From positions 8,866,001 through 8,930,000 of the forward strand of contig NZ_CP109130.1 in NCBI RefSeq assembly GCF_035917975.1: a stretch of 64,000 nt of DNA, in the 5' to 3' direction. Under the pieces are notes generated by a model. It ran no database searches and had not been told where the DNA came from. It was given only the letters and a program-made list of their open reading frames with translations. Within the stretch, counting starts at the first letter, position 1, and each line of letters starts with the position of its first letter. Below, piece after piece: positions 1-64,000 of the stretch. A program made the translations under genes and the position numbers. Source of the stretch: Streptosporangium sp. NBC_01756 (GTDB lineage: Bacteria; Actinomycetota; Actinomycetes; Streptosporangiales; Streptosporangiaceae).

Positions 1-62
1 CTCAGCGACTCCATCAGCCGTTCACGCTGCTCAGCGACACCGTCGCGCACTGCTTCCTCCAT
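1..62 (-). CDS. N-terminus of a gene running off the left edge, possibly a regulator
   Basis: An ATG at 62 (minus strand) opens a frame that continues out of the window; only about 20 codons are present (MEEAVRDGVAEQRER...). A purine-rich GAAGGG lies about ten bases upstream. It is divergent from the MFS exporter at 174, the usual arrangement for a MarR or TetR repressor of an efflux pump, and an imperfect palindrome lies in the shared spacer. The charged amphipathic start fits a MarR-type first helix, but too little is visible to name a family. Confidence 0.35.
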   Translation of the reverse strand, partial: MEEAVRDGVAEQRERLMESL

Positions 63-140
63 GCCTGCGCCCTTCGCTCCTGTCACGCGGTCCGCACGGT
101 CATCCCGCTTTGACAACCTACCGCCACCACTTTACCTTCA

Positions 141-156
141 TGATGGAATTACTTCA
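141..156. promoter_or_regulatory. imperfect palindrome, candidate operator of the MFS gene
   Basis: TGATGGAATTACTTCA is symmetric at 12 of 16 positions and lies between the divergent gene starts at 62 and 174, just upstream of the GGAGG ribosome site. A TTGACA-like hexamer lies at about 109-114. Size and position suit a MarR-family operator; inference only. Confidence 0.35.
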
Positions 157-173
157 CCGTGGAGGCATCTGAC

Positions 174-1676
174 GTGCGTAACCTGTCCCCCACCCCTGAC
201 GAGGCGACCGAGCCCTACCGGTGGCGGTGGCTGATCCTGGCGGTGATGATCCTCGCGGAGATCATGGATCTTCTGGACGCCTCGATCGTCAACGTCGCCG
301 GACCGGACCTGGAGAGATTCCTCGGTGCCGGTTCCGTCGGACTGCAATGGGTGATCGGCGGCTACGCCCTCACCTTGGGCGCCGGGCTCGTGCTCGGCGG
401 CCGGCTCGGCGACTGCTACGGCCGGCGCCGGATGTTCCTGATCGGACTTGCAGCCTTCACCGTGACCTCCCTGCTGTGCGCGGTCGCGCCGAACATCGAG
501 TCGCTGATCGCCTTCCGCCTGCTGCAGGGCACCGCCGGAGCGATGCTGCTGCCCCAGGGCCTGGGCCTGCTGCGGGAGAACTTCTCTGGCCCCGAGCTCA
601 CCAAGGTCTTCGCGATCTTCGGACCCGTCCTGGGCCTGGGCGGCATCATCGGCCCGGTCCTGGGGGGCTTCCTGATCGAGGGCGACTTCTTCGGCCTGGG
701 CTGGCGGTCGGTGTTCCTGATCAACCTGCCCATCGGCATCGCGGCACTGATCGTCGCCGCGAAGTTCGTGCCCAAGAAGGCGGGCGACCGCACAGTACGG
801 GTCGACATGACCGGCGCCGCCCTGGTCGTGATCTCCTGCGCCCTGCTGGTGCTGCCGCTCAACCAGGGGCAGGAGTCGGGCTGGCCGCTGTGGACGTGGC
901 TGTCCATGGCCGCCTCGGTGATCGGGTTCGCCTGCTTCGCCCTCCAGCAGCGCCGCACGGCCGCCGCGGGCCGCGAGCCGCTGGTGACCCCGGGCCTGCT
1001 GCGCAAGCCGGCCTTCACCGTCGGCCTCGGCGGCATCGCCCTGTTCTTCGGCGGACTGATCGGCACCCAGCTCGTGCTGACCCTGTTCCTCCAGATCGGC
1101 CAGCACTTCACCGCCGGTGACGCGGGACTGGGCAACCTGCCCCTCGCGGTGGGAACCGCGATAGGCGGCGCCATCAGCGGAGCGTTCCTCGCCGACAGGA
1201 TCGGCCGCAAGGTGCTCCAGATCGGACCGCTGGTCCAGCTGGCCGGCGCGGCCGTGCTGTGGTTCGAGCTCGACGGCCTCGACGCCGCTTCGTTCTCGAT
1301 CTGGGACATCGCTCCCGGCGTGGCGGTGGCGGGCATCGGCGCCGGCATGGTGATCGCCGCCCTGTTCAGCTTCATCCTGGCCGCGGTCGACGACGACGAG
1401 ATCGGATCCGCCTCCGGTGTCCTGTCGGCGGTCCAGGCGGTCGGCGGCTCCATCGGCGTCGCGGTCTTCGGCTCGGTGTTCTTCGCCCAGGCCAAGACCG
1501 GTGACTTCGCCGGCGGCTTCCACCGCGCGCTGATCGTCCAGGCATGTCTGCTGGTGGTCTTCTTCGCGATCACCTTCCTGCTGCCCAAGAAGGGCCGCCC
1601 CGAAGAAGAGCAGCACGGCATCACCCCCGACACGGCTGCCGACGGCTCCGGCACCAAGCAGCACCTCACCGTCTGA
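174..1676 (+). CDS. MFS drug exporter, DHA2 (EmrB/QacA) type
   Basis: Predicted 14-helix proton-coupled exporter in the cytoplasmic membrane, about 500 residues, normal for DHA2. Near residue 75, GGRLGDCYGRRR is the MFS loop 2-3 motif; around residues 155-170 GPVLGG is the antiporter motif C. The C-terminal tail is hydrophilic. I chose GTG 174 because GGAGG (161-165) sits eight bases upstream; an in-frame GTG at 159 has no such site. It probably exports small toxic organic molecules, but the substrate cannot be read from sequence. It is divergent from the truncated gene at the left edge, its likely regulator. Confidence 0.88.
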   Translation: MRNLSPTPDEATEPYRWRWLILAVMILAEIMDLLDASIVNVAGPDLERFLGAGSVGLQWVIGGYALTLGAGLVLGGRLGDCYGRRRMFLIGLAAFTVTSLLCAVAPNIESLIAFRLLQGTAGAMLLPQGLGLLRENFSGPELTKVFAIFGPVLGLGGIIGPVLGGFLIEGDFFGLGWRSVFLINLPIGIAALIVAAKFVPKKAGDRTVRVDMTGAALVVISCALLVLPLNQGQESGWPLWTWLSMAASVIGFACFALQQRRTAAAGREPLVTPGLLRKPAFTVGLGGIALFFGGLIGTQLVLTLFLQIGQHFTAGDAGLGNLPLAVGTAIGGAISGAFLADRIGRKVLQIGPLVQLAGAAVLWFELDGLDAASFSIWDIAPGVAVAGIGAGMVIAALFSFILAAVDDDEIGSASGVLSAVQAVGGSIGVAVFGSVFFAQAKTGDFAGGFHRALIVQACLLVVFFAITFLLPKKGRPEEEQHGITPDTAADGSGTKQHLTV

Positions 1677-1689
1677 GACCCGGCCAGGG

Positions 1690-1968
1690 GCCGATCGCCG
1701 ACCTGGAGATCCTGCGCGCCGACCTGTCCCGCATCCTCTACGAGGAGACCCATCCGCACACCGAGTACCTGTTCGGGGATGAGATCACACGGCTGTCCGA
1801 CACGGAGAAGAGGGTGGACGTCACCATGCCCTCGTGGTCCCGGGGACGCATCGCCGTCGTCGGCGACGCCGCATACTGCGCCGCACCCCTCAGCGGCATG
1901 GGCACCAGCCTCGCCCTAACAGGCGCCTACGTCCTGGCCGGCGAACTCGCCCACCACGCGCATCACGC
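1690..1968 (+). pseudogene. FAD-dependent monooxygenase remnant with central deletion
   Basis: One frame carries two separated pieces of a TetX/PHBH-like flavin monooxygenase. The first (IADLEILRADLSRILYE, then EYLFGDEITRL) corresponds to the region after the first FAD motif; it is followed at once by IAVVGDAAYCAAPLSG, the GD motif near the C-terminus of such enzymes. Some 100 or more residues between them, the N-terminal GxGxxG fold and the C-terminal helix are missing. The frame runs directly into transposase-like sequence, so the gene was probably cut by the Tn3-family element that follows. Confidence 0.7.
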
Positions 1969-1989
1969 CACCTGGCGGTGGCTATACGA

Positions 1990-2255
1990 GAACAGGGCCG
2001 AGTCGATGCCGCGTGAGATCGACAAGCTGACCGCGATCCGTACGATCGGGGCTACCCGAGAACCTGCTCGCGGCCGTGGCGCCGAAGGTGCTGGCGGGCG
2101 CGGGCTGCGGTCGAGGCGCCGTCGCATCTGCGGCGCCGTGCGCGCAGTTCGCAGGCGTCCGCGGTGACGTTGCTGGCCGCGCTGTTGGTGGAGCGGGAGC
2201 GGGAGGTCACCGATGCGCCGGCGGATCTGCTGATCGCCACGGTGCACCGGATACC
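1990..2255 (+). pseudogene. tnpA: Tn3-family transposase fragment (middle part)
   Basis: Translation across two frames gives REIDKLTAIRTIG, then LPENLLAAVAPKVLAG, then RAAVEAPSHLRRR and VTLLAALLVERERE ending in LLIATVHRI. These are consecutive conserved pieces of the N-terminal half of actinomycete Tn3-family transposases. At least one frameshift (near 2090) breaks it, and no start or C-terminus is attached. A C-terminal piece in the same orientation lies at 7940-8190, so this may be one half of a split copy. Confidence 0.65.
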
Positions 2256-2383
2256 TCTCATTGTGCGAGTCCTTCCTGTGTGGGTGTGCCCTTCACAATG
2301 CTCGCGGCGACATCTGTCACGTGGGTGTGGTGTGGCCCCGCCGCCCCGATGGGCGGAGGGGCCGGGACCTGCTGGGAACCGAT

Positions 2384-3694
2384 CTATCCGTGCACCGGGT
2401 AGTTGGCGCGGAACACGTTGTGCGGGTCACGGGCCTGCTTGATCTCCCGCAGCCGCGCGAACGCGCTGCCGGAGAAGGACTTCGCCGCCGTCTCACCGGG
2501 AGACAGCACGGTGTACGGCTTGCGGCCGCTGATGTAGGCCTCCAGGTCGGCTACGACCTCGGCCTGCTTGGCGCGCGTCGCATCGGCCGCGTGCGGCAGA
2601 CCGAGACCCACCAGGCCGAGCAGGTACGGCTCAGCCACCGCGCCGCTCGCACCTGCCCCGCCGCCCGGCTCGGCGAGCGCCCCGCCCAGGTGCCTGATCT
2701 GCAGGTTGATGAGCGGTTCGACCGGCTTGGCCAGCAGGAGCTCCACCGCATCCGCGTCCAGGCCGGTGAGCAACTCCGCACGAGCGATGGACGGGGCCGG
2801 ATCGGTGGGCTCAGCGGCGATGGCGCCCAGGTCGGCAACCGGGATGACGCCGCGGCTGTCGGAGATCGCGTCCTCGATCTTGTCGATGCGCGCCAGCAGG
2901 TCCTCCCCCTGAGCCGCCTCACCCAGGTAGGCCAGATCCAGCGTGACCATCGGCGGCGCGCCGGGTGGCTGGAGCCGGTTGATCCAGACACTGAGTTCAC
3001 GTGGCGCCTCGGCGGTGATCTCCAGGAACGCGTCGTACACCTCCCTGGTCCGGTGCTCCGGCCAGATCACGCGCCCGCCGTACAGGACTGGCGCGGGATA
3101 CAGCTCGAGTTCGAGGGCGGTCACCACCGCGAAGTCCCCGCCACCGCCGCGCAGCGCCCAGAACAGCTCGGGATCGGACTCGGCGGTCACCCGGCCCGGC
3201 TCGCCATCGGCGTCCACGATGTCGATGGCCCGCACGCTGTCGGAGGCGAAGCCGTACTTGCGGCTGAACCAGCCGACCCCACCGCCCAGGGTGTAGCCGG
3301 TCACGCTGACCCCCGGCGCGCTGCCGGACAGGCCGGTCAGACCCAGCGGACCGGCCGCCGCCAGCACTTGTCCCCACTTCACGCCCGCGCCCACCCGGAC
3401 CACGCGCTCCTGCGCGCGTACCTCCACCTCGTTCAGCAGGCCGGTACGCAACAGGATCAGGCCTTCCACATCACCCGAGGCGCCATGCCCGCTCGGCTGC
3501 GCGGTCACCGTCATACCCGCCCGGCGCGCGTAACGCACGAGCGCCGCCACGTCATCGGCATCCGCGGCCTCCGCCACGGCCGCCACCGGCTGCTTGACGG
3601 TCAGATTCCACGCGGTGGCCGCCTGTTCAAAGCCGTCGTCATCGGGCAGGAGCACGCGCCCCTTGAGGACACCGCGCAAATCGTTGATCGTCAT
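2384..3694 (-). CDS. FAD-linked oxidase with berberine-bridge-like C-terminus
   Basis: Predicted flavoprotein oxidoreductase of about 436 residues. The PCMH-type FAD-binding domain occupies roughly residues 30-205: PSGHGA contains the histidine that usually binds FAD covalently, and GYTLGGGVGW is the glycine-rich FAD loop. The second covalent cysteine of bicovalent oxidases is not obvious (SGSAPGVSVTG), so single attachment is likely. The end (RDPHNVFRANYPV) is the BBE domain. ATG 3694 is preceded by GGGAG; an upstream in-frame ATG (3745) has no such site. The substrate is unknown; sugars and secondary metabolites are typical. Downstream, on the same strand, nothing follows but the Tn3 fragment. 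Confidence 0.85.
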   Translation of the reverse strand: MTINDLRGVLKGRVLLPDDDGFEQAATAWNLTVKQPVAAVAEAADADDVAALVRYARRAGMTVTAQPSGHGASGDVEGLILLRTGLLNEVEVRAQERVVRVGAGVKWGQVLAAAGPLGLTGLSGSAPGVSVTGYTLGGGVGWFSRKYGFASDSVRAIDIVDADGEPGRVTAESDPELFWALRGGGGDFAVVTALELELYPAPVLYGGRVIWPEHRTREVYDAFLEITAEAPRELSVWINRLQPPGAPPMVTLDLAYLGEAAQGEDLLARIDKIEDAISDSRGVIPVADLGAIAAEPTDPAPSIARAELLTGLDADAVELLLAKPVEPLINLQIRHLGGALAEPGGGAGASGAVAEPYLLGLVGLGLPHAADATRAKQAEVVADLEAYISGRKPYTVLSPGETAAKSFSGSAFARLREIKQARDPHNVFRANYPVHG

Positions 3695-3765
3695 TGTCGT
3701 CTCCCTTTTTCGAGTTCTCAGAAAAATGCGAGGAATACCGTGCACCCCTTCGAGGCGTGCAGACG

Positions 3766-4185
3766 TCAGGCGGGCTGCGCGGTGGGTGCTGGGGCGGTGG
3801 CCTTGCGGGCGTTGCCGGTCTCGCGGAGGATCAGCAGGCCGGTGGCCGCGATCAGCGCCGAGGTCAGGCCGTGGATGCCGAGCGCGGCGGCCGTGGAGCC
3901 GTGGTGGGCCAGGACGTTGACCATGTCGCCGAACGGGGCGACGGCCACCATCAGCAGGACCCAGCCCAGGGCGCGGCGGTGGCCCGTCATCAGCAGGGCG
4001 CCCATGGCCAGGCCCATCGCGATTTCGCGGCTGCCCTTCACGATAGGGAAGCCGCTGTCGCCGGAGGGCCAGTTCGGCAGGCCCGGGAAGGACGCCTCAA
4101 CGGGCAGGACGAAGGACGACCCGAGGTAGAGGGTGAACAGGACGACGGCGGTGGCCAGGACGGTGTTGAGCTTCTTCAGCGACAT
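3766..4185 (-). CDS. DUF4267-like small membrane protein
   Basis: 139 residues with about four hydrophobic segments: near residues 8-26, after GSREIA, around GWVLLMVAVAP, and near GIHGLTSALIAATGLLIL. The GSREIAMGL and GHRRALG blocks resemble the DUF4267 family of integral membrane proteins of unknown function. Start ATG 4185 follows AAAGGAG with ideal spacing. It lies between the FAD-linked oxidase and the broken hemerythrin gene on the same strand, consistent with a former three-gene operon. No catalytic motif is visible. Confidence 0.75.
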   Translation of the reverse strand: MSLKKLNTVLATAVVLFTLYLGSSFVLPVEASFPGLPNWPSGDSGFPIVKGSREIAMGLAMGALLMTGHRRALGWVLLMVAVAPFGDMVNVLAHHGSTAAALGIHGLTSALIAATGLLILRETGNARKATAPAPTAQPA

Positions 4186-4220
4186 GGTTGTTCTCCTTTG
4201 ATGTTCAGACCGGGCAGGGT

Positions 4221-4582
4221 TCAGCCGCGGACACGGCGGATGTGGCGGGCGTAGCGGGGGCGGCCGATGACGTGCCAGACGACGCGGACCGGAGTGGCGA
4301 GGCCGCTGAGAACGGTGGCGCGCTCGGCCGGGTTCGCGTCTTCCAGAACGGCGCCGAAGAGCGTGAGCAGGGTGAGCTTGGGAGTGTTGTTCACCAGGTG
4401 GTCGCCCAAGGAGGCCCACTCCTGTTGCGTGATGTGCTTGGCCGCGAGCGGAAGTGTTCGGCGATCACCTTGGCGCGAGCGGTGTCACCCGGGGTGACGG
4501 CCGCGACGAGCTCCATCAGCCGCCGTGACTCACGGCGGAGCACGCGGTGGACGATCTCCATGTCCTGGGTGTCGACGCTCAT
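4221..4582 (-). pseudogene. hemerythrin-domain protein with internal deletion and frameshift
   Basis: The first 45 codons (MSVDTQDMEIVHRVLRRE... to AKVIAEHFR) read like the first helix of a hemerythrin-like four-helix bundle. The next sequence continues the family only in another frame (LPLAAKHITQQEWASLGDHL to the end, RYARHIRRVRG), which is the C-terminal helix and tail. The middle of the bundle, with most of the iron-ligand histidines, is missing. About 250 bp were therefore deleted and the join is out of frame. It is divergent from the SARP gene at 4676. Confidence 0.7.
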
Positions 4583-4675
4583 CTGTTCCCGCTCTTTCAT
4601 CGGTTGCGACGTGTTCAGGCTGTTCCTTGGTGTTTGGAGGGGATTTGGAGCCGACTTGGAACGTCCACGTAAAAT

Positions 4676-7600
4676 GTGCGGATCATGGTCTTCATCCGGG
4701 TGCTGGGCTCTTTCGTGGCCGAGGTCGGCGGCGAGCCCGTCCCCCTGGGCGGGCCGCGGCAACGGGGCGTGCTGGCGTTGCTGGTGGCGGCGCGTGGGCA
4801 GGTCGTGCCGGTCGACCGGATGATCGAGGACCTGTGGCGCGGGGAGCCGCCCGCGCGAGCGCTGATGTCCTTGCAGGCGTACGTGTCCAACCTGCGCCGG
4901 CTGCTGGAGCCCGGCCGTCCGCCGCGCACGCCGGCCCGGCTGCTGGTGAGCGCGGCGCCGGGTTATGCGCTGCGGCTGCCACCGGAGGCGGTGGACGCGT
5001 GGCGGTTCGAGGGCCTGCTGGGCCAAGCGCGTACGGACACCGACCTACGCGCCGCGCAGGCTCGGCTCGCCGAGGCGCTTGGGCTGTGGCAGGGACCGGC
5101 GTTCGCCGAGGTCGCCGACGATCCGTGGGCCGCCGCCGAGACCGCCCGGCTGAACGAGCTACGCTTGGTCGCCACCGAGCTGCACGTCGCGGCGGGTCTG
5201 CGCATCGGCGACCCCGCCGCGGTGGTTCCCGAGGCCGAGCGGCTCACCCGCGATGAGCCCCTCCGCGAGGAAGGCTGGCGGCTGCACGCCTTGGCACTGT
5301 GGAGCAGCGGCCGCCAAGCCGACGCGCTGGCGACGCTCCGCCGCGCCCGCGGCATCCTCGCCGAGGAGCTCGGGCTCGACCCCGGCCCGGACCTGACGGC
5401 GTTGGAGGAGGCGATCCTCACCCAGCGCACGGACGTCATGCGCGCGACCGTGCCCCCGCCCCCGCCGACCACCCCGCTGCCGCAGGTGGCCCCTCCCCCG
5501 GGGGCGGCTCCGATCATCGAGGCGCCGTTCGTCGGACGCGAGGCACAGTTGTCGGCACTGGTCACGGCCGCCGCCGAGGCCGCCACCGACGGCGCCCGCA
5601 TCGCCCTTGTCACCGGCGAGGCCGGGCTCGGCAAGTCGACGCTGCTGGAACACCTCGGCAGGCGGCTCGAACGTGACGGGTGGCTGGTCGCCGTCGGCCG
5701 CTGCCCCGAGGTCGACAGCGCGCCGCCCGCGTGGGCCTGGACTGAGGCGCTGAGAGCCGTCGCCGCGTCCACGTCCCCGGGCGAGTTCGCGGACGACCTC
5801 GCACCGCTGCTCACCGACACCGGGCCGGTGAACGCCGACGCCACCGCTGGACGGTTCCGCCTGCGCCAAGCCGTGTGGAAGTGGCTCGCGGCAGTCGCCA
5901 CGGAACGCCCGGTCGCCGTCGTGCTGGACGACCTGCACTGGGCGGACGCCGCCACGCTGGAACTGCTCGGCGGCGGCCTCGGTATGCGGGCCCCGATCCT
6001 GGTCGTCGCCGCGTACCGTGCGGACGAGAGCGGGCACCTCACTGAAACGCTGGCCTCCCTCGCGCGCGCCACGCCCCTCCGCCTGGCGCTGCCGGGGCTG
6101 AACGACGAGGCCGTCGCGGAGCTCGTACGGGCCGAATGCGAGGCCGACGAGGAGACCATCGCAGGGATCGCCGAGCGCACCGGCGGCAACCCGTTCTACG
6201 TGCGCGAAAGCGCCCGGCTGCTGAACGGCGAAGGCGCGCTGGTCGCCCTCTCCGAGGTCCCCGAAGGCGTACGGGACGTCCTGCGCCGACGGCTCGCGCG
6301 CCTGCCGGAGGGAGGCGTGTCCGTCCTCCGGCTGGCCGCGGTCGCAGGCCGGGAAAGCTCAGTGGACGTCCTCGTCAAAGCCGCTGACACCGACGAGGAC
6401 GGGGTGATGGACGCGCTGGACGCGGGCGTCATCGCCGGGCTCCTCGACGAGCCCGGCCCAGGCCTCATCCGCTTCGTCCACGCCCTCGTCAGGGACACGC
6501 TCATCGCCGACGTCAGCAGATTGCGCGCTACCCGGATGCACGCCCGGATCGCCGCCGCTCTTGAAGGAACCGACGACATCGCGGCGCTGGCCCATCACTA
6601 CGCGCGCGCCGGCTCACCGAAGGCCGTCGGCTACTGCGTCCAGGCCGCCGAGCTTGCCGAGGCCCGCTACGCCCACGACGTGGCGGCCGACCTCCTCACC
6701 GATGCCGTCACCAACTCGACCGGACCGGACGAACGCGTCGAATTGCTCGGCAGGCTGCTGCGCGCGCAGATCCGGGCGGGGGCCGTCGCAGCCGCCCGCA
6801 AGACACGCCGTGAAGCCGTGGAGTACGCAGAGACCCTGGGCCGCGACGACCTGATGATCGCCGCATTCACCGCGTGGACAGAGCCGACCGCCTGGCAGGC
6901 CCGTACGTACGGCACGGTGGACCGGCCCATCGTCGACCGCCTGAGCCGCCTGCTGAAGCGTGACCTGACCCCTTCGGTGCGGTCCCGGCTCCTGACGGCG
7001 TACGCGCACGAACTGGTCGGCGAGGACGACCCGACGGTTGTAGAGGCAGCGCAGGAGGCACTCGACCTCACCACCGAACCCCGGTTGCGGGCCGCGGCAC
7101 TCGAGATCCTGGCCGAAGTCCACGGCGACGCCGAGCTCTGCCGGGAGCTCGTGGAGATCGGCACCGAGCACGACCTGCCGGTCTACCGCGTCACCGGGCT
7201 GCTCAACCATGCCGGCGTCGCCGCCGCCGCCAATGACCCGGTGACCATGCACCAGGTGATCACCGAGGCCCTGGACCTCGCGCGTACCTACCGAATGCGC
7301 GAGGCGATCGCCGTCACCGAGATCACGCTGGCGAGCCTGGCGCTCATCGAAGGCCGATTCGCCGACGCCGAGCTCCTCTACATCAAGGCCGACGAGGGCA
7401 TGCGGCGCATCGGATCGGTGCACACGGGCTTTCTCCAACTCGCCCTGGCTACGATCTGGCTGAACGAGGGCACGCTCGGTGCGCACCTGGACGACGTTCG
7501 CGCCCTCCACACCGTGCTTGGCCCCATGGTCTCCGACCTGCTCGCGCTCGCCCTCCACGCCAACGGCCTGGACGCCGAAGCTCGTGAGGTCCGCGCGTCA

Positions 7601-7915
7601 CCCAGCCCGATCCGCTCCGACTTCTTCTTCACCTTCCTCACCACGTTGCGCGCGATGGCCATCGTCGCCTTGAACGACCGCGATGCCGCCGAGGAGATCT
7701 ACGCGACGCTGCTTCCGCATCGCAACGGCCCCCCGCCGGGCGCCGTGAGCCTGTCGTTGGCGCTGCGCCCGGTCGCCCACATCCTCGGTGAACTGGCCGT
7801 CTTCCTCGGCCGCACCGACGAGGCCGCCGCCCACTTCGCCCAGGCCGCCACCATCGCCGACCACTGGAACGCACCCCACTGGGCCGCCGAGGCCCGGTTG
7901 CGAACGACCACCTAG
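4676..7915 (+). CDS. SARP-family regulator with BTAD and AAA ATPase domains
   Basis: Large (about 1,080 residues) pathway-type activator. Residues 5-90 form the OmpR-like winged helix (LGGPRQRGVLALLV, then ALMSLQAYVSNLRRLLE), residues 100-250 the BTAD helical domain ending in AEELGLDPGPDL, and a proline-rich linker leads to an ATPase with Walker A GEAGLGKST (about residue 320) and Walker B VAVVLDDLHWAD (about residue 415). The remainder is helical repeat. GTG 4676 or ATG 4685 can start it. It is divergent from the oxidase/DUF4267/hemerythrin genes and may have controlled them. SARP proteins bind heptamer direct repeats and recruit RNA polymerase. Confidence 0.88.
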   Translation: MRIMVFIRVLGSFVAEVGGEPVPLGGPRQRGVLALLVAARGQVVPVDRMIEDLWRGEPPARALMSLQAYVSNLRRLLEPGRPPRTPARLLVSAAPGYALRLPPEAVDAWRFEGLLGQARTDTDLRAAQARLAEALGLWQGPAFAEVADDPWAAAETARLNELRLVATELHVAAGLRIGDPAAVVPEAERLTRDEPLREEGWRLHALALWSSGRQADALATLRRARGILAEELGLDPGPDLTALEEAILTQRTDVMRATVPPPPPTTPLPQVAPPPGAAPIIEAPFVGREAQLSALVTAAAEAATDGARIALVTGEAGLGKSTLLEHLGRRLERDGWLVAVGRCPEVDSAPPAWAWTEALRAVAASTSPGEFADDLAPLLTDTGPVNADATAGRFRLRQAVWKWLAAVATERPVAVVLDDLHWADAATLELLGGGLGMRAPILVVAAYRADESGHLTETLASLARATPLRLALPGLNDEAVAELVRAECEADEETIAGIAERTGGNPFYVRESARLLNGEGALVALSEVPEGVRDVLRRRLARLPEGGVSVLRLAAVAGRESSVDVLVKAADTDEDGVMDALDAGVIAGLLDEPGPGLIRFVHALVRDTLIADVSRLRATRMHARIAAALEGTDDIAALAHHYARAGSPKAVGYCVQAAELAEARYAHDVAADLLTDAVTNSTGPDERVELLGRLLRAQIRAGAVAAARKTRREAVEYAETLGRDDLMIAAFTAWTEPTAWQARTYGTVDRPIVDRLSRLLKRDLTPSVRSRLLTAYAHELVGEDDPTVVEAAQEALDLTTEPRLRAAALEILAEVHGDAELCRELVEIGTEHDLPVYRVTGLLNHAGVAAAANDPVTMHQVITEALDLARTYRMREAIAVTEITLASLALIEGRFADAELLYIKADEGMRRIGSVHTGFLQLALATIWLNEGTLGAHLDDVRALHTVLGPMVSDLLALALHANGLDAEAREVRASPSPIRSDFFFTFLTTLRAMAIVALNDRDAAEEIYATLLPHRNGPPPGAVSLSLALRPVAHILGELAVFLGRTDEAAAHFAQAATIADHWNAPHWAAEARLRTTT

Positions 7916-7939
7916 CCTCTGCCCGCGGCGCCGCACAGC

Positions 7940-8190
7940 GGAGGCTGCCCAACAGATGGTCAAGCATGCGACCGCGCTACGGCTCCGCACCGCCGAGTCG
8001 CACCAGATGCTGCGCCGCTTCACCCGCGGCGGTCCCAAGGACCCCACCTACCAGGCGATCGAGGAGCTCGGCCGGCCGGCGGGGCTTGTCGGCCCTGTTC
8101 TGGACCCACCTGAACTTGTACGGCCGCTTCGAGCTCGACATGAACCGCTACCTGGAGCTGGACAGCACCAACGTCAGTCCGCAGGAGTGA
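7940..8190 (+). pseudogene. tnpA: Tn3-family transposase C-terminal fragment
   Basis: Frame one gives QMVKHATALRLRTAES, MLRRFTRGG and YQAIEELGR, typical of the last quarter of this transposase family. After an internal deletion another frame gives LSALFWTHLNLYGRFELDMN and stops at 8190, matching the extreme C-terminus. It lies just after the SARP gene, in the same orientation as the fragment at 1990-2255. Confidence 0.65.
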
Positions 8191-8433
8191 GCGGCACGAC
8201 GCTCTTCGCCGCTCCTGGCCGTCCTGCACGAGAGGCGGCGGTCGTGCCGACCTGTTCGGTGGTGGCTCACCATGGGCACGCCCATCTCACCTGCCTGGGC
8301 CGTTGCACGATCGCCAATACGGGTCAAAAGGGCTGGTCGCAACCCCAAGTGGCACAGCTGAGACGGGCTGTCTCGGCCCCGACCATCTCTACTGGAAGGG
8401 AGACTGGACCAGCTACATAAGCAGACTCGACAG

Positions 8434-8461
8434 TATGGTTTTCTGAACATAATCGTATAAT
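8434..8461. promoter_or_regulatory. near-palindrome and TATAAT box before the SDR gene
   Basis: TATGGTTTTCTGAACATA (8434-8451) is an imperfect inverted repeat with TATG-TT / AACATA arms, followed by TATAAT at 8456-8461. No good -35 hexamer is present, so the promoter may need an activator. It lies in an otherwise gene-free stretch (8191-8467). Confidence 0.35.
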
Positions 8462-8467
8462 GACGGC

Positions 8468-8557
8468 GTGAGCGACGGGAAGCCGTCGCGACGTGTGGCC
8501 GACGTGGCCAAGGTCACCGTGTCGAGCCACGGTGAATCCGCACATGACAACGACTAG
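8468..8557 (+). CDS. possible 29-residue leader or regulator remnant
   Basis: A GTG start at 8468 opens a short frame (MSDGKPSRRVADVAKVTVSS...) ending at TAG 8555. It lies right after the TATAAT box and 12 bases before the SDR gene. The start looks like the beginning of a winged-helix or LacI-type regulator, so it may be a truncated regulator or merely leader sequence. No function is assigned. Confidence 0.25.
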   Translation: MSDGKPSRRVADVAKVTVSSHGESAHDND

Positions 8558-8569
8558 GACGCCGACTTG

Positions 8570-9394
8570 ATGAAGACCTATGTGATCACCGGTGGCACCG
8601 ACGGCATCGGTGCGGCACTGGCCCGCACGTTGTTCTCCCGGGGCGACAGGGCCGTGATAGTCGGGACCAACCCGAAGAAGGGCGAACGACTGGTGGCTGA
8701 GGCCGCTTCGGCGCCGGGAAGCGCGGTGTTCATCAAGGCTGACCTCAGCCTGGTCGCGAACACCCTCCGCACAGTCGACATACTCGCCGAGGCATACCCG
8801 GCCATCGATGGCGTGGTGCTGTGCGCGCGGTTCATGCGGTCCCACCGGTCGGTGACCGCCGAGGGATTTGAGAGCAACTTCGCACTGTTCTATCTCAGCC
8901 GCCTGCTCTTGAGTTACGGGCTGCTCGGCCCGCTGGAGAAGGTGGGCCGGCCGGTGATCGTGAACGTCGCCGGCCCCGGCCACGACACGCCGGTGGCCTG
9001 GAACGACCTGCAGAGCATCCGGCAGTACGACCTGGTGCACGCGATGTTCATGACCGGACGCCTGAACGATCTGCTCGGTGTGACCTTCGCCGAGCGGCAC
9101 GGCGGGGGTCCGGTACGGTACGTGCTCTTCCACCCTGGCACTACGGCGACCAGCTACGCGGGGGAGTTCGATCCGCAGACTGCGGCCTACCTCCAGCGGC
9201 AGCGGATGATGGCCAAACCTGCGACCGACGTGGTCGCGCCGCTCGTGCGGCTGCTCGACGATCCGCCTGCGTCACCGTTGACCGCGTTCAACCTGTTCAC
9301 CGAGCTGAAGCTGCATGCCGGGCTGTTCTCCGCGAAGGACGCGGAACGATTGTCCCTCCTCACCGAGGAGTTGCTCGCCGGGCTCGCCGGGTAA
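8570..9394 (+). CDS. short-chain dehydrogenase-like protein with altered active site
   Basis: 275 residues with a Rossmann start VITGGTDGIGAALA (TGxxxGxG) and ADLS, so NAD(P) binding is likely. The NNAG motif is replaced by VVLCARF. The catalytic Tyr-x-x-x-Lys is not found: the aligned stretch reads AMFMTGRLNDLLG, giving Phe and Arg in those places. It may be a diverged reductase or a cofactor-binding protein without SDR catalysis. ATG 8570 is preceded by AGGAC. The TetR gene downstream at 9513, with its operator between, could sense a related compound. Confidence 0.78.
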   Translation: MKTYVITGGTDGIGAALARTLFSRGDRAVIVGTNPKKGERLVAEAASAPGSAVFIKADLSLVANTLRTVDILAEAYPAIDGVVLCARFMRSHRSVTAEGFESNFALFYLSRLLLSYGLLGPLEKVGRPVIVNVAGPGHDTPVAWNDLQSIRQYDLVHAMFMTGRLNDLLGVTFAERHGGGPVRYVLFHPGTTATSYAGEFDPQTAAYLQRQRMMAKPATDVVAPLVRLLDDPPASPLTAFNLFTELKLHAGLFSAKDAERLSLLTEELLAGLAG

Positions 9395-9450
9395 CCGAGG
9401 AGGGCGTCGGTGCCGGTCATCTGGTGGAGGAGTCCGATGGCTATAGGACT

Positions 9451-9472
9451 AGCCCGACCATCCGGTCGGACT
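9451..9472. promoter_or_regulatory. TetR-type operator
   Basis: An inverted repeat with arms CCGACC / GGTCGG around a 4-bp spacer, extended outward by AG and CT, 40 bp upstream of the TetR start at 9513. Placement and size fit autoregulation. TATGCT at 9501 may be the -10 hexamer. Confidence 0.55.
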
Positions 9473-9512
9473 GATGAGTCTGGTTTGGCGGGCGGCCGCG
9501 TATGCTGAGGCA

Positions 9513-10157
9513 ATGAGTGGAGCCGTCGCGGCGCGTGGCCGGATCGACAAACGGCAGGCGATCCTGGACGCCGCATTCACGGTTTTCGCCCGGGCGGGCT
9601 ACGCCCAGGCCGGGGTGGACCTGATCGCGGCTGAGGCGGGAGTGGCCAAGGCCACCGTGTACAGCCACTTCGGCGACAAGGAGAACCTACTCCGCGAGGC
9701 CATCTCCGCCTCTGCCGACCAGGCACTGGCCGACAACCTGGCCGCGGTCGACCGGCTCACCGACTGCGACACCGACCTTCGCGCAACCCTGGAAGGTGTC
9801 GGCCTGCGCCTGCTCCAGTGCTACTGCGACGACCGATCCTGGGCGCTACGCCGGCTGCTCTCCGCCGAGATCAACCAGTTCCCCGACCTGCTCGACATCA
9901 TCCACACCCGGGCGGCTGACCGCATCACCGAAACCATGGCCGACCGACTCGCGCGCCTCACCGTCGCCGGACACCTGCATACCCCGGATCCACTCCTGGC
10001 CGCCGAACAATTCTTCGCCCTGCTATGCGGCCCGATGGACAAACGAGCACGCCTCGGCACCCGGCACGTCCCCAACACCGAACGGCGCGCCCTCTCGCGC
10101 GCCGCGGTCCACACCTTCCTGCAGGCATTCGCCTCGAAACCAACTGAAATCACCTAA
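9513..10157 (+). CDS. TetR/AcrR-family repressor
   Basis: About 214 residues. The N-terminal helix-turn-helix is clear (KRQAILDAAFTVFARAGY, then VAKATVYSHFGDKENLL), followed by a helical ligand-binding domain. ATG 9513 follows GAGG; an in-frame start at 9474 lies inside the operator and is unlikely. The palindrome at 9451-9472 is its probable binding site. It sits on the same strand as the SDR-like gene just upstream. The ligand is unknown. Confidence 0.85.
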   Translation: MSGAVAARGRIDKRQAILDAAFTVFARAGYAQAGVDLIAAEAGVAKATVYSHFGDKENLLREAISASADQALADNLAAVDRLTDCDTDLRATLEGVGLRLLQCYCDDRSWALRRLLSAEINQFPDLLDIIHTRAADRITETMADRLARLTVAGHLHTPDPLLAAEQFFALLCGPMDKRARLGTRHVPNTERRALSRAAVHTFLQAFASKPTEIT

Positions 10158-10329
10158 TGCTGCCTCCTCCCCCATTCCATTGCGGCGTCCTGGTATTGGA
10201 GGTCCTGGTGTCGGAGGGGGAAGGGAGGCCACGGCGGTGGCGTCCGCGCGGGTTTAGGGCACGGTCCTGGCTCGCCGGCCCAGTAGCCAGAAGCTGCCAA
10301 AGGCACCCGATCCCGAGCATGGTGAGCAG

Positions 10330-10500
10330 CATCTACAAGGAGCTCACCGACGGCCTGTCGGGCGACCGCGACAGCCAAAACGACCGAGTCCGCGAGAAGG
10401 ACGACAGCGGCAAGGTGCCGGCCCGCGAAATGCGCGCCTCCGGCATCGCCGTCACCCTGGTCGTCCACGAGCACAAACGGTTCGGCCGCGGCTCGGCGGT
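10330..10500 (+). pseudogene. serine-recombinase (resolvase) remnant
   Basis: One frame contains AREMRASGIAVTLVVHEHKR followed by FGRG. This resembles the beta-strand and HEHKRLGRG segment of the resolvase catalytic domain. The upstream SIYKELTDGLSGD fits the same domain loosely. The serine nucleophile region and the C-terminal DNA-binding domain are absent. A C-terminal resolvase piece lies far away at 34640-34838. The rest of 10158-10618 shows no gene. Confidence 0.5.
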
Positions 10501-10618
10501 GTCCTCAGGACAGATAAAAAAACATGACATAGGACGTCGGGTTTTAGATCGATCATGGGTTCACCGGTCGGCACCGATGTGGGCGTGGACCGGGCCCCAC
10601 GGATAGACAAGGACCGCA

Positions 10619-11149
10619 ATGCGCGAAACACCAGAAGATCTCAAAGAGCTTCAAGCTCTCCTCGACGCCTCGCTCTCCCGCTCCACCTCGCACCTCCGCT
10701 CGATCATCAACACCGAGCGCACACTGACCGCGGAGCAACTCACCCAGGTCCTGACCGGCATGTGCACCCTCGCACTGTCTACCGTGACGGCGAAGGGCGA
10801 GCCGCGGATCAGCGGTGTGGACGGGCATTTCCTGCACGGAAAGTGGCACTTCGGCACGGCACGCGGCGCCGCCAAGGCCCGCCATCTCGCCGCCCGCCCC
10901 GCCGTCAGCGCCGCGCACATGCGCGGGGAGGACCTGGGCGTGTTCACACACGGCACGGTGGAGATCCTCAACCCCCAGCACGGCGAACGGGCCGCAGACT
11001 GGCCGGACCTGCTCGCCTACTTCAAGGACTTCTACGGCGACGACTCCTTCGACTGGGACAACGACGTGGTCTATTACCGGCTGCAACCGCACTGGATGAC
11101 CGTCTACGCCCCCGACGTCGACAAGCTCACCGCGGCGTCCCGGTCCTGA
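10619..11149 (+). CDS. PPOX-class FMN-binding split-barrel protein
   Basis: 176 residues resembling the pyridoxamine 5'-phosphate oxidase-like family: MCTLALSTVTAKGEPRISGV is the first strand pair, WHFGTARGAAKARHLAARP follows, and PHWMTVYAPD ends the barrel. Members bind FMN or F420 and act in redox or haem chemistry; the substrate cannot be read. AAGGAC precedes ATG 10619. It is a single-gene unit between transposon debris and a UvrA pseudogene. Confidence 0.78.
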   Translation: MRETPEDLKELQALLDASLSRSTSHLRSIINTERTLTAEQLTQVLTGMCTLALSTVTAKGEPRISGVDGHFLHGKWHFGTARGAAKARHLAARPAVSAAHMRGEDLGVFTHGTVEILNPQHGERAADWPDLLAYFKDFYGDDSFDWDNDVVYYRLQPHWMTVYAPDVDKLTAASRS

Positions 11150-11317
11150 TCCGCGGCACGGGCCGCATCGAGACCGGCCACGTGCTGAGAGACCCGGTGA
11201 AGCGGCCGCTCAACGCCATTGTGACGAGCGGCCGCCACGTAGTGGCGTGATCGGTTTGTTCAGCATGGGTGGGTGCCTGCCCGCCCATGTTCTGCTGTGT
11301 TGCGAGAGGATGAACAA

Positions 11318-12553
11318 AGGTCGACCGCATCCTGGGACTCGGCGCGACGCTCGCGGTCGACCAGCGCCGTCTGAACCGCAATCCCCGGTCCACGGTCGCG
11401 ACGATCACCGGCATCGACGGGCATCTGGGGTTGTTGTACTCGCGCCTTCCGGGGATCGGCGCGGACCCGACGGCGGAGAGTGGGGACGGTCATCTGATGA
11501 CCGCTCATTTCGACCGCAATACGCCGGAAGGGAGCTGTGCGGACTGCCACGGGGTAGGCGGACGATGGCAGGCGCAGGAGGACCTGGTCATCACCCATCC
11601 GGAGCTTCCGCTCTTCGGCCGTCGTCGATCAGGAACCGCTCGGGCGGACGCCGCGGTCCAACCCGGCCACCTACAGCAAGGCGTTCGACATTGTCCGCAA
11701 GCTGTTCGCCGAGACCGACGTGGCGCGCGGACGCGGGGTCAATGCCTCCTGGTTCAGCTTCAACACCGCGGGTGGCGGCCGCTGTGAAACCTGCACCGGT
11801 TATGGCCGCAAGCTGGTCGATATGCACTTCCTGCCGGATGTGTGGGTGGTCTGCGACGCGTGCGAGGGTCGGCGCTACACGCCGGAGGCTTTGGAGGTCA
11901 GGTATCAGGGGTTGGCCATCGATCAGGTGCTGGAGCTGACCGTCGCCGAGGCTGTGGAGCAGTTCTCCGCACCCCGGCAACTCGCGGAAACCCTGGGAGC
12001 CTTGAACCAGGTCGGACTCGGCTATCTCCAGCTCGGCCAGAGCGCCACAGAGTTGTCCGGCGGCGAGGCGCAGCGACTGAAGCTGGCGTCCGCGATCCAG
12101 CGCGGTGCCGCGGGCCGCAAGGCCGGCCTTGTCGTTTTCGACGAACCCGTCTCGGGCCTGCACCCGTCTGACATCCAGCGTGTGGTGGATGCGCTCGATG
12201 TGTTGCTCGACTCGGGCAACACCGTCGTCATGGCCGAACATGACATCCCCGTCGCCGCGTCTGCGGACTGGGTGATCGACTTGGGGCCGGGAGCCGGTCC
12301 GGACGGGGGTGCGGTGGTCGCGGAGGGCACCCCGGACGCCGTCGCGACCGCGGACACCCCGACCGCCGGTTTCTTCCGGCGGTACGCCCTGTGGACCCCG
12401 CTCGGGTCCGTGTCACCAGTTCACAAGCAGCTCTCTGCAACCACACTCACGGATTGTGTTTCAAAGGGCCGCTCGGGCTTGTTTCATAGGCCTTCGGCTA
12501 CGAAACAGCCCATCGGCGTGCGGCCGTCCAGGGCATTCCGGAAGAAGGGCTGA
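11318..12553 (+). pseudogene. UvrA-like ATP-binding protein (drug-resistance type), broken
   Basis: The start is missing. From about 11318 one frame reads LGATLAVDQRRLNRNPRSTV and HFDRNTPEGSCADCHGVGG (first zinc-finger-like region) up to ITHPELPLF. It then jumps, in another frame at about 11615, to VVDQEPLGRTPRSNPATY and continues through CETCTGYGRK, GQSATELSGGEAQRLKLASA (ABC signature) and LVVFDEPVSGLHPSD (Walker B). A normal relative is about 750-850 residues; the whole central part between the two nucleotide-binding modules is deleted. The last 45 codons after FFRRYA do not look like the family. Relatives protect DNA or confer resistance to DNA-binding drugs. Confidence 0.8.
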
Positions 12554-12589
12554 CGGCTGTACCCGGCCCGACGGCCGGGTACAGCCGTC
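12552..12589. terminator. strong bidirectional hairpin terminator
   Basis: A perfect 17-bp stem (left arm starts GACGGCTGTACCCGG) with a CGAC loop lies between the convergent UvrA-like pseudogene and the secreted propeller gene. No T-run follows, as is usual in actinomycetes. Confidence 0.85.
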
Positions 12590-12592
12590 GGG

Positions 12593-14227
12593 TCACTCGA
12601 CCATGATCTGATGGGTGGCCTTGGCCGGCCCGGCCGTGGCCTCCCCTGACCACAACGCGAGGTAGCTGTACCTGCCGGCGATGGCGGGCGTGTCGGTGAA
12701 CGTGTATGTGCCGTCGGCGTTCACGCTCACCGGCGGCAGCTTGACGCTTCCATCGCTGACGTTGTCGACGTACACGCTGCGCTGCACGGTGAGCGTGGCC
12801 CCCGGCGAAGGCGGCTTGCCACCCGCCGTCAGCACGCCGGTCAGCACCATGGCCGTGCCGACGACGCCTGACTGCGGCCCGTCCATGGTGAGGGTGGATC
12901 TGTGCCTGACCGTCACGGTGACGGAGGCGCTGCTTCGGCGGTAGTGGTCGTCGCCGTCCCAGAACACCAAGTAGGTCACCTCACCGATGTCCGGCGGCGT
13001 GTCCTCGAAAGTGAACGCGCCGTTCTTCTGCGTCGTCACGCCGGCGATCGGCTCTTTCGTCCCGTCGAGCAGGCGCCGGGTCACCGCGAGCGGCTTGAGC
13101 CCGAGCGCCTTGCCGTCGGTGCGGGTGAGCCGCCCCTCGACGGTGACCGGCGAGCCGACATACGCGCGCGCCGGGGCCGTCACCGTCAGATTGGATGTCG
13201 GCAGCGCGACGCCCGTCACCCGCCACAGCAGCAGCCGGTTCGCGGAGCTCCGTAGCAGCGCGAAGACGTCCGGGCCGGAGAACGCGACGCCGTCCGGGAG
13301 CAGTTCGGCGTCCGGCTGGTCGGCCGCGAACATCGCCGCGCCGGTCGCGGCGTCGTAGAGCGTGAGGTCGGTGCTGCCCCACTGGCGTCCCGCGGCGACG
13401 TAGGAGCCGCCCGAGCCGAGCGCCACGGCCGACGGATACCCGTCCCAACCGTCGCCGTAGGCGCCGGTCGCCGCCAGGGTCCTGGTGTCGTACCTGGTGA
13501 AGTGACCGGGGGTGTCGGCCGCGGAGAACAGGGTGGTGCCGTCGGAGGTCAGGGCGAGGTCGCGCAGGTAGTCCATGCGCCACTCCTCGCCGTCGATCGT
13601 GCCGCGCAGCTCCGGGGTGCCGCCGCCGACGTCGTAGACCAGCATGTCGGCGTGGTGCAGGCTGGTCTGGCCGACCACGAGCGTGTCGCCGGCGGCTGCG
13701 AGCACGGGAGCTCGCAGGTGCTCGCCCCCGACCGCCACCGGCGCCGGTGTGGCCGCGCTCAGATCCAGGCCGACGACGCCGCCAGGGCCGTTGTCGCACC
13801 CGTGCCCCACCCACAGCCGCTCACCCAGCAATGCCAGGGTGGACGGGCACGGGTGGGCCGACAGGTCGATCCGCCGGGTGACGGCGAGGCTCGCGGTGTC
13901 GATCTCGGCCACCTCGTTCGAGCCGGTGAGCGCCGCGTACAGGCGGGTGTCGTCCGCGTTCATGGCCAGCTCGCGGACGCCGGTCAGGCCGATGACGCCG
14001 CCGGTGAGGTTTCCGCCGGTGTCGGCCACGATGATCCGGTCGTCGGCGGAGACGAACACCCGGCCGCCGCCGACGACCAGGTCGGCGGTGTAGGAGTCGA
14101 AGGTCACCCCGAGATCGGTCGTGGTGTCGGCCGCCGAGGCGGCGGGGGCCGCGACGGTGAGCAGGCCGGTGAGCAGGCCGGCGGCGGCGCAGTGAGCGGC
14201 TATTCGGCGAACCAGTGGGTGGCGCAA
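12593..14227 (-). CDS. secreted beta-propeller protein with two Ig-like domains
   Basis: About 544 residues. A Sec signal peptide (VRRIAAHCAAAG..., hydrophobic core, cleavage after APAASA) is followed by a repeat domain of roughly 300 residues. Its blades carry motifs such as GVRELAMNADDTRLYAA, LRDLALTSDGTTLFSA and PSAVALGSGGSYVAAG, typical of YVTN/WD-like propellers. Two Ig-like repeats follow, both with NGAFTFEDTPPDIGEVTYL- or DGTYTFTDTPAIAGRYSYL-like ends, and act as spacers. TTG 14227 is chosen because AGGAGG lies five bases upstream; an ATG at 14254 has none. It is an extracellular binding protein of unknown partner. Confidence 0.82.
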   Translation of the reverse strand: MRHPLVRRIAAHCAAAGLLTGLLTVAAPAASAADTTTDLGVTFDSYTADLVVGGGRVFVSADDRIIVADTGGNLTGGVIGLTGVRELAMNADDTRLYAALTGSNEVAEIDTASLAVTRRIDLSAHPCPSTLALLGERLWVGHGCDNGPGGVVGLDLSAATPAPVAVGGEHLRAPVLAAAGDTLVVGQTSLHHADMLVYDVGGGTPELRGTIDGEEWRMDYLRDLALTSDGTTLFSAADTPGHFTRYDTRTLAATGAYGDGWDGYPSAVALGSGGSYVAAGRQWGSTDLTLYDAATGAAMFAADQPDAELLPDGVAFSGPDVFALLRSSANRLLLWRVTGVALPTSNLTVTAPARAYVGSPVTVEGRLTRTDGKALGLKPLAVTRRLLDGTKEPIAGVTTQKNGAFTFEDTPPDIGEVTYLVFWDGDDHYRRSSASVTVTVRHRSTLTMDGPQSGVVGTAMVLTGVLTAGGKPPSPGATLTVQRSVYVDNVSDGSVKLPPVSVNADGTYTFTDTPAIAGRYSYLALWSGEATAGPAKATHQIMVE

Positions 14228-14393
14228 GAGGACCTCCTGCACAGATGGGAACATGAGTTCTAATAACGTCTTATGGATACTCCCACGTCAAGATCGGCCG
14301 ATCGCGCGACACCAAACCGTGATCAAGTACGCCCCCGCCCCGGTCGAGAGAGCGCGTTCTCGGGAGCCTCTTTCGCGGAAGGGGGCCCTTCGT

Positions 14394-14545
14394 TCAGCCG
14401 CGCGTCCAGCGCTGGTTGGCCCCGCTGCCGCAGTCCCAGATCTGCAGCCGGGTGCCGTTGGCGAAGCTGACGCCGGTCGCGTCGAGGCACCTGCCGGACG
14501 ACGGGTTGACGATCCGGCCGGTGCCGGCCCAGCGCCATCGGCTCG
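14394..14545 (-). pseudogene. ricin-type (CBM13) lectin domain remnant
   Basis: Minus-strand reading gives TGRIVNPSSGRCLDATG, then ANGTRLQIWDC and NQRWT, the signature of one beta-trefoil repeat of a carbohydrate-binding module, ending at TGA 14394. No catalytic domain is attached, so it is the tail of a lost secreted glycoside hydrolase or lectin. Confidence 0.65.
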
Positions 14546-14556
14546 TTGTGCCTTGA

Positions 14557-14775
14557 CTACGGCGAGACCACCTCGGACGTGCCCACGCCGGTCGTCCGGA
14601 AACTGGCCCGGAACGCACCAGGCGTCACACCCAGGTTCGCACAAACGCTCTGCGGAGCGACTCGGGTGAGCCGAACCCTGTGCGCCGCGCCACTACCGAC
14701 ATGGGGTCATCACCCGTCTCCAGCAGCACCTGGGCAGCTTCCAGCCTGACCTGCTCCACATACCGGTTCGCGCCG
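14557..14775 (-). pseudogene. AraC/GlxA-type regulator C-terminal remnant
   Basis: Minus-strand reading gives VEQVRLEAAQVLLE, SVVARRTGFGSPESLRRAF, then, after a one-base deletion near 14635, NLGVTPGAFRASFRTTGV and a stop at 14557. This is the second helix-turn-helix of an AraC-family activator of the GlxA type. The N-terminal domain is gone. Confidence 0.65.
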
Positions 14776-14788
14776 GCAATCCGGCACG

Positions 14789-15442
14789 TCAGGGGATCCG
14801 GGCCTCGATGTGGGCGAGTTGGGCGGCGAGGATCTCCTCGAACGCGGCGCGGCGGTCTGCTCCGAGGGGGCGGATGTCGCGGGCGAAGTGGGCCAGGGCG
14901 GGGAAGAGCTCGGGGTCGGCGCCGAGCACCGCGACGCGGAACAGCTCCATGCCCTGTTCGTACTCCTTGGGGGTGACGGTGCCGATCCCGGCCTCGGAGG
15001 CGATCAGCGCGGCGAGGAGGATCACGATGCGGTGGTATCGCACCGGGACCTCCTCGTCGGGCAGGCCGGACGCGCGCAGGGCCTGCAGCAACTCCTCCAT
15101 GACCAAACGGGATCCGGTGCCGCCGGACGCATAGCGTCCCCACGCCGCGGCGAGTTGGGGTTGCTCACCGAAGGCCTCGCGCAGGCGCAGGGCCAGGGCG
15201 GTGACGCGCTGCTTCCAGTCGCCCTCGGGGCGGTAGCCGTCCATGGCGGCCAGCAGGATCCGGTCGGCAACCGCGCGCAGCAGTTCGGTCTTGTTACGGA
15301 AGTGCCGGTAGAGGCTGGAGGAGTCGGTCCCGAGCGCTGCGGCGAGTTTGCGCACGCTGAACGACTCGGCGTCGCTCGTGCGCAGCAGTTCCGCCGCCGT
15401 GTCCAGGATCTCCTCGGTCGACCATCGCCTTCGGCCAGTCAT
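14789..15442 (-). CDS. TetR/AcrR-family repressor
   Basis: 217 residues with an N-terminal helix-turn-helix (RWSTEEILDTAAELLR, SVRKLAAALGTDSSSLYRHFRNKTELL) and a helical C-terminal domain. It starts at ATG 15442 and is divergent from the alpha/beta hydrolase at 15572. A perfect 8-1-8 palindrome in the intergenic region (15488-15504) is the obvious operator, so it probably represses the hydrolase and the AAC(3) gene behind it. Confidence 0.88.
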   Translation of the reverse strand: MTGRRRWSTEEILDTAAELLRTSDAESFSVRKLAAALGTDSSSLYRHFRNKTELLRAVADRILLAAMDGYRPEGDWKQRVTALALRLREAFGEQPQLAAAWGRYASGGTGSRLVMEELLQALRASGLPDEEVPVRYHRIVILLAALIASEAGIGTVTPKEYEQGMELFRVAVLGADPELFPALAHFARDIRPLGADRRAAFEEILAAQLAHIEARIP

Positions 15443-15480
15443 CTCGCCCCTCTCGTCCAGACTCAGCTTAACCTATGCAC

Positions 15481-15508
15481 TTGCCGATGCACGCACTGCG
15501 TGCATAAT
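15481..15508 (+). promoter_or_regulatory. promoter with TetR operator in the spacer
   Basis: TTGCCG (15481-15486) and CATAAT (15503-15508) are 16 bp apart. The palindrome TGCACGCA-C-TGCGTGCA (15488-15504) fills the spacer, so a bound repressor would block RNA polymerase. It drives the hydrolase at 15572. Confidence 0.65.
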
Positions 15509-15571
15509 GAGGGCAAGGTGCTGTCCGACCGCAATGACACCCGGCATCCGGCCGGGAGGGGAGAAGGAGAC

Positions 15572-16534
15572 ATGAGCGAGATCACTACCGCGACGCGGCC
15601 GCCGGAGCCGGACTTCTCGGTGATAACGACCGAGGAACTGCTCGCCTACCGCGACGCGGAGAACCGCTTCCGGGCCTCCAGCGCGATGCGGGCGATCACC
15701 GGGGAGCCGGACCCCGGCGCCGCGATCGACTGGCAGCAGATCGCACTGCCCGGCCGCGACCTACCGGTCCGGGTGTACCGGCCGGCCTTGTCGGGCGACG
15801 GCGAGGCCGCCGCCCGGACGGACCTGCCACTCGTGGTCCATGTCCACGGAGGCAGCTTCGTGGGCACGGCGGTGCAGTGCGACTGGACCAACAGCCACCT
15901 CGCCGCCCGATTGCCCGCCCTCGTCGTCTCGGTCGAGCACCGCCTCCTCGCCCCGGACAGCCCGCTCGCGAACGCGGCCGACGACGGCTGGGACGTGCTC
16001 GACCACGTGGTGCGGCACGCCGTGCAGTGGGGCGTCGACCCGGCGCGCACGGCCGTCGTCGGCGAGAGCTGCGGCGCGCTGATCAGCGCCCTGACGGCCA
16101 TCCGGGCCCGGGAGGCCGGCCTGGAGCTCAAGGCGCAGGTGCTGGTCAACCCCGCAGTCGACGTGACCGAGACGATGTTCGACTACCCGTCGATGGTCGA
16201 GTACGCATACAGCCCGACCCGCGCCCTGCCGCAACTGCGGCTCTTCCAGCGGCTCGCCGTCCCGCCGGGAACCGACACCCGCGCATTCTCACCGCTGTAC
16301 GCCGACAACCTGAGCGGACTCGCCCCCGCGCTCGTGGTGGTGCCCACCCAGGACGCGGTCGCCGATCACGGCCGCCGCTACGCCGAGCGGCTCCACGCGG
16401 CCGGGACCTCTGTGCGGCATTCCGAATACCCGGGCGCGAGGCACGCGTTCCTCGCCATGCCCGGCGTGGAACCGCAGGCCGAGGCTGCCCAAGCGGAGAT
16501 CCTCGCGTTCCTCCGTACGGCTCTGGCGCGGTGA
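15572..16534 (+). CDS. alpha/beta hydrolase, hormone-sensitive-lipase family
   Basis: 320 residues. HGGSF (near residue 92) is the oxyanion-hole motif of the HSL family, VGESCGAL holds the catalytic Ser in GxSxG, QDAVADHG the Asp and ARHAFLAM the His. It probably hydrolyses small carboxyl esters in the cytoplasm. ATG 15572 follows GGGGAGAAGGAG. It is controlled by the divergent TetR. The AAC(3)-like gene begins 47 bases downstream, so the two may be co-transcribed. Confidence 0.88.
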   Translation: MSEITTATRPPEPDFSVITTEELLAYRDAENRFRASSAMRAITGEPDPGAAIDWQQIALPGRDLPVRVYRPALSGDGEAAARTDLPLVVHVHGGSFVGTAVQCDWTNSHLAARLPALVVSVEHRLLAPDSPLANAADDGWDVLDHVVRHAVQWGVDPARTAVVGESCGALISALTAIRAREAGLELKAQVLVNPAVDVTETMFDYPSMVEYAYSPTRALPQLRLFQRLAVPPGTDTRAFSPLYADNLSGLAPALVVVPTQDAVADHGRRYAERLHAAGTSVRHSEYPGARHAFLAMPGVEPQAEAAQAEILAFLRTALAR

Positions 16535-16581
16535 CGGAGGAACGCTGCGCTCCACCACCATGAAGACGGAGATCCTCAAGC

Positions 16582-17394
16582 ATGCCAATGACCGAGCCGC
16601 GAACCGGCGAGCTGACCAGCACCGACCTGGTAGAGGGATGGCGCAAAGTCGGAGTCCGGGAGGGCATGTCCGTGATCGTGCACTCGTCTCTGTCCAGCAT
16701 CGGCCGCGTCGACGGCGGAGCCGCCACCGTGATCGGCAGTCTGCGCACCATACTCGGCCCGGCCGGAACGCTCGTTGCTCCCACCTTCACCTGGCAGGTC
16801 ACCGATCCCGACCCCGATCACGTAGGTGTCCCCGACGCCGCGGTGATCGAACGGCGCGCGGCCGTACCCACCTTTCATCCCGACCTGCCGTCCACCGGCA
16901 TGGGCGCCGTCCCCGAACTCCTGCGTTCCTTGCCCGAGAGCGTGCGTAGCTCGCATCCGCAGGCGTCCGTCGCCGCCCTTGGCGCTCAGGCAGCCGACAT
17001 CGTTCGCCGTCAAACGCTCGGATTCGCGGTCGGCCGCACGTCGCCGTTCGGCCGTCTGAACGACCTCGGGGGCCACATCCTCCTCGTGGGGGTCGGCCAC
17101 GACCGCAACACCTTCCTGCACCACGCCGAAACACTCACACCCAACCCGCGCCTGAAGACCCGTCGCTTCCCACGGGACCTCGACGGCGAGCGGGTGTGGG
17201 TCGAGACGCTCGACGTCGGCAACGACAACGGGAGGTACTTCCCCGCCATCGGCCGCGAATTCGAGGAGCAGACCGGCATCGAGGAGGTCCTGGTCGGCGA
17301 CGCCCCATGTCGGTTGATCCCGGTGCAGCCGCTGGTCTCCTTCGCGGTTCGCCGTCTCACCGAACTACTCGGCGCCGACCAACAGCACCGATAG
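16582..17394 (+). CDS. AAC(3)-family acetyltransferase
   Basis: 270 residues, the usual size for antibiotic N-acetyltransferases of the AAC(3) fold. Recognisable blocks are IVHSSLSSIGRVDGG, GTLVAPTFTW, RSSHPQASVAALG and SPFGRLNDLGGHILLVGV, then HNT-like FLHHAE. Family members acetylate the 3-amino group of aminoglycosides with acetyl-CoA, but many chromosomal homologues act on other amines. A resistance role is therefore plausible, not shown. ATG 16582 or 16588 starts it. Confidence 0.82.
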   Translation: MPMTEPRTGELTSTDLVEGWRKVGVREGMSVIVHSSLSSIGRVDGGAATVIGSLRTILGPAGTLVAPTFTWQVTDPDPDHVGVPDAAVIERRAAVPTFHPDLPSTGMGAVPELLRSLPESVRSSHPQASVAALGAQAADIVRRQTLGFAVGRTSPFGRLNDLGGHILLVGVGHDRNTFLHHAETLTPNPRLKTRRFPRDLDGERVWVETLDVGNDNGRYFPAIGREFEEQTGIEEVLVGDAPCRLIPVQPLVSFAVRRLTELLGADQQHR

Positions 17395-17440
17395 CCGAAC
17401 TCATCCGATCCACCGGTCTTGACGATTGCTCACCGACAGC

Positions 17441-17588
17441 TCCCGCCGCCCGCACCTACGCGACAACCTGGCTGCCCTCGACCTGCGCCTGACCGCGACC
17501 GACCTCGGCGGCATCGACGCCGCCGTCCCCGACACCGGGGCCCAGGGCTCGATACAGCGACCACGGCATCGCCCTGATCGACCAATGA
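17441..17588 (+). pseudogene. aldo/keto reductase C-terminal remnant
   Basis: SRRPHLRDNLAALDLRLTAT and LGGIDAAVP match the last helix region of AKR enzymes. After a frameshift near 17550 the family ending ARYSDHGIALIDQ precedes TGA 17586. The barrel itself is missing. Confidence 0.6.
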
Positions 17589-17604
17589 AGAGAGAAGCAC
17601 CCTG

Positions 17605-18054
17605 ATGACAAAATCACTCCATGCACGAGGAGCGCTCGGAGCGATGTACGTGGGCCTTGCGCTCACTGCCCTCGCGACGATCGCCCCGTATGTCGACCGC
17701 AGCGCCACCCAGCTGCTGGCCCACCACATCCGCGCCGGCTATCCCACGTACCCCCAGGCGCGGGTCGACTCGACAGTCACCACCTACCTGGTCGTATTGT
17801 CCGTCATCGGAGCGCTCGGCGTCTTCGCCTGGCTCACGACGGCCTGGGCCGTCAAGGCAGGCAAGCGGTGGGCCCGCCCCACCGCGACCGTGATGTTCAT
17901 GATCGGCACCAGCGTCGGACTGACCGGGCTGCTCACCAAGGACACCTCCGGCGCGACCGGCCTGCCGCCGGCGCTGGGCTGGGCCGGGATGATTCCCTGC
18001 CTGGCAGGCGTCGTCGCGGTCGCCCTACTGTGGAGAAGACCGCGACTGACGTGA
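17605..18054 (+). CDS. four-helix membrane protein of unknown function
   Basis: 149 residues with four hydrophobic segments (about 10-28, 58-80, 90-108, 122-140) and short polar loops, including a dibasic C-terminus WRRPRLT. ATG 17605 follows AGAGAAG. It may be co-transcribed with the ProC-like gene 109 bases downstream. I recognise no family. Confidence 0.65.
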   Translation: MTKSLHARGALGAMYVGLALTALATIAPYVDRSATQLLAHHIRAGYPTYPQARVDSTVTTYLVVLSVIGALGVFAWLTTAWAVKAGKRWARPTATVMFMIGTSVGLTGLLTKDTSGATGLPPALGWAGMIPCLAGVVAVALLWRRPRLT

Positions 18055-18163
18055 CGTCGGCTCCATACGACTCCGCACACGAGGAGCCGACGGCAACCAT
18101 CCCGACCACACGGACCCGCACCAACGCAGGTCACGACCACCACACACCATGGAGGAAGACACA

Positions 18164-18928
18164 GTGCAGCACATCGGCATCATCGGAGTGGGCGAGATCG
18201 GCCGGGCCATCGTCGAGGGCCTGCGCAACGAGGGCGGTGCGTCGCCGGACGTCTTCCTCTCCCCCCGGGGGGCCCGCACCGCCGCCGAACTGTCCGAGCG
18301 CTACGAGGGCGTCCATGTGTGCGCCGACAACCAGGAGGTGGTGGACCGCTCCGAGCTCGTGATCATCGCCGTGCGCCGCCAGGACCACCACGAGGCACTC
18401 GCCGGGCTGAAGGTGGACGACGACAAGACCGTGGTCAACCTGATGGCCGGCGTCGCCGCCGACGATCTGCGCCGGACCCTCGCCACCAGCGCCCCGATCA
18501 TCCGGGCCATCCCGCTGCCCGCGGTGCGCGAGCGCCGCTCCGTCACCGTGACCTGCCCCTCGCACCCCATGGTGGACTCTCTCTTCGAGCAGCTGGGCGG
18601 AGCGCTCCCCGTCGCGGACGAGGCCGCCTTCAACGTCTTCTCCGCACTGACCGGGACGCTCACCGCCCACTACGCCTACCTCGCCACGCTCACCTCGTGG
18701 GCCATCGGCCACGGCATCGCCTCCGACACCGCCGACCAGTATGTGCGTGGCCTCTTCCAGAACGTCGGCCGCTCCCTGGGCGACGAGACCCGCCCGCTGC
18801 ACCAACTCGCCGCCGACCACGAGACGCCCAAGGGGAACAACGAGCGCATCCGCACCACCTGGTTCGATGCGGCCAACGCCGCGGCCCTCGAGAAAGCCCT
18901 GGATGGCCTCCTCGCCGATCTGAAGTAA
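18164..18928 (+). CDS. pyrroline-5-carboxylate reductase-like protein
   Basis: About 254 residues. IGIIGVGEIGRAIVEGL is the N-terminal GxGxxG NAD(P) motif, VIIAVRRQDHHEAL the following strand, and TVVNLMAGVAADDLRR, then IRAIPLPAV match the ProC/F420-dependent reductase fold. The C-terminal dimer helices are present (TLTSWAIGHG...). Sequence is well diverged from true ProC, so the substrate is open. GTG 18164 is chosen because GGAGG lies eight bases upstream. Confidence 0.78.
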   Translation: MQHIGIIGVGEIGRAIVEGLRNEGGASPDVFLSPRGARTAAELSERYEGVHVCADNQEVVDRSELVIIAVRRQDHHEALAGLKVDDDKTVVNLMAGVAADDLRRTLATSAPIIRAIPLPAVRERRSVTVTCPSHPMVDSLFEQLGGALPVADEAAFNVFSALTGTLTAHYAYLATLTSWAIGHGIASDTADQYVRGLFQNVGRSLGDETRPLHQLAADHETPKGNNERIRTTWFDAANAAALEKALDGLLADLK

Positions 18929-18933
18929 GAGCG

Positions 18934-18960
18934 CCCGGCTGGACGTGCGTCCAGACCGGG
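18934..18960. terminator. hairpin terminator after the ProC-like gene
   Basis: CTGGACG and CGTCCAG pair around a 2-base loop, extended by CCCGG / CCGGG with one bulged A. It begins six bases after the stop codon. Confidence 0.65.
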
Positions 18961-19492
18961 AGCGGCGACCACCGCCCGATACGGCAGGATGGACCGGTGG
19001 AATGAGCTGACCGGCGGCCCGGAAACCCGATCCCCCGCTTTGATCCGAACCAGGAACACTCCCCAGATCAGTGGCGTGGGAGAGACCGGCCCTGCCCGAC
19101 TGATGAGTCGTGTCGCCTGCCACGTGCTGACAGCCCTCGTTAGCGCCCTGGCCTGTACTTCTGCCATCAGATGTCAGGGCCCTCCACCCCGGGAGGCTGC
19201 GATGTTCGAGGCCAGCATCGGGCACCAGCACACCCGTGAGGGCATGGCGCCGGCGAAGAAGACCGGGAAGAGGTGCGCCTCGATCTGAGCGCCCGGTTGA
19301 GCATCGGCGCTCTCGGCGGTGCATGAGGGGGGCAGAACTGGTGACCTCGCGTAATTCACTGTCGCGTATTCGTCCCGTCGCCGGGGTCGGTGCGATCGCA
19401 CCAACCCGGCGCCTCGCCCGGCAGGACCCTGCCCGCCATCACCGACAGCGTCCGGATCGCCGCGCTGCGGTGTCTTCCCGCCCGGACTGGCA
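18961..19492. other. 532-bp stretch without a recognisable gene
   Basis: I see only short unconvincing frames on both strands and no RNA-like structure. It contains sequence between a terminator and the end of the convergent MerR gene and may be decayed coding DNA. Confidence 0.5.
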
Positions 19493-20284
19493 CTACCGGG
19501 GAGCCGCACCCGGCGTGGGGTCCACGCGCTCGAGCTTGGTCCAGCCTGTCCAGCCTCGCCGCTTCAGCAGCTCGATCAGCCGACGCGCCGGCGGCACAGT
19601 GTCGAACGCCAGCGTGTCCATCAGCTTGACAAGCGGTGACTCGATATCGGTGTCGTCGACATAGTCCTCGCCCCGCTCGTCGGCCATACGCGTGATGTAG
19701 GCGGCCAGCTTGTCGGCCAGCTCGACCAGCCGCGGGTCGTCGTCGGATCGATCGAGAGCCTGGCTCAGGGTGAGGTAGAAGTCGACGAGCCGCGGGTCGT
19801 CGATCTGCTCCCGCTTGCGTGCCATCCACTCCGGGACCCGCGCGGGTGAGTGCGCGGCCAACGGGATCCAGCCGTCACGCTCGGCCTGGACGATCCGCTC
19901 GTCGACCCCGAGCGCCCGCAGCCGGTTGAGATACTCGACCACCTCCGGGGGCAGCGCCAGGCTGTCCCCGGAGGTGAGCCGGGCGATCCGCTCACGGTGT
20001 CGCTGCCGCTCCCGGATCTCCGCCTGCAGCCGCCTGTCGATGTCCGCGACCGCCGCAGCGAACTCCTCCTCACCGGCCCGCAGCAGCTCCCGCACCCGCG
20101 CCAGCGGGACCCCGGCCTCGGCAAGGGTCCGGATCTTGATCAGCTCGACCACGGCGCCGGCGTCGTATCTGCGGTAGCCAGAACGGTCCCGCTCGGGCTC
20201 CGGCAGCAGCCCCTTGGCGTGGTAGTGCCGCACCGCGCGTACCGTCACTCCGGCGTACGACGCCAGCTCGCCGATGGTCAGCAT
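19493..20284 (-). CDS. MerR-family regulator
   Basis: 263 residues. MLTIGELASYAGVTVRAVRHYHAKGLL is a standard MerR winged helix-turn-helix, followed by RSGYRRYDAGAVVELIKI and a long coiled-coil dimer helix to about residue 110. The C-terminal 150 residues are helical and probably bind an organic ligand. ATG 20284 follows GGAG. The gene starts 22 bases after the alpha/beta hydrolase stop, so the two form one operon. A MerR-type promoter lies before the hydrolase. Confidence 0.88.
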   Translation of the reverse strand: MLTIGELASYAGVTVRAVRHYHAKGLLPEPERDRSGYRRYDAGAVVELIKIRTLAEAGVPLARVRELLRAGEEEFAAAVADIDRRLQAEIRERQRHRERIARLTSGDSLALPPEVVEYLNRLRALGVDERIVQAERDGWIPLAAHSPARVPEWMARKREQIDDPRLVDFYLTLSQALDRSDDDPRLVELADKLAAYITRMADERGEDYVDDTDIESPLVKLMDTLAFDTVPPARRLIELLKRRGWTGWTKLERVDPTPGAAPR

Positions 20285-20306
20285 CAGAGCGGTCTCCAGG
20301 AGTCGC

Positions 20307-21107
20307 TTAAGAGGTCGCCCGGTCGGCTGGGCCTTCTGCACTACGGATGATCTGGGCGATTTCCGGGGCATGGGTGAAGACCAGCTGATGGTCGGCGTCG
20401 AGCCAGGTGGTGGCGATGTGCGGGTGCTCGCGGACGAGCCGCTCGACGCCGGCGCGCCAGTTCTGGTTGAACCGGGGCGCGGGCCCTTCGCCGCTGTCGC
20501 CGGCCATCGAGGTCGACATGATCATGCTGATGGGCCGGTCGACCTTCCTGTACCGGTCGAGAATCTCGGACCGAATCACATCGAGCTCGAGGTTCAGGTC
20601 GAGAATCTCCTGGGCGGTGAGCAACACCTGACGCGCGGTGCCCCGCTCGGCCTGCTGCTGCGTCGCCATATCCTCCCACATGGCGCGGAACGCCGGCAGG
20701 ACGGCATCGGTGATGAACGGTTCGGGCACCGGGTTCGCCCCGTCGATGAGAACAAGCTCGGCGACGGTGTCAGGATACTCGGAGGCATAGTGCACGGCCA
20801 GGTCAGCGCCCATCGAGTAGCCCACCAGCACGGGCGCTGCGGGCAGGCCGAGGTTGCCCAGCTCCGCCATCACTGCGACCAGATCGCTGAGGAAGGCGTC
20901 GAAGGAGTACCGGTCGGCGGCCGAGGCGAGGCCATGGCCCCGCAGGTCGAAGGTCACTACGTCGTGGTCGCGCCGCAGCAGCTCGGCCAGCTCACGCAGG
21001 TCGGCCTGGGTCGAGTTCAGCCCAGGGCACAGGACCAGTGGTCGTCCCTGTCCGTCGCGAGACACCGGGATCGTGACACCGTCATGGTGGATCGTGAAGC
21101 GCTGCAT
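20307..21107 (-). CDS. alpha/beta hydrolase
   Basis: About 266 residues of the alpha/beta hydrolase fold: PLVLCPGLNST (oxyanion region), VVTFDLRGHGLA, GYSMGADLAV with the nucleophile Ser in GxSxG, LIDGAN, and DADHQLVFTHAPE holding the catalytic His. I chose ATG 21107 (GAGAGGGG upstream); an in-frame ATG at 21206 coincides with the predicted transcription start and would give a longer leaderless product. First gene of the operon with MerR, so substrate hydrolysis and MerR sensing are likely linked. Confidence 0.82.
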   Translation of the reverse strand: MQRFTIHHDGVTIPVSRDGQGRPLVLCPGLNSTQADLRELAELLRRDHDVVTFDLRGHGLASAADRYSFDAFLSDLVAVMAELGNLGLPAAPVLVGYSMGADLAVHYASEYPDTVAELVLIDGANPVPEPFITDAVLPAFRAMWEDMATQQQAERGTARQVLLTAQEILDLNLELDVIRSEILDRYRKVDRPISMIMSTSMAGDSGEGPAPRFNQNWRAGVERLVREHPHIATTWLDADHQLVFTHAPEIAQIIRSAEGPADRATS

Positions 21108-21212
21108 CGTCTTGTCGCCCCTCTCGGCCCGCTCTCCATCATCGTCGTGCTCGCCGTACGACTTGCGCGGTCCGACGGCCTCCATTGCACTGGTTTCCGT
21201 GGTCATGCCACC

Positions 21213-21244
21213 ATGCTGAGAGATTGACCCTGCGTCAGGGTCAA
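21213..21244 (-). promoter_or_regulatory. MerR-type promoter with operator in an extended spacer
   Basis: On the minus strand the 9-3-9 dyad TTGACCCTG-ACG-CAGGGTCAA (21244-21224) begins with a -35-like TTGACC. A weak -10 candidate (CAGCAT, 21218-21213) lies 20 bp away. Overlong spacers filled by an operator are the hallmark of MerR activation. The MerR in the same operon is the candidate activator. Confidence 0.72.
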
Positions 21245-21439
21245 GCGCCGCAGCGATCTGATGTCCGCACACCCGCAGCCGCCGGCTTCCGGGCCGCGAC
21301 CTACGCCGCCCCCTGCGGCTGGCCATCACCGACGTGTTCATCAACTCCTGTCAGGACTCAGGACCTGTGCGACAGATCCGACCCGGGAGGTGGGTGACAC
21401 TCCGGCTAGATGATCTGTCAACTCCGCCGGTGATCAGAG

Positions 21440-21567
21440 CGACGCCGCCCGCCACGCCGAGGCCGCCGGTGCACAACTGGGCGCCGACCTGGTCCTCGCA
21501 CTCACACCGATAGAGCCGCACTCGCACGATGTGGTGCTGATCCGCCCCGACGGGCACATCGGTTGGC
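21440..21567 (+). pseudogene. possible monooxygenase C-terminal remnant
   Basis: One frame reads GAQLGADLVLALTP and VVLIRPDGHIGWR, resembling the thioredoxin-like tail that ends aromatic-ring FAD monooxygenases. Only this tail is present, and it runs straight into the TetR fragment. The call rests on one short motif. Confidence 0.35.
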
Positions 21568-21999
21568 GTGACCATCCGGCACCCGACCAAAGACGACCTC
21601 CTGATGGCCGCGTTGGAGCACGCCCGCGCCCCCGACATGGACACCGCCCCGGCCGGGCAGTCGATCGACGAACTCACCTCCTCCATCGCCGAACTCCTCA
21701 GCCGCCCCCGCTTCCGCACACTGATGGCACGCGTCATCGGCGCCTCGATCGACTACCCGAAACTGGTGACCGCCTACACCGAGCGCTACCTGCAGCCCCG
21801 GCTGAACGCCCTGGCGCAGATCGCGCAGCAGGCCATCGACGCCGGTCACCTCCCACCAGACACCGACCCGAGCGTCATCCAGGACATCCTGGCCAGCTCG
21901 ATCGGATCCGTCCTGCTCCAGGATGCGGAAGACGTGAGCGCAGCACAGCTCGAGCGCCGGCTGCGGATCCTGTTGCACCACATCGGATACCAGCCTTGA
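21568..21999 (+). pseudogene. TetR-family regulator lacking its DNA-binding domain
   Basis: The frame starts at the end of the helix-turn-helix (RHPTKDDLLMAALEHA) and continues through a complete-looking TetR C-terminal domain (SIAELLSRPRFRTLMARVIG... LERRLRILLHHIGYQP). The recognition helices are missing. It could still make a ligand-binding fragment but cannot bind DNA as a normal TetR. Confidence 0.68.
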
Positions 22000-22029
22000 T
22001 CCCTTAGGTTTGAAACTGCAACGGCGCTT

Positions 22030-22285
22030 ATGTGATGGTGGCCATGTTTTCGGTAGTGGGCACGGCGGGCCAGGACCCAGTGGGCGCGGCCGGTGACGCG
22101 CCAGGGGCGGATCGCCACGCGCGCCCAGGCATAGCGGCCCTGGCCGTGCGCGCCATCACCGCAGGAGCGGCGCCGCCAGGCCTGGGCGGGCAGGGTGGCG
22201 ACCGGTTCGTCGACCCGTTCATCACGCAAAGCCATGCTGATGACGCTGCTGTTGCGCCGGGTGGCCAGCTCAGTCGGCCACGCCT
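22030..22285 (-). pseudogene. IS701-like transposase remnant
   Basis: Minus-strand reading contains LPAQAWRRRSCGDGAHGQGR, YAWARVAI and HWVLARR, resembling the central part of IS701-family (DDE) transposases. It is frameshifted at the C-terminal side and cut by the IS3 element that begins at 22297. An N-terminal IS701-like piece lies at 36927. Confidence 0.6.
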
Positions 22286-22328
22286 GTAAGATTCACGGGG
22301 GCTCGCCCCGGAGGGTGGACACCGATCG

Positions 22329-23219
22329 TTATGCGGTGAGCAGCACTCTATCGATGGTCTGCTGTTCGTAGTCGATCGGGCTGAGGTAGCCCAGGGTGGA
22401 ATGTCTCCTGCGGGTGTTGTAGCGGGTGATCCACTTGAAGACCGCCAGGCGGGCCTCACGTGCCGAGGACCAGCGCTTGGTCCCTTGCAGCGTCTCGCGT
22501 TTGAGAGTGGCATTGAACGCTTCCGCGGCGGCGTTGTCGGCGCTGGTGCCAACCGCTCCCATGGACTGGCGCACACCGAGCTCGGCGCAGACCTTGGCGA
22601 ACTCGGCCGAGGTGTATTGCGCCCCGTGATCGGTGTGAAAGATCGCCCCGTCCAAGCTGCCCCGCGTCGCGGCGGCGGCCCGCAACGCGTCACTCACCAG
22701 CTCGGTGCGCATGTGATCGGCGATCGACCAGCCCGCCAGCCGGCGTGAGCCCAGGTCCAGCACGGTGGCCAAGTAGAGGAACCGGCCGTCGCCGACAGGC
22801 AGGTAGGTGATGTCGCCGACGTAGCGATGATTCGGGGAGGGCGCGGTGAAGTCCCGCCATATCAGGTCGGGCACCTTCTGCCGGGACGGCTCGGGCACCG
22901 TGGTGCGCACCTTCTTGCGCAGGTGCAGTCCGACGATGCCGCAACGGCGCATCACCCGCGCCACCCGCTTATGGTTGACCCTGCGTCCCCGGGCGCGCAG
23001 CTCGGCGGTGACGCGCGGACTGCCGTAGGTGCCGTCGAACTCACCATGGATGTGCCTGATCTCCTCGGCGAGTGCGGCATCGGCCGCAGCCCGCTCCGCC
23101 CGGGCCGGCGCCGCCTTGCACCACCGGTAGAACCCCGAGCGGGACACCTTCAGCACCCGGCACAGCCGCTTGACGCCGAAGGCGCCTCGATGATCGGCGA
23201 CGAACTGGAAGCGGCTCAC
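22329..23219 (-). CDS. IS3-family transposase OrfB
   Basis: 296 residues. The HTH_21-like start (FQFVADHRGAFGVKRLCRVL) is followed by the rve integrase core: GDITYLPVGDGRFLYLATVLDL holds the first Asp, FHTDHGAQYTS the second, and NAAAEAFNATLKRE the catalytic Glu, completing DDE. The GTG start overlaps the orfA stop as GTGA. The frame is -1 relative to orfA, so coupling or frameshifting can make the product. Confidence 0.92.
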   Translation of the reverse strand: MSRFQFVADHRGAFGVKRLCRVLKVSRSGFYRWCKAAPARAERAAADAALAEEIRHIHGEFDGTYGSPRVTAELRARGRRVNHKRVARVMRRCGIVGLHLRKKVRTTVPEPSRQKVPDLIWRDFTAPSPNHRYVGDITYLPVGDGRFLYLATVLDLGSRRLAGWSIADHMRTELVSDALRAAAATRGSLDGAIFHTDHGAQYTSAEFAKVCAELGVRQSMGAVGTSADNAAAEAFNATLKRETLQGTKRWSSAREARLAVFKWITRYNTRRRHSTLGYLSPIDYEQQTIDRVLLTA

Positions 23220-23545
23220 CAGTTGGTCTCTCCCGCGAAATATTTGGCCGCCCGGCGCAGGATGTCGCGCTCCGTCTCCAGCTCCCGGATGCGGGCCTTG
23301 AGCTGCTTATTCTCCTTTTCCAGCACGTCGTCGGACGATAGCGCGCCACGCGCCGGCTTCCTCGCCGGGCCCCGCTCCTTCGCCCCCGCGCTGCCATCCG
23401 CCTGCGCCTGACGCACCCAGTTGCGCAGCGTCTCCCGGCTGATCCCCAGGTCCTCAGCCACCGAGGCCAGCGTCCGTTCCGGATCGGACAGGTACAAAGC
23501 GACGGCATCCGCCTTGAACTCCGGCGGATACGACTTCATCGCCAC
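23216..23545 (-). CDS. IS3-family transposase OrfA
   Basis: 109 residues. KSYPPEFKADAVALYLSDPE is the HTH_8-type start, LGISRETLRNWVRQAQ the recognition region, and DVLEKENKQLKARIRELETE a leucine-zipper-like helix ending in ILRRAAKYFA. It overlaps orfB by four bases. Confidence 0.9.
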   Translation of the reverse strand: MAMKSYPPEFKADAVALYLSDPERTLASVAEDLGISRETLRNWVRQAQADGSAGAKERGPARKPARGALSSDDVLEKENKQLKARIRELETERDILRRAAKYFAGETNW

Positions 23546-23713
23546 GTGGAACTCCTTGCCTCCGGATTTCCATCATCCGGTATTCAAGGTGTCCACACCT
23601 CGGGGGCAGGGCCCCACAGCCGTCACGAGACATCAATGACCAGCAAACAGACCTATATACGCAAGTGCCGTTGCAGTACCAGCGGCCCATCACCTGGCCT
23701 CGACGACCGGGCG

Positions 23714-24367
23714 TCATGGCGCGTCCAGGACGGGTACTCGCCACATCACGACGATCGCGTCGATGAGGCCGTTGGCGGTGGCGTCCCAGGTGGTCCTGAA
23801 GGCGGGCGCGTGTTCGGCGAGGGCCCGTTCCCGCTCGACGCACATCTGTACAACGAGGTGCCGGGCCATGGTGACCCGTTCGTGGTGGATCTCGGCGGGG
23901 AGGCCGGGCAGGGACCGGGCCAGACCGTCCCGGAACAGCCGCAAAATCGGGGCGGCGGTCAGGGCTTCGTCCACCATGAGGGCGCTGAAGGCGGGGTCGG
24001 CCATGACCTGCGCGGCGAAGCGGGCGTACCAGGTGGGGCTGCCCAGGGTCTCCAAGTGTTCGGTGAAGGGGCGGACCAGGCAGGAGGCCCAGTCGCGCAG
24101 GTCCGTGGAGTCGGCGATGTCGGCCATCATGTGTTCGCGGATGCGCTCGATCTGCTCGGCGTGCCTGCGGGCGATCGCGCGGATCAGGTCGGCCTTGGTG
24201 CCGAAGTGGTAGCTGACCGCGGCGTTGTTGCCATGCCCGGCGACCTCGCTGATCTGGCGGTTGCCGACGGCGTGCACTCCACGTTCGGCGAACAGCCGCT
24301 CGGCCGCGGCCAGGAGCGCCTCCCTTGTCGCGCTGACCTGCTCGTCGCGTCTCATCTTGTTGATCAT
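23714..24367 (-). CDS. TetR/AcrR-family repressor
   Basis: 217 residues. Helix-turn-helix in EALLAAAERLFAERGVHAVGNRQISEVAGHGNN...YHFGTKADLI; the C-terminal domain is helical. ATG 24367 follows GAAAG. About 170 bases of leader separate it from an AT-rich perfect palindrome at 24548-24569, its likely operator. The leader itself holds an inverted repeat (24486-24528). The isochorismatase and MFS genes lie further upstream on the same strand. Confidence 0.85.
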   Translation of the reverse strand: MINKMRRDEQVSATREALLAAAERLFAERGVHAVGNRQISEVAGHGNNAAVSYHFGTKADLIRAIARRHAEQIERIREHMMADIADSTDLRDWASCLVRPFTEHLETLGSPTWYARFAAQVMADPAFSALMVDEALTAAPILRLFRDGLARSLPGLPAEIHHERVTMARHLVVQMCVERERALAEHAPAFRTTWDATANGLIDAIVVMWRVPVLDAP

Positions 24368-24485
24368 CGTCTTTCACCGCACCGGGACTTCGCGCAGCCC
24401 GTGACGGCCCAGTCCCACAGGTCATCGAGGGTCCTCAGCCGTGCCGGCGAGGTGTGACGGAAGGACAGCCTACGCAAAGGGCAGG

Positions 24486-24528
24486 CCTGTCAAGCTGTCC
24501 TCACCGCTTGCCCTTCCGGCTTGACAGG
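24486..24528. repeat. inverted repeat in the TetR leader
   Basis: CCTGTCAAGC (24486-24495) and GCTTGACAGG (24519-24528) pair perfectly around a 23-base loop. It could be a second operator, a terminator for the isochorismatase gene, or RNA structure in the TetR leader. Confidence 0.5.
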
Positions 24529-24547
24529 TGTCCGTTCCACATGAAAA

Positions 24548-24569
24548 TTAAATCAATCAATTGATTTAA
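24548..24569. promoter_or_regulatory. AT-rich perfect palindrome, candidate TetR operator
   Basis: TTAAATCAAT-CA-ATTGATTTAA is symmetric over 10-bp arms in an otherwise GC-rich genome. On the minus strand TTGGAT upstream and TTTAAT inside it are spaced like -35 and -10, so a repressor here would block transcription of the TetR gene at 24367. Confidence 0.65.
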
Positions 24570-24629
24570 TCCAATTGTCTGCTCTCCGGAGGTCGCGGGT
24601 TGTGCCACGCCGGGCGGGCGCGGCTGGCG

Positions 24630-25226
24630 TCAGTCAGCCCACAGGAGGGTGTGCAACTCGGCGGTTTCGATGATGTGGGTTCGGGAGGGAAAGACCTGAT
24701 GGAGCAGGACGTCGTGCGCTTCGGGGTCAGGGTCGGCGACGCCGTCGGCCAGGACGTAGAGCTGGTAGTCGCGGTCGGCCGCGTCGAGGACGGTGGACAG
24801 GACGACGCCGCTGGTACTGATGCCCGCGATGATCAGAGTGGTGATGCCGTGTTCGCGCAGCCACTGATCGAGGTCGGTGGTGGATAGGCCTCCATAACGG
24901 ATCTTACGCACGATGATGTCTCCGTCCTGGGGAGCGAGACGTTCGTGGATGGCGGTGTCAAGGTCTGCGTGGTGCATGAGACGGTGCTGGGCGATCGGTG
25001 CGAAAGACCTGTTGGTGGGCGGGATCGCGGCCCAGTCGGCCTCGGTGAAGCCGACCCGGACATAGGCGACGGTGCCGCCCGTGGCGCGAACGTCGGCGAT
25101 TACCTTTTCCATGCGTCCCAGCAGGGCTTCACTGTCGCTTTCGGGTAGCAGCGCGAGGATCGCGGGCTGATAGTCCATGACGAGCAGGGCGGTGTGTGCG
25201 GGGTCGGGTGCGGGGGTGGTGCTCAT
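24630..25226 (-). CDS. isochorismatase-family cysteine hydrolase
   Basis: 198 residues. The triad is visible: Asp in ALLVMDYQPAIL, Lys in DGDIIVRKIRYGGLSTTDLD, and a cis-peptide GISTSGVVLSTVLDA. In that last stretch the usual nucleophile Cys is replaced by Ser-Gly (family pattern is TxxCV). Catalysis as a classical amidohydrolase is thus doubtful. ATG 25226 overlaps the upstream MFS stop (ATGA), so the pair is translationally coupled. Confidence 0.8.
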   Translation of the reverse strand: MSTTPAPDPAHTALLVMDYQPAILALLPESDSEALLGRMEKVIADVRATGGTVAYVRVGFTEADWAAIPPTNRSFAPIAQHRLMHHADLDTAIHERLAPQDGDIIVRKIRYGGLSTTDLDQWLREHGITTLIIAGISTSGVVLSTVLDAADRDYQLYVLADGVADPDPEAHDVLLHQVFPSRTHIIETAELHTLLWAD

Positions 25227-26506
25227 GCGAGTGTTTGCCTTTCCAGTGGCGCCTGGTCGGCGTTCTTGTGTTGGGGCATGCGGTCGTGTCGAGGGAGGAG
25301 GAGCGAGGTCGCCAGGAGGAGGAGACCGGCGATCGCGATCGCGGTGCGGGGACTGGTGAGGCCGGCCAGCAGGCCCCACACGCCGGTCATGGCCGCGATG
25401 GTGGCTTTACTGGTGATCGACCAGGCAGACAGCGTGCGGGCGACCCGGTCCGACGGGAGCTGTTGGAGCCGGTAGGTAGCGAATATCGGGTTGAACACGC
25501 CCATGCAGGTGATCAGCCCGAGTTCGATGGCGATGACGAGGATGAGCCCGGTGGGGCCGGGGTGGATGAAGGCCAATCCGAGTGGCCAGCACGCGCGCAA
25601 CGTCCCGGCGGTGAGCATGACCTTGTGCTGTCCGTACCGTGCGAGGAGCGGGCGGGCCAGTCACGAGCCGATGAGGCCGCCGATGCAGGGGACGCCGAAC
25701 GCGAGGCCGTACTGCCAGGGTGCGAACCCGAGGTCGCCGAGCATGAGGACGGCGAGCAACGGCGAGGCTGCCATGATCAGGCCGTTGACCAGGGCGGTGT
25801 TGAAGAACAACGAGCGCAGCGCCGGGCCGGCGAGGATGTATCGCCATCCCTCCAGCAGATCGTCGGCTCTGGGCCGGGGCGGTGTGGCGGTTCGCGCGGG
25901 ATGCGGCTCCCGTCCGCCGATGGCGCGGATTCCCGCGGCCGAGAGGAGGAAGCTGACCGCGTTGGCCGCCACGCTCGTCACCGGGCCCACCAGCCCGATC
26001 GCGGCGGTGCCGAGCGGTGGCCCGAGTGCGGTGGCGGTCCAGGTCGTGGCCTCGAACCGCCCGTTCGCAACGAGCAGGTCCTCCGGCCGTACGAGCGCCT
26101 TCAGAGATGCTCCGCTCGCAGCGGTGAAGGCGATGTCGGCCGCGCCGACAACGACCGCCACAACCAGGAGTTGAGCGAAGCTCTGCCAGCCGAGCACGTA
26201 GGCGGCGGGAACGTTCATCAGCGCTGCGAACCGGATCAGGTCCATCCCGATCATCACCGGCCGTTTACGCCGGAACTCCACCCACGGCCCGAGCGGCACC
26301 GCGACCACCGCCCCGATCGCGAGTCCCGCGGCGGCCAGCATCGACACCTCGGCAGGCCCTGCGTCCAGAGCGAGAATCGCGATCAGGGCGAACGCGTCGA
26401 ACGCGAGCCATGTGCCGAACGTGCTGATCGCATATGCAGCCCAGAACCACCTGAACTGCCGCCCCAGTGACCTTCCCAACGCGCATCCACTATCTCCAAG
26501 AAACAA
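25223..26506 (-). pseudogene. MFS transporter interrupted by an in-frame TGA
   Basis: Twelve-helix MFS of the enterobactin-exporter (EntS-like) type. The first part runs to GVPCIGGLIGS, then TGA (25661-25663) and, in the same frame, LARPLLARYGQHKVML through RHDRMPQHKNAD. A single C-to-T change of CGA would explain the stop; no other damage is seen. The end overlaps the isochorismatase start. The first codon is uncertain (TTG 26506 assumed). If not a sequencing error, it is a young pseudogene. Confidence 0.72.
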
Positions 26507-26577
26507 CCATCAGATGATTTGAGAGATCAAAGCGCGCAGCTGATAGGCAGGTCAAACAACCGGCTGACCGAAGACGC

Positions 26578-26592
26578 ACAACTTTGAGTTGT
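26578..26592. promoter_or_regulatory. dyad in the MFS/LysR divergent promoter region
   Basis: ACAACT-TTG-AGTTGT is a perfect 6-3-6 repeat 18 bases before the LysR start, and TTTGA-GAGA-TCAAA lies at 26518-26531. Both suit LysR-type sites (T-N11-A spacing) in the shared promoter. Confidence 0.45.
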
Positions 26593-26610
26593 TCACTAAG
26601 GTCGGTTGGT

Positions 26611-27558
26611 GTGGATCTCGATGCTGTGCGCACGTTCGTCGCCGCCGCCGACGCGGGGCAGTTCCAGGAGGCCGCCGCCGAGTTGGCGGTCACCCAGCAG
26701 GCCGTCTCCAAGCGCATCGCCGCGCTGGAGCGCAACCTCGGCGTGCGGCTGTTCACCCGCACCGCGCGCGGGGCCGAGCTCACCATCGACGGGCAGGCGT
26801 TCCTGCCTCACGCGCGCGAACTGCTGCGTGTCGCCGAGCGCGCGGTCGCGTCCGTGCTCCCCGGCAGCCGTCCGCTGCGCGTCGACGTGATCGCCTCGCG
26901 CACCGCGGCCTCGGCCCTGATGCGCGGCTTCCACCGCGCGCACCCCGAGATCGAGCTCGACGTGGTGATGCTGTTCGACATCGAGACGGCACTCGCCGCC
27001 ATCGGGTCCGGTGCGATCGACGCGTCCTTCCGCGCCGTCGCCGTGCCCGGCCGGCCCCTTCCCGAGGACATCCAGTCCGTCCGGGTGCTCGACGAGCCGC
27101 TCCAGCTCCTCACCGGGCCCGCTCACGCGCTGGCCGGCGCCCGGTCGGTGACCGTCGCCCGGCTCGCCGGGCAACGGATCTGGATGCCCGGCATCGTCCC
27201 CGGTACCGAGTGGGCGGCCTACTACGACGATCTCGTCGCCGAGTTCGGCCTCACCATCGAGGCGACCGGCCCCAACTTCGGCCCCAACTTCGGCTCCGAC
27301 GCGCTCCTCGACACCATCGCCGACACCCCGGCCCTGGCCACTTTCATGGGCGAGCAGACCCGCCTGGTCTGGCCCGCCGACCACGGCCTGCGCCGTATCC
27401 CGGTGACCGACCCGACGCCCGTCTACCCGCACTCGCTCCTGTGGCGCCGCGACAACCCCCACCCGGGGCTGGCCACCCTCCGCGCCCACCTCGCCGCCGT
27501 AGCGGCCGGCCACGACGCCGCCGGGACCTGGGCGCCGGGCTGGGTGATTCCGAGCTGA
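26611..27558 (+). CDS. LysR-family regulator
   Basis: 315 residues. LDAVRTFVAAADAGQFQEAAAELAVTQQAVSKRIAALE is the LysR winged helix, with the effector-binding domain starting at PLRVDVIASRTA. GTG 26611 aligns with family starts; an in-frame TTG at 26584 would add nine residues across the dyad. It is divergent from the interrupted MFS gene and its coupled isochorismatase, its probable targets. Confidence 0.87.
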   Translation: MDLDAVRTFVAAADAGQFQEAAAELAVTQQAVSKRIAALERNLGVRLFTRTARGAELTIDGQAFLPHARELLRVAERAVASVLPGSRPLRVDVIASRTAASALMRGFHRAHPEIELDVVMLFDIETALAAIGSGAIDASFRAVAVPGRPLPEDIQSVRVLDEPLQLLTGPAHALAGARSVTVARLAGQRIWMPGIVPGTEWAAYYDDLVAEFGLTIEATGPNFGPNFGSDALLDTIADTPALATFMGEQTRLVWPADHGLRRIPVTDPTPVYPHSLLWRRDNPHPGLATLRAHLAAVAAGHDAAGTWAPGWVIPS

Positions 27559-27579
27559 AACGCTGCCGCGTCTGCGATC

Positions 27580-27710
27580 ACCATGTGGGACAAGATCTCG
27601 TCCGGCACATCCCTGCCCTGGGAGCGCAGCTCCAGCACCGCTCTGGAATAATATTCCGTCGTCCATGCGACCACCGGGTCGGTCAAAACGGTCAGGCGCC
27701 ACAGGGTGGT
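27580..27710 (-). pseudogene. tnpA: Tn3-family transposase C-terminal fragment
   Basis: Minus-strand reading LWRLTVLTDPVVAWTTEYYS and AVLELRSQGRDVPDEILSH corresponds to the near-C-terminal LTNAVVAWTT block of Tn3 transposases. It begins just after the LysR gene; nothing else of the transposase is attached. Confidence 0.6.
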
Positions 27711-28185
27711 GTAGCCGGGCAGTTCGTGCTCCTCTACACATGCCGCCGGAGTAGGCCGGCAACAGGTGACGAGGCTGGGATGGGTGATTATTTCATTCAG
27801 GTCCGGCCAGGGTGTGTCTTGCTCATCCGGGGGCATTCCCTGACGTACCCCTCCGAAAGTTGGACGACCACCTGCCGATAGTTGAAGCTGCCGCTCCTGA
27901 CTTCCACGGCGAGGGGCGCGAGTGTAGAGGGACGACCCTCTGGCCCCCAACAGCGGCCCCGATGGCAACGGCTGGATGCTCCAGGAGGTCACCACCCGCC
28001 TTCCGGGCCGGTGACCCCGGGCCGGAGCGTGGTGGCCGGGTGGCTGTCCTCGCAGGAGGCGTACCGAGACACCAGGTGACCTTGACCCGGGGCTTGAGCA
28101 ACAACGGCCAGCGGCGGTAGCGGGACCGGTGAGGGCCTATCGGTAAAGACCGCTGCTTCCCGAAAGAAGAAGAGGAGGAGACGGC
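27711..28185. other. 475-bp spacer without a recognised gene
   Basis: A minus-strand frame opens at 27837 (MPPDEQDTPWPDLNEI...) and merges with the Tn3 fragment, but I recognise no family. The right end holds the AGGAGG site of the alcohol dehydrogenase. Probably transposon debris plus a promoter. Confidence 0.5.
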
Positions 28186-29211
28186 ATGTCTTCTGCCGTG
28201 CACCGTTCCATGCAGGTCGCCGAGCCTGGCGGGGACCTGTCTTTGGTTCAGGTGGATACCCAGGAACCGGGCCCGGGTCAGGTGCGGGTCACCGTCGAGG
28301 CATGCGGGGTGTGCCACTCCGACGTGTTGATCACCGGCGGACACATTCCGGGTACCACCTTTCCCGTCACCACAGGGCACGAGATCGCGGGACGCATCGA
28401 CGCGATCGGCGGCAACGTCACCGGCTGGTCCGTCGGTGATCGGGTGGCGATCGGCTGGTACGGAGGCAGTTGCGGCCACTGCGACGCCTGCAGGGAGGGC
28501 GACGGCGTCCTCTGCCCCGAGCTTCAGGTGCCGGGTGTCGCGTATGCCGGAGGGTTCGCTGACTCCGTCGTGGTGCCGGCCGTCGCCCTGGCCTCAGTCC
28601 CGGACGAGCTGACGGCGGTGGAGGCCGCGCCCCTGGCCTGCGCCGGCGTGACCGTGTACAACGCGCTGCGCCGCAGCTCCGCGCGTTCAGGCGACACCGT
28701 TGCGGTCCTCGGTCTGGGCGGCCTGGGGCACCTGGGCGTTCAGTTCGCTTCGAAGATGGGCTTCAATACCATCGCGATGGCCCGCGGCCCCGAAAAGGCG
28801 TCGCTGGCTCACAAGCTCGGCGCGTCTCACTACATCGACAGCGCCACCGAGAAGATGGCCGACGCGCTGCAGGCCCACGGGGGAGCCAAGGTGGTGTTGG
28901 CGACGGTGACCAATGCCGCGGCGATGTCCGCGACGGTCGACGGGCTGGGGCGCCGCGGCGAGCTCATCATCGTCGGCGTCGCCATGGAGCCGCTGGACAT
29001 CACGCCCCTGCAGCTCGTGAGCGGGGCCAAGCGGGTGTACGGGCACGCTTCCGGCATCGCGGTCGACACCCAGAACACCATGAGGTTCGCCGCCCAGAGC
29101 GGCGTCCGGTCGTGGACCGAGGAGGTTCCGTTGGAGGAAGCCGATGCGGCGTTCCAGAAGATGATCTCCGGCCAGGCCCGCTTCCGCATGGTCCTCACCA
29201 CCGGTAACTGA
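28186..29211 (+). CDS. zinc-dependent alcohol dehydrogenase
   Basis: 341 residues of the medium-chain family. ACGVCHSDVLI supplies the first catalytic zinc Cys, GHEIAGRIDAIG the His/Glu pair, and CGHCDACREGDGVLC the four-Cys structural zinc site. LGLGGLGHLGVQFA is the NAD(P) Rossmann motif. It likely oxidises primary alcohols or reduces aldehydes in the cytoplasm. ATG 28186 follows AGGAGG with ideal spacing. An isochorismatase-family gene follows on the same strand. Confidence 0.92.
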   Translation: MSSAVHRSMQVAEPGGDLSLVQVDTQEPGPGQVRVTVEACGVCHSDVLITGGHIPGTTFPVTTGHEIAGRIDAIGGNVTGWSVGDRVAIGWYGGSCGHCDACREGDGVLCPELQVPGVAYAGGFADSVVVPAVALASVPDELTAVEAAPLACAGVTVYNALRRSSARSGDTVAVLGLGGLGHLGVQFASKMGFNTIAMARGPEKASLAHKLGASHYIDSATEKMADALQAHGGAKVVLATVTNAAAMSATVDGLGRRGELIIVGVAMEPLDITPLQLVSGAKRVYGHASGIAVDTQNTMRFAAQSGVRSWTEEVPLEEADAAFQKMISGQARFRMVLTTGN

Positions 29212-29320
29212 ATACCCCGCGGGAAGGGGCGCCCGGCCCTCCCCGCGAGAGCCACACCGCAGGCAGGCAGGTACGGGATGAGCGACCGCATGGAGTCGTC
29301 GGCGCGCACCTGGGGCGATC

Positions 29321-29434
29321 ATGAAGCGGGGCGGGTGGTCTTTCGCGGTGACGGTCGACGGCCTCTTCGAGGTCGAGGGCGCCGAGGTCGTCGTGACGCC
29401 GCTTCAAGCACCGCTGCCCATCGTCCAGATCTGA
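29321..29434 (+). CDS. possible 37-residue peptide
   Basis: ATG 29321 opens MKRGGWSFAVTVDGLFEVEG... ending at TGA 29432. It lies between the dehydrogenase and the next isochorismatase-family gene, whose GAGGAG site overlaps its stop. No family is recognised; it could be the tail of a lost gene. Confidence 0.3.
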   Translation: MKRGGWSFAVTVDGLFEVEGAEVVVTPLQAPLPIVQI

Positions 29435-29443
29435 GGAGAAACC

Positions 29444-30073
29444 GTGGCCGAGACCTACGACCCCCGCCGCACGGCGGTTCTGCTGGTCGATCCCTACAAC
29501 GACTTCATCTCCGAAGGCGGCAAGCTCTGGCCGCGACTCGAGCCCGTAGCGAAGGAGGTCGGACTGTTGGACAACCTGCGTTCCATGGTCACCTCCGCCC
29601 GCGAGGCCGGCATCCAAGTGGTGTTCGTCCCGCACCGCCGCTGGGAGCCGGGCGACTACGAGACCTGGGCCCACCCGAACCCGACCCAGCGGAACATCGA
29701 AAAGCGGCACACCTTCGCCCGGGGCTCCTGGGGCGGGGAGTTCCACCCCGACTTCCAGCCGCAGGCGGGCGACGTCGTCGTCCATGAGCACTGGGCGCAG
29801 AGCGGGTTCGCCAACACCGACCTGGACTTCCAGCTCAAGCAGCACGGCATCACCCACGCGGTGGTCGTCGGCGTGCTGGCGAACACCTGCATCGAGTCCA
29901 CCGGTCGTTTCGCCATGGAGCTCGGCTACCACGTGACGCTGGTCCGCGACGCCACCGCCGCCTTTCTCCCCGAGATGATGCACGCCGCACATGAGCTGAA
30001 CGGCCCCACCTACGCCCATGCCATCGTCGCCACGGAAGAGCTCGTCACCGCGTTCAAGGAAGCGCGGTCATGA
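29444..30073 (+). CDS. isochorismatase-family cysteine hydrolase
   Basis: 209 residues. The first Asp is in AVLLVDPYNDFIS and the nucleophile Cys in VGVLANTCIESTGRFAMELGY. The catalytic Lys expected in the middle strand is not seen: the stretch reads DVVVHEHWAQSGFANTDLD. Otherwise the fold is complete. The GTG start at 29444 follows GAGGAG. Members hydrolyse amides or vinyl ethers; the substrate is unknown. Confidence 0.85.
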   Translation: MAETYDPRRTAVLLVDPYNDFISEGGKLWPRLEPVAKEVGLLDNLRSMVTSAREAGIQVVFVPHRRWEPGDYETWAHPNPTQRNIEKRHTFARGSWGGEFHPDFQPQAGDVVVHEHWAQSGFANTDLDFQLKQHGITHAVVVGVLANTCIESTGRFAMELGYHVTLVRDATAAFLPEMMHAAHELNGPTYAHAIVATEELVTAFKEARS

Positions 30074-30362
30074 TCCTGCTCACCGTCCGGAAGGAACCGG
30101 CTGAGGTAGCCACACCGTTCAGCGGTGTCGCCGTCGAAGTCGTCCGCGCCGAGTGTGTCCTGTCTCGCTTGATGGTTGGCGCACGCCACAAGAATCGTCG
30201 GCAGAAGGACCGGTCCTGTCCGGGCCTCCGGCAGGAGCTCCACATCCCTCGGTTGAATCATGTGCTGGGCCTGGACGCGTGCTGCCGAGCCATACCGCAT
30301 GCGCCCCGGCGACCGTTCCAGCAGACCGGTCCTGTTACCTTTTCCCGTCGGCACTCGTCATA

Positions 30363-30396
30363 GGTGCGACGACCGAATACGAACCGTCGTCGCACC
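30363..30396. promoter_or_regulatory. inverted repeat before the VOC/sigma operon
   Basis: GGTGCGACGAC and GTCGTCGCACC form a perfect 11-bp stem with a 12-base loop, 23 bases before the VOC start. It may be an operator or an RNA hairpin. The rest of 30074-30362 contains only weak frames. Confidence 0.5.
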
Positions 30397-30418
30397 CTAC
30401 GAGTGAATCGAGAACAGG

Positions 30419-30811
30419 ATGCTGACCAACATCATGTACGTGACGATCTACGTCACCGATCAGGACCGCGCACTGGAGTTCTACGCCGAGGGACTCGGCC
30501 TGGAAAAGCGGATCGACTTCTCGGGGCCCGACGGGCGTTTCCTCACCGTCGGCGTTCCCGATAGCCCGGTGCAGATCCTTCTGTGGCCGCATGCGGAGGC
30601 CGCGGGACAGCCGGGCAACGTAGGCCAGCATGCCGCGCCCGGTCCGCTGATCCTCGAATCCGATGATTTGCGAAAGGATTTCGTGACCCTGCGCCAGCGC
30701 GGCGTCACCTTCGAAGAGCGGGAACCCGTGGACTATCCGTTCGGGGTCCGCATCGAGGCGGTGGACCCGGACGGCAACCGGGTCTCGCTCCGTCAGCAGC
30801 GAAAGCCGTGA
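30419..30811 (+). CDS. VOC (glyoxalase-like) protein
   Basis: 130 residues with the vicinal-oxygen-chelate pattern: YVTIYVTDQDRALEFYAEGLGL, then GVRIEAVDPDGNRVSLRQ. Such proteins bind a metal and act as dioxygenases, isomerases or drug-binding resistance proteins. Its TGA overlaps the sigma-factor GTG (GTGA), so they are co-translated. No histidine-rich metal site is obvious at the first position. Confidence 0.82.
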   Translation: MLTNIMYVTIYVTDQDRALEFYAEGLGLEKRIDFSGPDGRFLTVGVPDSPVQILLWPHAEAAGQPGNVGQHAAPGPLILESDDLRKDFVTLRQRGVTFEEREPVDYPFGVRIEAVDPDGNRVSLRQQRKP

Positions 30812-31695
30812 CCGCCCACCCGTCCGGCCACCCGTCCGGCCTCGTGACCGAGGCGTTCGAAGCCCAGCGCGATCGGCTGCGCGCCCTCGCGTACCGCGTG
30901 CTGGGCTCACATGCCGACGCCGAGGACGTGGTCCAGGAAGCCTGGATGCGCCTCGCCCGCCAGGACGAGACGACCATCGGCAACCTGGCGGGCTGGCTGA
31001 CCACCGTGGTCGGCCGAATCAGCCTGGACCTTCTGAGATCCCGCCAAGCCCACCCCGAAACCGCCTACGGGCACGAGTCTGCGGACCTCGTGGTGACGCC
31101 CGCCGACGACCCCGCGCCGGACGAGCAGGTGGCGCTGGCCGATTCGGTCGGCCTCGCCCTGCTCGTCGTGCTCGACTCGCTCACCCCGAGCGAGCGCCTG
31201 GCGTTCGTCCTGCACGACATGTTCGCGGTCTCGTTCCACGAAATCGGCCAGATCCTGGGCAAATCCGCCGACGCCACCAAGATGATCGCTAGCCGCGCCC
31301 GCCGTAAGGTCCGAGCCACGGACCGGTCGGCAGGCCCCGGCCGCGAGCATCAAGAGGTCGTCCAGGCATTCCGCGCCGCCGCCCTCGGCGGCGACTTCGA
31401 AGCGCTCCTGCGGGTCCTCGACCCGAACGTGAAGCTGACCGTCGACACCCCCGACGGCGTGGTCGTCACCCTCGGCGCCACCGAGGTCGCCGCCGGCGCC
31501 CGCATGTTCTCCGGCGAGGTCGCCCGCCACCGACCCGTGCTGGTCAACGGCATCCCCGGCCACATGTCCTGGCGCCCCGACGGAACCCCTCTCTCCGTCA
31601 TCGCCTTCACCGTCACCGAAGGCCGGATCACCGGCATCCACATCGTCGTCGATCCGGCCAAACTCGCCTCGATCCATCTGCCTGCCCAGGCCTGA
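30808..31695 (+). CDS. ECF sigma factor, SigJ/ECF41-like with SnoaL-type tail
   Basis: 295 residues. Sigma region 2 is at residues 15-85 (LRALAYRVLGSHADAEDVVQEAWMRL), region 4 at 115-180 (LDSLTPSERLAFVLHDMFAVSFHEIGQIL), and the last 100 residues form an NTF2/SnoaL-like domain that tunes activity in this class. Usual partner genes in this class are carboxymuconolactone-decarboxylase-like oxidoreductases; here the partner is a VOC protein. No anti-sigma gene is seen, as expected for ECF41. Confidence 0.9.
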   Translation: MTAHPSGHPSGLVTEAFEAQRDRLRALAYRVLGSHADAEDVVQEAWMRLARQDETTIGNLAGWLTTVVGRISLDLLRSRQAHPETAYGHESADLVVTPADDPAPDEQVALADSVGLALLVVLDSLTPSERLAFVLHDMFAVSFHEIGQILGKSADATKMIASRARRKVRATDRSAGPGREHQEVVQAFRAAALGGDFEALLRVLDPNVKLTVDTPDGVVVTLGATEVAAGARMFSGEVARHRPVLVNGIPGHMSWRPDGTPLSVIAFTVTEGRITGIHIVVDPAKLASIHLPAQA

Positions 31696-31967
31696 GCCGG
31701 TGTCGTCAGGGCAGCGGCGGGATTGGTCGATTCCGCCCCCCATGGTCAAATCCAAAGGGCGCCGGGCGGGTTGAGTCCAAAGCACACCGGGGTGCTACAC
31801 CGCCTGCGTCACCGCTGCCACGACACCTGGACCAGGATCGACCGCGCTTCGATCCCCTGGTCACATGACGCGTGGCGATCCCGCACAGCGATGCGCCAGG
31901 CACAAGGTCGGGGCTCCGTGTAGGGATTCAATGGCTCTGTCCGATCGCCGAATGCACCAAACGGCGT
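31696..31967. other. 272-bp gene-free stretch
   Basis: Between the sigma-factor stop and the terminator I see no convincing gene or RNA on either strand. Confidence 0.5.
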
Positions 31968-31992
31968 GTGGTCCCGCAGCCGGCGGGACCAC
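31968..31992. terminator. hairpin terminator between convergent genes
   Basis: GTGGTCCCGC / GCGGGACCAC pair perfectly around AGCCG, 22 bases beyond the GNAT stop and downstream of the sigma-factor gene. Confidence 0.78.
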
Positions 31993-32014
31993 AGGCTCCG
32001 TTCCTGGGCTGCTT

Positions 32015-32575
32015 TCAGCGCAGGTCGAGCAGCATCACGTCATGGAGGTCCGCGCCTGTCCCCCATGGCCGCGCCTCGCCGATCTTGAGGTATCCCCACG
32101 CCCGGTAGGCAGCCGACGCTGCCTTGCTGCCCGGATGGACGTTCAACAACACCCGCTCGGCCTCAAAGCTGTCGAGCAGCGTCTCGTGCAGACGCCGCGC
32201 GATGCCCTGCCCGCGCCACGGTCCGCGCACGGCGAGTTCCATCAGCCCGAAGGTGCGGTGTCCGTCCTCCCGTCGCATGTCATCGGGCACTGGCTCGGTC
32301 AGTTCGTCCCACCAGCCCGTGTCGGGGTCGAGCGGGTAGCCGTACGCCATGCCGACCGGCTCGCCGTCCTCGGTACGGGCCAAGGCAGCGCGGAAGGTGT
32401 GCTTGCGGGCCTGGGAGGGGAAACGGCGGAAGGCGGCGGCGACGTCGTCCTTGGTCTCGTTGTAGGGAGGCTCGGCGAACGCTTCGGCATAAATCAGCCT
32501 GAACTCGTCCTCGGCCTGCGCTGCGGCTGATCCGTCCATGCGCTCTATCGCGATGGTCCCCTGCTGCGTCATCAT
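32015..32575 (-). CDS. GNAT-family acetyltransferase
   Basis: About 186 residues. LMELAVRGPWRGQGIARRLHETLL contains the acetyl-CoA motif Q/RxxGxA, and VLLNVHPGSKAASAAYRAWGYLKIGE is motif B. The start is ATG 32575 or 32572; GGGG lies six bases upstream. The acetyl acceptor is unknown. It has its own terminator. Confidence 0.85.
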   Translation of the reverse strand: MMTQQGTIAIERMDGSAAAQAEDEFRLIYAEAFAEPPYNETKDDVAAAFRRFPSQARKHTFRAALARTEDGEPVGMAYGYPLDPDTGWWDELTEPVPDDMRREDGHRTFGLMELAVRGPWRGQGIARRLHETLLDSFEAERVLLNVHPGSKAASAAYRAWGYLKIGEARPWGTGADLHDVMLLDLR

Positions 32576-32664
32576 GTGATGCCCCCTCGGACAGCCTCGC
32601 GGATACGCTCGCCACACTCGCAGGCCGCGGCGCTCTCGTCCCAGGACCACGGCTCGCCATCGAG

Positions 32665-32830
32665 CAGGCCTGGTGTCTCACCTGCTCACCAACGCTGTGA
32701 TCACCTGGACCACCGGGTAACACGGCAGGCGATCGGCAAGCTCCGCGAGGTCCCTGACGAACTCCTGTCGTTCATCGCCCCCGGCCACCGCGAGAACATC
32801 GACTTCTTCGGGTTCATCACCGTTGACATC
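32665..32830 (+). pseudogene. tnpA: Tn3-family transposase C-terminal fragment
   Basis: Three frames together read AWCLT-LLTNAVITWTTG-, AIGKLREVPDELLSFIAPGH and RENIDFFGFITVDI. This is the extreme C-terminal region of the family, broken by at least two frameshifts. It starts immediately upstream of the GNAT gene. Confidence 0.68.
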
Positions 32831-32884
32831 CTCGATCGGCACCACGAGACGATCATCACGAGGAGGCGGTCGCCGCGGACGCCT

Positions 32885-32980
32885 CGGAGCTGCGGGACTA
32901 CGCGCCCATCAAGCAGGTACGCCGCGTTCCGCGAGGCCGGCCGTGTGATCCGCACTGTGCAGTTGCTGCGGTACCTTTTC
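32885..32980 (+). pseudogene. tnpA: second Tn3-family transposase scrap
   Basis: FREAGRVIRTVQLLRYL resembles a block that normally precedes the one seen at 32665. The order is therefore inverted relative to an intact gene, implying rearrangement or two source copies. The stretch 32981-33127 shows no gene. Confidence 0.45.
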
Positions 32981-33127
32981 GCAACGCCCTGTCCGGGAGC
33001 AGGGCCTGTCCGCCGCCGGTCTCGACCAGGCCGCCTGATGGGCTTTACGGGCCGGCGGTGCCCGGACGGTCCGGGAGCGAGCGAGCGCAGCGGCAACTCT
33101 CCAGCACAGTGGCGGAAAGCGCGGCGC

Positions 33128-33616
33128 TCAGGGCATGAGGGGAAGCTTGCCGACGATCTTGTCGACCCGGTTGCGCGGGCCGACGATGCTGACTGCGCAG
33201 TAATCGATGTCTTCGGTCTGGGCCTTGCCCACGACGGCGATGAAGTCGCTGTAGACGCGGGTGCTTTGCGCGGCGATGGGGACGTCGGCGACGAAGGTGT
33301 CGGTGCGGGATGCTGCCTTGGCACGGATGGTGCGCAGCGTGGCGGAGTCGGCGACGAGCACCGAGCAGCCCGTCCAGGGCAGGCCCGGGTGCACTACGCC
33401 TTCCGCGTCGGCGGCGTTGGTGCCGAGCAGGCCGGGGACCGAGGCCACGGTGGGGGCCGCGGCGCAGACGGCGGCGTTGGCGGCCCGGCCAGGTGGAAGG
33501 TCGGAATTGACGACCACGACCCACTTCAGCCGGGCCTGGCGGGTGGACAGGGAGTAGTCCATCTCCTCGGGCGCGAAGCCGATTGCCGTCGTCTCGGGAG
33601 CGTTCACCACAGACAT
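33128..33616 (-). CDS. DUF2000-family protein
   Basis: 162 residues. KWVVVVNSDLPPGRAANAA, AAPTVASVPGLLG and TEDIDYCAVSIVGPRNRVDKIVGKLPL are typical of DUF2000, a small fold related to peptidyl-tRNA hydrolase 2 but of unknown role. ATG 33616 follows GAGGA. The truncated EamA-like gene lies upstream on the same strand and the two may be co-transcribed. Confidence 0.8.
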   Translation of the reverse strand: MSVVNAPETTAIGFAPEEMDYSLSTRQARLKWVVVVNSDLPPGRAANAAVCAAAPTVASVPGLLGTNAADAEGVVHPGLPWTGCSVLVADSATLRTIRAKAASRTDTFVADVPIAAQSTRVYSDFIAVVGKAQTEDIDYCAVSIVGPRNRVDKIVGKLPLMP

Positions 33617-33653
33617 GTGATCCTCTTTACTTGTTCGACCAGGTAGGGAAAGA

Positions 33654-34028
33654 CTAGGCAGACATGCGGAACTGCGGCGCCTGTTCTGAACTTCGTTCGC
33701 CGGATGCGAGAGATTCGAGGGTTTCGGCGGACGTGATGCGCCTGTCGCGGGAAAACCCCGGCATCCGTGCGGAGCCGGAAAAGAACCGCGTCGGCAGGCA
33801 CATGGTGATCATTCCGGTGAGGATCAGTGCACTGCCGGTCCATGCCACCGGCGAGAGGTGCTCGTGGAGCAGGAACACGCCGATCAGCGCGGCGGCCAGG
33901 GGTTCGGCGAGGCTGAGGGTTCCTGCCGTGGTCGCGCGCACCTGAGCGGGACCGACCGTGCCCCACAGCACAGCCGCGCCCAGCACCAGCCCCGCACCGA
34001 ACAACGGGCCGTTCTTTCGTGTATCCAT
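33654..34028 (-). pseudogene. EamA/DMT transporter reduced to about three helices
   Basis: The N-terminus (PLFGAGLVLGAAVLWGTVG) matches helix one of a DMT exporter. It joins directly to RATTAGTLSLAEPLAAALIGV and WTGSALILTGM, the last two helices of a normal 280-300-residue protein. Some 200 residues are missing in between, yet the frame is kept; a basic soluble tail follows. I call it a pseudogene, though a mini-membrane protein could be made. It is divergent from the Lrp regulator. Confidence 0.62.
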
Positions 34029-34100
34029 GCCAACGACACTAAGCAAACATCCAAACAGCGCAGCCTATAGCCGCACTTCGTACGCCGTAGAGTCGACTTC

Positions 34101-34595
34101 ATGGAACTTGATGCGCTGGATCGGGCCCTTCTGCGGGAACTGCAGAACGATGCACGGCAGACCAACCGCGACCTTGCAGCCAGGACCGGGGTCTCCCCCT
34201 CCACCTCGCTCGAGCGGGTACGGCTACTGCGCGAGCGCGGCGTGATCACCGGCTACCACGCAGCCCTGGACCTCGACGCGGCCGGCCGCCCCGTCCAGGC
34301 GCTCATCTCGGTGCGCATCCGGCCCCCGGCCCGCCCCATCATCGAGGGGTTCCGGGAATGGGCGGCACGACTGCCCGAGGTGATCGGCCTGTTCGTCACC
34401 TCAGGCCCTCACGACTTCCTCATCCACATCGCCGTCCCGGACGTCGACAGCGTGTACGCCTTCGTCATCGACCGCCTCACCGAACGCAGAGAAGTCGCCG
34501 ACGTGCAGACCACCATGGCCTATGAGCACGTCCAGTCCCGCTGCATCGAGCCGGCCGGCCCCGACCGGCCCCGCTTCTCACGCAGAGCCCGCTGA
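34101..34595 (+). CDS. Lrp/AsnC-family regulator
   Basis: 164 residues. The AsnC-type helix-turn-helix (LDALDRALLRELQNDARQTNRDLAARTGVSPSTSLERVRLL) is followed by the RAM ligand-binding domain (LPEVIGLFVTSGPHDFLIHIAV). It starts at ATG 34101 and is divergent from the truncated EamA gene, the common Lrp-exporter arrangement for amino-acid efflux; the intended target appears to have been deleted. Confidence 0.87.
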   Translation: MELDALDRALLRELQNDARQTNRDLAARTGVSPSTSLERVRLLRERGVITGYHAALDLDAAGRPVQALISVRIRPPARPIIEGFREWAARLPEVIGLFVTSGPHDFLIHIAVPDVDSVYAFVIDRLTERREVADVQTTMAYEHVQSRCIEPAGPDRPRFSRRAR

Positions 34596-34639
34596 CTGGC
34601 GCTGTTTCGGACCCCGTGCCGCGGTCGACGACAACCTGG

Positions 34640-34838
34640 CCGACCACGCCCGCGCCCTACGGGCCCAGGGTGTCCCCCGTCCCGCAGATCGCCCGCGAAC
34701 TCGTCATTCCCTTAGGCGAGAACAAGGGCGAGAACCCCTCGATCGCCACCGTCTACCGCCTCCTCGCCGAGGGCGACGCAGCCACGGAGACCGGTAGGCC
34801 GTACACGGGGCCCCAAGATCAACTCATTGCCCTCTGAA
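34640..34838 (+). pseudogene. serine-recombinase C-terminal DNA-binding remnant
   Basis: After a frameshift near 34668 the frame reads VPQIARELVIPLGENKGENP and SIATVYRLLAEG, like the C-terminal helix-turn-helix of resolvases. The catalytic domain is absent here; a catalytic-domain scrap lies at 10330. Confidence 0.6.
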
Positions 34839-34992
34839 GTTTCAGGCTGCCGTACCCGAACGGCCCGATCATCACCCTCTGGGCTGCGGAGGCGGCGTTC
34901 GCGGCGGGCACGACGCCGGCCACCGCGACCCCTCCGGCCGTCGCCGTCATGAGCGCCGCCCGGCCGATCCTCAGGCCTGTGGCCTGTTTCAC
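34819..34992 (-). pseudogene. truncated secreted protein (signal peptide plus 21 residues)
   Basis: GTG 34992 follows GAAGGAAG and encodes a basic start, a hydrophobic core (AALMTATAGGVAVAGVV) and a cleavage site near NAASA, then IGPFGYGSLKL before TGA at 34819. The short mature part resembles the start of small actinomycete secreted proteins with a GPYGY-LKLGM motif. The 3' part is cut off where it meets the recombinase remnant. Confidence 0.5.
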
Positions 34993-35068
34993 AGCGCTTC
35001 CTTCACGATCATGAGTTGCCCACCATGGTTGGCCTGCCAGTAGGCAGTGGAACGGCGAACCGGGCTTG

Positions 35069-35087
35069 GTGTCACATCCGTTGACAC
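35069..35087. promoter_or_regulatory. GTGTCA/TGACAC inverted repeat
   Basis: Two 6-base arms with a 7-base spacer, in a 177-bp gap upstream of the weak frame at 35170. A TTGACA hexamer overlaps the right arm. Confidence 0.35.
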
Positions 35088-35169
35088 TGTGCGGGATGAC
35101 CGACGGCGCCCCCTCGTGATCTCTGTGGGGAGTCGCTGACCAGCTGATCTCTATAGGAGAGGATGCCTG

Positions 35170-35364
35170 ATGGCCCTGCCGGTGATGACGGTGGAGCAGC
35201 GTGCGAAGGCGTTGGTGAAGGCGGCCGAGGGCCGGTCGTCACTGAGCGGGGCGGGCGGTGGAATGCCCGGCCGCCATGGCTGGCCCGGGTTGCGGTCGGC
35301 CGGGGTGATCACTCGCAACAGCTTCGCCAGGCGGGGAATCTTGGTGAAGCGGCCGGTGTGGTAG
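35170..35364 (+). CDS. hypothetical 64-residue frame
   Basis: ATG 35170 follows AGGAGAGG and opens MALPVMTVEQRAKALVKAAE..., ending at TAG 35362. The first 20 residues look like a helix; the remainder is glycine- and arginine-rich and resembles out-of-frame DNA. No family recognised. The following 35365-35727 holds a TATAAT at 35554-35559 and the leader of the monooxygenase gene. Confidence 0.3.
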   Translation: MALPVMTVEQRAKALVKAAEGRSSLSGAGGGMPGRHGWPGLRSAGVITRNSFARRGILVKRPVW

Positions 35365-35727
35365 GTGCCGGCCACCGCGCCTGATCGTCGCTCTGGCCTG
35401 GCGCCGCAGGCAGGGCGTACCCGCAGCGCCGGTTCGTGGTGGCAGGTCAGGTGCCGGTGACGATCAGGCCGACCATGGGGAAGCCGCCGCCGGTGCCCAT
35501 CGTGGTGAGTCGCAGCGGGAGCGGCTCCGACTGCCGCGAGGCGGATGCCGAGCTATAATCACCAGGTCGCGAAAAACGATGTTCCGCGGGTCCTTCCGCA
35601 GGATATCGCTCGTACATCGATGCAGATGGTTCTGATCGGTGAGCGTCTCCTTGCCGATAACGGGCATCCCGCCCGCTCCCGGCACTGCACATCGCCGGCG
35701 CGTGTCGGCGCAACAGAGGAGCGCAGC

Positions 35728-36849
35728 ATGCAGAAGACCATCGCCATTGTCGGAGCAGGCATGGGCGGGCTGACGCTCGCCCGGGTGCTTCAGGCTCACG
35801 GCGTCGCCGCGACGATCTACGAGGGTGAGGCTTCGGCGACGACCCGTGCGCAGGGCGGTCTGCTCGACATTCAGGTAGAGACCGGACAGGTCGCGCTTCG
35901 CGCAGCCGGTCTCTACGACGAGTTCCTCACTCTGGTCCGCCTGGGTGAGGACGCCAAGCGTGTGGTCGACCGCCACGGCACGATCCTGTTCGATATGTCT
36001 GCGGACCCTGGTTCTGCCCGCCCTGAGGTGGATCGTGGCGAACTCAGGCGCCTGTTCATCGACTCGCTGGCGCCCGGGACGATCAGGTGGGGTCACAAGC
36101 TCGCCTCGATCCGGCACCGTGTGGAGGGCGGCTACGACCTCGCTTTCGCGGAAGGTTCCGTCACGCGCGCCGACATCGTCATCGGCGCGGACGGTGCCTG
36201 GTCGAAGGTGCGTCCGCTGCTCACCCCCGCCAAGCCTCTCTACAGCGGAACCTGCTTCATCGAGATCGCCCTCGCCTCGGGCGGCCAGGACTGTCGGGCG
36301 AGCGTGGGCGCGATCGGCAGCGGCACGCTGATGGCGGTCGCGCCGGGCAAAGGCATCATCGCCCATCGCTACGCCGACGGGCACGTGCGCGGATACGTGG
36401 CGCTGAACAAGCCCGAAAAGTGGATGAGGTCGATCGACTTCGGTGACCCGGCCGCTGGCCTCCGTCAACTTGCCGACGAGTTTGATGGCTGGTCGCCGCT
36501 GCTCACCGCCTTCGTGACACAGAGCGACGCGGAACCGCGGCTCCGAGCCATCTATGCCCTGCCCGTCGGGCTTAGGTGGGACAGGGTGCCCGGCGTGACG
36601 CTCGTCGGCGACGCCGCGCATCTGATGTCGCCCTTCGCCGGCGAGGGTGCGAACCTCGCCATGTACGACGGCGCTGACCTGGCGAGCAAGCTGGTTGAGC
36701 AACCCGACATCGAGGTCGCGCTCACCGGCTACGAAGAGCGGCTGTTCCTACGTGGTAGCGACGCCGCCGGCCGCTCGGCGAAGAACCTGGAGATCTTCTT
36801 CGGCCCGGAAGCACCGCAGAGCGTAGTCACTCTGTTCGATCACTCCTGA
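35728..36849 (+). CDS. TetX-like FAD-dependent monooxygenase
   Basis: 373 residues. IAIVGAGMGGLTLARVLQ is the FAD GxGxxG motif, RAQGGLLDIQ follows, DIVIGADGAWSKVR is the DG motif and VTLVGDAAHLMSPFAGEGAN the GD motif, all correctly spaced. Family members hydroxylate aromatic or tetracycline-like substrates using NADPH and O2; the substrate here is unknown. ATG 35728 follows GAGGAG. The frame is open upstream to 35545 without a better ribosome site. It stands alone. Confidence 0.9.
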   Translation: MQKTIAIVGAGMGGLTLARVLQAHGVAATIYEGEASATTRAQGGLLDIQVETGQVALRAAGLYDEFLTLVRLGEDAKRVVDRHGTILFDMSADPGSARPEVDRGELRRLFIDSLAPGTIRWGHKLASIRHRVEGGYDLAFAEGSVTRADIVIGADGAWSKVRPLLTPAKPLYSGTCFIEIALASGGQDCRASVGAIGSGTLMAVAPGKGIIAHRYADGHVRGYVALNKPEKWMRSIDFGDPAAGLRQLADEFDGWSPLLTAFVTQSDAEPRLRAIYALPVGLRWDRVPGVTLVGDAAHLMSPFAGEGANLAMYDGADLASKLVEQPDIEVALTGYEERLFLRGSDAAGRSAKNLEIFFGPEAPQSVVTLFDHS

Positions 36850-36926
36850 TACCTCAGTCCGCTTTCGCGATCTTGTCGCGGACCCGGCGGGGACCGGGTA
36901 CGGCCATCGCGTGATCATCGGGGGTT

Positions 36927-37076
36927 GTGCGGACTCCTGAAGATCGTGCGGTGGCCGCAGGGCATAGCCCAGACCCTGCCCGTTGGTGGGCGATGTTCGA
37001 CCAGGTCATGGCCCGGATCGCGGGCCGGTTCCAGCGGGTTGAGCCCGCGCGTCGGCCCGCTCCTACCTGCTCGGGC
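36927..37076 (+). pseudogene. IS701-like transposase N-terminal remnant
   Basis: ARWWAMFDQVMARIAGRFQRVEP matches the start of IS701-family transposases; the expected ARSYLLG follows only after a frameshift. The matching C-terminal type of fragment lies on the other strand at 22030. Confidence 0.55.
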
Positions 37077-37077
37077 G

Positions 37078-37275
37078 TTCGGGAACCTGTTCCACGCGTC
37101 GCTGGGCAAGGCGATGTCGTACGGCACCGCCTATGAGCTGTTCTGCCGTCTGGCCAAGCAGGCCGGATTCCGGGCCCGGCCGCACATGCTCCGCACACGT
37201 CGATCACCAGGCTCCGGCGAGCTTGGGTGGATCGCCGGGGTCGTGCAGGAGATCCCCGGCCACCTCCCTCTCTGT
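37078..37275 (+). pseudogene. tyrosine recombinase C-terminal remnant
   Basis: GNLFHASLGKAMSYGTAYEL, CRLAKQAGFRARPHMLR and VVQEIPGH are the catalytic-domain blocks around the R and H-x-x-R/GH residues of phage-type integrases. The HMLRH motif is damaged by a frameshift and the tyrosine is missing. It lies about 3.5 kb left of the tRNA remnant at 40668. Confidence 0.65.
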
Positions 37276-37492
37276 CATGCGTTCGGCGCCTGGCCGGCGT
37301 CGCACGGCAGGGAGTCCGCGGCACCTTCGGACTCGGACACACAGAAAATTGCCGGCTCAGCAAGAGACCGCCCCGCGGGAATGCCAGCGCACGTGTGTGG
37401 ACGGTCGGCCAGTTCCGTGAAAGCCGGCAGGTGCCGGGCGGCTGGTGTCGCGTACCAGCCGCGTGCAGCCGCGCGTCCAGCCCGGCCGCGGA

Positions 37493-37512
37493 GTGCCACG
37501 TCAACGTGGCAC
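37493..37512. terminator. hairpin overlapping the TetR stop codon
   Basis: GTGCCACGT-CA-ACGTGGCAC, a perfect 9-bp stem with a 2-base loop, ends the TetR gene read from the minus strand. The tight loop also allows an operator role. Confidence 0.5.
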
Positions 37513-38112
37513 TTCCTCCCGTCGCCGGTCATCGCCGGCTGTGGCGGGGATGGCGTTGTCGATGAGGACGGCGGCGATGGCGGCGGCGGCGGGGAAGGCG
37601 TCGGCGTTGAGGACCCGAGTGCGGGCCGCGGCGCCGTCGATGAGCAGCGCGAGCTGCTCGCCGAGCTGTTCAGGGTCGGCGGCGCCGGCTTCGCGGGCGG
37701 TGTCGGCGAGCCGCGCGGCGACGGCTTGCTTGTAGTCGCGTGCGTACTGGGATGCGGGGTGCTGGGGGTCATGGAGTTCGACGGCGGCGGCGATGTAGGG
37801 GCACAGGGGGGTGGTGGGGGGGATGTCGAAGGCGGCGAGGAGCCGGTCGCGGGGCGTGAGGTCGGTGCGGTCGAACACGCCGGACAGAACGGAGGGGTCG
37901 AACCGGCGCAGGTACTCGGCGACGAGTTCGTCCTTGCCGGTGAAGTGCTGGTAGGCCGTGCGCTTGGACACCTGGGCCGCCGCGCAAAGCTGGTCCATGC
38001 CGGTGCGGTTGATGCCCTGCTCGCGGAACAGCTGCTGGGACGCGCTGAGGATGCGCTCGCGGGCGCCCCGGCCGCGGCGGCGGCCCTGGGGGCCCTTCTC
38101 CAACTCCGTCAT
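37501..38112 (-). CDS. TetR/AcrR-family repressor
   Basis: 203 residues. ERILSASQQLFREQGINRTGMDQLCAAAQVSKRTAYQHFTGKDELV is the helix-turn-helix; the rest is a helical sensor domain with LCPYIAAAVELHDP near the middle. ATG 38112. Divergent from the SDR/reductase/LLM genes at 38257-40574. Two identical 14-base boxes in the gap are its likely sites. Confidence 0.88.
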   Translation of the reverse strand: MTELEKGPQGRRRGRGARERILSASQQLFREQGINRTGMDQLCAAAQVSKRTAYQHFTGKDELVAEYLRRFDPSVLSGVFDRTDLTPRDRLLAAFDIPPTTPLCPYIAAAVELHDPQHPASQYARDYKQAVAARLADTAREAGAADPEQLGEQLALLIDGAAARTRVLNADAFPAAAAIAAVLIDNAIPATAGDDRRREEVPR

Positions 38113-38139
38113 GGGTCCATGCTACCCCAGCTTGGTAAC

Positions 38140-38207
38140 GATCGGTGTACATAGTTTGCGTCCCGGCCGCCGGCCCGTTACCGTAAGAACACAGATCGGT
38201 GTACATA
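38140..38207. promoter_or_regulatory. two GATCGGTGTACATA boxes in the TetR/SDR gap
   Basis: Identical 14-base sequences at 38140-38153 and 38194-38207 each contain the self-complementary TGTACA. A GGTAACG / CGTTACC pair lies between the left gene and the second box. One box is near each divergent start, fitting control of both genes. Confidence 0.6.
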
Positions 38208-38256
38208 ACACCGTCACCTCAGGTGCGCACGGCACCACCGGCCCAAGGGAGAGACC

Positions 38257-38991
38257 ATGGGGAAGCTTGACGGCAAGGTAGCGGTCATCACCGGCGGCAC
38301 CACCGGCATGGCGCTGGCCGGCGCGAAGCTGTTCGTCGAGGAGGGAGCGCACGTCTTCATCACCGGCCGCCGCCAGGACGCCCTGGACGAGGCCGTGAAG
38401 CAGATCGGCCGCAACGTCACCGGCGTCCAGGGCGACGCCGCCGACCTGGACGACCTGGACCGCCTGTACGACACCGTCAAGCGGGAGAAGGGCAGCCTCG
38501 ACGTGCTGTGGGCCAGCGCCGGCGGGGGCGAGCCCGCCCCGCTCGGCGAGATCACCGAGGCCCAGTTCGACACCTGGTTCGGGCTCAACGCCCGCGGCAC
38601 CCTGTTCACCGTCCAGAAGGCCCTGCCACTCTTCAACGACGGCGGCTCCATCCTCATGACCGGCTCCAACGCCTCCCTCGGCGCCTTCCCCGGCTGGAGC
38701 GTCTACGCCGGCAGCAAGGCCGTCCAGCAGGCCTGGGCCCGCGTCTGGCTCAACGAGCTCAAGGACCGCCGCATCCGCGTCAACGTCCTGACCCCCGGCC
38801 AGGTCGCCACCGCCAAGCAGGAAGAACTCTTCGACGAGGCCACCAAGCGCCAGTTCGAGTCCCTCATCCCCCGCGGTCAGATGGGCCGCCCCGACGAAAT
38901 CGCCACCACCGCCCTCTTCCTCGCCTCCGACGACTCCAGCTACGTCAACGGCATGGAACTCGTCGCCGACGGCGGCACCACCGCCATCTGA
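38257..38991 (+). CDS. short-chain dehydrogenase/reductase
   Basis: 244 residues of the classical SDR family: TGGTTGMALA (TGxxxGxG), ASAGG (NNAG-like), LMTGSNASL with the catalytic Ser, YAGSK with Tyr and Lys, and VNVLTPGQV. It reduces an unknown carbonyl with NAD(P)H. First gene of a set with the Rossmann protein at 39025 and the LLM oxidoreductase at 39684, repressed by the divergent TetR. Confidence 0.93.
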   Translation: MGKLDGKVAVITGGTTGMALAGAKLFVEEGAHVFITGRRQDALDEAVKQIGRNVTGVQGDAADLDDLDRLYDTVKREKGSLDVLWASAGGGEPAPLGEITEAQFDTWFGLNARGTLFTVQKALPLFNDGGSILMTGSNASLGAFPGWSVYAGSKAVQQAWARVWLNELKDRRIRVNVLTPGQVATAKQEELFDEATKRQFESLIPRGQMGRPDEIATTALFLASDDSSYVNGMELVADGGTTAI

Positions 38992-39024
38992 AGCGAACAA
39001 CACACAACCAGGACAGGACAGCTC

Positions 39025-39648
39025 ATGAGCAACATCAGCATCATCGGCACCGGGAACATGGCCCGCACCATCGGCGCGCGGGCGGTAGCGGGCGGCAACA
39101 CCGTCGAGGTCATGGGCCGCGATCAGTCCAAGGCCGCTGACCTGGCCAAGGCTCTCGGCGGCGGGGCCACGACAGGAGCATGGGGCACCGCCCCGGCCGG
39201 GGACATCGTCATCGTGGCCCTGTTGCACGACGGTGTCGTGCCGGTCGTCGCCCAGTACGGAGACGCTCTCGCGGGCAAGGTCATCGTTGACATCAGCAAT
39301 CCCTTCAATTCCACGTTCGACGGGCTGGCCCACCGCGAGGAGACCTCGATCGCGCAGGAAGTCGCCAAGGCGGCCCCGGCCGGCGCCAGCGTGGTGAAGG
39401 CGTTCAACACCATCTTCCGTCATGTCCTGGAGAAGGGTCGGCCCGACGTCTTCATCGCCGGCGATAATGCGCAGGCCAAGGCAAGTGTGGAGGCGTTCAT
39501 CGAGAGCCTCGGGCTACGCCCGCTGGACGTCGGCGGCCTGAAAATGGCGCACTGGCTGGAAGGAGCGGGCGTGGTCACGGTGGGCCTCGCCAACCACGGG
39601 GTGGGGAACCTGGACTTCGCCCTCAGCATCACCGAACTTCCCGTCTGA
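39025..39648 (+). CDS. NADPH/F420-type reductase-like Rossmann protein
   Basis: 207 residues. ISIIGTGNMARTIGARAVAGGNTVEVMGRD is the NADP motif, and KVIVDISNPFN and VVKAFNTIFRHVL are typical of the F420-dependent NADP reductase (FNO)-like family. Two more copies, one partial, lie at 41842 and 43366. With the adjacent LLM-type flavin/F420 oxidoreductase it may supply reduced cofactor; inference. Confidence 0.85.
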   Translation: MSNISIIGTGNMARTIGARAVAGGNTVEVMGRDQSKAADLAKALGGGATTGAWGTAPAGDIVIVALLHDGVVPVVAQYGDALAGKVIVDISNPFNSTFDGLAHREETSIAQEVAKAAPAGASVVKAFNTIFRHVLEKGRPDVFIAGDNAQAKASVEAFIESLGLRPLDVGGLKMAHWLEGAGVVTVGLANHGVGNLDFALSITELPV

Positions 39649-39683
39649 GCAAACGGTTGACGGATCGCCGAAAGGACTCGCCA

Positions 39684-40574
39684 ATGAAGCTTGGTTTCAC
39701 ACTTCCCATAATCGGGCCCGCCATCAGCAGCGCCGCCGGCCTGAGCGCGTTCTGCCGCGGGATCGAGGACCTTGGCTACGACACGCTGTGGGTCGGCGAT
39801 CGCCTGGTCCAGCCGGTCGAAATGCATAGCATCTATCCGGGCAAAGAGCAGCCGTACCCGCCGCAGATGAAGCGTTACCTCGACCCGGTGCTGCTGTGGA
39901 CCGTCGCCGCGACGGCGACCAGCCGGGTGCGGCTGAATGCCAGCACGCTCAGCACCTTCTACTACGAGCCGCCGCACCTGGCCCGGATGCTGACCACACT
40001 CGACGTGCTCAGCGATGGCCGTCTCGAGGTCGGCGTGGGACTCGGGTGGATGAAGGACGAGCACGACATCTCCCGCAGCGCGGACTGGAGCCGGCGCGGG
40101 CGGATGCTCGATGACCTGCTGGCGTTCCTGCACGAGTGGTGGACGGCCAACCCGGTGTCCTGGGACAGCGAGTTCTTCTCGCTGCCGCCGGTCCACGCCG
40201 ACCTGCGCCCGGTGCAAGCGGGCGGGCCGCCCATCTGGATCGGCGGCGCCAGCGAGGCCGCGATGCGCCGGGTCGGCCGCAGCGCCACCGGCTGGCTCGG
40301 GCTCGAGTTTCTGCCGGACGAGGTCGCCGACCAATTGTGGTCGCTCGCGCGCCAGGCGGCGCAGGAGGCCGGCCGCGATCCCGACGCGCTGAAGAAGGCC
40401 ATACGTATCAACCTCGAACCGGGCACGTCCGTTGATTCGCTGGCCGACAAGCTCAAGCGCCTCGCCGAGTCCGGTGCGGACGAGGCGTTCGTGGACGCCT
40501 TCGCACTGTTCCCCAGCCTTGACCAGATGCTTGACTTCGCCAGCCAGGTGATCGCGCGCACCGGCCGGTTGTGA
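39684..40574 (+). CDS. LLM-class (luciferase-like) oxidoreductase
   Basis: About 296 residues. GFTLPIIGPAIS, GYDTLWVGDRLV, RVRLNASTLSTFYYEPPHLARMLTTLDVLSDGRLEVGVGLGW and GPPIWIGGASEAAMRRVGR are the barrel motifs of F420- or FMN-dependent luciferase-like enzymes. ATG 39684 follows AAAGGA. Third gene of the TetR-controlled module. Substrate unknown. Confidence 0.9.
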   Translation: MKLGFTLPIIGPAISSAAGLSAFCRGIEDLGYDTLWVGDRLVQPVEMHSIYPGKEQPYPPQMKRYLDPVLLWTVAATATSRVRLNASTLSTFYYEPPHLARMLTTLDVLSDGRLEVGVGLGWMKDEHDISRSADWSRRGRMLDDLLAFLHEWWTANPVSWDSEFFSLPPVHADLRPVQAGGPPIWIGGASEAAMRRVGRSATGWLGLEFLPDEVADQLWSLARQAAQEAGRDPDALKKAIRINLEPGTSVDSLADKLKRLAESGADEAFVDAFALFPSLDQMLDFASQVIARTGRL

Positions 40575-40667
40575 CCACCCAAGAGCCGGACAACCTTGAC
40601 ACAACGAAGCCATGACCGAGTTCGTCCCGCACCGCGCCACCTGTGTTTCTACGAACAAGTTTTGGAT

Positions 40668-40715
40668 CTGGACTTTTAATCCGTAGGTTCCGGGTTTGAG
40701 CCCGGGCGCCCTACC
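40668..40715 (+). pseudogene. 3' half of tRNA-Lys(TTT)
   Basis: CTGGA-CTTTTAA-TCCGT is an anticodon arm with TTT anticodon; it is followed by a T-arm (CCGGG, TTTGAG, CCCGG; the loop is one base short) and an acceptor end GCGCCCT-A-CCA. The 5' half (D arm and acceptor partner) is absent from the sequence upstream. Integrative elements commonly recombine at the 3' half of tRNA genes, so this looks like an att scar. Too broken to be a functional tRNA. Confidence 0.6.
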
Positions 40716-40762
40716 ACCTCCACCTGCGGTTTTCCCCGATTCTGTAGTCAAGTCGTCTCATC

Positions 40763-40792
40763 GTGAGTCACGGTGAGACACATGTGAGTCAC
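40763..40792. repeat. GTGAGTCAC direct repeats next to the tRNA remnant
   Basis: GTGAGTCAC occurs at 40763-40771 and 40784-40792, with GGTGAGACAC between. Short repeats beside a tRNA 3' end are typical arm sites of a tyrosine recombinase. Confidence 0.45.
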
Positions 40793-41100
40793 ATGCCGGG
40801 GCAGGCGTTGTTGACCTTGCGTGCGGTCTTGCGAGCCGCTTTGAGGACCAGCCGGGCGGTGGCCCGGGCGCTGTCGTGATACAGCTGCGCCCCGCTCAGG
40901 TTCGCACCCCGCAAGTCAGCATCCTTCAGCGCCGCCCCGCACAGATCCGCACCAGTGATGCTGAGCGCAGTCGTGCGAATCTCATGTTCGTGTGTGTCAG
41001 CGTCGCGTTGGTGAGATCCGCGCGGGTGAGCGTCGTCCAGCTCAGCCCCGCACCCGTGAGCCGCGCCTTCCAAAGGCATGTCGCTGATCAAGCCAGGCGT
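40789..41100 (-). pseudogene. pentapeptide-repeat protein, frameshifted
   Basis: One frame ends with GADLCGAALKDADLRGANLSGAQL, then a basic tail to the stop at 40789. The upstream repeats (ARLTGAGLSWTTLTRADLTN, ATLTHTNMRF) continue in another frame, so a frameshift near 40970 splits the A(D/N)LxG coil. Pentapeptide proteins mimic DNA or scaffold proteins. Confidence 0.6.
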
Positions 41101-41219
41101 CGAGCGGGTCGTAGCTGTGGGTCGTGCATAGCGAACAGCTGTGCCGGCGCCCGCGGGATTCTGTAGGCGGCGGTCTGACACGCACGCAGTTCGTGAGCGA
41201 TGAGGTCCGGGATCGGGTA

Positions 41220-41699
41220 TCAGTGCTTGTGTTCCAGCGCCGCCAGCCGTTCGGCTACTTTGTCGCCGATGGTGACGAGCATCGCCATCTCTGTCGCAGT
41301 GAGATGATCAATGAGCACGTCGCGGACGTCGGCCACGTGCTGCGGAGCCGCGACCTTGATCAGGTCGCTGCCCCGGGGAGTGATGGCGACTACCGCCCCC
41401 CGTTGGTCGGCGAGGCACCGCTCGCGGGACACCAGGCCGCGATTCTGCATCCGGCCCAGGTGCTGCGACAGGCGGCTCTTCTCCCAGCGCAACAACTGGC
41501 CGAGTTCGAACGACCTCAGCCGCCCTTCGGGCGCCTCAGAGAGATGGGCCAGGACCTGGTAGTCAGCGCCGGACAGCCCGCACTGGTTGCGCAGCTGCCG
41601 CTCGATGAACTCCGACAGCCCGTCCTGCATCTTCATCAAGCTGCGCCAGGCCTGCTGTTCTCGCTCGTCCAACCACCGCGGCTCGGTCACGCACGTCAC
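41220..41699 (-). CDS. MarR-family repressor
   Basis: About 159 residues: AWRSLMKMQDGLSEFIERQL, then winged helix GADYQVLAHLSEAPEGRLRSFELGQLLRWEKSRLSQHLGRMQNRGLVSRE with the basic wing. GTG 41699 or 41690 starts it. Two 18-base near-palindromes lie between it and the divergent reductase gene at 41842, its obvious target. Confidence 0.88.
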   Translation of the reverse strand: MTCVTEPRWLDEREQQAWRSLMKMQDGLSEFIERQLRNQCGLSGADYQVLAHLSEAPEGRLRSFELGQLLRWEKSRLSQHLGRMQNRGLVSRERCLADQRGAVVAITPRGSDLIKVAAPQHVADVRDVLIDHLTATEMAMLVTIGDKVAERLAALEHKH

Positions 41700-41708
41700 T
41701 CTACCGTC

Positions 41709-41760
41709 TGGTTGACATGGTAACCAAGTGCCCCGTACATTCTGGTTCACACGTTAACCA
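41709..41760. promoter_or_regulatory. twin MarR operators
   Basis: TGGTTGACATGGTAACCA (41709-41726) and TGGTTCACACGTTAACCA (41743-41760) are near-identical near-palindromes with centres 34 bp apart, in the divergent promoter region. Confidence 0.75.
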
Positions 41761-41841
41761 AATGAGAGCGTCGATGACACAGCCGTTGACAACGACGGGT
41801 GGGGCATGGCGTCCTATCCAGCTTCAGAAAGCAGGCACTCC

Positions 41842-42465
41842 ATGAGCAGCATCAGCATTATCGGCCTGGGAGGTATGGGCCGCGCCATTGGCGCCCGCGC
41901 GGTCGAGGGCGGCCACGCCGTCGAGGTCGTCGGTCGCGACGCGGCCAAGGCCAAGGACCTGGCCGCCGCGCTCGGCGGCGGGGCTACGGTCGGGACATTC
42001 GGCGCCGTCCCGGTTGGCGACATCGTCGTCCTGGCCGTGCCATACGCCAGCGCCGTGCCGGTCGTCGCCCAGTACGGGGATGCACTGGCCGGCAAGGTCA
42101 TCATCGACATCTCCAACACGTTCAACGCCGACGCCACCGGGCTCGTCATCCCTGAAGGCACGTCCGGTGCGCAGGAGATCGCCAAGGCAGTCCCGGCGAG
42201 CGCGCACGTCGTGAAGGCGTTCAACACGGTCTTCGGCCACGTGCTGGCCCAGGGGCGTCCGTTGGACGTGTTCTTCGCCGGAGATGACGCGCGGGCCAAG
42301 GCCGACGTGTCGGCGTTCATCGAGAGCCTCGGACTGCGCCCGCTCGATGTCGGCGGCCTGGAGATGGCCCGCTGGCTGGAAGGGGTCGGGCCGCTGCTGA
42401 TGGGCCTGGCCCGCAACGGCGCGGGGACCTTCGACGTCGCCCTCGGCGTTGACCTCCCCGGCTGA
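41842..42465 (+). CDS. NADPH/F420-type reductase-like Rossmann protein (copy 2)
   Basis: 207 residues, close paralogue of the protein at 39025: ISIIGLGGMGRAIGARAVEGGHAVEVVGRD, KVIIDISNTFN, HVVKAFNTVFGHVL and LGLRPLDVGGLEMARWLEG. ATG 41842 aligns with the paralogue start. Controlled by the divergent MarR. A hairpin at 42485 ends the transcript. Confidence 0.86.
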   Translation: MSSISIIGLGGMGRAIGARAVEGGHAVEVVGRDAAKAKDLAAALGGGATVGTFGAVPVGDIVVLAVPYASAVPVVAQYGDALAGKVIIDISNTFNADATGLVIPEGTSGAQEIAKAVPASAHVVKAFNTVFGHVLAQGRPLDVFFAGDDARAKADVSAFIESLGLRPLDVGGLEMARWLEGVGPLLMGLARNGAGTFDVALGVDLPG

Positions 42466-42484
42466 GCGCACCCCTGCTAGTAGC

Positions 42485-42504
42485 CCGCGGCGCTCCCGCC
42501 GCGG
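42485..42504. terminator. hairpin after reductase copy 2
   Basis: CCGCGGCG-CTCC-CGCCGCGG, an 8-bp perfect GC stem, 20 bases after the stop and 21 bases before the CPBP gene. Confidence 0.55.
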
Positions 42505-42524
42505 ACTCTCACGAAGGAGTCATC

Positions 42525-43358
42525 GTGCGTCTGATATGGCAGCTCTTGGCGGTTGTGGCGGTCTGGATCCTCGGCAATCTGGGCACCGCGGCGGTGAAGG
42601 ACAACCCCTGGCTGGCGCTCGTCGCCGGCCTGCTGACGGCCGTCGTCGCAGTCCTGGTCTACGGCTGGGTGGTGCGGCGCACCGAGCACCGGGCCCCCGT
42701 CGAGGTGTCGCTGAAGGGAGCAGGCGCGGGGATCAGCTGGGGCACGCTGCTCGGCATCGCGCTGTTCGGGGCAGTCATCGCGAACATCGCCTTCTTAGGC
42801 GACTACACGATCAACGGCCTGGGCACGCCGGCGAGCGCCGTCGGCCTGCTCGGCATCATGGCGGGTGCCGCCGTGACCGAGGAGCTGGTCTTCCGCGGTG
42901 TCCTGTTCCGGAACGTCGAGCACTGGACCGGAACCTGGATCGCGCTCGTGCTGACCGGCTCGCTGTTCGGCCTGATCCACCTGCTCAACGCGAACGCCAC
43001 CCTGTGGGGCGCCATCGCTATCGCCATCGAGGCAGGCGGGATGCTGACCGCCGCGTACATCGCCACCCGCAAGCTGTGGGTGCCGATCGGTCTGCACTTC
43101 GGCTGGAACATTGCCGCGAGCGCCATCTTCAGCACCAAGGTGTCCGGCAGCAACACCCCGCAGGGCCTGCTGGACGCGACGATGTCGGGTCCCGCGCTGG
43201 TCACGGGCGGCGACTTCGGACCGGAGGGCAGTATGTACGCCGTGGTGTTCGGCGTGGTGGCCACCGTCGTGTTCATGTGGCTGGCACACCGGCGTGGTCA
43301 CGTGGTCCCCGTCCGTCGCTCGGCCCGGGCGGACGTGGCCGCTAGGCTCGCCAGGTGA
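42525..43358 (+). CDS. CPBP-family intramembrane metalloprotease
   Basis: 277 residues with about seven helices. The ABI/CPBP motifs are present: EELVFRGVLF (EExxxR), LFGLIHLLN (FxxxH) and LHFGWN (HxxxN/D), forming the membrane zinc site. Such proteases act in CaaX-like cleavage, peptide maturation or bacteriocin self-immunity. GTG 42525 follows GAAGGAG. It lies between a full and a truncated copy of the reductase gene, so it may have been inserted during duplication. Confidence 0.88.
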   Translation: MRLIWQLLAVVAVWILGNLGTAAVKDNPWLALVAGLLTAVVAVLVYGWVVRRTEHRAPVEVSLKGAGAGISWGTLLGIALFGAVIANIAFLGDYTINGLGTPASAVGLLGIMAGAAVTEELVFRGVLFRNVEHWTGTWIALVLTGSLFGLIHLLNANATLWGAIAIAIEAGGMLTAAYIATRKLWVPIGLHFGWNIAASAIFSTKVSGSNTPQGLLDATMSGPALVTGGDFGPEGSMYAVVFGVVATVVFMWLAHRRGHVVPVRRSARADVAARLAR

Positions 43359-43365
43359 TCGAACC

Positions 43366-43638
43366 CCCGCCGGCGCGCACGTCGTGAAGGCGTTCAACAC
43401 CGTCTTCGGTCACATGCTGGCGCAGGGCAACCCGCTGGACGTGCTCATCGCTGGCGACGACGCTGAGGCCAAGGCGACTGTGTCGGCATTCATCAAGAGC
43501 CTCGGGTTGCGGCCGATGGACACCGGCCCCCTGGGAATGGCGCGCTGGCTGGAGGGAACGGGCCTGGTGATGATAGGCCTGGGCCGCTACGGCGCGGAAA
43601 GCTTCAACTTCACCCTCGGCGTCAGCACTTCTGCCTGA
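43366..43638 (+). pseudogene. C-terminal fragment of a third reductase copy
   Basis: PAGAHVVKAFNTVFGHMLAQGNPLDVLIAGDD, LGLRPMDTG and MARWLEGTGLVMIGLGR match the last 90 residues of the copies at 39025 and 41842. The NADP-binding half is absent; it begins eight bases after the CPBP stop. It is a partial duplication. Confidence 0.8.
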
Positions 43639-43690
43639 GCGCGCCCGCACCACCACTTCTCGCGCCACATCACTCACAAGGAGCAGCGGC

Positions 43691-44635
43691 ATGCGCGTTT
43701 TCGTCACTGGCGGGACCGGCCATTCCGGTTCGTACATCATCCCCGAGCTCATCGCCGCCGGGCACGAGGTCACCGGCCTGGCCCGGTCGGACACGGCCGC
43801 CGCGGCGGTGTCCGCGCTCGGCGCGAAGGTGCGCCGCGGCGACCTCGGGGATCTCGACGGGCTCAAGGAGGCGGCTGCGGACTCCGACGGCGTCATCCAC
43901 GTCGCGCACCGGCAAGACCTGCTTCCGTCCGGCGGGATCCACGCCGTGGCCGCCGCCGAGCTCCCGATCATGCTCGCCTACGGCGAGGCACTCGCGGGAA
44001 CCGGAAAGCCGCTGGTCGCGGCGGGGAGCATAGGCTCGCCCGGGAACGGGGGGAACCTGGGCCGGCCGGCCACCGAGGAGGACCCGGCCCTTCCCAGTGG
44101 CGATGAGCACAAGGGCACCCTGCGGGCTCGAAACATCGTGGAAACCACCGTAATCGGCCTCGCCGAGCAGGGCGTGCGGTCTTCGGTCGTGCGGCTCGCC
44201 AACATCGCGCACAGCACGACCGACCGTGCCGGCTTCCTCCCCACGCTGATCGCGCTCGCGAAGGAGAAGGGCTTCATCGGCTACCCCGGAGACGGCGCGA
44301 ACCTGTGGAACGCCGTGCACATCCGCGATGCCGCCTCCTTGTTCCGCCTGGCGCTGGAGAAGGGCCCGGCCGGCAAATACTGGCACGCGGTCGACGACGG
44401 GGGCATCCCGCTCCGCGAGATCGCCGAGGCCATCGGCAGCCGCCTGGGCCTGCCCGCCGTGAGCGTGCCCTTGGACGAACTGATGCTGCCGGGATACTTC
44501 GGGTTCCTCGCGAACATCGTCACGCAGAGCTACCCGGCGTCCAACCTCATCACCCGCCGGACCCTCGGCTGGGAACCCGCTCAGCCCAGCCTGCTCGCCG
44601 ATTTGGACAACGGCCACTACTTCCCCGCCAGTTGA
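43691..44635 (+). CDS. NAD(P)-dependent extended SDR (epimerase-like)
   Basis: 314 residues. MRVFVTGGTGHSGSYIIPELI is the TGxxGxxG motif, then VRRGDLGDLDGL and GVIHVAH. The catalytic YxxxK is not in its usual form: the region reads DEHKGTLRARNIVET, so it may act like atypical NmrA/UDP-sugar-type SDRs. AAGGAG precedes ATG 43691. Confidence 0.84.
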   Translation: MRVFVTGGTGHSGSYIIPELIAAGHEVTGLARSDTAAAAVSALGAKVRRGDLGDLDGLKEAAADSDGVIHVAHRQDLLPSGGIHAVAAAELPIMLAYGEALAGTGKPLVAAGSIGSPGNGGNLGRPATEEDPALPSGDEHKGTLRARNIVETTVIGLAEQGVRSSVVRLANIAHSTTDRAGFLPTLIALAKEKGFIGYPGDGANLWNAVHIRDAASLFRLALEKGPAGKYWHAVDDGGIPLREIAEAIGSRLGLPAVSVPLDELMLPGYFGFLANIVTQSYPASNLITRRTLGWEPAQPSLLADLDNGHYFPAS

Positions 44636-44640
44636 CGGCA

Positions 44641-45345
44641 GGGACCCCTATCGCAACGGTCAAGAACGTGCTGGACCGGCTGGAGTCCTTCCACCAGCTG
44701 ACCGGCCGCCGCCACCGCGGCGGCGCCCGTGCCGCCACTGGCGCAACGGGCGTCACGCATCGCCACGCCCGGCCGCTGCGTGATCGCGCCATCGTGCACA
44801 CCATGCTCGGCACCGGGCTGCGCCGCGCCGAGATCGCCGGCCTGGACCTGGCCCAGCTCCAGCCGCGCGACCCAGGCAAGCTGCGCCGGGTGAAGAAGGC
44901 CAAGCTGAACGGGGTGCGCGGCAAGGGCCGCACCAGCCGCAGCGTCTTCCTCGGCCTGGACGCCCGCACCGCGCTGGCCGACTACCTCGAGCACGGACGC
45001 GACGGCGACGCCACCGGCTCCAGCGCCGAGTGCGCCGCGCTGTTCCTGGCGGCCTCCTCCATCGCCGCCCGCCGGCCCGACGGGCGGCTGTCGCCGCCCT
45101 CGATCAACACCATCGTCGCCGAGATCGGCGCCATCCACGACCTGCAGGTCACCGGCGCCGACCGGCAGCTCGGCGCGCTACGCCCGCACGACCTGCGCCA
45201 CACCTTCGCCTACCTGCTGTCGCAGGCCTCCGGTCACAACCGGGCCGAGCTGGAACGACGCCTGGGCCACGCCAACGAGCGGTATTTGCGGCTGTACACC
45301 AACCCGCCCGAGGATATCGCCGCCGCCTACGTCGAAGACCTGTGA
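44641..45345 (+). pseudogene. tyrosine recombinase, N-terminally truncated (TnpI-like)
   Basis: The catalytic domain is complete: GTGLRRAEIAGLDL (Arg I), LRPHDLRHTFAYLLS (H-x-x-R), LGHANERYLRLYT (His and the Tyr nucleophile), then a C-terminal helix ending at TGA 45343. The core-binding domain is missing; the frame opens without a start from the end of the SDR gene. Tn3-family elements of the Tn4430 type use such a recombinase to resolve cointegrates, and tnpA follows. Confidence 0.72.
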
Positions 45346-45373
45346 CAGCAGGCTCGCCACGCAGCGTCAGCTT

Positions 45374-45394
45374 TCACCGCTCTGAGAGCGGTGA
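45374..45394. repeat. 21-bp palindrome between recombinase and tnpA
   Basis: TCACCGCTCT-G-AGAGCGGTGA is perfect over 10-bp arms. Placement next to a tyrosine recombinase suggests a core recombination (IRS-like) site; a terminator for the recombinase gene is the alternative. Confidence 0.6.
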
Positions 45395-45542
45395 TCGTGG
45401 AGTTGTGAGGCTGACACAATGCGGCACGTAATCGGCCAAGACGATCACTCGACCTGGCCGCTGGCGATACCCGGGGCGCCGTCACCATGCCGCCATCACG
45501 CTGGGCGAGGCGGGGCGCCCTGGCATGGTCTGAAGGGACCTC

Positions 45543-47238
45543 ATGCCGGTCAACTTCCTGTCCGAGGAACAACGCAGCCGCTGGGGAGCCTTCAACGGCG
45601 TCCCCGACCCCCCAGCTGGGCGCCTTCTTCCACCTGGACGCCGCCGCCCGGCGCCAGGCGATGGCCGCCAACGGAGCCCGCAACCAGATCGGCTACGCCC
45701 TTCAACTCGGGACGGTGCGTTTTCTCGGCACCTTCCTGTCCGACCCGACCGACGCCCCGGCCGTGGTCGTCGACTACGTCGCCGAGCAGCTCGGCCTGGA
45801 TCCGGCCGACCTGAAGGGGTACGGGGAGAAGGAGGCGCGCTGGGATCACCAAAAGCTGATCCGCCAAGCGCACGGCTACACCAGTTTCGAGTTCGAGCAG
45901 TGGTTCGGCTTGGCCCGGTGGGTGTATCGGCGGGTGTGGAGCGGCAGCGAACGCCCGATCGTGCTGTTCGACCTGGTCACCCACCGCCTGGTCGAGGCCA
46001 AGATCCTGCTGCCCGGGGTCACCACCTTGGAGCGGATGATCGCCGGGCTGCGTGAACGCGCGGCGTTGCGCCAGTACCGGCTGCTGGCCGCCGCCCCCAG
46101 CCCCGGCCAGCGCCGCGCCCTGGAGGAGCTGGTCGTGGTGGAGGAGGGCCGCCGGGTCTCCAAGCTGGACCGGCTGCGGCGCAGCCCCACCGACGTCAGC
46201 GGCGGCGGCGTGGCCAAGGCCGTCGACCGGCACCTGGACCTGCGCGCTCTGGGCGCCACCACCTGGGACCTGTCGGCCATCCCACCGGGCCGGATCGCCG
46301 CGCTGACCCGCTTCGCCGATGCCGCCCGCGCTCAGGCCGTCGACGCCCTGGCAGGTGATCGCAAGCTGGCCACCTTGGTGGCCTTCGCCCAGGTGATGGA
46401 GCCGACCTCGGCCGATGAGGCGATCGAGGTGTTCGACCTGATTCCCGGCACGCCGAAGGACTGGTATTACATCCTGGAAGGACTGCTGGAACAGGAGACC
46501 TCGCTGAAGCCGACCGAGATCGCCTCCGACACCTCAGGAGCCTCCGAAATCGCCTTCGGCATCTTCCGGCTACTGGGCTGGCAGTTCTCCCCACGCCTGG
46601 CCGACGTCGGCAGCGCCACCCTCTTCCGCGCCGATCCGGCCGCCCACTACGGACGGCTGGAGAGCCTGATCCGCAGCCGCGTCAACCTCGGCCTCATCCG
46701 CGACAACTAGGATGACCTGCTGCGCGTCGCCGCGTCCCTGTCCACCGGCGCGGTCAAGGCCAGCGAACTGTTTCGCTACTTCTCCGGCGGCGGCACGCCC
46801 ACCCCGATCGGCCGCGCCCTGATGGAGCTGGGCAAGCTGGATCGCTCCACCTACCTGGCCTGCTACTTCGACGACGAACTCCTACGCCGCGTACACACCC
46901 AGTTCAACCGCCAAGAATCCCGCCACACCCTGGCCAGGAAAATCTTCCACGGCCAAAAAGGCGAACTCCGGCAGGAATACAAAGAAGGCCAGGAAGATCA
47001 ACTAGGGACGTTGGGGTTCATGACCAACGTCTGCATCCTCTGGAATACCGTCTACACGGCTCGCGCGCTGGACGAAATCCGCGCCGAAGGAAAGAAGATA
47101 GCCGCCGCCGACATCGCCCGACTGTCCCCGCTGGGATTTGAGCATTTCAATTTCCTGGGCCGCTACAACTTCGCCCTGCCGGAGACCATCCGGGACGGCG
47201 CCCTGCGCCCGCTGCGCACGCCCCCACCCGGTCAGTAA
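45543..47238 (+). pseudogene. tnpA: Tn3-family transposase with deletion, frameshift and amber stop
   Basis: Starts MPVNFLSEEQRSRWGAFNG (DUF4158), slips to another frame in a C-run near 45605, then reads through GYALQLGTVRFLGTFLSDP, KLDRLRRSPTDVSGGG to EAIEVFDLI. It then jumps to KDWYYILEGLLEQETSLKPT and SDTSGASEIAFGIFRLLG (second Asp of DDE). TAG at 46708 replaces a Trp codon; the frame continues DDLLRVAASLSTG through NRQESRHTLARKIFHGQ (catalytic Glu) to TAA 47236. About 565 codons remain of roughly 1,000; the first catalytic Asp is lost. Confidence 0.85.
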
Positions 47239-47260
47239 CCGCCCTGGGCCGCACCCCGCT

Positions 47261-47536
47261 TCACACATGCGTGGTGGGCTGCGCCTCGGGCGGCACCAGC
47301 ATCCGGCGGACCTGCTCATGGGAGACCCCGGCATGCTTGCCGATCCGGCGCAGCCCCCACCCCTCGCCGCGGGCGTCCGCCATCGCCGTGGCCATCGCCT
47401 GCGAGGTGACGTCATCGAGCATCGCCCTGAGTTCCGCCAGCCGCGCCAGCCGTACCGCAGGCGCCAGATCGGCGATCTCACCGCAGAACCGGGCAACATC
47501 AGACCGCAGGAACGCCACACCCTCTGAATCCGCCAC
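47261..47536 (-). CDS. small HTH protein inside the Tn3 element
   Basis: 91 residues, mostly helical; the end holds GWGLRRIGKHAGVSHEQVRRML, a good helix-turn-helix, then a proline-rich tail. It lies between tnpA and the terminal repeat, pointing inward. TTGACA inside the terminal repeat could serve as its -35. It may regulate transposition or be a passenger. No family recognised. Confidence 0.6.
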   Translation of the reverse strand: MADSEGVAFLRSDVARFCGEIADLAPAVRLARLAELRAMLDDVTSQAMATAMADARGEGWGLRRIGKHAGVSHEQVRRMLVPPEAQPTTHV

Positions 47537-47552
47537 GGCGCAAGACTGGCCT

Positions 47553-47591
47553 GGTCAGAGACAGTGTGTCAAATCATGTGACGCTAACCCC
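47553..47591 (-). repeat. candidate Tn3 terminal inverted repeat
   Basis: Read from 47591 inward it starts GGGGTTAGCGTCACATG and spans about 38 bases, the size and GGGG start usual for this family. No second copy is visible on the left, where the element is truncated. Confidence 0.55.
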
Positions 47592-47732
47592 GGCTCATCG
47601 TTCCACTAGTACTGGGAGGCCATGGTTCGGGCACGAGTCTGCTCGTGGAAGATCCACCCGATTTGCCGCCGGACGAAGAAGGAAGCCGTCGAGAGGGCAG
47701 CCCACGGATTCGGTTCCCGGCAGTCGTCGGCG

Positions 47733-49307
47733 TTACCGGATGCCACCACCTTGGCGGCGTGATTGACCGGCTCCGTGCCGGGGCCAGGCCGACCGGCCTG
47801 CGCACAGGTAGGGGCGGGCCAGGAGGAGGGCGAGGGCGGTCAGGAAGATCCCGATGTAGACCGGGGCCAGGTGCCAGAAGTCGGTGTAGCCGGCGTGGGA
47901 GTGGACCAGGACCGGAGGGATGAAGCCGGCGATCGCGGCCAGGGCCAGTGACCACCAGATCCAGGCTTCGCCGCGACGCCAGCCCCAGGCGCTCAGACCC
48001 ATGATCGCTACGGCGGCGGCCATCAGGGCTCCGCCGAAGCCCGCGCGGTCGTGTGCGATGAACGGGAGCAGGCGCGGGTTCGCGGCCCGCAGTTCCTCGG
48101 AGGTGGTGCCGAGGAAGACCAGATCGCTGGGGACGAACACATGGGTGAGGCCGACCACGGAAACCACTGCCCCTCCGGCGAACAGGCCCAGCCCCGTTAT
48201 GATCATCAGGAGCTGGCCGGTGAGCGCTCTGCGCTGCTGTCGCTCCGGGCCCTCCGGCATGATCGTCCACTGCGGACGGGCAGGGGAACGGCGGGTGGCG
48301 ATCAGGAACATCGGGAACAGGGCGACGGCGACCGCGGTGTGCAGCGGTTCCAGAAACCCGGTTCCCAGGAAGTAGAGCAGGGTCGGAAAACCGATCAACC
48401 CGGAGGCCAGGTAGGCGTTCCGGGCCCAGGGCCAGCCTCGCCGGATCCCGCCGACGGCCAGGCCGGTGTAGAGGATGCCGATCGCCACCATCGTGGCGGC
48501 CATGGTGATCCGGTCGTGCTGCAGGAAGTGCACCAGGTGGTGGTTGACGCCGTGCAGCCGGTCGCGGTCCAGGCCGAGGAAGTTGCGGTCGTACCAGAGC
48601 AGGACGGGACCGAGGGTGATGGCGGCGGCGCCCAGGCCCGCACCGATCATCCCGATCCCCACGAGCAGGCCCCACCACCAGGCCGGCCAGCGCCGGAGGT
48701 CGCGGCCGATCTCGGAGATGCCCGGTGCGGGGTCGGTGGGCGTCGCCGCTTCGGTCACCCGCTGGAACCAGCCGGGACCGGCTTCCAGCAGCGCCGCAGG
48801 GGTCGCCAGGACCACCTTGGTGTCATCTGCCAGCGAGGCCAGGGCATCGGCGACGGCGGGAGAGGTCAGCTGGACGAGAGCCGCGCCGTCGCTCAGCACG
48901 GCGTCGACGTGGGGAGCGAGCGCGAGCGACACCGCAGGATCAGCCGTCAGGACGAACACCGGGCACCGTCGGCCGGCGGCGGCGTCGCGCACCACGTCGA
49001 CCTCGGACGGGCCGACCGGCGTCACCATGATCATGCCCGCGCCCTGTGTGGGCAGGGCGCGCACCGCATCTCGCGCCACCGCAGGGGATACCACCGCTCC
49101 CAGCCGGGTCGCCAGGCCGATGCCGGCCAGGGATCCGGCCAGTTCTCCGGGGGGTGGCCGGTGCCCGAAGGTCCGGGTGACGATCCACCGCCCGCCGGGC
49201 CGTGCGGACAATCCGCTCAATGTTCGCAAGGCGGCCCGCTGCGATCGGCGTACACCGAGCAGAGAGCCCGCGAGGCCACGCAGCGGATGATAGGTCCAGT
49301 CGGGCAT
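47733..49307 (-). CDS. multi-pass membrane protein with a TIM-barrel-like N-terminal part
   Basis: About 524 residues. The first 230 are soluble-looking and resemble dihydroorotate-dehydrogenase-like sequences (DWTYHPLRGLAGSLLG, IGLATRLGAVVSP, GAGMIMVTPVGPSEVD) without clear FMN or catalytic residues. The last 290 hold about seven hydrophobic helices with loops such as NHHLVHFLQHDR and ARRRSPARPQW-like basic turns. Its ATG 49307 overlaps the monooxygenase stop (TGATG), so translation is coupled. Possible role in immunity or export for the adjacent peptide cluster is inference. Confidence 0.7.
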   Translation of the reverse strand: MPDWTYHPLRGLAGSLLGVRRSQRAALRTLSGLSARPGGRWIVTRTFGHRPPPGELAGSLAGIGLATRLGAVVSPAVARDAVRALPTQGAGMIMVTPVGPSEVDVVRDAAAGRRCPVFVLTADPAVSLALAPHVDAVLSDGAALVQLTSPAVADALASLADDTKVVLATPAALLEAGPGWFQRVTEAATPTDPAPGISEIGRDLRRWPAWWWGLLVGIGMIGAGLGAAAITLGPVLLWYDRNFLGLDRDRLHGVNHHLVHFLQHDRITMAATMVAIGILYTGLAVGGIRRGWPWARNAYLASGLIGFPTLLYFLGTGFLEPLHTAVAVALFPMFLIATRRSPARPQWTIMPEGPERQQRRALTGQLLMIITGLGLFAGGAVVSVVGLTHVFVPSDLVFLGTTSEELRAANPRLLPFIAHDRAGFGGALMAAAVAIMGLSAWGWRRGEAWIWWSLALAAIAGFIPPVLVHSHAGYTDFWHLAPVYIGIFLTALALLLARPYLCAGRSAWPRHGAGQSRRQGGGIR

Positions 49308-50449
49308 CAGGGTCTCCAGCCTAGGATCGGCGCCATCGATCGCAGGGTCAGCGCGCCAGGGGTCAGCCGAGCGGCGAGATCTCGGGCGATGGCGGCGGGT
49401 GGCCATGCCAGCTGGCCGACGGATCCGAGGCGGGCGGATCGGCGTACGACCTGCTGGGTCCGTGACCGCCGCAGCTGGTCGTAGTGGGCCAGACCCATAC
49501 CGGGGTCCGGGTGCTGGTCGAGGCAGGCGGCCAGCACGACGGCGTCTTCCAGGGCCTGGCACGCCCCCTGCCCCAGGTTGGGAGTCATGGCGTGGGCGGC
49601 GTCGCCGAGCAGCGCCACCCTGCCGCGGGTATAACCGGGCAGCGGTGGCAGGTCGTAGAGGTCGTGCCTGAGCACGCCCTCGTCCGGTACCGCGGCGAGC
49701 AGGGCCGGGATCGGTTCGGCCCAGGTCCCGAACCGGCGGTGAAGCTCGGCCGGCTCCCCACCGGGGGTAGTGCCACCGGCGGGGACCGTGGCGGTGGCGA
49801 AGCAGTAGACGCGTCCACCCGGCATCGAGGTGAATCCGAACCGTTCGCCCCGGCCCCAGGTCGCGGCACCCTCGGTGAGCGGGTCCGGCAACGGCCGAGT
49901 GATCATGCGCCATGCGGTGTAGCCGACATAGCGGGGCGGCTTGGCCGCGGGCCATCGGAGCCGCCGGACCGTACTGTGCAGGCCGTCGGCACCGATCACC
50001 ATGTCCACCCGGCGGCTGCGGACGCCGTCTTCGACCACCACGCAGTCGCCATCATCATGAATCGCGGTCACGGTGGTCGAGGGCCGCAGCGTCTGCGCCG
50101 GGAGCGCATCGACCAAGGCCCGGAGGAGGTCGGCACGGTGCAGCACGACGAGCGGCATTCCGAACCGGCGTTCGATCTCGGCGTTGTCGGTCCGCGCCAG
50201 CCAACGACCGGCCCGGTTGCGCGCACCGCCCCCGACCTCGACCGCCCCCAGCTCCCGGACCCTGCCGTCCAGATCCAGTGCCGCAAGGGCCCACAGCGCA
50301 TTGGGCCACAAGGACAGGCCGGCACCGACCTCGGTGAACTCCGCCGCCCGCTCGCAGACCTCGATCTGCCAGCCCCGGCGGGTCAGGGCCAACGCTGCCG
50401 CCAGCCCGCCGATCCCACCGCCGACGACCACCGCGGTCCGCTCCGTCAT
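49307..50449 (-). CDS. FAD-dependent monooxygenase (PHBH-like)
   Basis: 380 residues with all flavin motifs: VVVGGGIGGLAAALAL (GxGxxG), DMVIGADGLHSTVRR (DG) and VALLGDAAHAMTPNLGQGACQALEDA (GD). It likely hydroxylates an aromatic or similar substrate with NAD(P)H and O2. ATG 50449 starts it. It lies 102 bases downstream of the ABC exporter of the cysteine-rich-peptide locus on the same strand, and is coupled to the membrane protein behind it. Membership in that locus is possible but not shown. Confidence 0.9.
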   Translation of the reverse strand: MTERTAVVVGGGIGGLAAALALTRRGWQIEVCERAAEFTEVGAGLSLWPNALWALAALDLDGRVRELGAVEVGGGARNRAGRWLARTDNAEIERRFGMPLVVLHRADLLRALVDALPAQTLRPSTTVTAIHDDGDCVVVEDGVRSRRVDMVIGADGLHSTVRRLRWPAAKPPRYVGYTAWRMITRPLPDPLTEGAATWGRGERFGFTSMPGGRVYCFATATVPAGGTTPGGEPAELHRRFGTWAEPIPALLAAVPDEGVLRHDLYDLPPLPGYTRGRVALLGDAAHAMTPNLGQGACQALEDAVVLAACLDQHPDPGMGLAHYDQLRRSRTQQVVRRSARLGSVGQLAWPPAAIARDLAARLTPGALTLRSMAPILGWRP

Positions 50450-50551
50450 CCCGCCACGCTAACAAGCGGTGCTCCAGCTGATCCGGCGGCCCCCCGGGCC
50501 CGGCCCGGAGTCGCGGAGATCAACCGATAGGGCGACCCGCCTCGCACGCGG

Positions 50552-52426
50552 TCACTGAACGCCGACATCCTCGCGATAGCCCCTGGCCTGCACCTCGAAC
50601 AGCTGGCAGTACCCTTCGCCTGCGGCCATGAGGTCGTCGTGCGTTCCCTGCTCGACGATCCGGCCGTCGCCGAGTACGACGATCAGGTCCGCGTCGCGGA
50701 CAGAGCCGAGCCGGTGCGACACCAGCAGGCTGGTGCCCCCGATGCGATGCTCGCGCAGCCGCCGGTGCATCTCGTACTCGGCCTGCGCGTCCAGGCCCGA
50801 GCTGGGCTCGTCGAGGATGAGCAGGTCGCGCTGCTCGCGCACCATCGTGCGGGCCAGGGCCAGGCGCTGCCACTGGCCTCCGGAGAGCAGCACCCCGGTC
50901 TGCGCGTCATCCTTCTCCTCGTCCCCGAAGAAGATCCGGCTCAGCAGCGTGTCGTAGCCTCGGGGCAGCGCCTCGACGATTTCGTGGACGTCCGCCATCT
51001 CGGCGGCGGCCTGGATCCTGGCACGGTCGGACAGAGCCTCGATCTCCCCCACCCCGATGTTCTCCGCCGCGGTCAGGTCATAGCTCATGTAGTCCTGGAA
51101 GAGCACGCCCATCCTGGCGCGCAGCTCGGCAGGCGGTACGGCGCGCAGGTCCACGCCGTCCCAGAGGATCGCCCCCCGGGACGGGTCGTAGAACCGGCAG
51201 AGCAGCTTGATCAAAGTGCTCTTGCCGGCTCCGTTGAGCCCCACCAGCGCGACCGCCGCGCCGTGCGGAATCGTCAGGTCGACCCCTTTCAGCACCCATG
51301 GATGGCTCTCGTCGTATCGGAACCACACATCGCGCAGCTCGATGCCCCGCCGCAGCGCAGGCAGTGTGGCGGCCGGTCCCCCCGTGGAGCGATACGGCGG
51401 CGGCAGGTCGTCGGGCAGCGATGTCACCTGCTCGTGGTAACCGAACAGCGACAGCGCCTGACGGGCGTTGGCCACGTTCTCCACCACCGAGATCAGCGCA
51501 CCCTGCGTTCCGGCCACGGCGGCGGCGAACGCGGTCACGTCGCCGAGGGTCAGCCGGCCGTCCACCGCCGCGTACACCGCCCAGATCAACCCCGCGCCGC
51601 TGACCGCGGCGGAGAGTGCCGCGAGCAGCGACTGGGTGAGCGCCTCCCGCCGGTCCAGCCGCCGCTCACCGGCCTGGACGGTGGCCAGCTCCCCGAACAT
51701 CCGATCCTTGAGGAAGCCGCCCAGCCCGAAGAGCCGGACCTCCTTCGCGGCCTGCACGTCGGTGATCAGGGAGGAGTAGAAGAGCTGCCGCCGGATCGAC
51801 GTGGACTGCCCGGCGATCATCATCATCCGCCGCTTCTCCAGCGACATCCGGGCGACCAGGGCAGGAATCGCCGCCAGCGCCACCAGTCCCGCCATGAGCG
51901 GGCTCAGCACGGCCAGGGCGACCAAGAGGCTGACCAGCGTGATGGCATTGCGCCCGATGTCGAACAGCCCCGAGGTGACGGGCGCCAACATGCTTCCCGA
52001 AGCCTGGGTGGCCAGGCGCAGCCTGTCCAGGAACGCCGGATTCTCAAACCTCGACAGGCCTTGGAATCGGTTCACCGCCGTGTACAGGCGGTCCTGCATC
52101 AGACGATCCAGCCTGCGCTCCGACTCGGCCCGCAGATACATGATGAGCTGCGGCAACACCCCGGTGACCAGCCCGATGGCGGTGAGGCCGCCGACCGGCA
52201 GCAGTACACGGTCGAGGCGACCGGTCGCCAGCGCGTCGATGAGAAGCTTCGTCACCCACACGGTCCCCGCGGGCAGCAGGCCGCCGACGACGGTGACCGC
52301 CAACTGGGACACCGCCAGACCGGGTCCGGCCCGCCAGCACAGTGACGTCACCGTGCCGACGGCTCGCAGCAGCCACCGCAGCCGGCCCTCACCTGGCTTC
52401 GCGTCGGAGGCCGGGGATGCCGTCAC
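50552..52426 (-). CDS. ABC exporter (fused TMD-NBD), probable peptide exporter
   Basis: About 624 residues. Residues 25-310 hold six transmembrane helices (AVSQLAVTVVGGLLPAGTVW..., LVSLLVALAVLSPLMAGLVALA...). The nucleotide domain has Walker A LVGLNGAGKST, signature LLSGGQWQRLALAR, Walker B DLLILDEPSSGLD and H-loop LVSHRLGS. No C39 leader-peptidase domain is present, so leader removal must be done by another enzyme. GTG 52426 overlaps the thioredoxin stop as GTGA, tying it to the disulfide genes. Confidence 0.9.
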   Translation of the reverse strand: MTASPASDAKPGEGRLRWLLRAVGTVTSLCWRAGPGLAVSQLAVTVVGGLLPAGTVWVTKLLIDALATGRLDRVLLPVGGLTAIGLVTGVLPQLIMYLRAESERRLDRLMQDRLYTAVNRFQGLSRFENPAFLDRLRLATQASGSMLAPVTSGLFDIGRNAITLVSLLVALAVLSPLMAGLVALAAIPALVARMSLEKRRMMMIAGQSTSIRRQLFYSSLITDVQAAKEVRLFGLGGFLKDRMFGELATVQAGERRLDRREALTQSLLAALSAAVSGAGLIWAVYAAVDGRLTLGDVTAFAAAVAGTQGALISVVENVANARQALSLFGYHEQVTSLPDDLPPPYRSTGGPAATLPALRRGIELRDVWFRYDESHPWVLKGVDLTIPHGAAVALVGLNGAGKSTLIKLLCRFYDPSRGAILWDGVDLRAVPPAELRARMGVLFQDYMSYDLTAAENIGVGEIEALSDRARIQAAAEMADVHEIVEALPRGYDTLLSRIFFGDEEKDDAQTGVLLSGGQWQRLALARTMVREQRDLLILDEPSSGLDAQAEYEMHRRLREHRIGGTSLLVSHRLGSVRDADLIVVLGDGRIVEQGTHDDLMAAGEGYCQLFEVQARGYREDVGVQ

Positions 52427-52938
52427 TTCGCCGACGCCATCTCGGCGAGGGCCGCGAGTTCCATGTGCGCCGCCACGATCGTGCCGTCCTGGCCGACGCG
52501 CAAGAACGTCGGGAAGGCTTCGACGCCGACCGCCTTCACCAGGCTGTCGGCGCGTTCGGCCGTGATGACGCTCGACACGCCGGCAACCACCTGGACCAGA
52601 TCGTCGGCCCGCGGACCGGCACCGGAGATGACCGCCATGGCGGCCTGGGTGCGGGCCGTGACGGCGAACTGTGGCGCGTGCTTGTGGCAGGCGTCGCAGT
52701 TGGCGTCGAAGAACGCCACGAGCTCCGGCCGGTCGACACCGTCGGTGTCGGTGTCGGCCCAGGGCAGTGTGCGCCCGACCAGGACTCCCGGGTCGTAGGA
52801 AATGAACTGTGTCCCCTCGGCGAGGCGCGCCAGCTCGGCGGTGTGCTCGCGAAGGCGGCGCAGTACCGCGAAGGTGAGCAGCAGGTCGAAGACGCAGAGC
52901 ACGCCGACCAGCACGACGGCGGCGATCAGGAAAGTCAT
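52423..52938 (-). CDS. MauD/TlpA-like membrane-anchored thioredoxin
   Basis: 171 residues. One N-terminal helix (FLIAAVVLVGVLCVFDLLLTFAVL) anchors it, and a thioredoxin fold follows outside. ELVAFFDANCDACHKHAPQF supplies the CxxC active site (C-D-A-C), and VEAFPTFLRV the cis-proline. This resembles MauD, the disulfide protein for methylamine dehydrogenase maturation, but no methylamine genes are near. ATG 52938 follows GAGG. It probably forms or shuffles disulfides in the peptide encoded at 53644. Confidence 0.85.
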   Translation of the reverse strand: MTFLIAAVVLVGVLCVFDLLLTFAVLRRLREHTAELARLAEGTQFISYDPGVLVGRTLPWADTDTDGVDRPELVAFFDANCDACHKHAPQFAVTARTQAAMAVISGAGPRADDLVQVVAGVSSVITAERADSLVKAVGVEAFPTFLRVGQDGTIVAAHMELAALAEMASAK

Positions 52939-52997
52939 CGGACAACCTCACTTGAGGACATCAGGCTTGGGGACATCAGGCTGGCACGCCTCGCACG

Positions 52998-53540
52998 TCA
53001 GCGCGGCGAGACGGAAGTGGCGAACAGGCCGATCAGGTCGTCGAGGCGCACCACGATCAGGGCGCCCACGGCGGCGGCGGCCAACGCGAGGGCGACACCG
53101 GCCGGGTGCGCCGCGGACCCGGCGCCGCCGGCGGCGGCACCGGCCGCGAACCCGATACAGCCGACCGCCACCAGAACGAGATTGCGCACCACGTGTGTCC
53201 GGCCCAGCGGGGTGACCGAAGCACCGAAGCACCGGCACGGCGTGAGCCGTCCCCGTCGCAAGGCGGCCGAGATACCGGCGGTCAGGACGATGAGCAACGC
53301 CGTCGCCGCCACGAAGCCAAAAAGCAAGGTGTACGGCAGCACGAGTGCGAGGATCACCACGGCCTCCGCCCCCAGCACGGCGTACGCCGCCACCACGGAC
53401 CTCGCGCGCGAGAACATCCCGAGAGCCACGATCGAGGCCACGAACTCGTCGAGCGCCGCCCGCCCGCGAACCTTGCCCGCCAGCGCGATCACGAAGACGC
53501 CGGCCAGCAACGCCTGGCATGCGATCATCAGATAGAGCAT
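52998..53540 (-). CDS. MauE/DoxX-like redox membrane protein
   Basis: About 180 residues with four helices (MIACQALLAGVFVIALAG, SVVAAYAVLGAEAVVILALV, LFGFVAATALLIVLTAG, LVLVAVGCIGFAAGA). GRLTPCRCFGAS carries the conserved C-x-C-F-G motif of MauE. MauE acts with MauD in disulfide formation. ATG 53540 is assumed, GTG 53546 is an alternative. It lies between the peptide gene and the thioredoxin. Confidence 0.83.
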   Translation of the reverse strand: MLYLMIACQALLAGVFVIALAGKVRGRAALDEFVASIVALGMFSRARSVVAAYAVLGAEAVVILALVLPYTLLFGFVAATALLIVLTAGISAALRRGRLTPCRCFGASVTPLGRTHVVRNLVLVAVGCIGFAAGAAAGGAGSAAHPAGVALALAAAAVGALIVVRLDDLIGLFATSVSPR

Positions 53541-53571
53541 CTTCACCGTCTCATGAGTCGTACCGTCCGGC

Positions 53572-53612
53572 GTGTTTCGCGGATCCCCGCGTGGTGAGGA
53601 TCCGCGAAACAC
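53572..53612 (-). terminator. strong hairpin (terminator or attenuator) after the peptide gene
   Basis: GTGTTTCGCGGATCC and its exact complement form a 15-bp stem with an 11-base loop, 31 bases after the peptide stop and before the MauE gene. Partial termination here would give more peptide mRNA than enzyme mRNA. Confidence 0.8.
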
Positions 53613-53643
53613 GCTCGGAGTCCGGACTACGGGTTCGGCTCGG

Positions 53644-53832
53644 TCAGCAACTTCCGTGCTTCACGCAGCCGTCCGCGCAGCCGCTTATACCGCCGACGAC
53701 GTAGCAGAGCTTGGCGTATCTGGTCGTCCCGTAGCAGGCGCAGGTCTGCCAGTAGGAGGCGTCAGCCTTCGCGGTCGCCTTCGGCACCAGCTTCTCGAGG
53801 AGGTGGTCGCCGAGCTTTCCCAGAACGTTCAT
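53644..53832 (-). CDS. precursor of a six-cysteine secreted peptide
   Basis: 62 residues. Residues 1-23 are an amphipathic, lysine-rich leader (MNVLGKLGDHLLEKL) ending ATAKA, an A-x-A signal-peptidase-like cleavage site. The remaining 39 residues begin DASYWQT and hold all six cysteines at 31, 33, 43, 52, 56 and 62, the last being the C-terminal residue; glycines and aromatics fill the gaps. No lanthionine- or lasso-type enzymes are near; MauE/MauD and an exporter follow, so disulfides are the likely modification. AGGA lies ten bases before ATG 53832. Directly after the SARP gene. A bacteriocin-like function is inference. Confidence 0.8.
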   Translation of the reverse strand: MNVLGKLGDHLLEKLVPKATAKADASYWQTCACYGTTRYAKLCYVVGGISGCADGCVKHGSC

Positions 53833-53886
53833 GTGGGTTCAGTCCTTCATCGAATGATGATCGAGTGATGTGGGCAGCCGAAACGC

Positions 53887-53918
53887 TATTTTGGGGACAT
53901 ACAGCCACCGATACAGCC
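53887..53918 (-). promoter_or_regulatory. SARP-type promoter of the peptide gene
   Basis: On the minus strand GGCTGTAT occurs twice with 12-bp periodicity (53918-53911 and 53906-53899), followed after six bases by AAAATA (53892-53887), a plausible -10. SARP proteins bind tandem repeats about one turn apart just upstream of the -10. The start would lie near 53880. A second tandem pair (TCGAATG, TCGAGTG on the plus strand) lies at about 53851-53867. Confidence 0.6.
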
Positions 53919-53921
53919 GCG

Positions 53922-56867
53922 CTACAACCGGGCGGTGAGCAGCATCTCCAGCACCGGATCGCGCCGCATTCCGGGCATCGCGAAGAGCTCCTCGGCCCTG
54001 CGGGCGTCCTCCGCCGCCGCATACGAGTCGCCCAGCGCGGCACGCACCCTGGCGAACTGGCGAGTGGCGGCGGCCTGGCCGTAGGTGTCACCGACCTGAG
54101 CGGTCAGCTCCAGCGCCTGGGCCAGGTCGGCCACAGCCGCGGCGAGATCACCGTTCCGTAGCCAGATCTCGGACCTGCTGAGCAGCACCTCCCACTCATC
54201 CTCCCGGTTACCGGTCTCCCGGCAGCGGCTCAGCGCGTCCTCGAACGTGGCCAGTGCCTCGCCGCGACGATCGAGCAGGCAGTAGGCACGGCCGAGCGCG
54301 GCCAAGGTGATGCTCTCCCCGAGCAGGTCACGGTCCGCCCTCCGAACGGACAGGCACCGTTCGAAGCAATCGGCCGCCTCTGGCGAACGGCCGAGCCGGA
54401 GCAGGACTTCGCCCAGGTTGTGCCTGACCATGCCGGCCCGGTTCGATCCATGTGCCTCGATCAGCCGCAGCCCCGCGGTGATGTGGCCGAGGGCGTCATC
54501 GAGATCACCGGTGCGCATGCTCAGCCAGCCGAGGTTGTGCAGCGCCAGCCCTTCGGCCTCCTGGTCGCCCAGGCCGCGCCGGAGTCCGAGGGCGCGGTGC
54601 AGGCAGTCGCGAGCGGCGTCGGTCCGGCCGGTGCGCCATTCCACCACCCCCAGCGTCGTCAGTGTGAACGCCTCACCGGTCCTGTCACCATGCCGCCGCG
54701 CCACCTCGACGGCGAGCCGGGTCATGGTCTCAAACTCCCGCCAGTGGCCGTACTTCATCGCCCGAACTCTGACCAGCGGCATCAGATCGGTGACGAAGCG
54801 AGCGACGTCGGGCTCCCCCGTCGCCGCCTGGGTGACGGCCGCGACCAGGCACGGCACCTCGGTTTCGAACCACCGCACCGCCTGCGCGGGGCTCCGGAAG
54901 GCCACGCCTGCGTCCCGTCCGTCCGGCGGGCCCACTTGTGGCCGCAAGTGCGGTTCCACCAGGTCGCTCACCTGCCGGCACCGATCGAGGTACCAGTCCA
55001 GTGCGCGCCGGACGGCCCGTACCCGGTCAGCCGGCGGGTCCTCGGCCACGGCCAGCTCGGCGGCGAACAGCCTGAGGAGGTCGTGCATGCGAAATCGCCC
55101 GTCGCCGACCGGCTCCAGCAGGCGAACCTCCGTCAGCTCGTCGAGCGCCGCCTCGGCCACCTTCGGCTCGACGTCGAGCAGCGCGGCGGCGAGCTCAACG
55201 CTGACCTCCGGCACATCGAGCACTCCGAACAGCCGGAAGGCGCGCGCCGCCGCGCTCACGCCGCTCCTCAGCATTTCGTAGCTGATCTCAAAACAGGATC
55301 GGACGGCCAGGTCAGCGGCCTGCAACTCGTCCAGGCGACGCTGCCGGCTCCGCAGCCGCTCGCCGAACCGCTCAAGCGACCAATCGGGGCGGGCGGCCAG
55401 ACGGGCGCCGGCGATGCGCAACGCCAGTGGGTGATAACCGCACCGGCGGGTGATGCCGGCCGCCGCCTCGGCCTCGGCCGTCACTCGCGACTGACCCGCC
55501 AGCTGCGCGAGCATCCGCACCGAGTCCGCCTCGTCGAGCACCTCGACGGCGACCCGCACGGCCTCCATGGTGGTCAGCGCCGCCCGGCTGGTGACCAGCG
55601 CCGCGCAGCCGCCGCTCGCCGGCACCAGCGGCGCGACCTGGGCGGCGTCGACGGCGTTGTCGAGAACGATCAGGACTCGCCGGCCGGCCAGCAGCGACTG
55701 GTAATGGGTGGCCGCTTCCGCCGGCGCCGCGGGGATGTCGCCGTGCGGCACTCCCAGAGCCCGCAGGAAGCGGCCGAGCACCTCGGCGGGCTCCAATGGC
55801 GGCAGGCCCGGAGTCGATCCCTGCAGGTCGACGTAGAGCTGACCGTCGGTGTAGCGATCGGCCACGGCGTACGCCGCCCGTAGCGCCAGCGTCGACTTGC
55901 CGACCCCGCCGGGGCCGTGCAGCGCCAGGACCGGCGGTTCGCCACCCGCCTGCGGATGACCACGCAGCACGGTGAGCATCCGGGCGAGCTCGGTCGACCG
56001 GCCGACGAACACCCTCGGCTCCCGTGGCAGTTGACGTGGCCGCAGGCGCCCGTCCGAGGCTCCGGTGACCACGTTGTTCCCACCGGTCGGCGGCCTGTCC
56101 GGCGACAGCAGATCCGCGTCCCGGCGCAGGACCGCCTGTTGCAGCCGGCGCAGGTCCGGTCCGGGGTCGAGCCCGAGTTCCTCGGCCAGGACCCGGCGAG
56201 CCATCCCGAATACGTCCAGCGCACCGACCACGTCGCCGCACCGGTACAACGCCACCATCAGCTGGCCGTACAGCCGCTCCCGCAGCGGATGCTGCCCGAT
56301 CAGCTCGCGCAGCCGCCTGACCGCCTTCGTGTGCCCGCCCAGCATGAGCTGGATCTCCGTGTGCTCCTCCACCGCGCTCAGATACTGGTCGGTGAGCCGG
56401 GCGATCACCTCCCGCAGGGCCGGCCCCAGCGGCACGTCCTCGGCCGCCGTTCCTCGCCACAGTGCGAGAGCCCGGGCGTACGCGTCCTGTGCGGTGCCGA
56501 GGTCCTGGCGGGCCAACGCCTGGCGACCGTACCCGAGCAGGGCCTCGAACTGGGAGAGATCGAACTCGGCCGGCTCGACCCGCAGCAGGTAGCCGGCCTC
56601 CGTGGTGACCAGCCGCTCGTCGGCCGGATCATCGGCGGAAGGCACCAGCCTGCGCAGCTGCATGAGGTAGGTGCGCAGGTTCGCCACCGCCGAGTGGGGC
56701 GGTCGTTCGTCCCACACCTCGGCCACCAGTGAACGGACCGGGACGACGTGCCCGGCACGTGCGAGCAGCATGGCGAGGACGGTGCGTTGTTTCGGTGCCG
56801 TGATCTGTACGGGTGAGCCGTCGACCTCGATCCGCATCGGCCCAAGGAGTCGAAACCTCAAGGTCAT
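53922..56867 (-). CDS. SARP regulator with NB-ARC-type ATPase and TPR domains (AfsR-like)
   Basis: 981 residues. Winged helix at 5-95 (LGPMRIEVDGSPVQITAPKQR, VANLRTYLMQLRRLV), BTAD at 100-255 ending AEELGLDPGPDLRRL, ATPase with Walker A LHGPGGVGKSTLAL (near 325) and VLIVLDNAVDA, then TPR repeats from about residue 690 (ALHNLGWLSMRTGDLDDAL and similar). This is AfsR-type layout. It starts at ATG 56867 (AGGAAGG) 26 bases after the signal-peptidase gene and ends 89 bases before the peptide gene; it is the probable activator of the locus. Confidence 0.92.
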   Translation of the reverse strand: MTLRFRLLGPMRIEVDGSPVQITAPKQRTVLAMLLARAGHVVPVRSLVAEVWDERPPHSAVANLRTYLMQLRRLVPSADDPADERLVTTEAGYLLRVEPAEFDLSQFEALLGYGRQALARQDLGTAQDAYARALALWRGTAAEDVPLGPALREVIARLTDQYLSAVEEHTEIQLMLGGHTKAVRRLRELIGQHPLRERLYGQLMVALYRCGDVVGALDVFGMARRVLAEELGLDPGPDLRRLQQAVLRRDADLLSPDRPPTGGNNVVTGASDGRLRPRQLPREPRVFVGRSTELARMLTVLRGHPQAGGEPPVLALHGPGGVGKSTLALRAAYAVADRYTDGQLYVDLQGSTPGLPPLEPAEVLGRFLRALGVPHGDIPAAPAEAATHYQSLLAGRRVLIVLDNAVDAAQVAPLVPASGGCAALVTSRAALTTMEAVRVAVEVLDEADSVRMLAQLAGQSRVTAEAEAAAGITRRCGYHPLALRIAGARLAARPDWSLERFGERLRSRQRRLDELQAADLAVRSCFEISYEMLRSGVSAAARAFRLFGVLDVPEVSVELAAALLDVEPKVAEAALDELTEVRLLEPVGDGRFRMHDLLRLFAAELAVAEDPPADRVRAVRRALDWYLDRCRQVSDLVEPHLRPQVGPPDGRDAGVAFRSPAQAVRWFETEVPCLVAAVTQAATGEPDVARFVTDLMPLVRVRAMKYGHWREFETMTRLAVEVARRHGDRTGEAFTLTTLGVVEWRTGRTDAARDCLHRALGLRRGLGDQEAEGLALHNLGWLSMRTGDLDDALGHITAGLRLIEAHGSNRAGMVRHNLGEVLLRLGRSPEAADCFERCLSVRRADRDLLGESITLAALGRAYCLLDRRGEALATFEDALSRCRETGNREDEWEVLLSRSEIWLRNGDLAAAVADLAQALELTAQVGDTYGQAAATRQFARVRAALGDSYAAAEDARRAEELFAMPGMRRDPVLEMLLTARL

Positions 56868-56893
56868 CCCTTCCTCGTCAGCCCCGGCGCCGG

Positions 56894-57352
56894 CTACAGG
56901 GCCGACCCGCCCAACCGGCGCAGCGCGACGCCGAGCATCTGGTCCGCGGGAAAGAACCCCCGCTGCCGGGAGTCGACACTGGCCGCCGGGTTGTCACCGA
57001 GGACCACCATCGCCCCGGAAGGCACCAGAGCCACGCCGGCACCGGCCGTGACCCCCGCCGGCACCGGATCACCGGGCAACGCGGCGACCCGTTTGATGTT
57101 CCAGCGTCGGCCGTCCGGACCGGACGGCCCGGGCATGTACCGACCGGAAGGATCCAGCGGAGGCTCGAGCACGACGACATCGCCCCGGCTCAGCTGATCG
57201 AGCCGTCGCCGCCGCACCAGGACGCGGTCGCCGTCGGTCAGCGTCGGCATCATGCTCGTTCCGTCAACGGTGATCACCAAATAGCTTCGGCGAGCCCAGG
57301 AAGCACCCGCCGCCAAGAGGAGAACACCGAAGAGCAGCCCACCGATGATCAA
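56894..57352 (-). CDS. type I signal peptidase (S26), small
   Basis: 152 residues with one N-terminal membrane helix (GGLLFGVLLLAAGASW). VDGTSMMPTLTDGDRVLV holds the catalytic Ser, WNIKRVAALPGD the catalytic Lys, and MVVLGDNPAASVDSRQ is the GDN-x-x-x-SxDSR box. The start is probably TTG 57352 after AAGG. It is smaller than a housekeeping SipW/LepB and sits at the head of the operon with the peptide gene, so it may remove the leader at A-K-A. Confidence 0.88.
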   Translation of the reverse strand: MIIGGLLFGVLLLAAGASWARRSYLVITVDGTSMMPTLTDGDRVLVRRRRLDQLSRGDVVVLEPPLDPSGRYMPGPSGPDGRRWNIKRVAALPGDPVPAGVTAGAGVALVPSGAMVVLGDNPAASVDSRQRGFFPADQMLGVALRRLGGSAL

Positions 57353-57467
57353 CGTCGCCGTACCTTTCCACCGCCGGCCCGAGGAAAGGCCGATCTGTTC
57401 CGGGGAAACGGTCTCCGCTGACCGTGGGGCCTGTCAACCCGCGGCTGCCGCGCGGGATGTTGTGCGC

Positions 57468-57800
57468 ATGCCTGTCGACTTCTTGAGCGACTCGTTGAGC
57501 GACTCGGAAGCGGCGAAGTACGGCCGTTCTGCCGGTCCGCCCTCCCGGACCGAGATGGAGAAGACCTTATCCTCGGCAACAAGGACAAGGCCCTCATCAA
57601 GGGGCATCGCGGCCGGCATATCAGATGGGGCTCCGCTCTCCGGCTCGTGACCGTTCGCTACCTCGGGTGCTTTCTGGCTGATCCGCTGGAGGTGCCGAAC
57701 GAGGTCTTGGACACCGTCGCCGCGCAGCTGGAGATCGAGGGTCCTTCCTGCGTGAAGCGTCACACCGAGCGGGACAAGACGCGGTCGGAGCACACCCGCG
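57468..57800 (+). pseudogene. tnpA: Tn3-family transposase N-terminal fragment
   Basis: MPVDFLSDSLSDSEAAKYGR and AGPPSRTEMEK start the DUF4158 domain. After a frameshift near 57565 the family continues GRHIRWGSALRLVTVRYLG and FLADPLEVPNEVLDTVAAQL, then SCVKRHTERDKTR, and ends. It faces away from the peptide locus, whose other side also carries a Tn3 element. Confidence 0.72.
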
Positions 57801-57950
57801 AAACCACTGAACAGGCAAAACGTCAAACTGAGCAGCGTGAGGCGTGCCGCGCGACGCTTCTTTACCTCCACGTCGCTCAACTCATGCGCCACCTCCGTGG
57901 ACGCAACCGGCCCGGTGATCTAGTACCATGCCAGCTCAGCGGACCTCGGC

Positions 57951-58979
57951 ATGTCAAAGGAGAAGGCGGGATACCCTGCCTTCGGTGCCTCGAACCGCGT
58001 GACCGGAGGAGCCGATGCGGGGATGACGGCAGGGCGACCGATGCCTACCCAAGACGACGTGCTCGGATATTTCAACACGCTGTCGAACTGGGGTCGGTGG
58101 GGCGACGACGACGAGCTCGGCACTCTGAACCACATCACCGACGACGTCCGGCTGGCGGCGGCGCGGGCCGTGCGCCACGGCAGGAGCGTGTCGTGCGCAT
58201 GGGAGGTTGCCGTACCGGAAGACATGGAGCGGTCGACGACGACGTGCCCGTGCGCCGCCGACATGCCGGGTGCCGAGAACATGCCGGTGCCCGAATTCCA
58301 CAACGACCGGCGCTGGGGCTTTTCGTCCGAGCGGCTCGGCATCACGTTCCACGGCAACACCCTCACCCACGTCGACTCGCCGTGCCACATCTTCTGGGAC
58401 GGCGCGATGTACAACGGGCGGTCGCACTCGCTGGTCGACGCCGCAACGGGATCGGCGTGGGCGGCCGTCACGGCGGCGGCGAACGGGATCATCACCCGTG
58501 GTGTCCTGCTGGACATCACGAGGGTCCGCGATGTGCCGTGGTTGGAACCGGGGCAGGGTGTGTTTCCCGACGACCTCGAGGAGGCCGAGCGTCGCCAGGG
58601 AGTACGGGTGCGATCCGGCGATGCGGTACTCCTGCGGACCGGCTATGGCCGCGCCCGGCACGAGGCCGGTGAGGCCGGCGGTTTCACGCAGGCCGGCTGG
58701 CACGCGTCCTGCCTGCCGTGGCTGCATGAACGGCAGGTCGCGCTGATCGGCGCTGACACCCCCCAGGACGTTCAGCCGTCGGGATACGACGACGTGTTGA
58801 TGCCGGTTCACGCCGTGAGCCTCGTCGCGATGGGTCTGTGGATGCTCGACAACTGCGACCTGGAGGCGTGCGCGAGGACGGCTGCCGAGCTCGGCCAGTG
58901 GGACTTCCACCTCGCAGTCGCGCCGGTCCGCTTCGCCGGCACGTCCGGCAGCCCGGTCAACCCGATCGCCACATTCTGA
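57951..58979 (+). CDS. cyclase-family (kynurenine formamidase-like) hydrolase
   Basis: About 342 residues from ATG 57951, or 318 from ATG 58023, which is closer to GGAGGAG. WGDDDELGTLNHIT is the usual start and ITFHGNTLTHVDSPCHIFWDG the metal-binding HxGTHxDxPxH-like motif. VALIGADTPQDVQPSG and PVHAVSLVAMGLWMLDNCDL are also conserved. Such enzymes hydrolyse arylformamides or close lactones; the substrate is unknown. Confidence 0.86.
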   Translation: MSKEKAGYPAFGASNRVTGGADAGMTAGRPMPTQDDVLGYFNTLSNWGRWGDDDELGTLNHITDDVRLAAARAVRHGRSVSCAWEVAVPEDMERSTTTCPCAADMPGAENMPVPEFHNDRRWGFSSERLGITFHGNTLTHVDSPCHIFWDGAMYNGRSHSLVDAATGSAWAAVTAAANGIITRGVLLDITRVRDVPWLEPGQGVFPDDLEEAERRQGVRVRSGDAVLLRTGYGRARHEAGEAGGFTQAGWHASCLPWLHERQVALIGADTPQDVQPSGYDDVLMPVHAVSLVAMGLWMLDNCDLEACARTAAELGQWDFHLAVAPVRFAGTSGSPVNPIATF

Positions 58980-59029
58980 CAGAGGATGAGCCCGGCCGCG
59001 GTCGAAGTAGCAGGCGGCGCACAGCAGCG

Positions 59030-59128
59030 TGGCGGCGGGGCCGGCGCCGTCGATAGCCGGCGTTGTCGAACAGCACGTCGAGCTTGCCGAAAGTGGTGAC
59101 GGCGGTGTCGATCTCCTTTCGGGGAGAT
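59030..59128 (-). pseudogene. short-chain dehydrogenase scrap
   Basis: EIDTAVTTFGKLDVLFDNAG is the helix and NNAG region of a classical SDR. Neither the N-terminal Rossmann motif nor the active site is attached. It begins right after the MFS stop. Confidence 0.5.
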
Positions 59129-59131
59129 GGG

Positions 59132-60325
59132 TCATCGAAGACCGTCGTTTCGGCGTGCACTCCACACTGCCAGCCCGGCCACCAGGACGAGACCACCGGC
59201 GAGCCACAGGATGCTCTGGAGTGGCAGGGCATCGACGATTGCGCCGCCGGCCAGCGCGCCGAGACCGATCGAGAGGTTGAACACCGCCACCCACAGAGCG
59301 GAGGCTTCCTCGATCGCTTGTGGCGCGGACTTCATCATCCACATCTGGAGGCTCGTGGAGACCCCGCCGTACACCAGGCCCCAGACGACGAGCAGCGCCA
59401 CCCCGCCCGCAGCGGTGAGCCCTGCTATGGGGTAGAGCAGCACGGTCACCCCCAAGGCGACGGCGATGGTGAGGACCGTCCGATGGAGCCGCTTCGCCAC
59501 GGCGGCACCCGCGATGAAGTTTCCGGCGACGCCGGCCAGGCCGAATCCGAACAGCAGCGGTCCGACGAGTTGCTCGTCGATGCCGGACAGATCCTGCAGT
59601 ACGGGGCTGATGAACGTGTAGGCCGCGAAGTGGCCGGTCACGATCAGGAAGGTCGCCAGGATGCCGATCCGGACATCCTGGTTGCGGAACTGGTCGGCCA
59701 GCCGCCGCAGGCCGACGGGCTGAGCAGCGGTCAACGGTGGCAGCACGGCCAGCAACGCGACCAGCACGACCAGCGCGAGGGCGCTCAGCGCGCCGAAGGC
59801 GATCCGCCAGCTCGCCAGCCCGCCGACCATCGTGCCGATGGGGACACCGAAGACGTTCGCTGCGCCGACGCCGCCGAAGATGATCGCCGTGGCCCGCGGC
59901 ACGAGCGGGGCGGGGACGAGCCGGACGGCCAGCCCACCGGCGATGGCCCAGAACCCGCCGATCGCCACCCCGACCAGCACGCGGGCGGTGATCAGGAGCG
60001 GATAGTTCGGGGCCAGGGCGGAGGCCAGGTTGGCGAGCGTCATGAGTCCCATCAAGGCGACGAGCAAGAGCCGGCGATCCATCCTGCCGACGAGCACCGG
60101 GACCGATGGCGCCGCGACGGCGGCGACGATGCTGGGGACTGTGACCATCAAGCCCGCCGCGCCCTCGGAAACCGACAGTGCCGATCCGACGGGGCCGAGT
60201 AGCCCGATGGGGAGCTGCTCGGCCGTCACCAGGAGAAATGTGCCGAAGGCCACGGCGGACACCGCGATCCAATGATTCCTCGCTGACGCGTCTGGCCCGG
60301 TCATCGTAGGGTCCGTTGTCGTCAC
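59132..60325 (-). CDS. MFS exporter, DHA1 (AraJ/YdhP-like) type
   Basis: 397 residues with 12 helices. Helix 1 GTFLLVTAEQLPIGLLG and LVGRMDRRLLLVALMGLM (motif A) plus ARVLVGVAIGGFWAIAGG are characteristic of the AraJ group of sugar/drug efflux proteins. ATG 60325. It is divergent from a TetR gene, and two palindromic operators lie in the 97-bp gap. Confidence 0.9.
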   Translation of the reverse strand: MTTTDPTMTGPDASARNHWIAVSAVAFGTFLLVTAEQLPIGLLGPVGSALSVSEGAAGLMVTVPSIVAAVAAPSVPVLVGRMDRRLLLVALMGLMTLANLASALAPNYPLLITARVLVGVAIGGFWAIAGGLAVRLVPAPLVPRATAIIFGGVGAANVFGVPIGTMVGGLASWRIAFGALSALALVVLVALLAVLPPLTAAQPVGLRRLADQFRNQDVRIGILATFLIVTGHFAAYTFISPVLQDLSGIDEQLVGPLLFGFGLAGVAGNFIAGAAVAKRLHRTVLTIAVALGVTVLLYPIAGLTAAGGVALLVVWGLVYGGVSTSLQMWMMKSAPQAIEEASALWVAVFNLSIGLGALAGGAIVDALPLQSILWLAGGLVLVAGLAVWSARRNDGLR

Positions 60326-60346
60326 GTCGAATCTCCCCTCTCATTC

Positions 60347-60400
60347 GGGAGCGATCGCTCCCATACGACGGCACACCCTAATACGGGAACGGTCGCTCCA
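60347..60400. promoter_or_regulatory. two TetR operators in the MFS/TetR gap
   Basis: GGGAGCGATCGCTCCC (60347-60362) is a perfect 16-bp palindrome; GGGAACGGTCGCTCCA (60385-60400) is a degenerate second copy. Centres are 38 bp apart, one near each divergent start. Confidence 0.7.
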
Positions 60401-60422
60401 CAACGTGGGTAGAGTGGGGCAC

Positions 60423-61004
60423 ATGGCACGGCCCAGAGAGTTCGACGAGCAAGACGTGATCGCCAAAGCGACCGACCTGTTCTGGCGTCGCGGCTACAAC
60501 GCCACCTCCGTCCGCGACCTGGGCGCCGAGCTCAGACTCAAGCAAAGCAGCCTGTATCGCACCTTCAACGACAAGCGCACACTGTTCTTACGGGCCCTGG
60601 ACCACTACCGGGCGACGGAGTCCACGCAGGCCGAAGAGCAGCTCGGCGCCCCCGGCCCCAGCCTCGAGATCCTGCGGGAGTGGCTGATCTGGATGATCAG
60701 CCACGAGGCCGGTCGCGGCTGCTTCGTGGTCAATACGGCTGCCGAACTCGGCACCACCGACCCCGACGTCCGGCAAAAGACCGAGGACGCGTTCGAAGTC
60801 ACCAGGAAAACCCTCGCGTCACTGCTACGCCGCGGCATCCGCGACGGCGACCTGCCCGCCGCATTGGACATCGACGCCGCAGTGGAACTGCTGTTCACGA
60901 CGGTGCTTGGACTACGCGTACGCGAACGCGCAGGACACGACCCCCAACGACTCGCCACGGCAATCGACTTCACGATCAAAACGCTCGCGACATCCGCGAC
61001 CTGA
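60423..61004 (+). CDS. TetR/AcrR-family repressor
   Basis: 193 residues. MARPREFDEQDVIAKATDLFWRRGYNATSVRDLGAELRLKQSSLYRTFNDKRTLF is the typical helix-turn-helix, and the C-terminal domain contains GRGCFVVNTAAELG, conserved in this TetR group. It starts at ATG 60423 and is divergent from the exporter it probably represses. Confidence 0.92.
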   Translation: MARPREFDEQDVIAKATDLFWRRGYNATSVRDLGAELRLKQSSLYRTFNDKRTLFLRALDHYRATESTQAEEQLGAPGPSLEILREWLIWMISHEAGRGCFVVNTAAELGTTDPDVRQKTEDAFEVTRKTLASLLRRGIRDGDLPAALDIDAAVELLFTTVLGLRVRERAGHDPQRLATAIDFTIKTLATSAT

Positions 61005-61009
61005 CCACC

Positions 61010-61100
61010 CGCCCATCCCGCATCTTGTCCCTGCGGGACGGGCTGCGCAGCGGGGATGTGTTCGTGCCGGGCCCGCGCCGCCGTCACGCGCCTCGGCGAC
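61010..61100 (+). pseudogene. tnpA: Tn3-family transposase scrap
   Basis: SLRDGLRSGDVFVPG followed by RR resembles the ALRSGDLWVxGSRRYADP block of Tn3 transposases. Only about 30 residues remain. It lies directly after the TetR stop. Confidence 0.4.
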
Positions 61101-61124
61101 CATGCCGATCGAAGGGGGCGCAGG

Positions 61125-62240
61125 TCAGGCGGCGGGACGGAAGGCTGCGTCGAGGACATCGATGAACAGTCCCACAGGCGGCATGCCCCAGTCGCCGTTG
61201 ACGTTCTGGGTGACGACGCGCTTGCCGTCTCGTGTGCCGTACAGGTATGACCAGGTTCCGGTGATCATGCCGCCGTGGCCGTAGACGGTGGTGCCGCAGG
61301 GCAGGGTGACCGAGGAGATGCCCAGGCCGTAGCTGTAGCCGTCCAGCCACTTGCCGTCGGGGACCGGGGTCATGGTGAACATCTCGCTCTGCTGGGCGGG
61401 CGGCAGCAGCCGGCCGCCCAGCAGAGCGCCGAGGAAGGTGTTGAGGTCCGAGGCGGTGGAGACGATTTCGCCGACTCCGAAGGCGTACGACGGGCTCAGC
61501 TCGGTGACATCGTGGGCCGGAGCATCGGCGTCGGGCAGCATGAGCTTGGAGTAGCTGCTCGTATGGGGGCCGCGGAAGCCGGTCTCCTCGCCGGGAGCGT
61601 AGGTACCGGTCAGCTTGAGCGGGCGGGTGATGCGGTAGGCGACGGCGTCGGCGTACGACATGCCGGCCGCCTTTTCGATGATCATGGCGGCGAGGACGAA
61701 GTTGGTGTTGGAATAGCCCCAGTCCTGGCCCGGCTGGAAGTCGGCCGGGGAGGAGACGGCGATCTTCACCAAGTCCTCGGGGGTCAGCTTGTCGAAGCGG
61801 TGCTCCAGCAGCTTGGGCGTCCAGTAGCGCCCGAGCATGCCCTCGTCGAGGGTGTAGGCGAAGATGCCGCTGGTGTGGTTGAGCAGCTGCCGGATGGTGA
61901 TCTTGCCGCCGTCGTGGCCGTTGCCCTGGACCAGGCCGGGCAACCACTTCTCCACCGCGTCGTCCAGGCTCAGCCGGTACTCGGCGGCCAGCTGCAGGAC
62001 CAGGGTGGCGGTGAAGGTCTTGGTGATGCTGCCGACGCGGAACTGCTCCTGCGGCGTGCGCGGGCGGCCGGTGGCGGTGTCGGCCACGCCCGCCGAACCG
62101 AACCACTGCTGCGTGCCGTTGCGGATCTCAGTGATCGCACCGGGGTAACCCTGCTCGATCACGGCGGTCTCCAGCAGACGCTGAACCTCGGCCTGGCCGG
62201 GGACGATCAGGTCTGCGGGGGTGGTGGCCTGGGTGTTCAT
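61125..62240 (-). CDS. serine hydrolase, beta-lactamase/DD-peptidase family
   Basis: 371 residues. VGSITKTFTATLV carries the SxxK nucleophile, WGYSNTNFVLAAMI the YxN, and VYGHGGMITGTW the HxG motif of class C-type penicilloyl serine hydrolases. No signal peptide is visible, so it is cytoplasmic or exported by another route. Likely an esterase or peptidase. ATG 62240 follows AAGGAG. Divergent from the fusion-type regulator at 62520. Confidence 0.88.
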   Translation of the reverse strand: MNTQATTPADLIVPGQAEVQRLLETAVIEQGYPGAITEIRNGTQQWFGSAGVADTATGRPRTPQEQFRVGSITKTFTATLVLQLAAEYRLSLDDAVEKWLPGLVQGNGHDGGKITIRQLLNHTSGIFAYTLDEGMLGRYWTPKLLEHRFDKLTPEDLVKIAVSSPADFQPGQDWGYSNTNFVLAAMIIEKAAGMSYADAVAYRITRPLKLTGTYAPGEETGFRGPHTSSYSKLMLPDADAPAHDVTELSPSYAFGVGEIVSTASDLNTFLGALLGGRLLPPAQQSEMFTMTPVPDGKWLDGYSYGLGISSVTLPCGTTVYGHGGMITGTWSYLYGTRDGKRVVTQNVNGDWGMPPVGLFIDVLDAAFRPAA

Positions 62241-62314
62241 GTGGAGTCTCCTTCGGGGCCGGCGGGGCTGATCGCCCGCCCTGGCGTCGATCTTCGCGAC
62301 GATGGAAAAACTAC

Positions 62315-62415
62315 GTTGCATACAGCAGATCGTCAATCACAAATATGCGAAGCAACAGAGTATTAGCAGCTCAGATGCCTATATTCGTTGCATGAAGATT
62401 GCCGATTAATGCAAC
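62315..62415. promoter_or_regulatory. three GTTGCAT half-sites in the hydrolase/regulator gap
   Basis: GTTGCAT at 62315-62321 and 62387-62393, and its complement ATGCAAC at 62409-62415; the last two form an inverted pair with a 15-base spacer. The gap (62241-62519) is AT-richer than its surroundings and otherwise gene-free. Confidence 0.5.
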
Positions 62416-62519
62416 TTGGATCGTCGCGAGTTGCAGGTCATCGCTGTCGGATGCACACTGTCCGTCAACCGGAATCCCCTCGGCCGCGCGGGCGGTCGGG
62501 CGAGCAGGAGGCGGACGCC

Positions 62520-63290
62520 GTGCCCGGAGACAGGCTCACCCAGCAAGACCGCCGTCAGATCGCCGATGGACTGGCCGGCGGGCTGACCTACGCCGAGATC
62601 GCCCGCCGCCTCAAACGGCCCACCTCGACCGTCACGCGTGAAGTGATGCGACACGGCGGCCCCGGCGCCTACCACGCCGACCAAGCCCAGCGCGCCGCCG
62701 ACCGGCGCGTCCACCACAAGACCACCACCCCCGCGGCCGCACGCGGTGACGCCGACGTCGGCGGACGCGACCTGCGAACCGTGCGCGAGGTGGCCGACCA
62801 GCTCACCGACCTGCTGGTACAGGGAGGGATTCCGCAGATGATGGCCAAAATGCTGGCGGCCCTGTACACCACCGACAGCGGCAGCCTCACCTCCGCCGAA
62901 CTCGTCCAGCACCTTCAGGTCAGCCCCGCCTCGATCTCCAAAGCGGTCGGCTACCTCGAAGCCCAGGAACTCATCCGGCGCGAACGCGACCCCCGGCGCC
63001 GGGCCGAGCGGTACGTCATCGACGACAACGTCTGGTACCAGGCCATGGTGGCCAGCGCCCGCGCCAACGCCCTGCTCGCCGACACCGCCCGGCGAAGCGC
63101 CCGCACCCTCGGCCCGACCACCCCCGCCGGGGTCCGGCTGGAGAACATGAGCCACTTCCTCACCCACGTCGGAGAAGACCTGGTCCGCTCGGCCGAGCAC
63201 TGGCGCCAGGTCTACGCCGCCCCCAGACGAACGAACACGGGTGAGCCTGGTGTTGATCACCCTCATCCGCTTGGCCCTACAGAGGTGTAG
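62520..63290 (+). CDS. regulator joining an IS30-like HTH to a MarR/GbsR-like winged helix
   Basis: 256 residues. Residues 5-55 (LTQQDRRQIADGLAGGLTYAEIARRLKRPTSTVTREVMRHGG) resemble the N-terminal helix-turn-helix of IS30-type transposases. Residues 90-170 form a winged helix (GSLTSAELVQHLQVSPASISKAVGYLEAQELIRRERDP, then RAERYVI). The fusion suggests two DNA contacts per subunit. GTG 62520 follows AGGAGG by eight bases; upstream in-frame ATGs have no site. It is the probable regulator of the divergent hydrolase. Confidence 0.8.
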   Translation: MPGDRLTQQDRRQIADGLAGGLTYAEIARRLKRPTSTVTREVMRHGGPGAYHADQAQRAADRRVHHKTTTPAAARGDADVGGRDLRTVREVADQLTDLLVQGGIPQMMAKMLAALYTTDSGSLTSAELVQHLQVSPASISKAVGYLEAQELIRRERDPRRRAERYVIDDNVWYQAMVASARANALLADTARRSARTLGPTTPAGVRLENMSHFLTHVGEDLVRSAEHWRQVYAAPRRTNTGEPGVDHPHPLGPTEV

Positions 63291-63517
63291 CCGCCTTGAA
63301 CGGGGCCGACCGGTGAATGGGGTCCCGTAGAACCCGGCATCACCGGCAAAACTCGCCCCGGCTGAACTTTGCCTCGCCGACGTGTGGTTATGTCGACGAC
63401 AAGCTCGCGCCGGCCTACCGAACCCATGGGCTCAGGAGCCGCAGGCAGATCCCCACCGTACCGGCCGCTACGCCGGCGTCGTGTGCCCGGTGACGCGGCC
63501 CCGCGGCCGGGTCGCGG
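63291..63517. other. gene-free spacer between convergent genes
   Basis: I see no gene, RNA or clear terminator between the regulator stop and the GntR stop. Confidence 0.5.
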
Positions 63518-63895
63518 TCATGACGAGGCCGGTGCTGCCGCGCCGGACGTCAGAGCCGCCTGCACGATGCGGATCGCCTCGCCCGCGTCGATGCCGACGC
63601 TGGCGATCACGGCCGCGTAGTCGGCGGCGGCCCGGCGGGCCCGCTCCCGCCCTTCCTCGCCGGCGGCCGACACGAACGAGCCCGCCCGCCCGCGCGTCTC
63701 GATCAGCCCCGCCTCCTCCAGCTCCCGGTAGGCCCGGCCGACCGTGTTGACGGCCAGGCCGAGGTCGGCCGCCAGGTGGCGGATGGTCGGCAGCCGGGCA
63801 CCCACGGCCAGCGTGCGGTCCTGGATCTGCCGGGCGAGTTGGGCCCGCAACTGCTCGAACGGCGGCACCGGCGAGGCCGCATCGATGACGATCAT
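63518..63895 (-). CDS. GntR-family regulator, YtrA type
   Basis: 125 residues. PPFEQLRAQLARQIQDRTLAVGARLPTIRHLAADLGLAVNTVGRAYRELEEAGLIETRGRAGSFV is the GntR winged helix; the tail is a short dimer helix as in YtrA repressors. ATG 63895 overlaps the stop of the gene upstream (ATGA), typical of YtrA repressors in operons with membrane or ABC proteins. Confidence 0.88.
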   Translation of the reverse strand: MIVIDAASPVPPFEQLRAQLARQIQDRTLAVGARLPTIRHLAADLGLAVNTVGRAYRELEEAGLIETRGRAGSFVSAAGEEGRERARRAAADYAAVIASVGIDAGEAIRIVQAALTSGAAAPASS

Positions 63896-64000
63896 CGGAC
63901 GCTCATGGCCCGCCGGGCCACCGTCGCGCACGACGGCGTCCTGGCATGGAGCGCGACGCACGCGGCCAGGCTCAGAACGATGTAGGCGACCGCGGCGGCA
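63892..64000 (-). CDS. C-terminus of a membrane protein running off the right edge
   Basis: The last 35 codons read VAYIVLSLAACVALHA, a membrane helix, then a basic tail ending RRAMSVR and TGA, overlapping the GntR start. The 5' part lies outside the window. Co-translated with the GntR repressor. Confidence 0.65.
   Translation of the reverse strand, partial: AAAVAYIVLSLAACVALHARTPSCATVARRAMSVR

Follow-up and report, generated by a model that had tools for sequence, protein, structure and literature searches.

The published report nearest to the locus described here is that of the mauE candidate families that decRiPPter listed in Streptomyces in 2020 (PMC7794033). In these clusters mauE, in one case together with mauD, accompanies a small Cys-rich precursor, and the authors proposed a role for mauE in precursor modification. 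The three families have precursors with at least 8 Cys; our comparison is by description, and the portion of that source consulted names no leader, A-x-A site, ABC protein or S26 peptidase. Class I lasso clusters (sviceucin, MS-271, humidimycin) also combine a DoxX-family membrane protein and a CXXC thioredoxin with a disulfide-bearing actinomycete peptide, according to the sections consulted of PMC9266682 and PMC7168211. The window, that is the whole stretch of 64,000 nucleotides analysed, from a soil bacterium, contains this arrangement, with a DoxX/MauE protein and a thioredoxin encoded beside a precursor. However, the lasso B and C enzymes are absent here, since neither the B protease nor the C Asn-synthetase-like cyclase gave a Pfam match in the eight genes of the locus at E values up to 1; core size and the S26 peptidase also differ.

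The first-pass annotation had described eight minus-strand genes between positions 47733 and 57352 of the window as a biosynthetic locus for a secreted multi-disulfide peptide. All eight open reading frames were confirmed, and profile searches bore out the S26 peptidase (PF10502, 2.8e-22; TIGR02227, 1.1e-21, above its cut-off), the AfsR-like SARP (BTAD, 3.2e-41, plus NB-ARC and TPR), MauE (PF07291, 3.9e-22), the ABC protein and the FAD monooxygenase (FAD_binding_3). The thioredoxin was matched weakly by Pfam (0.0095) and clearly by PDB profile and structure, while the predicted membrane protein exists as an open reading frame whose sequence matched no family. The 62-residue six-Cys peptide was found at 53644-53832 (-), with AAGGA 10 bases upstream of its ATG. 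The MauE start is more likely to be 53546 or 53540 than 53612, a position within the hairpin that follows the precursor gene; the ABC start is likely the GTG at 52426, which overlaps the thioredoxin stop by 4 bases.

Features of the locus (window positions).
Feature	Position	Strand	Profile	Remarks
Precursor leader	53764..53832	-		23 residues; predicted helix at residues 4-15; P-x-x-x-A-x-A end
Precursor core	53647..53763	-		six Cys in 39 residues; predicted to be a small beta protein with four strands
Precursor stop codon	53644..53646	-
Inverted repeat	53570..53614	-		perfect, 17 bp, 11-base loop; between precursor and MauE
MauE-like membrane redox protein	52998..53546	-	PF07291	CRCF motif
TlpA/ResA/DsbE-like thioredoxin	52423..52938	-		membrane-anchored; CDAC active site
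ABC exporter	50552..52426	-		membrane domain + ATPase; no C39 peptidase match; domain scan from 52375
S26 signal-peptidase-like protease	56894..57352	-		GTSMMP + IKRV motifs
AfsR-like SARP regulator	53922..56867	-		BTAD, NB-ARC, TPR

A profile of the precursor hit 151 of the 341 genomes surveyed in one actinomycete family and 19 of 199 genomes of a second genus. Gene neighbourhoods were compared at 61 loci, namely the window and 60 loci hand-picked from the listed hits for genus breadth rather than at random, with gene profiles built from hits within those same 61 loci. Within 6 kb of the precursor we found the thioredoxin at 54 loci, the ABC protein at 57, S26 at 56, MauE at 40 and the SARP at 39. 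By comparison, 20 control stretches, each taken arbitrarily from a different genome among those of the 61 loci, gave three ABC hits and none for MauE, thioredoxin, S26 or SARP. Thioredoxin, ABC and S26 genes occurred jointly at 49 of the 61 loci, in 15 of the 17 genera sampled, and together with MauE at 38; the other 12 loci were without at least one of the three. At two arrays, L090 and L093, the SARP and ABC genes were the only members of the set hit nearby. The first-pass annotation would have been contradicted by a gene set conserved nowhere else, and this set is kept together in other genomes. Six of its eight genes recur, whereas the FAD monooxygenase gene was found near precursors at three loci and the membrane protein gene at one (the window itself), so that we regard these two as neighbours rather than parts. 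MauE, put forward as a component, proved common without being universal. By profile, 21 loci had none nearby; in a Pfam search of 20 genomes with MauE-less loci, the matches listed placed a MauE within 6 kb of the precursor only for L080, where it lies just outside the fetched stretch near a second precursor and would raise the count to 41/61. On sequence comparison the recurring system is thus a SARP, an S26 peptidase, the precursor, MauE, a membrane-anchored TlpA/ResA-like thioredoxin and an ABC exporter. A Streptomyces atratus plasmid (NZ_CP108285.1) carries a BTAD regulator, a hypothetical precursor, MauE/DoxX, a hypothetical protein (the thioredoxin), ABC and S26, followed by an integrase.

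Comparison of 93 precursors establishes a leader/core split with a cleavage-type A-x-A site. P-7 and A-1 were present in 93/93, D-15 in 92 and A-3 in 91, and no leader contained Cys; the L078 precursor, which has six Cys and no P..A.A pattern, was kept out of the 93. The 39-residue product predicted by the first-pass annotation agrees with this near-invariant site. The median longest uncharged run in the leaders is 6 residues, which indicates that the leader is not Sec-like; its helix appears in the AF2 model at low confidence. The leader showed no non-synonymous against one to three synonymous differences in three of six close pairs, the other three being without such contrast. This pattern and the recurrence in other genomes argue that the precursor frame is more than chance; the recurrent open frame with its conserved leader is consistent with translation, on which the earlier reading depended. 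At less than 10 kDa, with a conserved leader and a variable core, the precursors resemble those of RiPPs or leader-bearing bacteriocins. Disulfide formation in their cores by clustered proteins would fit, if indirectly, with the even Cys numbers and the gene set. No family was matched when 24 precursors were scanned against Pfam and NCBIfam, and the window precursor gave no Pfam match with an E value of 1 or less, the methylamine dehydrogenase light chain family included.

The cores are hypervariable, but all 93 (91 of them distinct) contain 4, 6 or 8 Cys, and the number was even in 66/66 cores after thinning; the open reading frame filter (fewer than 2 Cys or a tail above 130 residues) had dropped none of this first sample. 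For a second sample, 60 regions were taken in list order from the family hits, leaving out those already examined and the hit G635:C49:98200. They gave 63 precursors, of which 8 repeated earlier cores and one was an internal repeat. The Cys number was even in 53 of the remaining 54 distinct cores, and in 45 of 46 when the 8 from loci L010-L027, whose sequences had been seen before Cys parity was considered, were set aside. The exception, L160, has five Cys, and its near twin L165 stops earlier with four. The extra hit G635:C49:98200, outside the 60 regions, has 8 Cys, and four cores on named records, picked from the output, are likewise even; in total 145 distinct cores were read. In the close group of the window precursor (22 members) six Cys and a GG are invariant. 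The AF2 model of the core is a compact beta fold, with pLDDT block means of 85-92 from residue 31 on and a pTM of 0.47. Three disulfides would take the predicted monoisotopic mass of the window core from 4095.75 (reduced) to 4089.70 (oxidised).

These comparisons support the core of the earlier interpretation. We consider it likely (probability roughly 0.8) that the locus directs a secreted disulfide peptide, leader-guided, ABC-exported and S26-trimmed, with one SARP-activated machine serving many cores and a product that is most likely bacteriocin-like. The SARP would turn the cluster on, and the 23-residue leader would guide the precursor to an ABC exporter dedicated to it. On the outer side of the membrane, the MauD/TlpA-like thioredoxin, fixed there by its anchor, would form or shuffle three disulfides in the core and be recharged by MauE. 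Cleavage behind residue 23 (A-K-A) by the dedicated S26 peptidase would release the mature peptide. The 84-nt hairpin region 3' of the precursor gene folded at -49.8 kcal/mol (z -6.45), a value equalled by none of 200 shuffles; the repeat is likely an attenuator that would hold precursor mRNA in excess, precursor expression exceeding that of the maturation genes. Across the family, the leader is retained together with the exporter, the peptidase and the thioredoxin while the core varies freely, its Cys number almost always even.

The peptide would most probably serve chemical competition. A signal, or a cell-surface or developmental peptide, rather than an antimicrobial, is possible but unlikely. 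The SARP found near 39/61 loci would suit such a role, and clustering around the 61 loci gave no recurrent candidate immunity gene. However, 21 of the 61 loci hold two to seven precursors with differing cores, and core dN/dS was 1.45-2.33 in the three pairs drawn from the group closest to the window, on small counts (0.44, 0.58 and 3.15 in the other three pairs, the core changing faster than the leader in only three of the six). Differing cores and dN/dS values are more in keeping with an arms race than with a signal that is conserved.

Among the maturation proteins, the C.C motif was present in 41 of 42 MauE profile hits and CxxC in 55 of 56 thioredoxin profile hits, and C81, C84 and P143 of the thioredoxin were invariant across 19 homologues. 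The thioredoxin model has an N-terminal helix (2-42) followed by a thioredoxin fold, a fold class established by its PDB matches, ResA, CcmG and SdbA. Thioredoxins of the ResA/CcmG/TlpA type are frequently reductases or isomerases, and the pair might serve isomerisation, reduction or export coupling, with bonds formed spontaneously or by housekeeping enzymes; we think this rather improbable. The 21 loci with no MauE found nearby would fit it, as would deletions in lasso clusters: without the thioredoxin SviF sviceucin was still made, in mycelia only, and mslE and mslF deletions only lowered the yield (sections consulted of PMC9266682). Against it, the thioredoxin is a specific companion of the precursor (54/61 loci, 0/20 controls), and up to eight Cys in fewer than 50 residues would presumably gain from catalysis. 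We favour a disulfide-forming or -shuffling pair. The window's own genome contains one match to the thioredoxin and six to MauE. Another of its MauE genes (L001) lies immediately upstream of a gene for a DsbA-like CPAC protein, named by eye, an arrangement that fits MauE as a disulfide partner.

For the last steps, GTSMMP and IKRV were both present in 58/58 S26 profile hits, and these motifs presumably hold the catalytic Ser and Lys. The ABC protein matched general MsbA-type models below their cut-offs and was the sole part also seen in controls (3/20), as might be expected of an immunity or drug pump, the precursor leaving by another route. We find this doubtful, as an ABC gene lies near the precursor at 57/61 loci, its start overlaps the thioredoxin stop in the window, and the leader does not resemble a Sec signal.

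As first annotated, the locus lacked lanthipeptide, lasso and thiopeptide enzymes, and Pfam scans of its eight genes agreed, with no match to Lan-type dehydratases or cyclases or to YcaO. Clustering around the 61 loci gave no other recurrent enzyme and no Lan-type or YcaO cluster among the 30 listed. Further modification, such as thioethers or other crosslinks made by enzymes encoded elsewhere, with disulfides only part of the structure, is thus quite improbable, disulfides being the simplest account of even Cys parity. The cores do contain 15.6 % Ser+Thr and 10.2 % Tyr, and lanthipeptide maturation genes lying outside the cluster have been reported (part consulted of PMC8960859). That the cores are metallophores or metallothionein-like, with free or metal-bound thiols, is very improbable: Cys makes up 16.5 % of core residues and even numbers would also suit tetra-thiolate sites, but a membrane-anchored thioredoxin and MauE adjoin the exporter, Cys spacing varies widely, His (2.1 %) and acidic residues are scarce, and the core is modelled as a compact beta fold.

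On balance we lean slightly towards a class of ribosomal natural products that has not been described before. It would be a bacterial library, organised like conopeptides, in which a single machine exports and oxidatively folds well over 100 cores with four, six or eight Cys, disulfides being the sole modification. This machine would comprise a peptidase-less ABC exporter, a TlpA-like thioredoxin, in most cases accompanied by MauE, and an S26 peptidase that processes the A-x-A leader, itself not of the Sec kind. The first-pass annotation knew of no named class; this stands with the qualification that mauE candidate RiPP families were already listed by decRiPPter (PMC7794033, as consulted). If so, genes for disulfide-folded mini-proteins would occur in 151/341 genomes of one actinomycete family and go unnamed in current family libraries (24/24 scanned without a real match), and the constant leader and machine would offer a single system for finding, expressing and folding many cores. 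It would also become clear how multi-disulfide peptides are made in bacteria that lack a classical periplasm, and MauE/MauD-like pairs would gain a testable substrate beyond methylamine metabolism.

The methylamine dehydrogenase system shares a MauE and MauD-like pair adjoining a disulfide-rich exported polypeptide (PMC7794033, as consulted, and general knowledge), but no other mau gene is among the window's eight. Glycocins are ribosomal disulfide peptides with dedicated thiol-disulfide oxidoreductases and ABC export (PMC9266682, as consulted; detail from general knowledge); unlike in glycocins, the eight genes gave no glycosyltransferase match and the ABC protein no C39 match. Actifensins and laterosporulins are defensin-like bacteriocins with six Cys, the number in the window core, and laterosporulins were among the weak fold matches, far below significance. 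Actifensins come from an actinobacterium that encodes several variable copies alongside ABC genes; their leader has 32 residues, and their operon has a subtilisin-like protease, the part consulted of PMC6989792 naming no MauE, thioredoxin or S26. Conopeptides of cone snails rely on eukaryotic secretion, and here the likeness is one of organisation only: a conserved pre-region, a hypervariable core and several cysteine frameworks (PMC9266682, as consulted; organisation from general knowledge).

All eight minus-strand genes that the first-pass annotation had placed in this part of the window were present, among them the small six-Cys peptide (see table). The named gene families were matched, that of the thioredoxin only weakly in Pfam, and no family was found for the membrane protein. 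The cluster is flanked on the left by Tn3-type transposase fragments and on the right by a short similar stretch, and is thus bracketed by transposon remnants. The source genome also contains another MauE gene directly before a DsbA-like protein (named by eye), which has a CPAC motif and a hydrophobic stretch at its N-terminus; the two are likely to form a general disulfide pair.

Features of the window and of related stretches
Feature	Stretch	Position	Strand	Remarks
Precursor gene	window	53644-53832	-	62 residues, six Cys
Inverted repeat	window			between precursor and MauE; perfect, 17 bp, 11-base loop
Tn3-type transposase fragments	window	45487-47238	+	DUF4158 and DDE_Tnp_Tn3, two separate ORFs
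Stretch resembling Tn3-type transposase N-terminal part	window	57647 onward	+	E 1e-8
MauE and DsbA-like genes	L001, source genome	1438-2789
Decayed copy	L007, Streptosporangium amethystogenes	8001-8078		also L019

When 250 genomes of Streptosporangiaceae, the family of the source strain, were searched at the protein level, close relatives and many matches to the short leader were returned. The relatives were built alike, with a conserved leader (about 24 residues) followed by Cys-rich remainders that look unrelated. Sixty stretches around listed matches, picked for genus coverage (mostly 19 kb, one of 9.6 kb at a contig end), were scanned together with the window using profiles grown from the window's proteins. 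Within 6 kb of the precursor, thioredoxin was found at 54 of the 61 loci, the ABC protein at 57, S26 at 56, MauE at 40 and SARP at 39; the FAD monooxygenase was found at three and the membrane protein at one. Thioredoxin, ABC and S26 occurred jointly at 49/61 loci in 15 of 17 genera, and together with MauE at 38 loci in 13 genera (genera labelled by hand as in the search lists). Twenty stretches of 19 kb chosen arbitrarily, each from a different one of 20 of the same genomes and scored around their centre, gave three ABC matches, none for thioredoxin, S26, MauE or SARP, and a single weak leader-profile match (11 bits) in a long frame. The first-pass proposal was right in substance, and the finding is larger than could be seen from the sequence alone.

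The absences are real. Most of the gene set is missing at three loci (L074, L090 and L093). The profile scan found no MauE near the precursor at 21/61 loci. When the 20 genomes holding these loci were searched with Pfam, MauE was found somewhere in each; among the matches listed it lay within 6 kb of the precursor for L080 only, a case that was confirmed. Clustering of the remaining ORFs around precursors revealed no other recurrent enzyme. Two or more precursors were present at 21/61 loci, and L086, L090, L078 and L120 each carry three to seven with different cores in one stretch. Near the four precursors of L090 only SARP and ABC match, suggesting maturation in trans.

All 93 cores contained an even number of cysteines (four in 9, six in 67, eight in 17), as did all 66 that remained when the set was thinned at 0.7 similarity; the 93 leaders were free of cysteine. 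The binomial p of 1e-20 on the thinned cores is too optimistic because the cores are related. A second sample of 60 further listed matches, taken in list order excluding those already fetched, gave 54 distinct new cores, of which 53 were even (45/46 without eight earlier seen as sequences). The exception, L160, has five cysteines, and its end extends beyond that of its twin L165; one further listed match outside this sample had eight. As the cysteine frameworks differ widely, the straightforward reading, despite relatedness, is that the thiols are predicted to be paired.

In the 93 precursors aligned at A-x-A, P-7 was present in 93, A-3 in 91, A-1 in 93 and D-15 in 92. Since the alignment point itself demands the proline and the final alanine, more independent evidence comes from A-3 and D-15; a MAFFT alignment of 24, made without this rule, had P17, A21, A23 and D9 invariant. 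S26 enzymes are expected to cleave at an A-x-A pattern, which the conserved leader would provide, and both motifs of the dedicated S26 enzyme (GTSMMP and IKRV) were present in 58/58 profile matches. The longest uncharged run of the leader has a median of 6 and a maximum of 11 residues. With no long hydrophobic run, ordinary Sec export is unlikely and the ABC protein, which gave no C39 match, is the likely exporter. In three pairs from the window's closest group, the leader showed 0 non-synonymous and 1-3 synonymous differences, whereas the core showed 7.5-16.2 non-synonymous differences (dN/dS 1.45-2.33). A further three pairs gave 0.74-1.51 for the leader and 0.44, 0.58 and 3.15 for the core, and with such small counts the contrast is a hint only.

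The inverted repeat after the window's precursor folds as RNA at -49.8 kcal/mol (z -6.45). A 50-base segment at or below -25 kcal/mol occurred within the next 120 bases for 73/94 precursors against 37/94 inside the gene, so strong hairpins come after many precursors, which is only suggestive because base composition was unmatched.

Most likely, the ABC protein would export the precursor, thioredoxin and MauE would oxidise the peptide outside, and S26 would trim it. The available text on sviceucin, a class I lasso peptide, states that without the thioredoxin gene sviF the peptide is still produced and found only in mycelia (PMC9266682); by analogy, the thioredoxin/MauE pair may therefore help export or isomerisation.

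Profile A1, built from 24 of the relatives, gave at least one match at E <=1e-4 in 151/341 family genomes (28/68 genera), matches in 19 of the 199 genomes searched in a second genus (centred on G417) and, at a laxer E of 0.01, matches in 29/394 genomes across the class, several of them weak; these are counts of profile matches, part of which were inspected individually. Plasmid searches with the thioredoxin yielded nine named records, and four of the five fetched had leader-like precursors. The cleanest named case, a Streptomyces atratus plasmid (NZ_CP108285.1, L208), reads BTAD regulator, precursor, MauE/DoxX, thioredoxin, ABC, S26, integrase. As an integrase follows the cassette, the system may move between strains. 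In S. amethystogenes, a SARP frame continues straight into the final portion of a precursor, followed by a truncated ABC gene. At five loci in three genera (L094, L096, L113, L120, L121) the cluster lies among the same chromosomal genes, named by eye as branched-chain amino-acid ABC genes (five loci) and a polA-like gene (four), which hints at either a common integration site or ancient synteny. Genome G635 has, near L080, a second complete cluster (L214: eight-Cys precursor, thioredoxin, ABC, S26, MauE, SARP), so several differing clusters are possible within one genome.

Judged by titles and the beginnings of abstracts, the literature search returned no paper describing this class. Class I lasso peptides have a DoxX and thioredoxin pair alongside (PMC9266682), HumE/HumF being one such pair (PMC7168211). 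Actifensins from Actinomyces are six-Cys, leader-bearing and multi-copy, but the accessible part of their description does not mention the gene set of this cluster (PMC6989792). The decRiPPter study, as far as its accessible text goes, lists three Streptomyces candidate families with mauE, one of them also with mauD, whose precursors have at least eight cysteines (PMC7794033). The peptides described here would thus be putative disulfide-rich leader peptides, a known kind for which mauE candidates have been flagged before, and they may deserve a class of their own.
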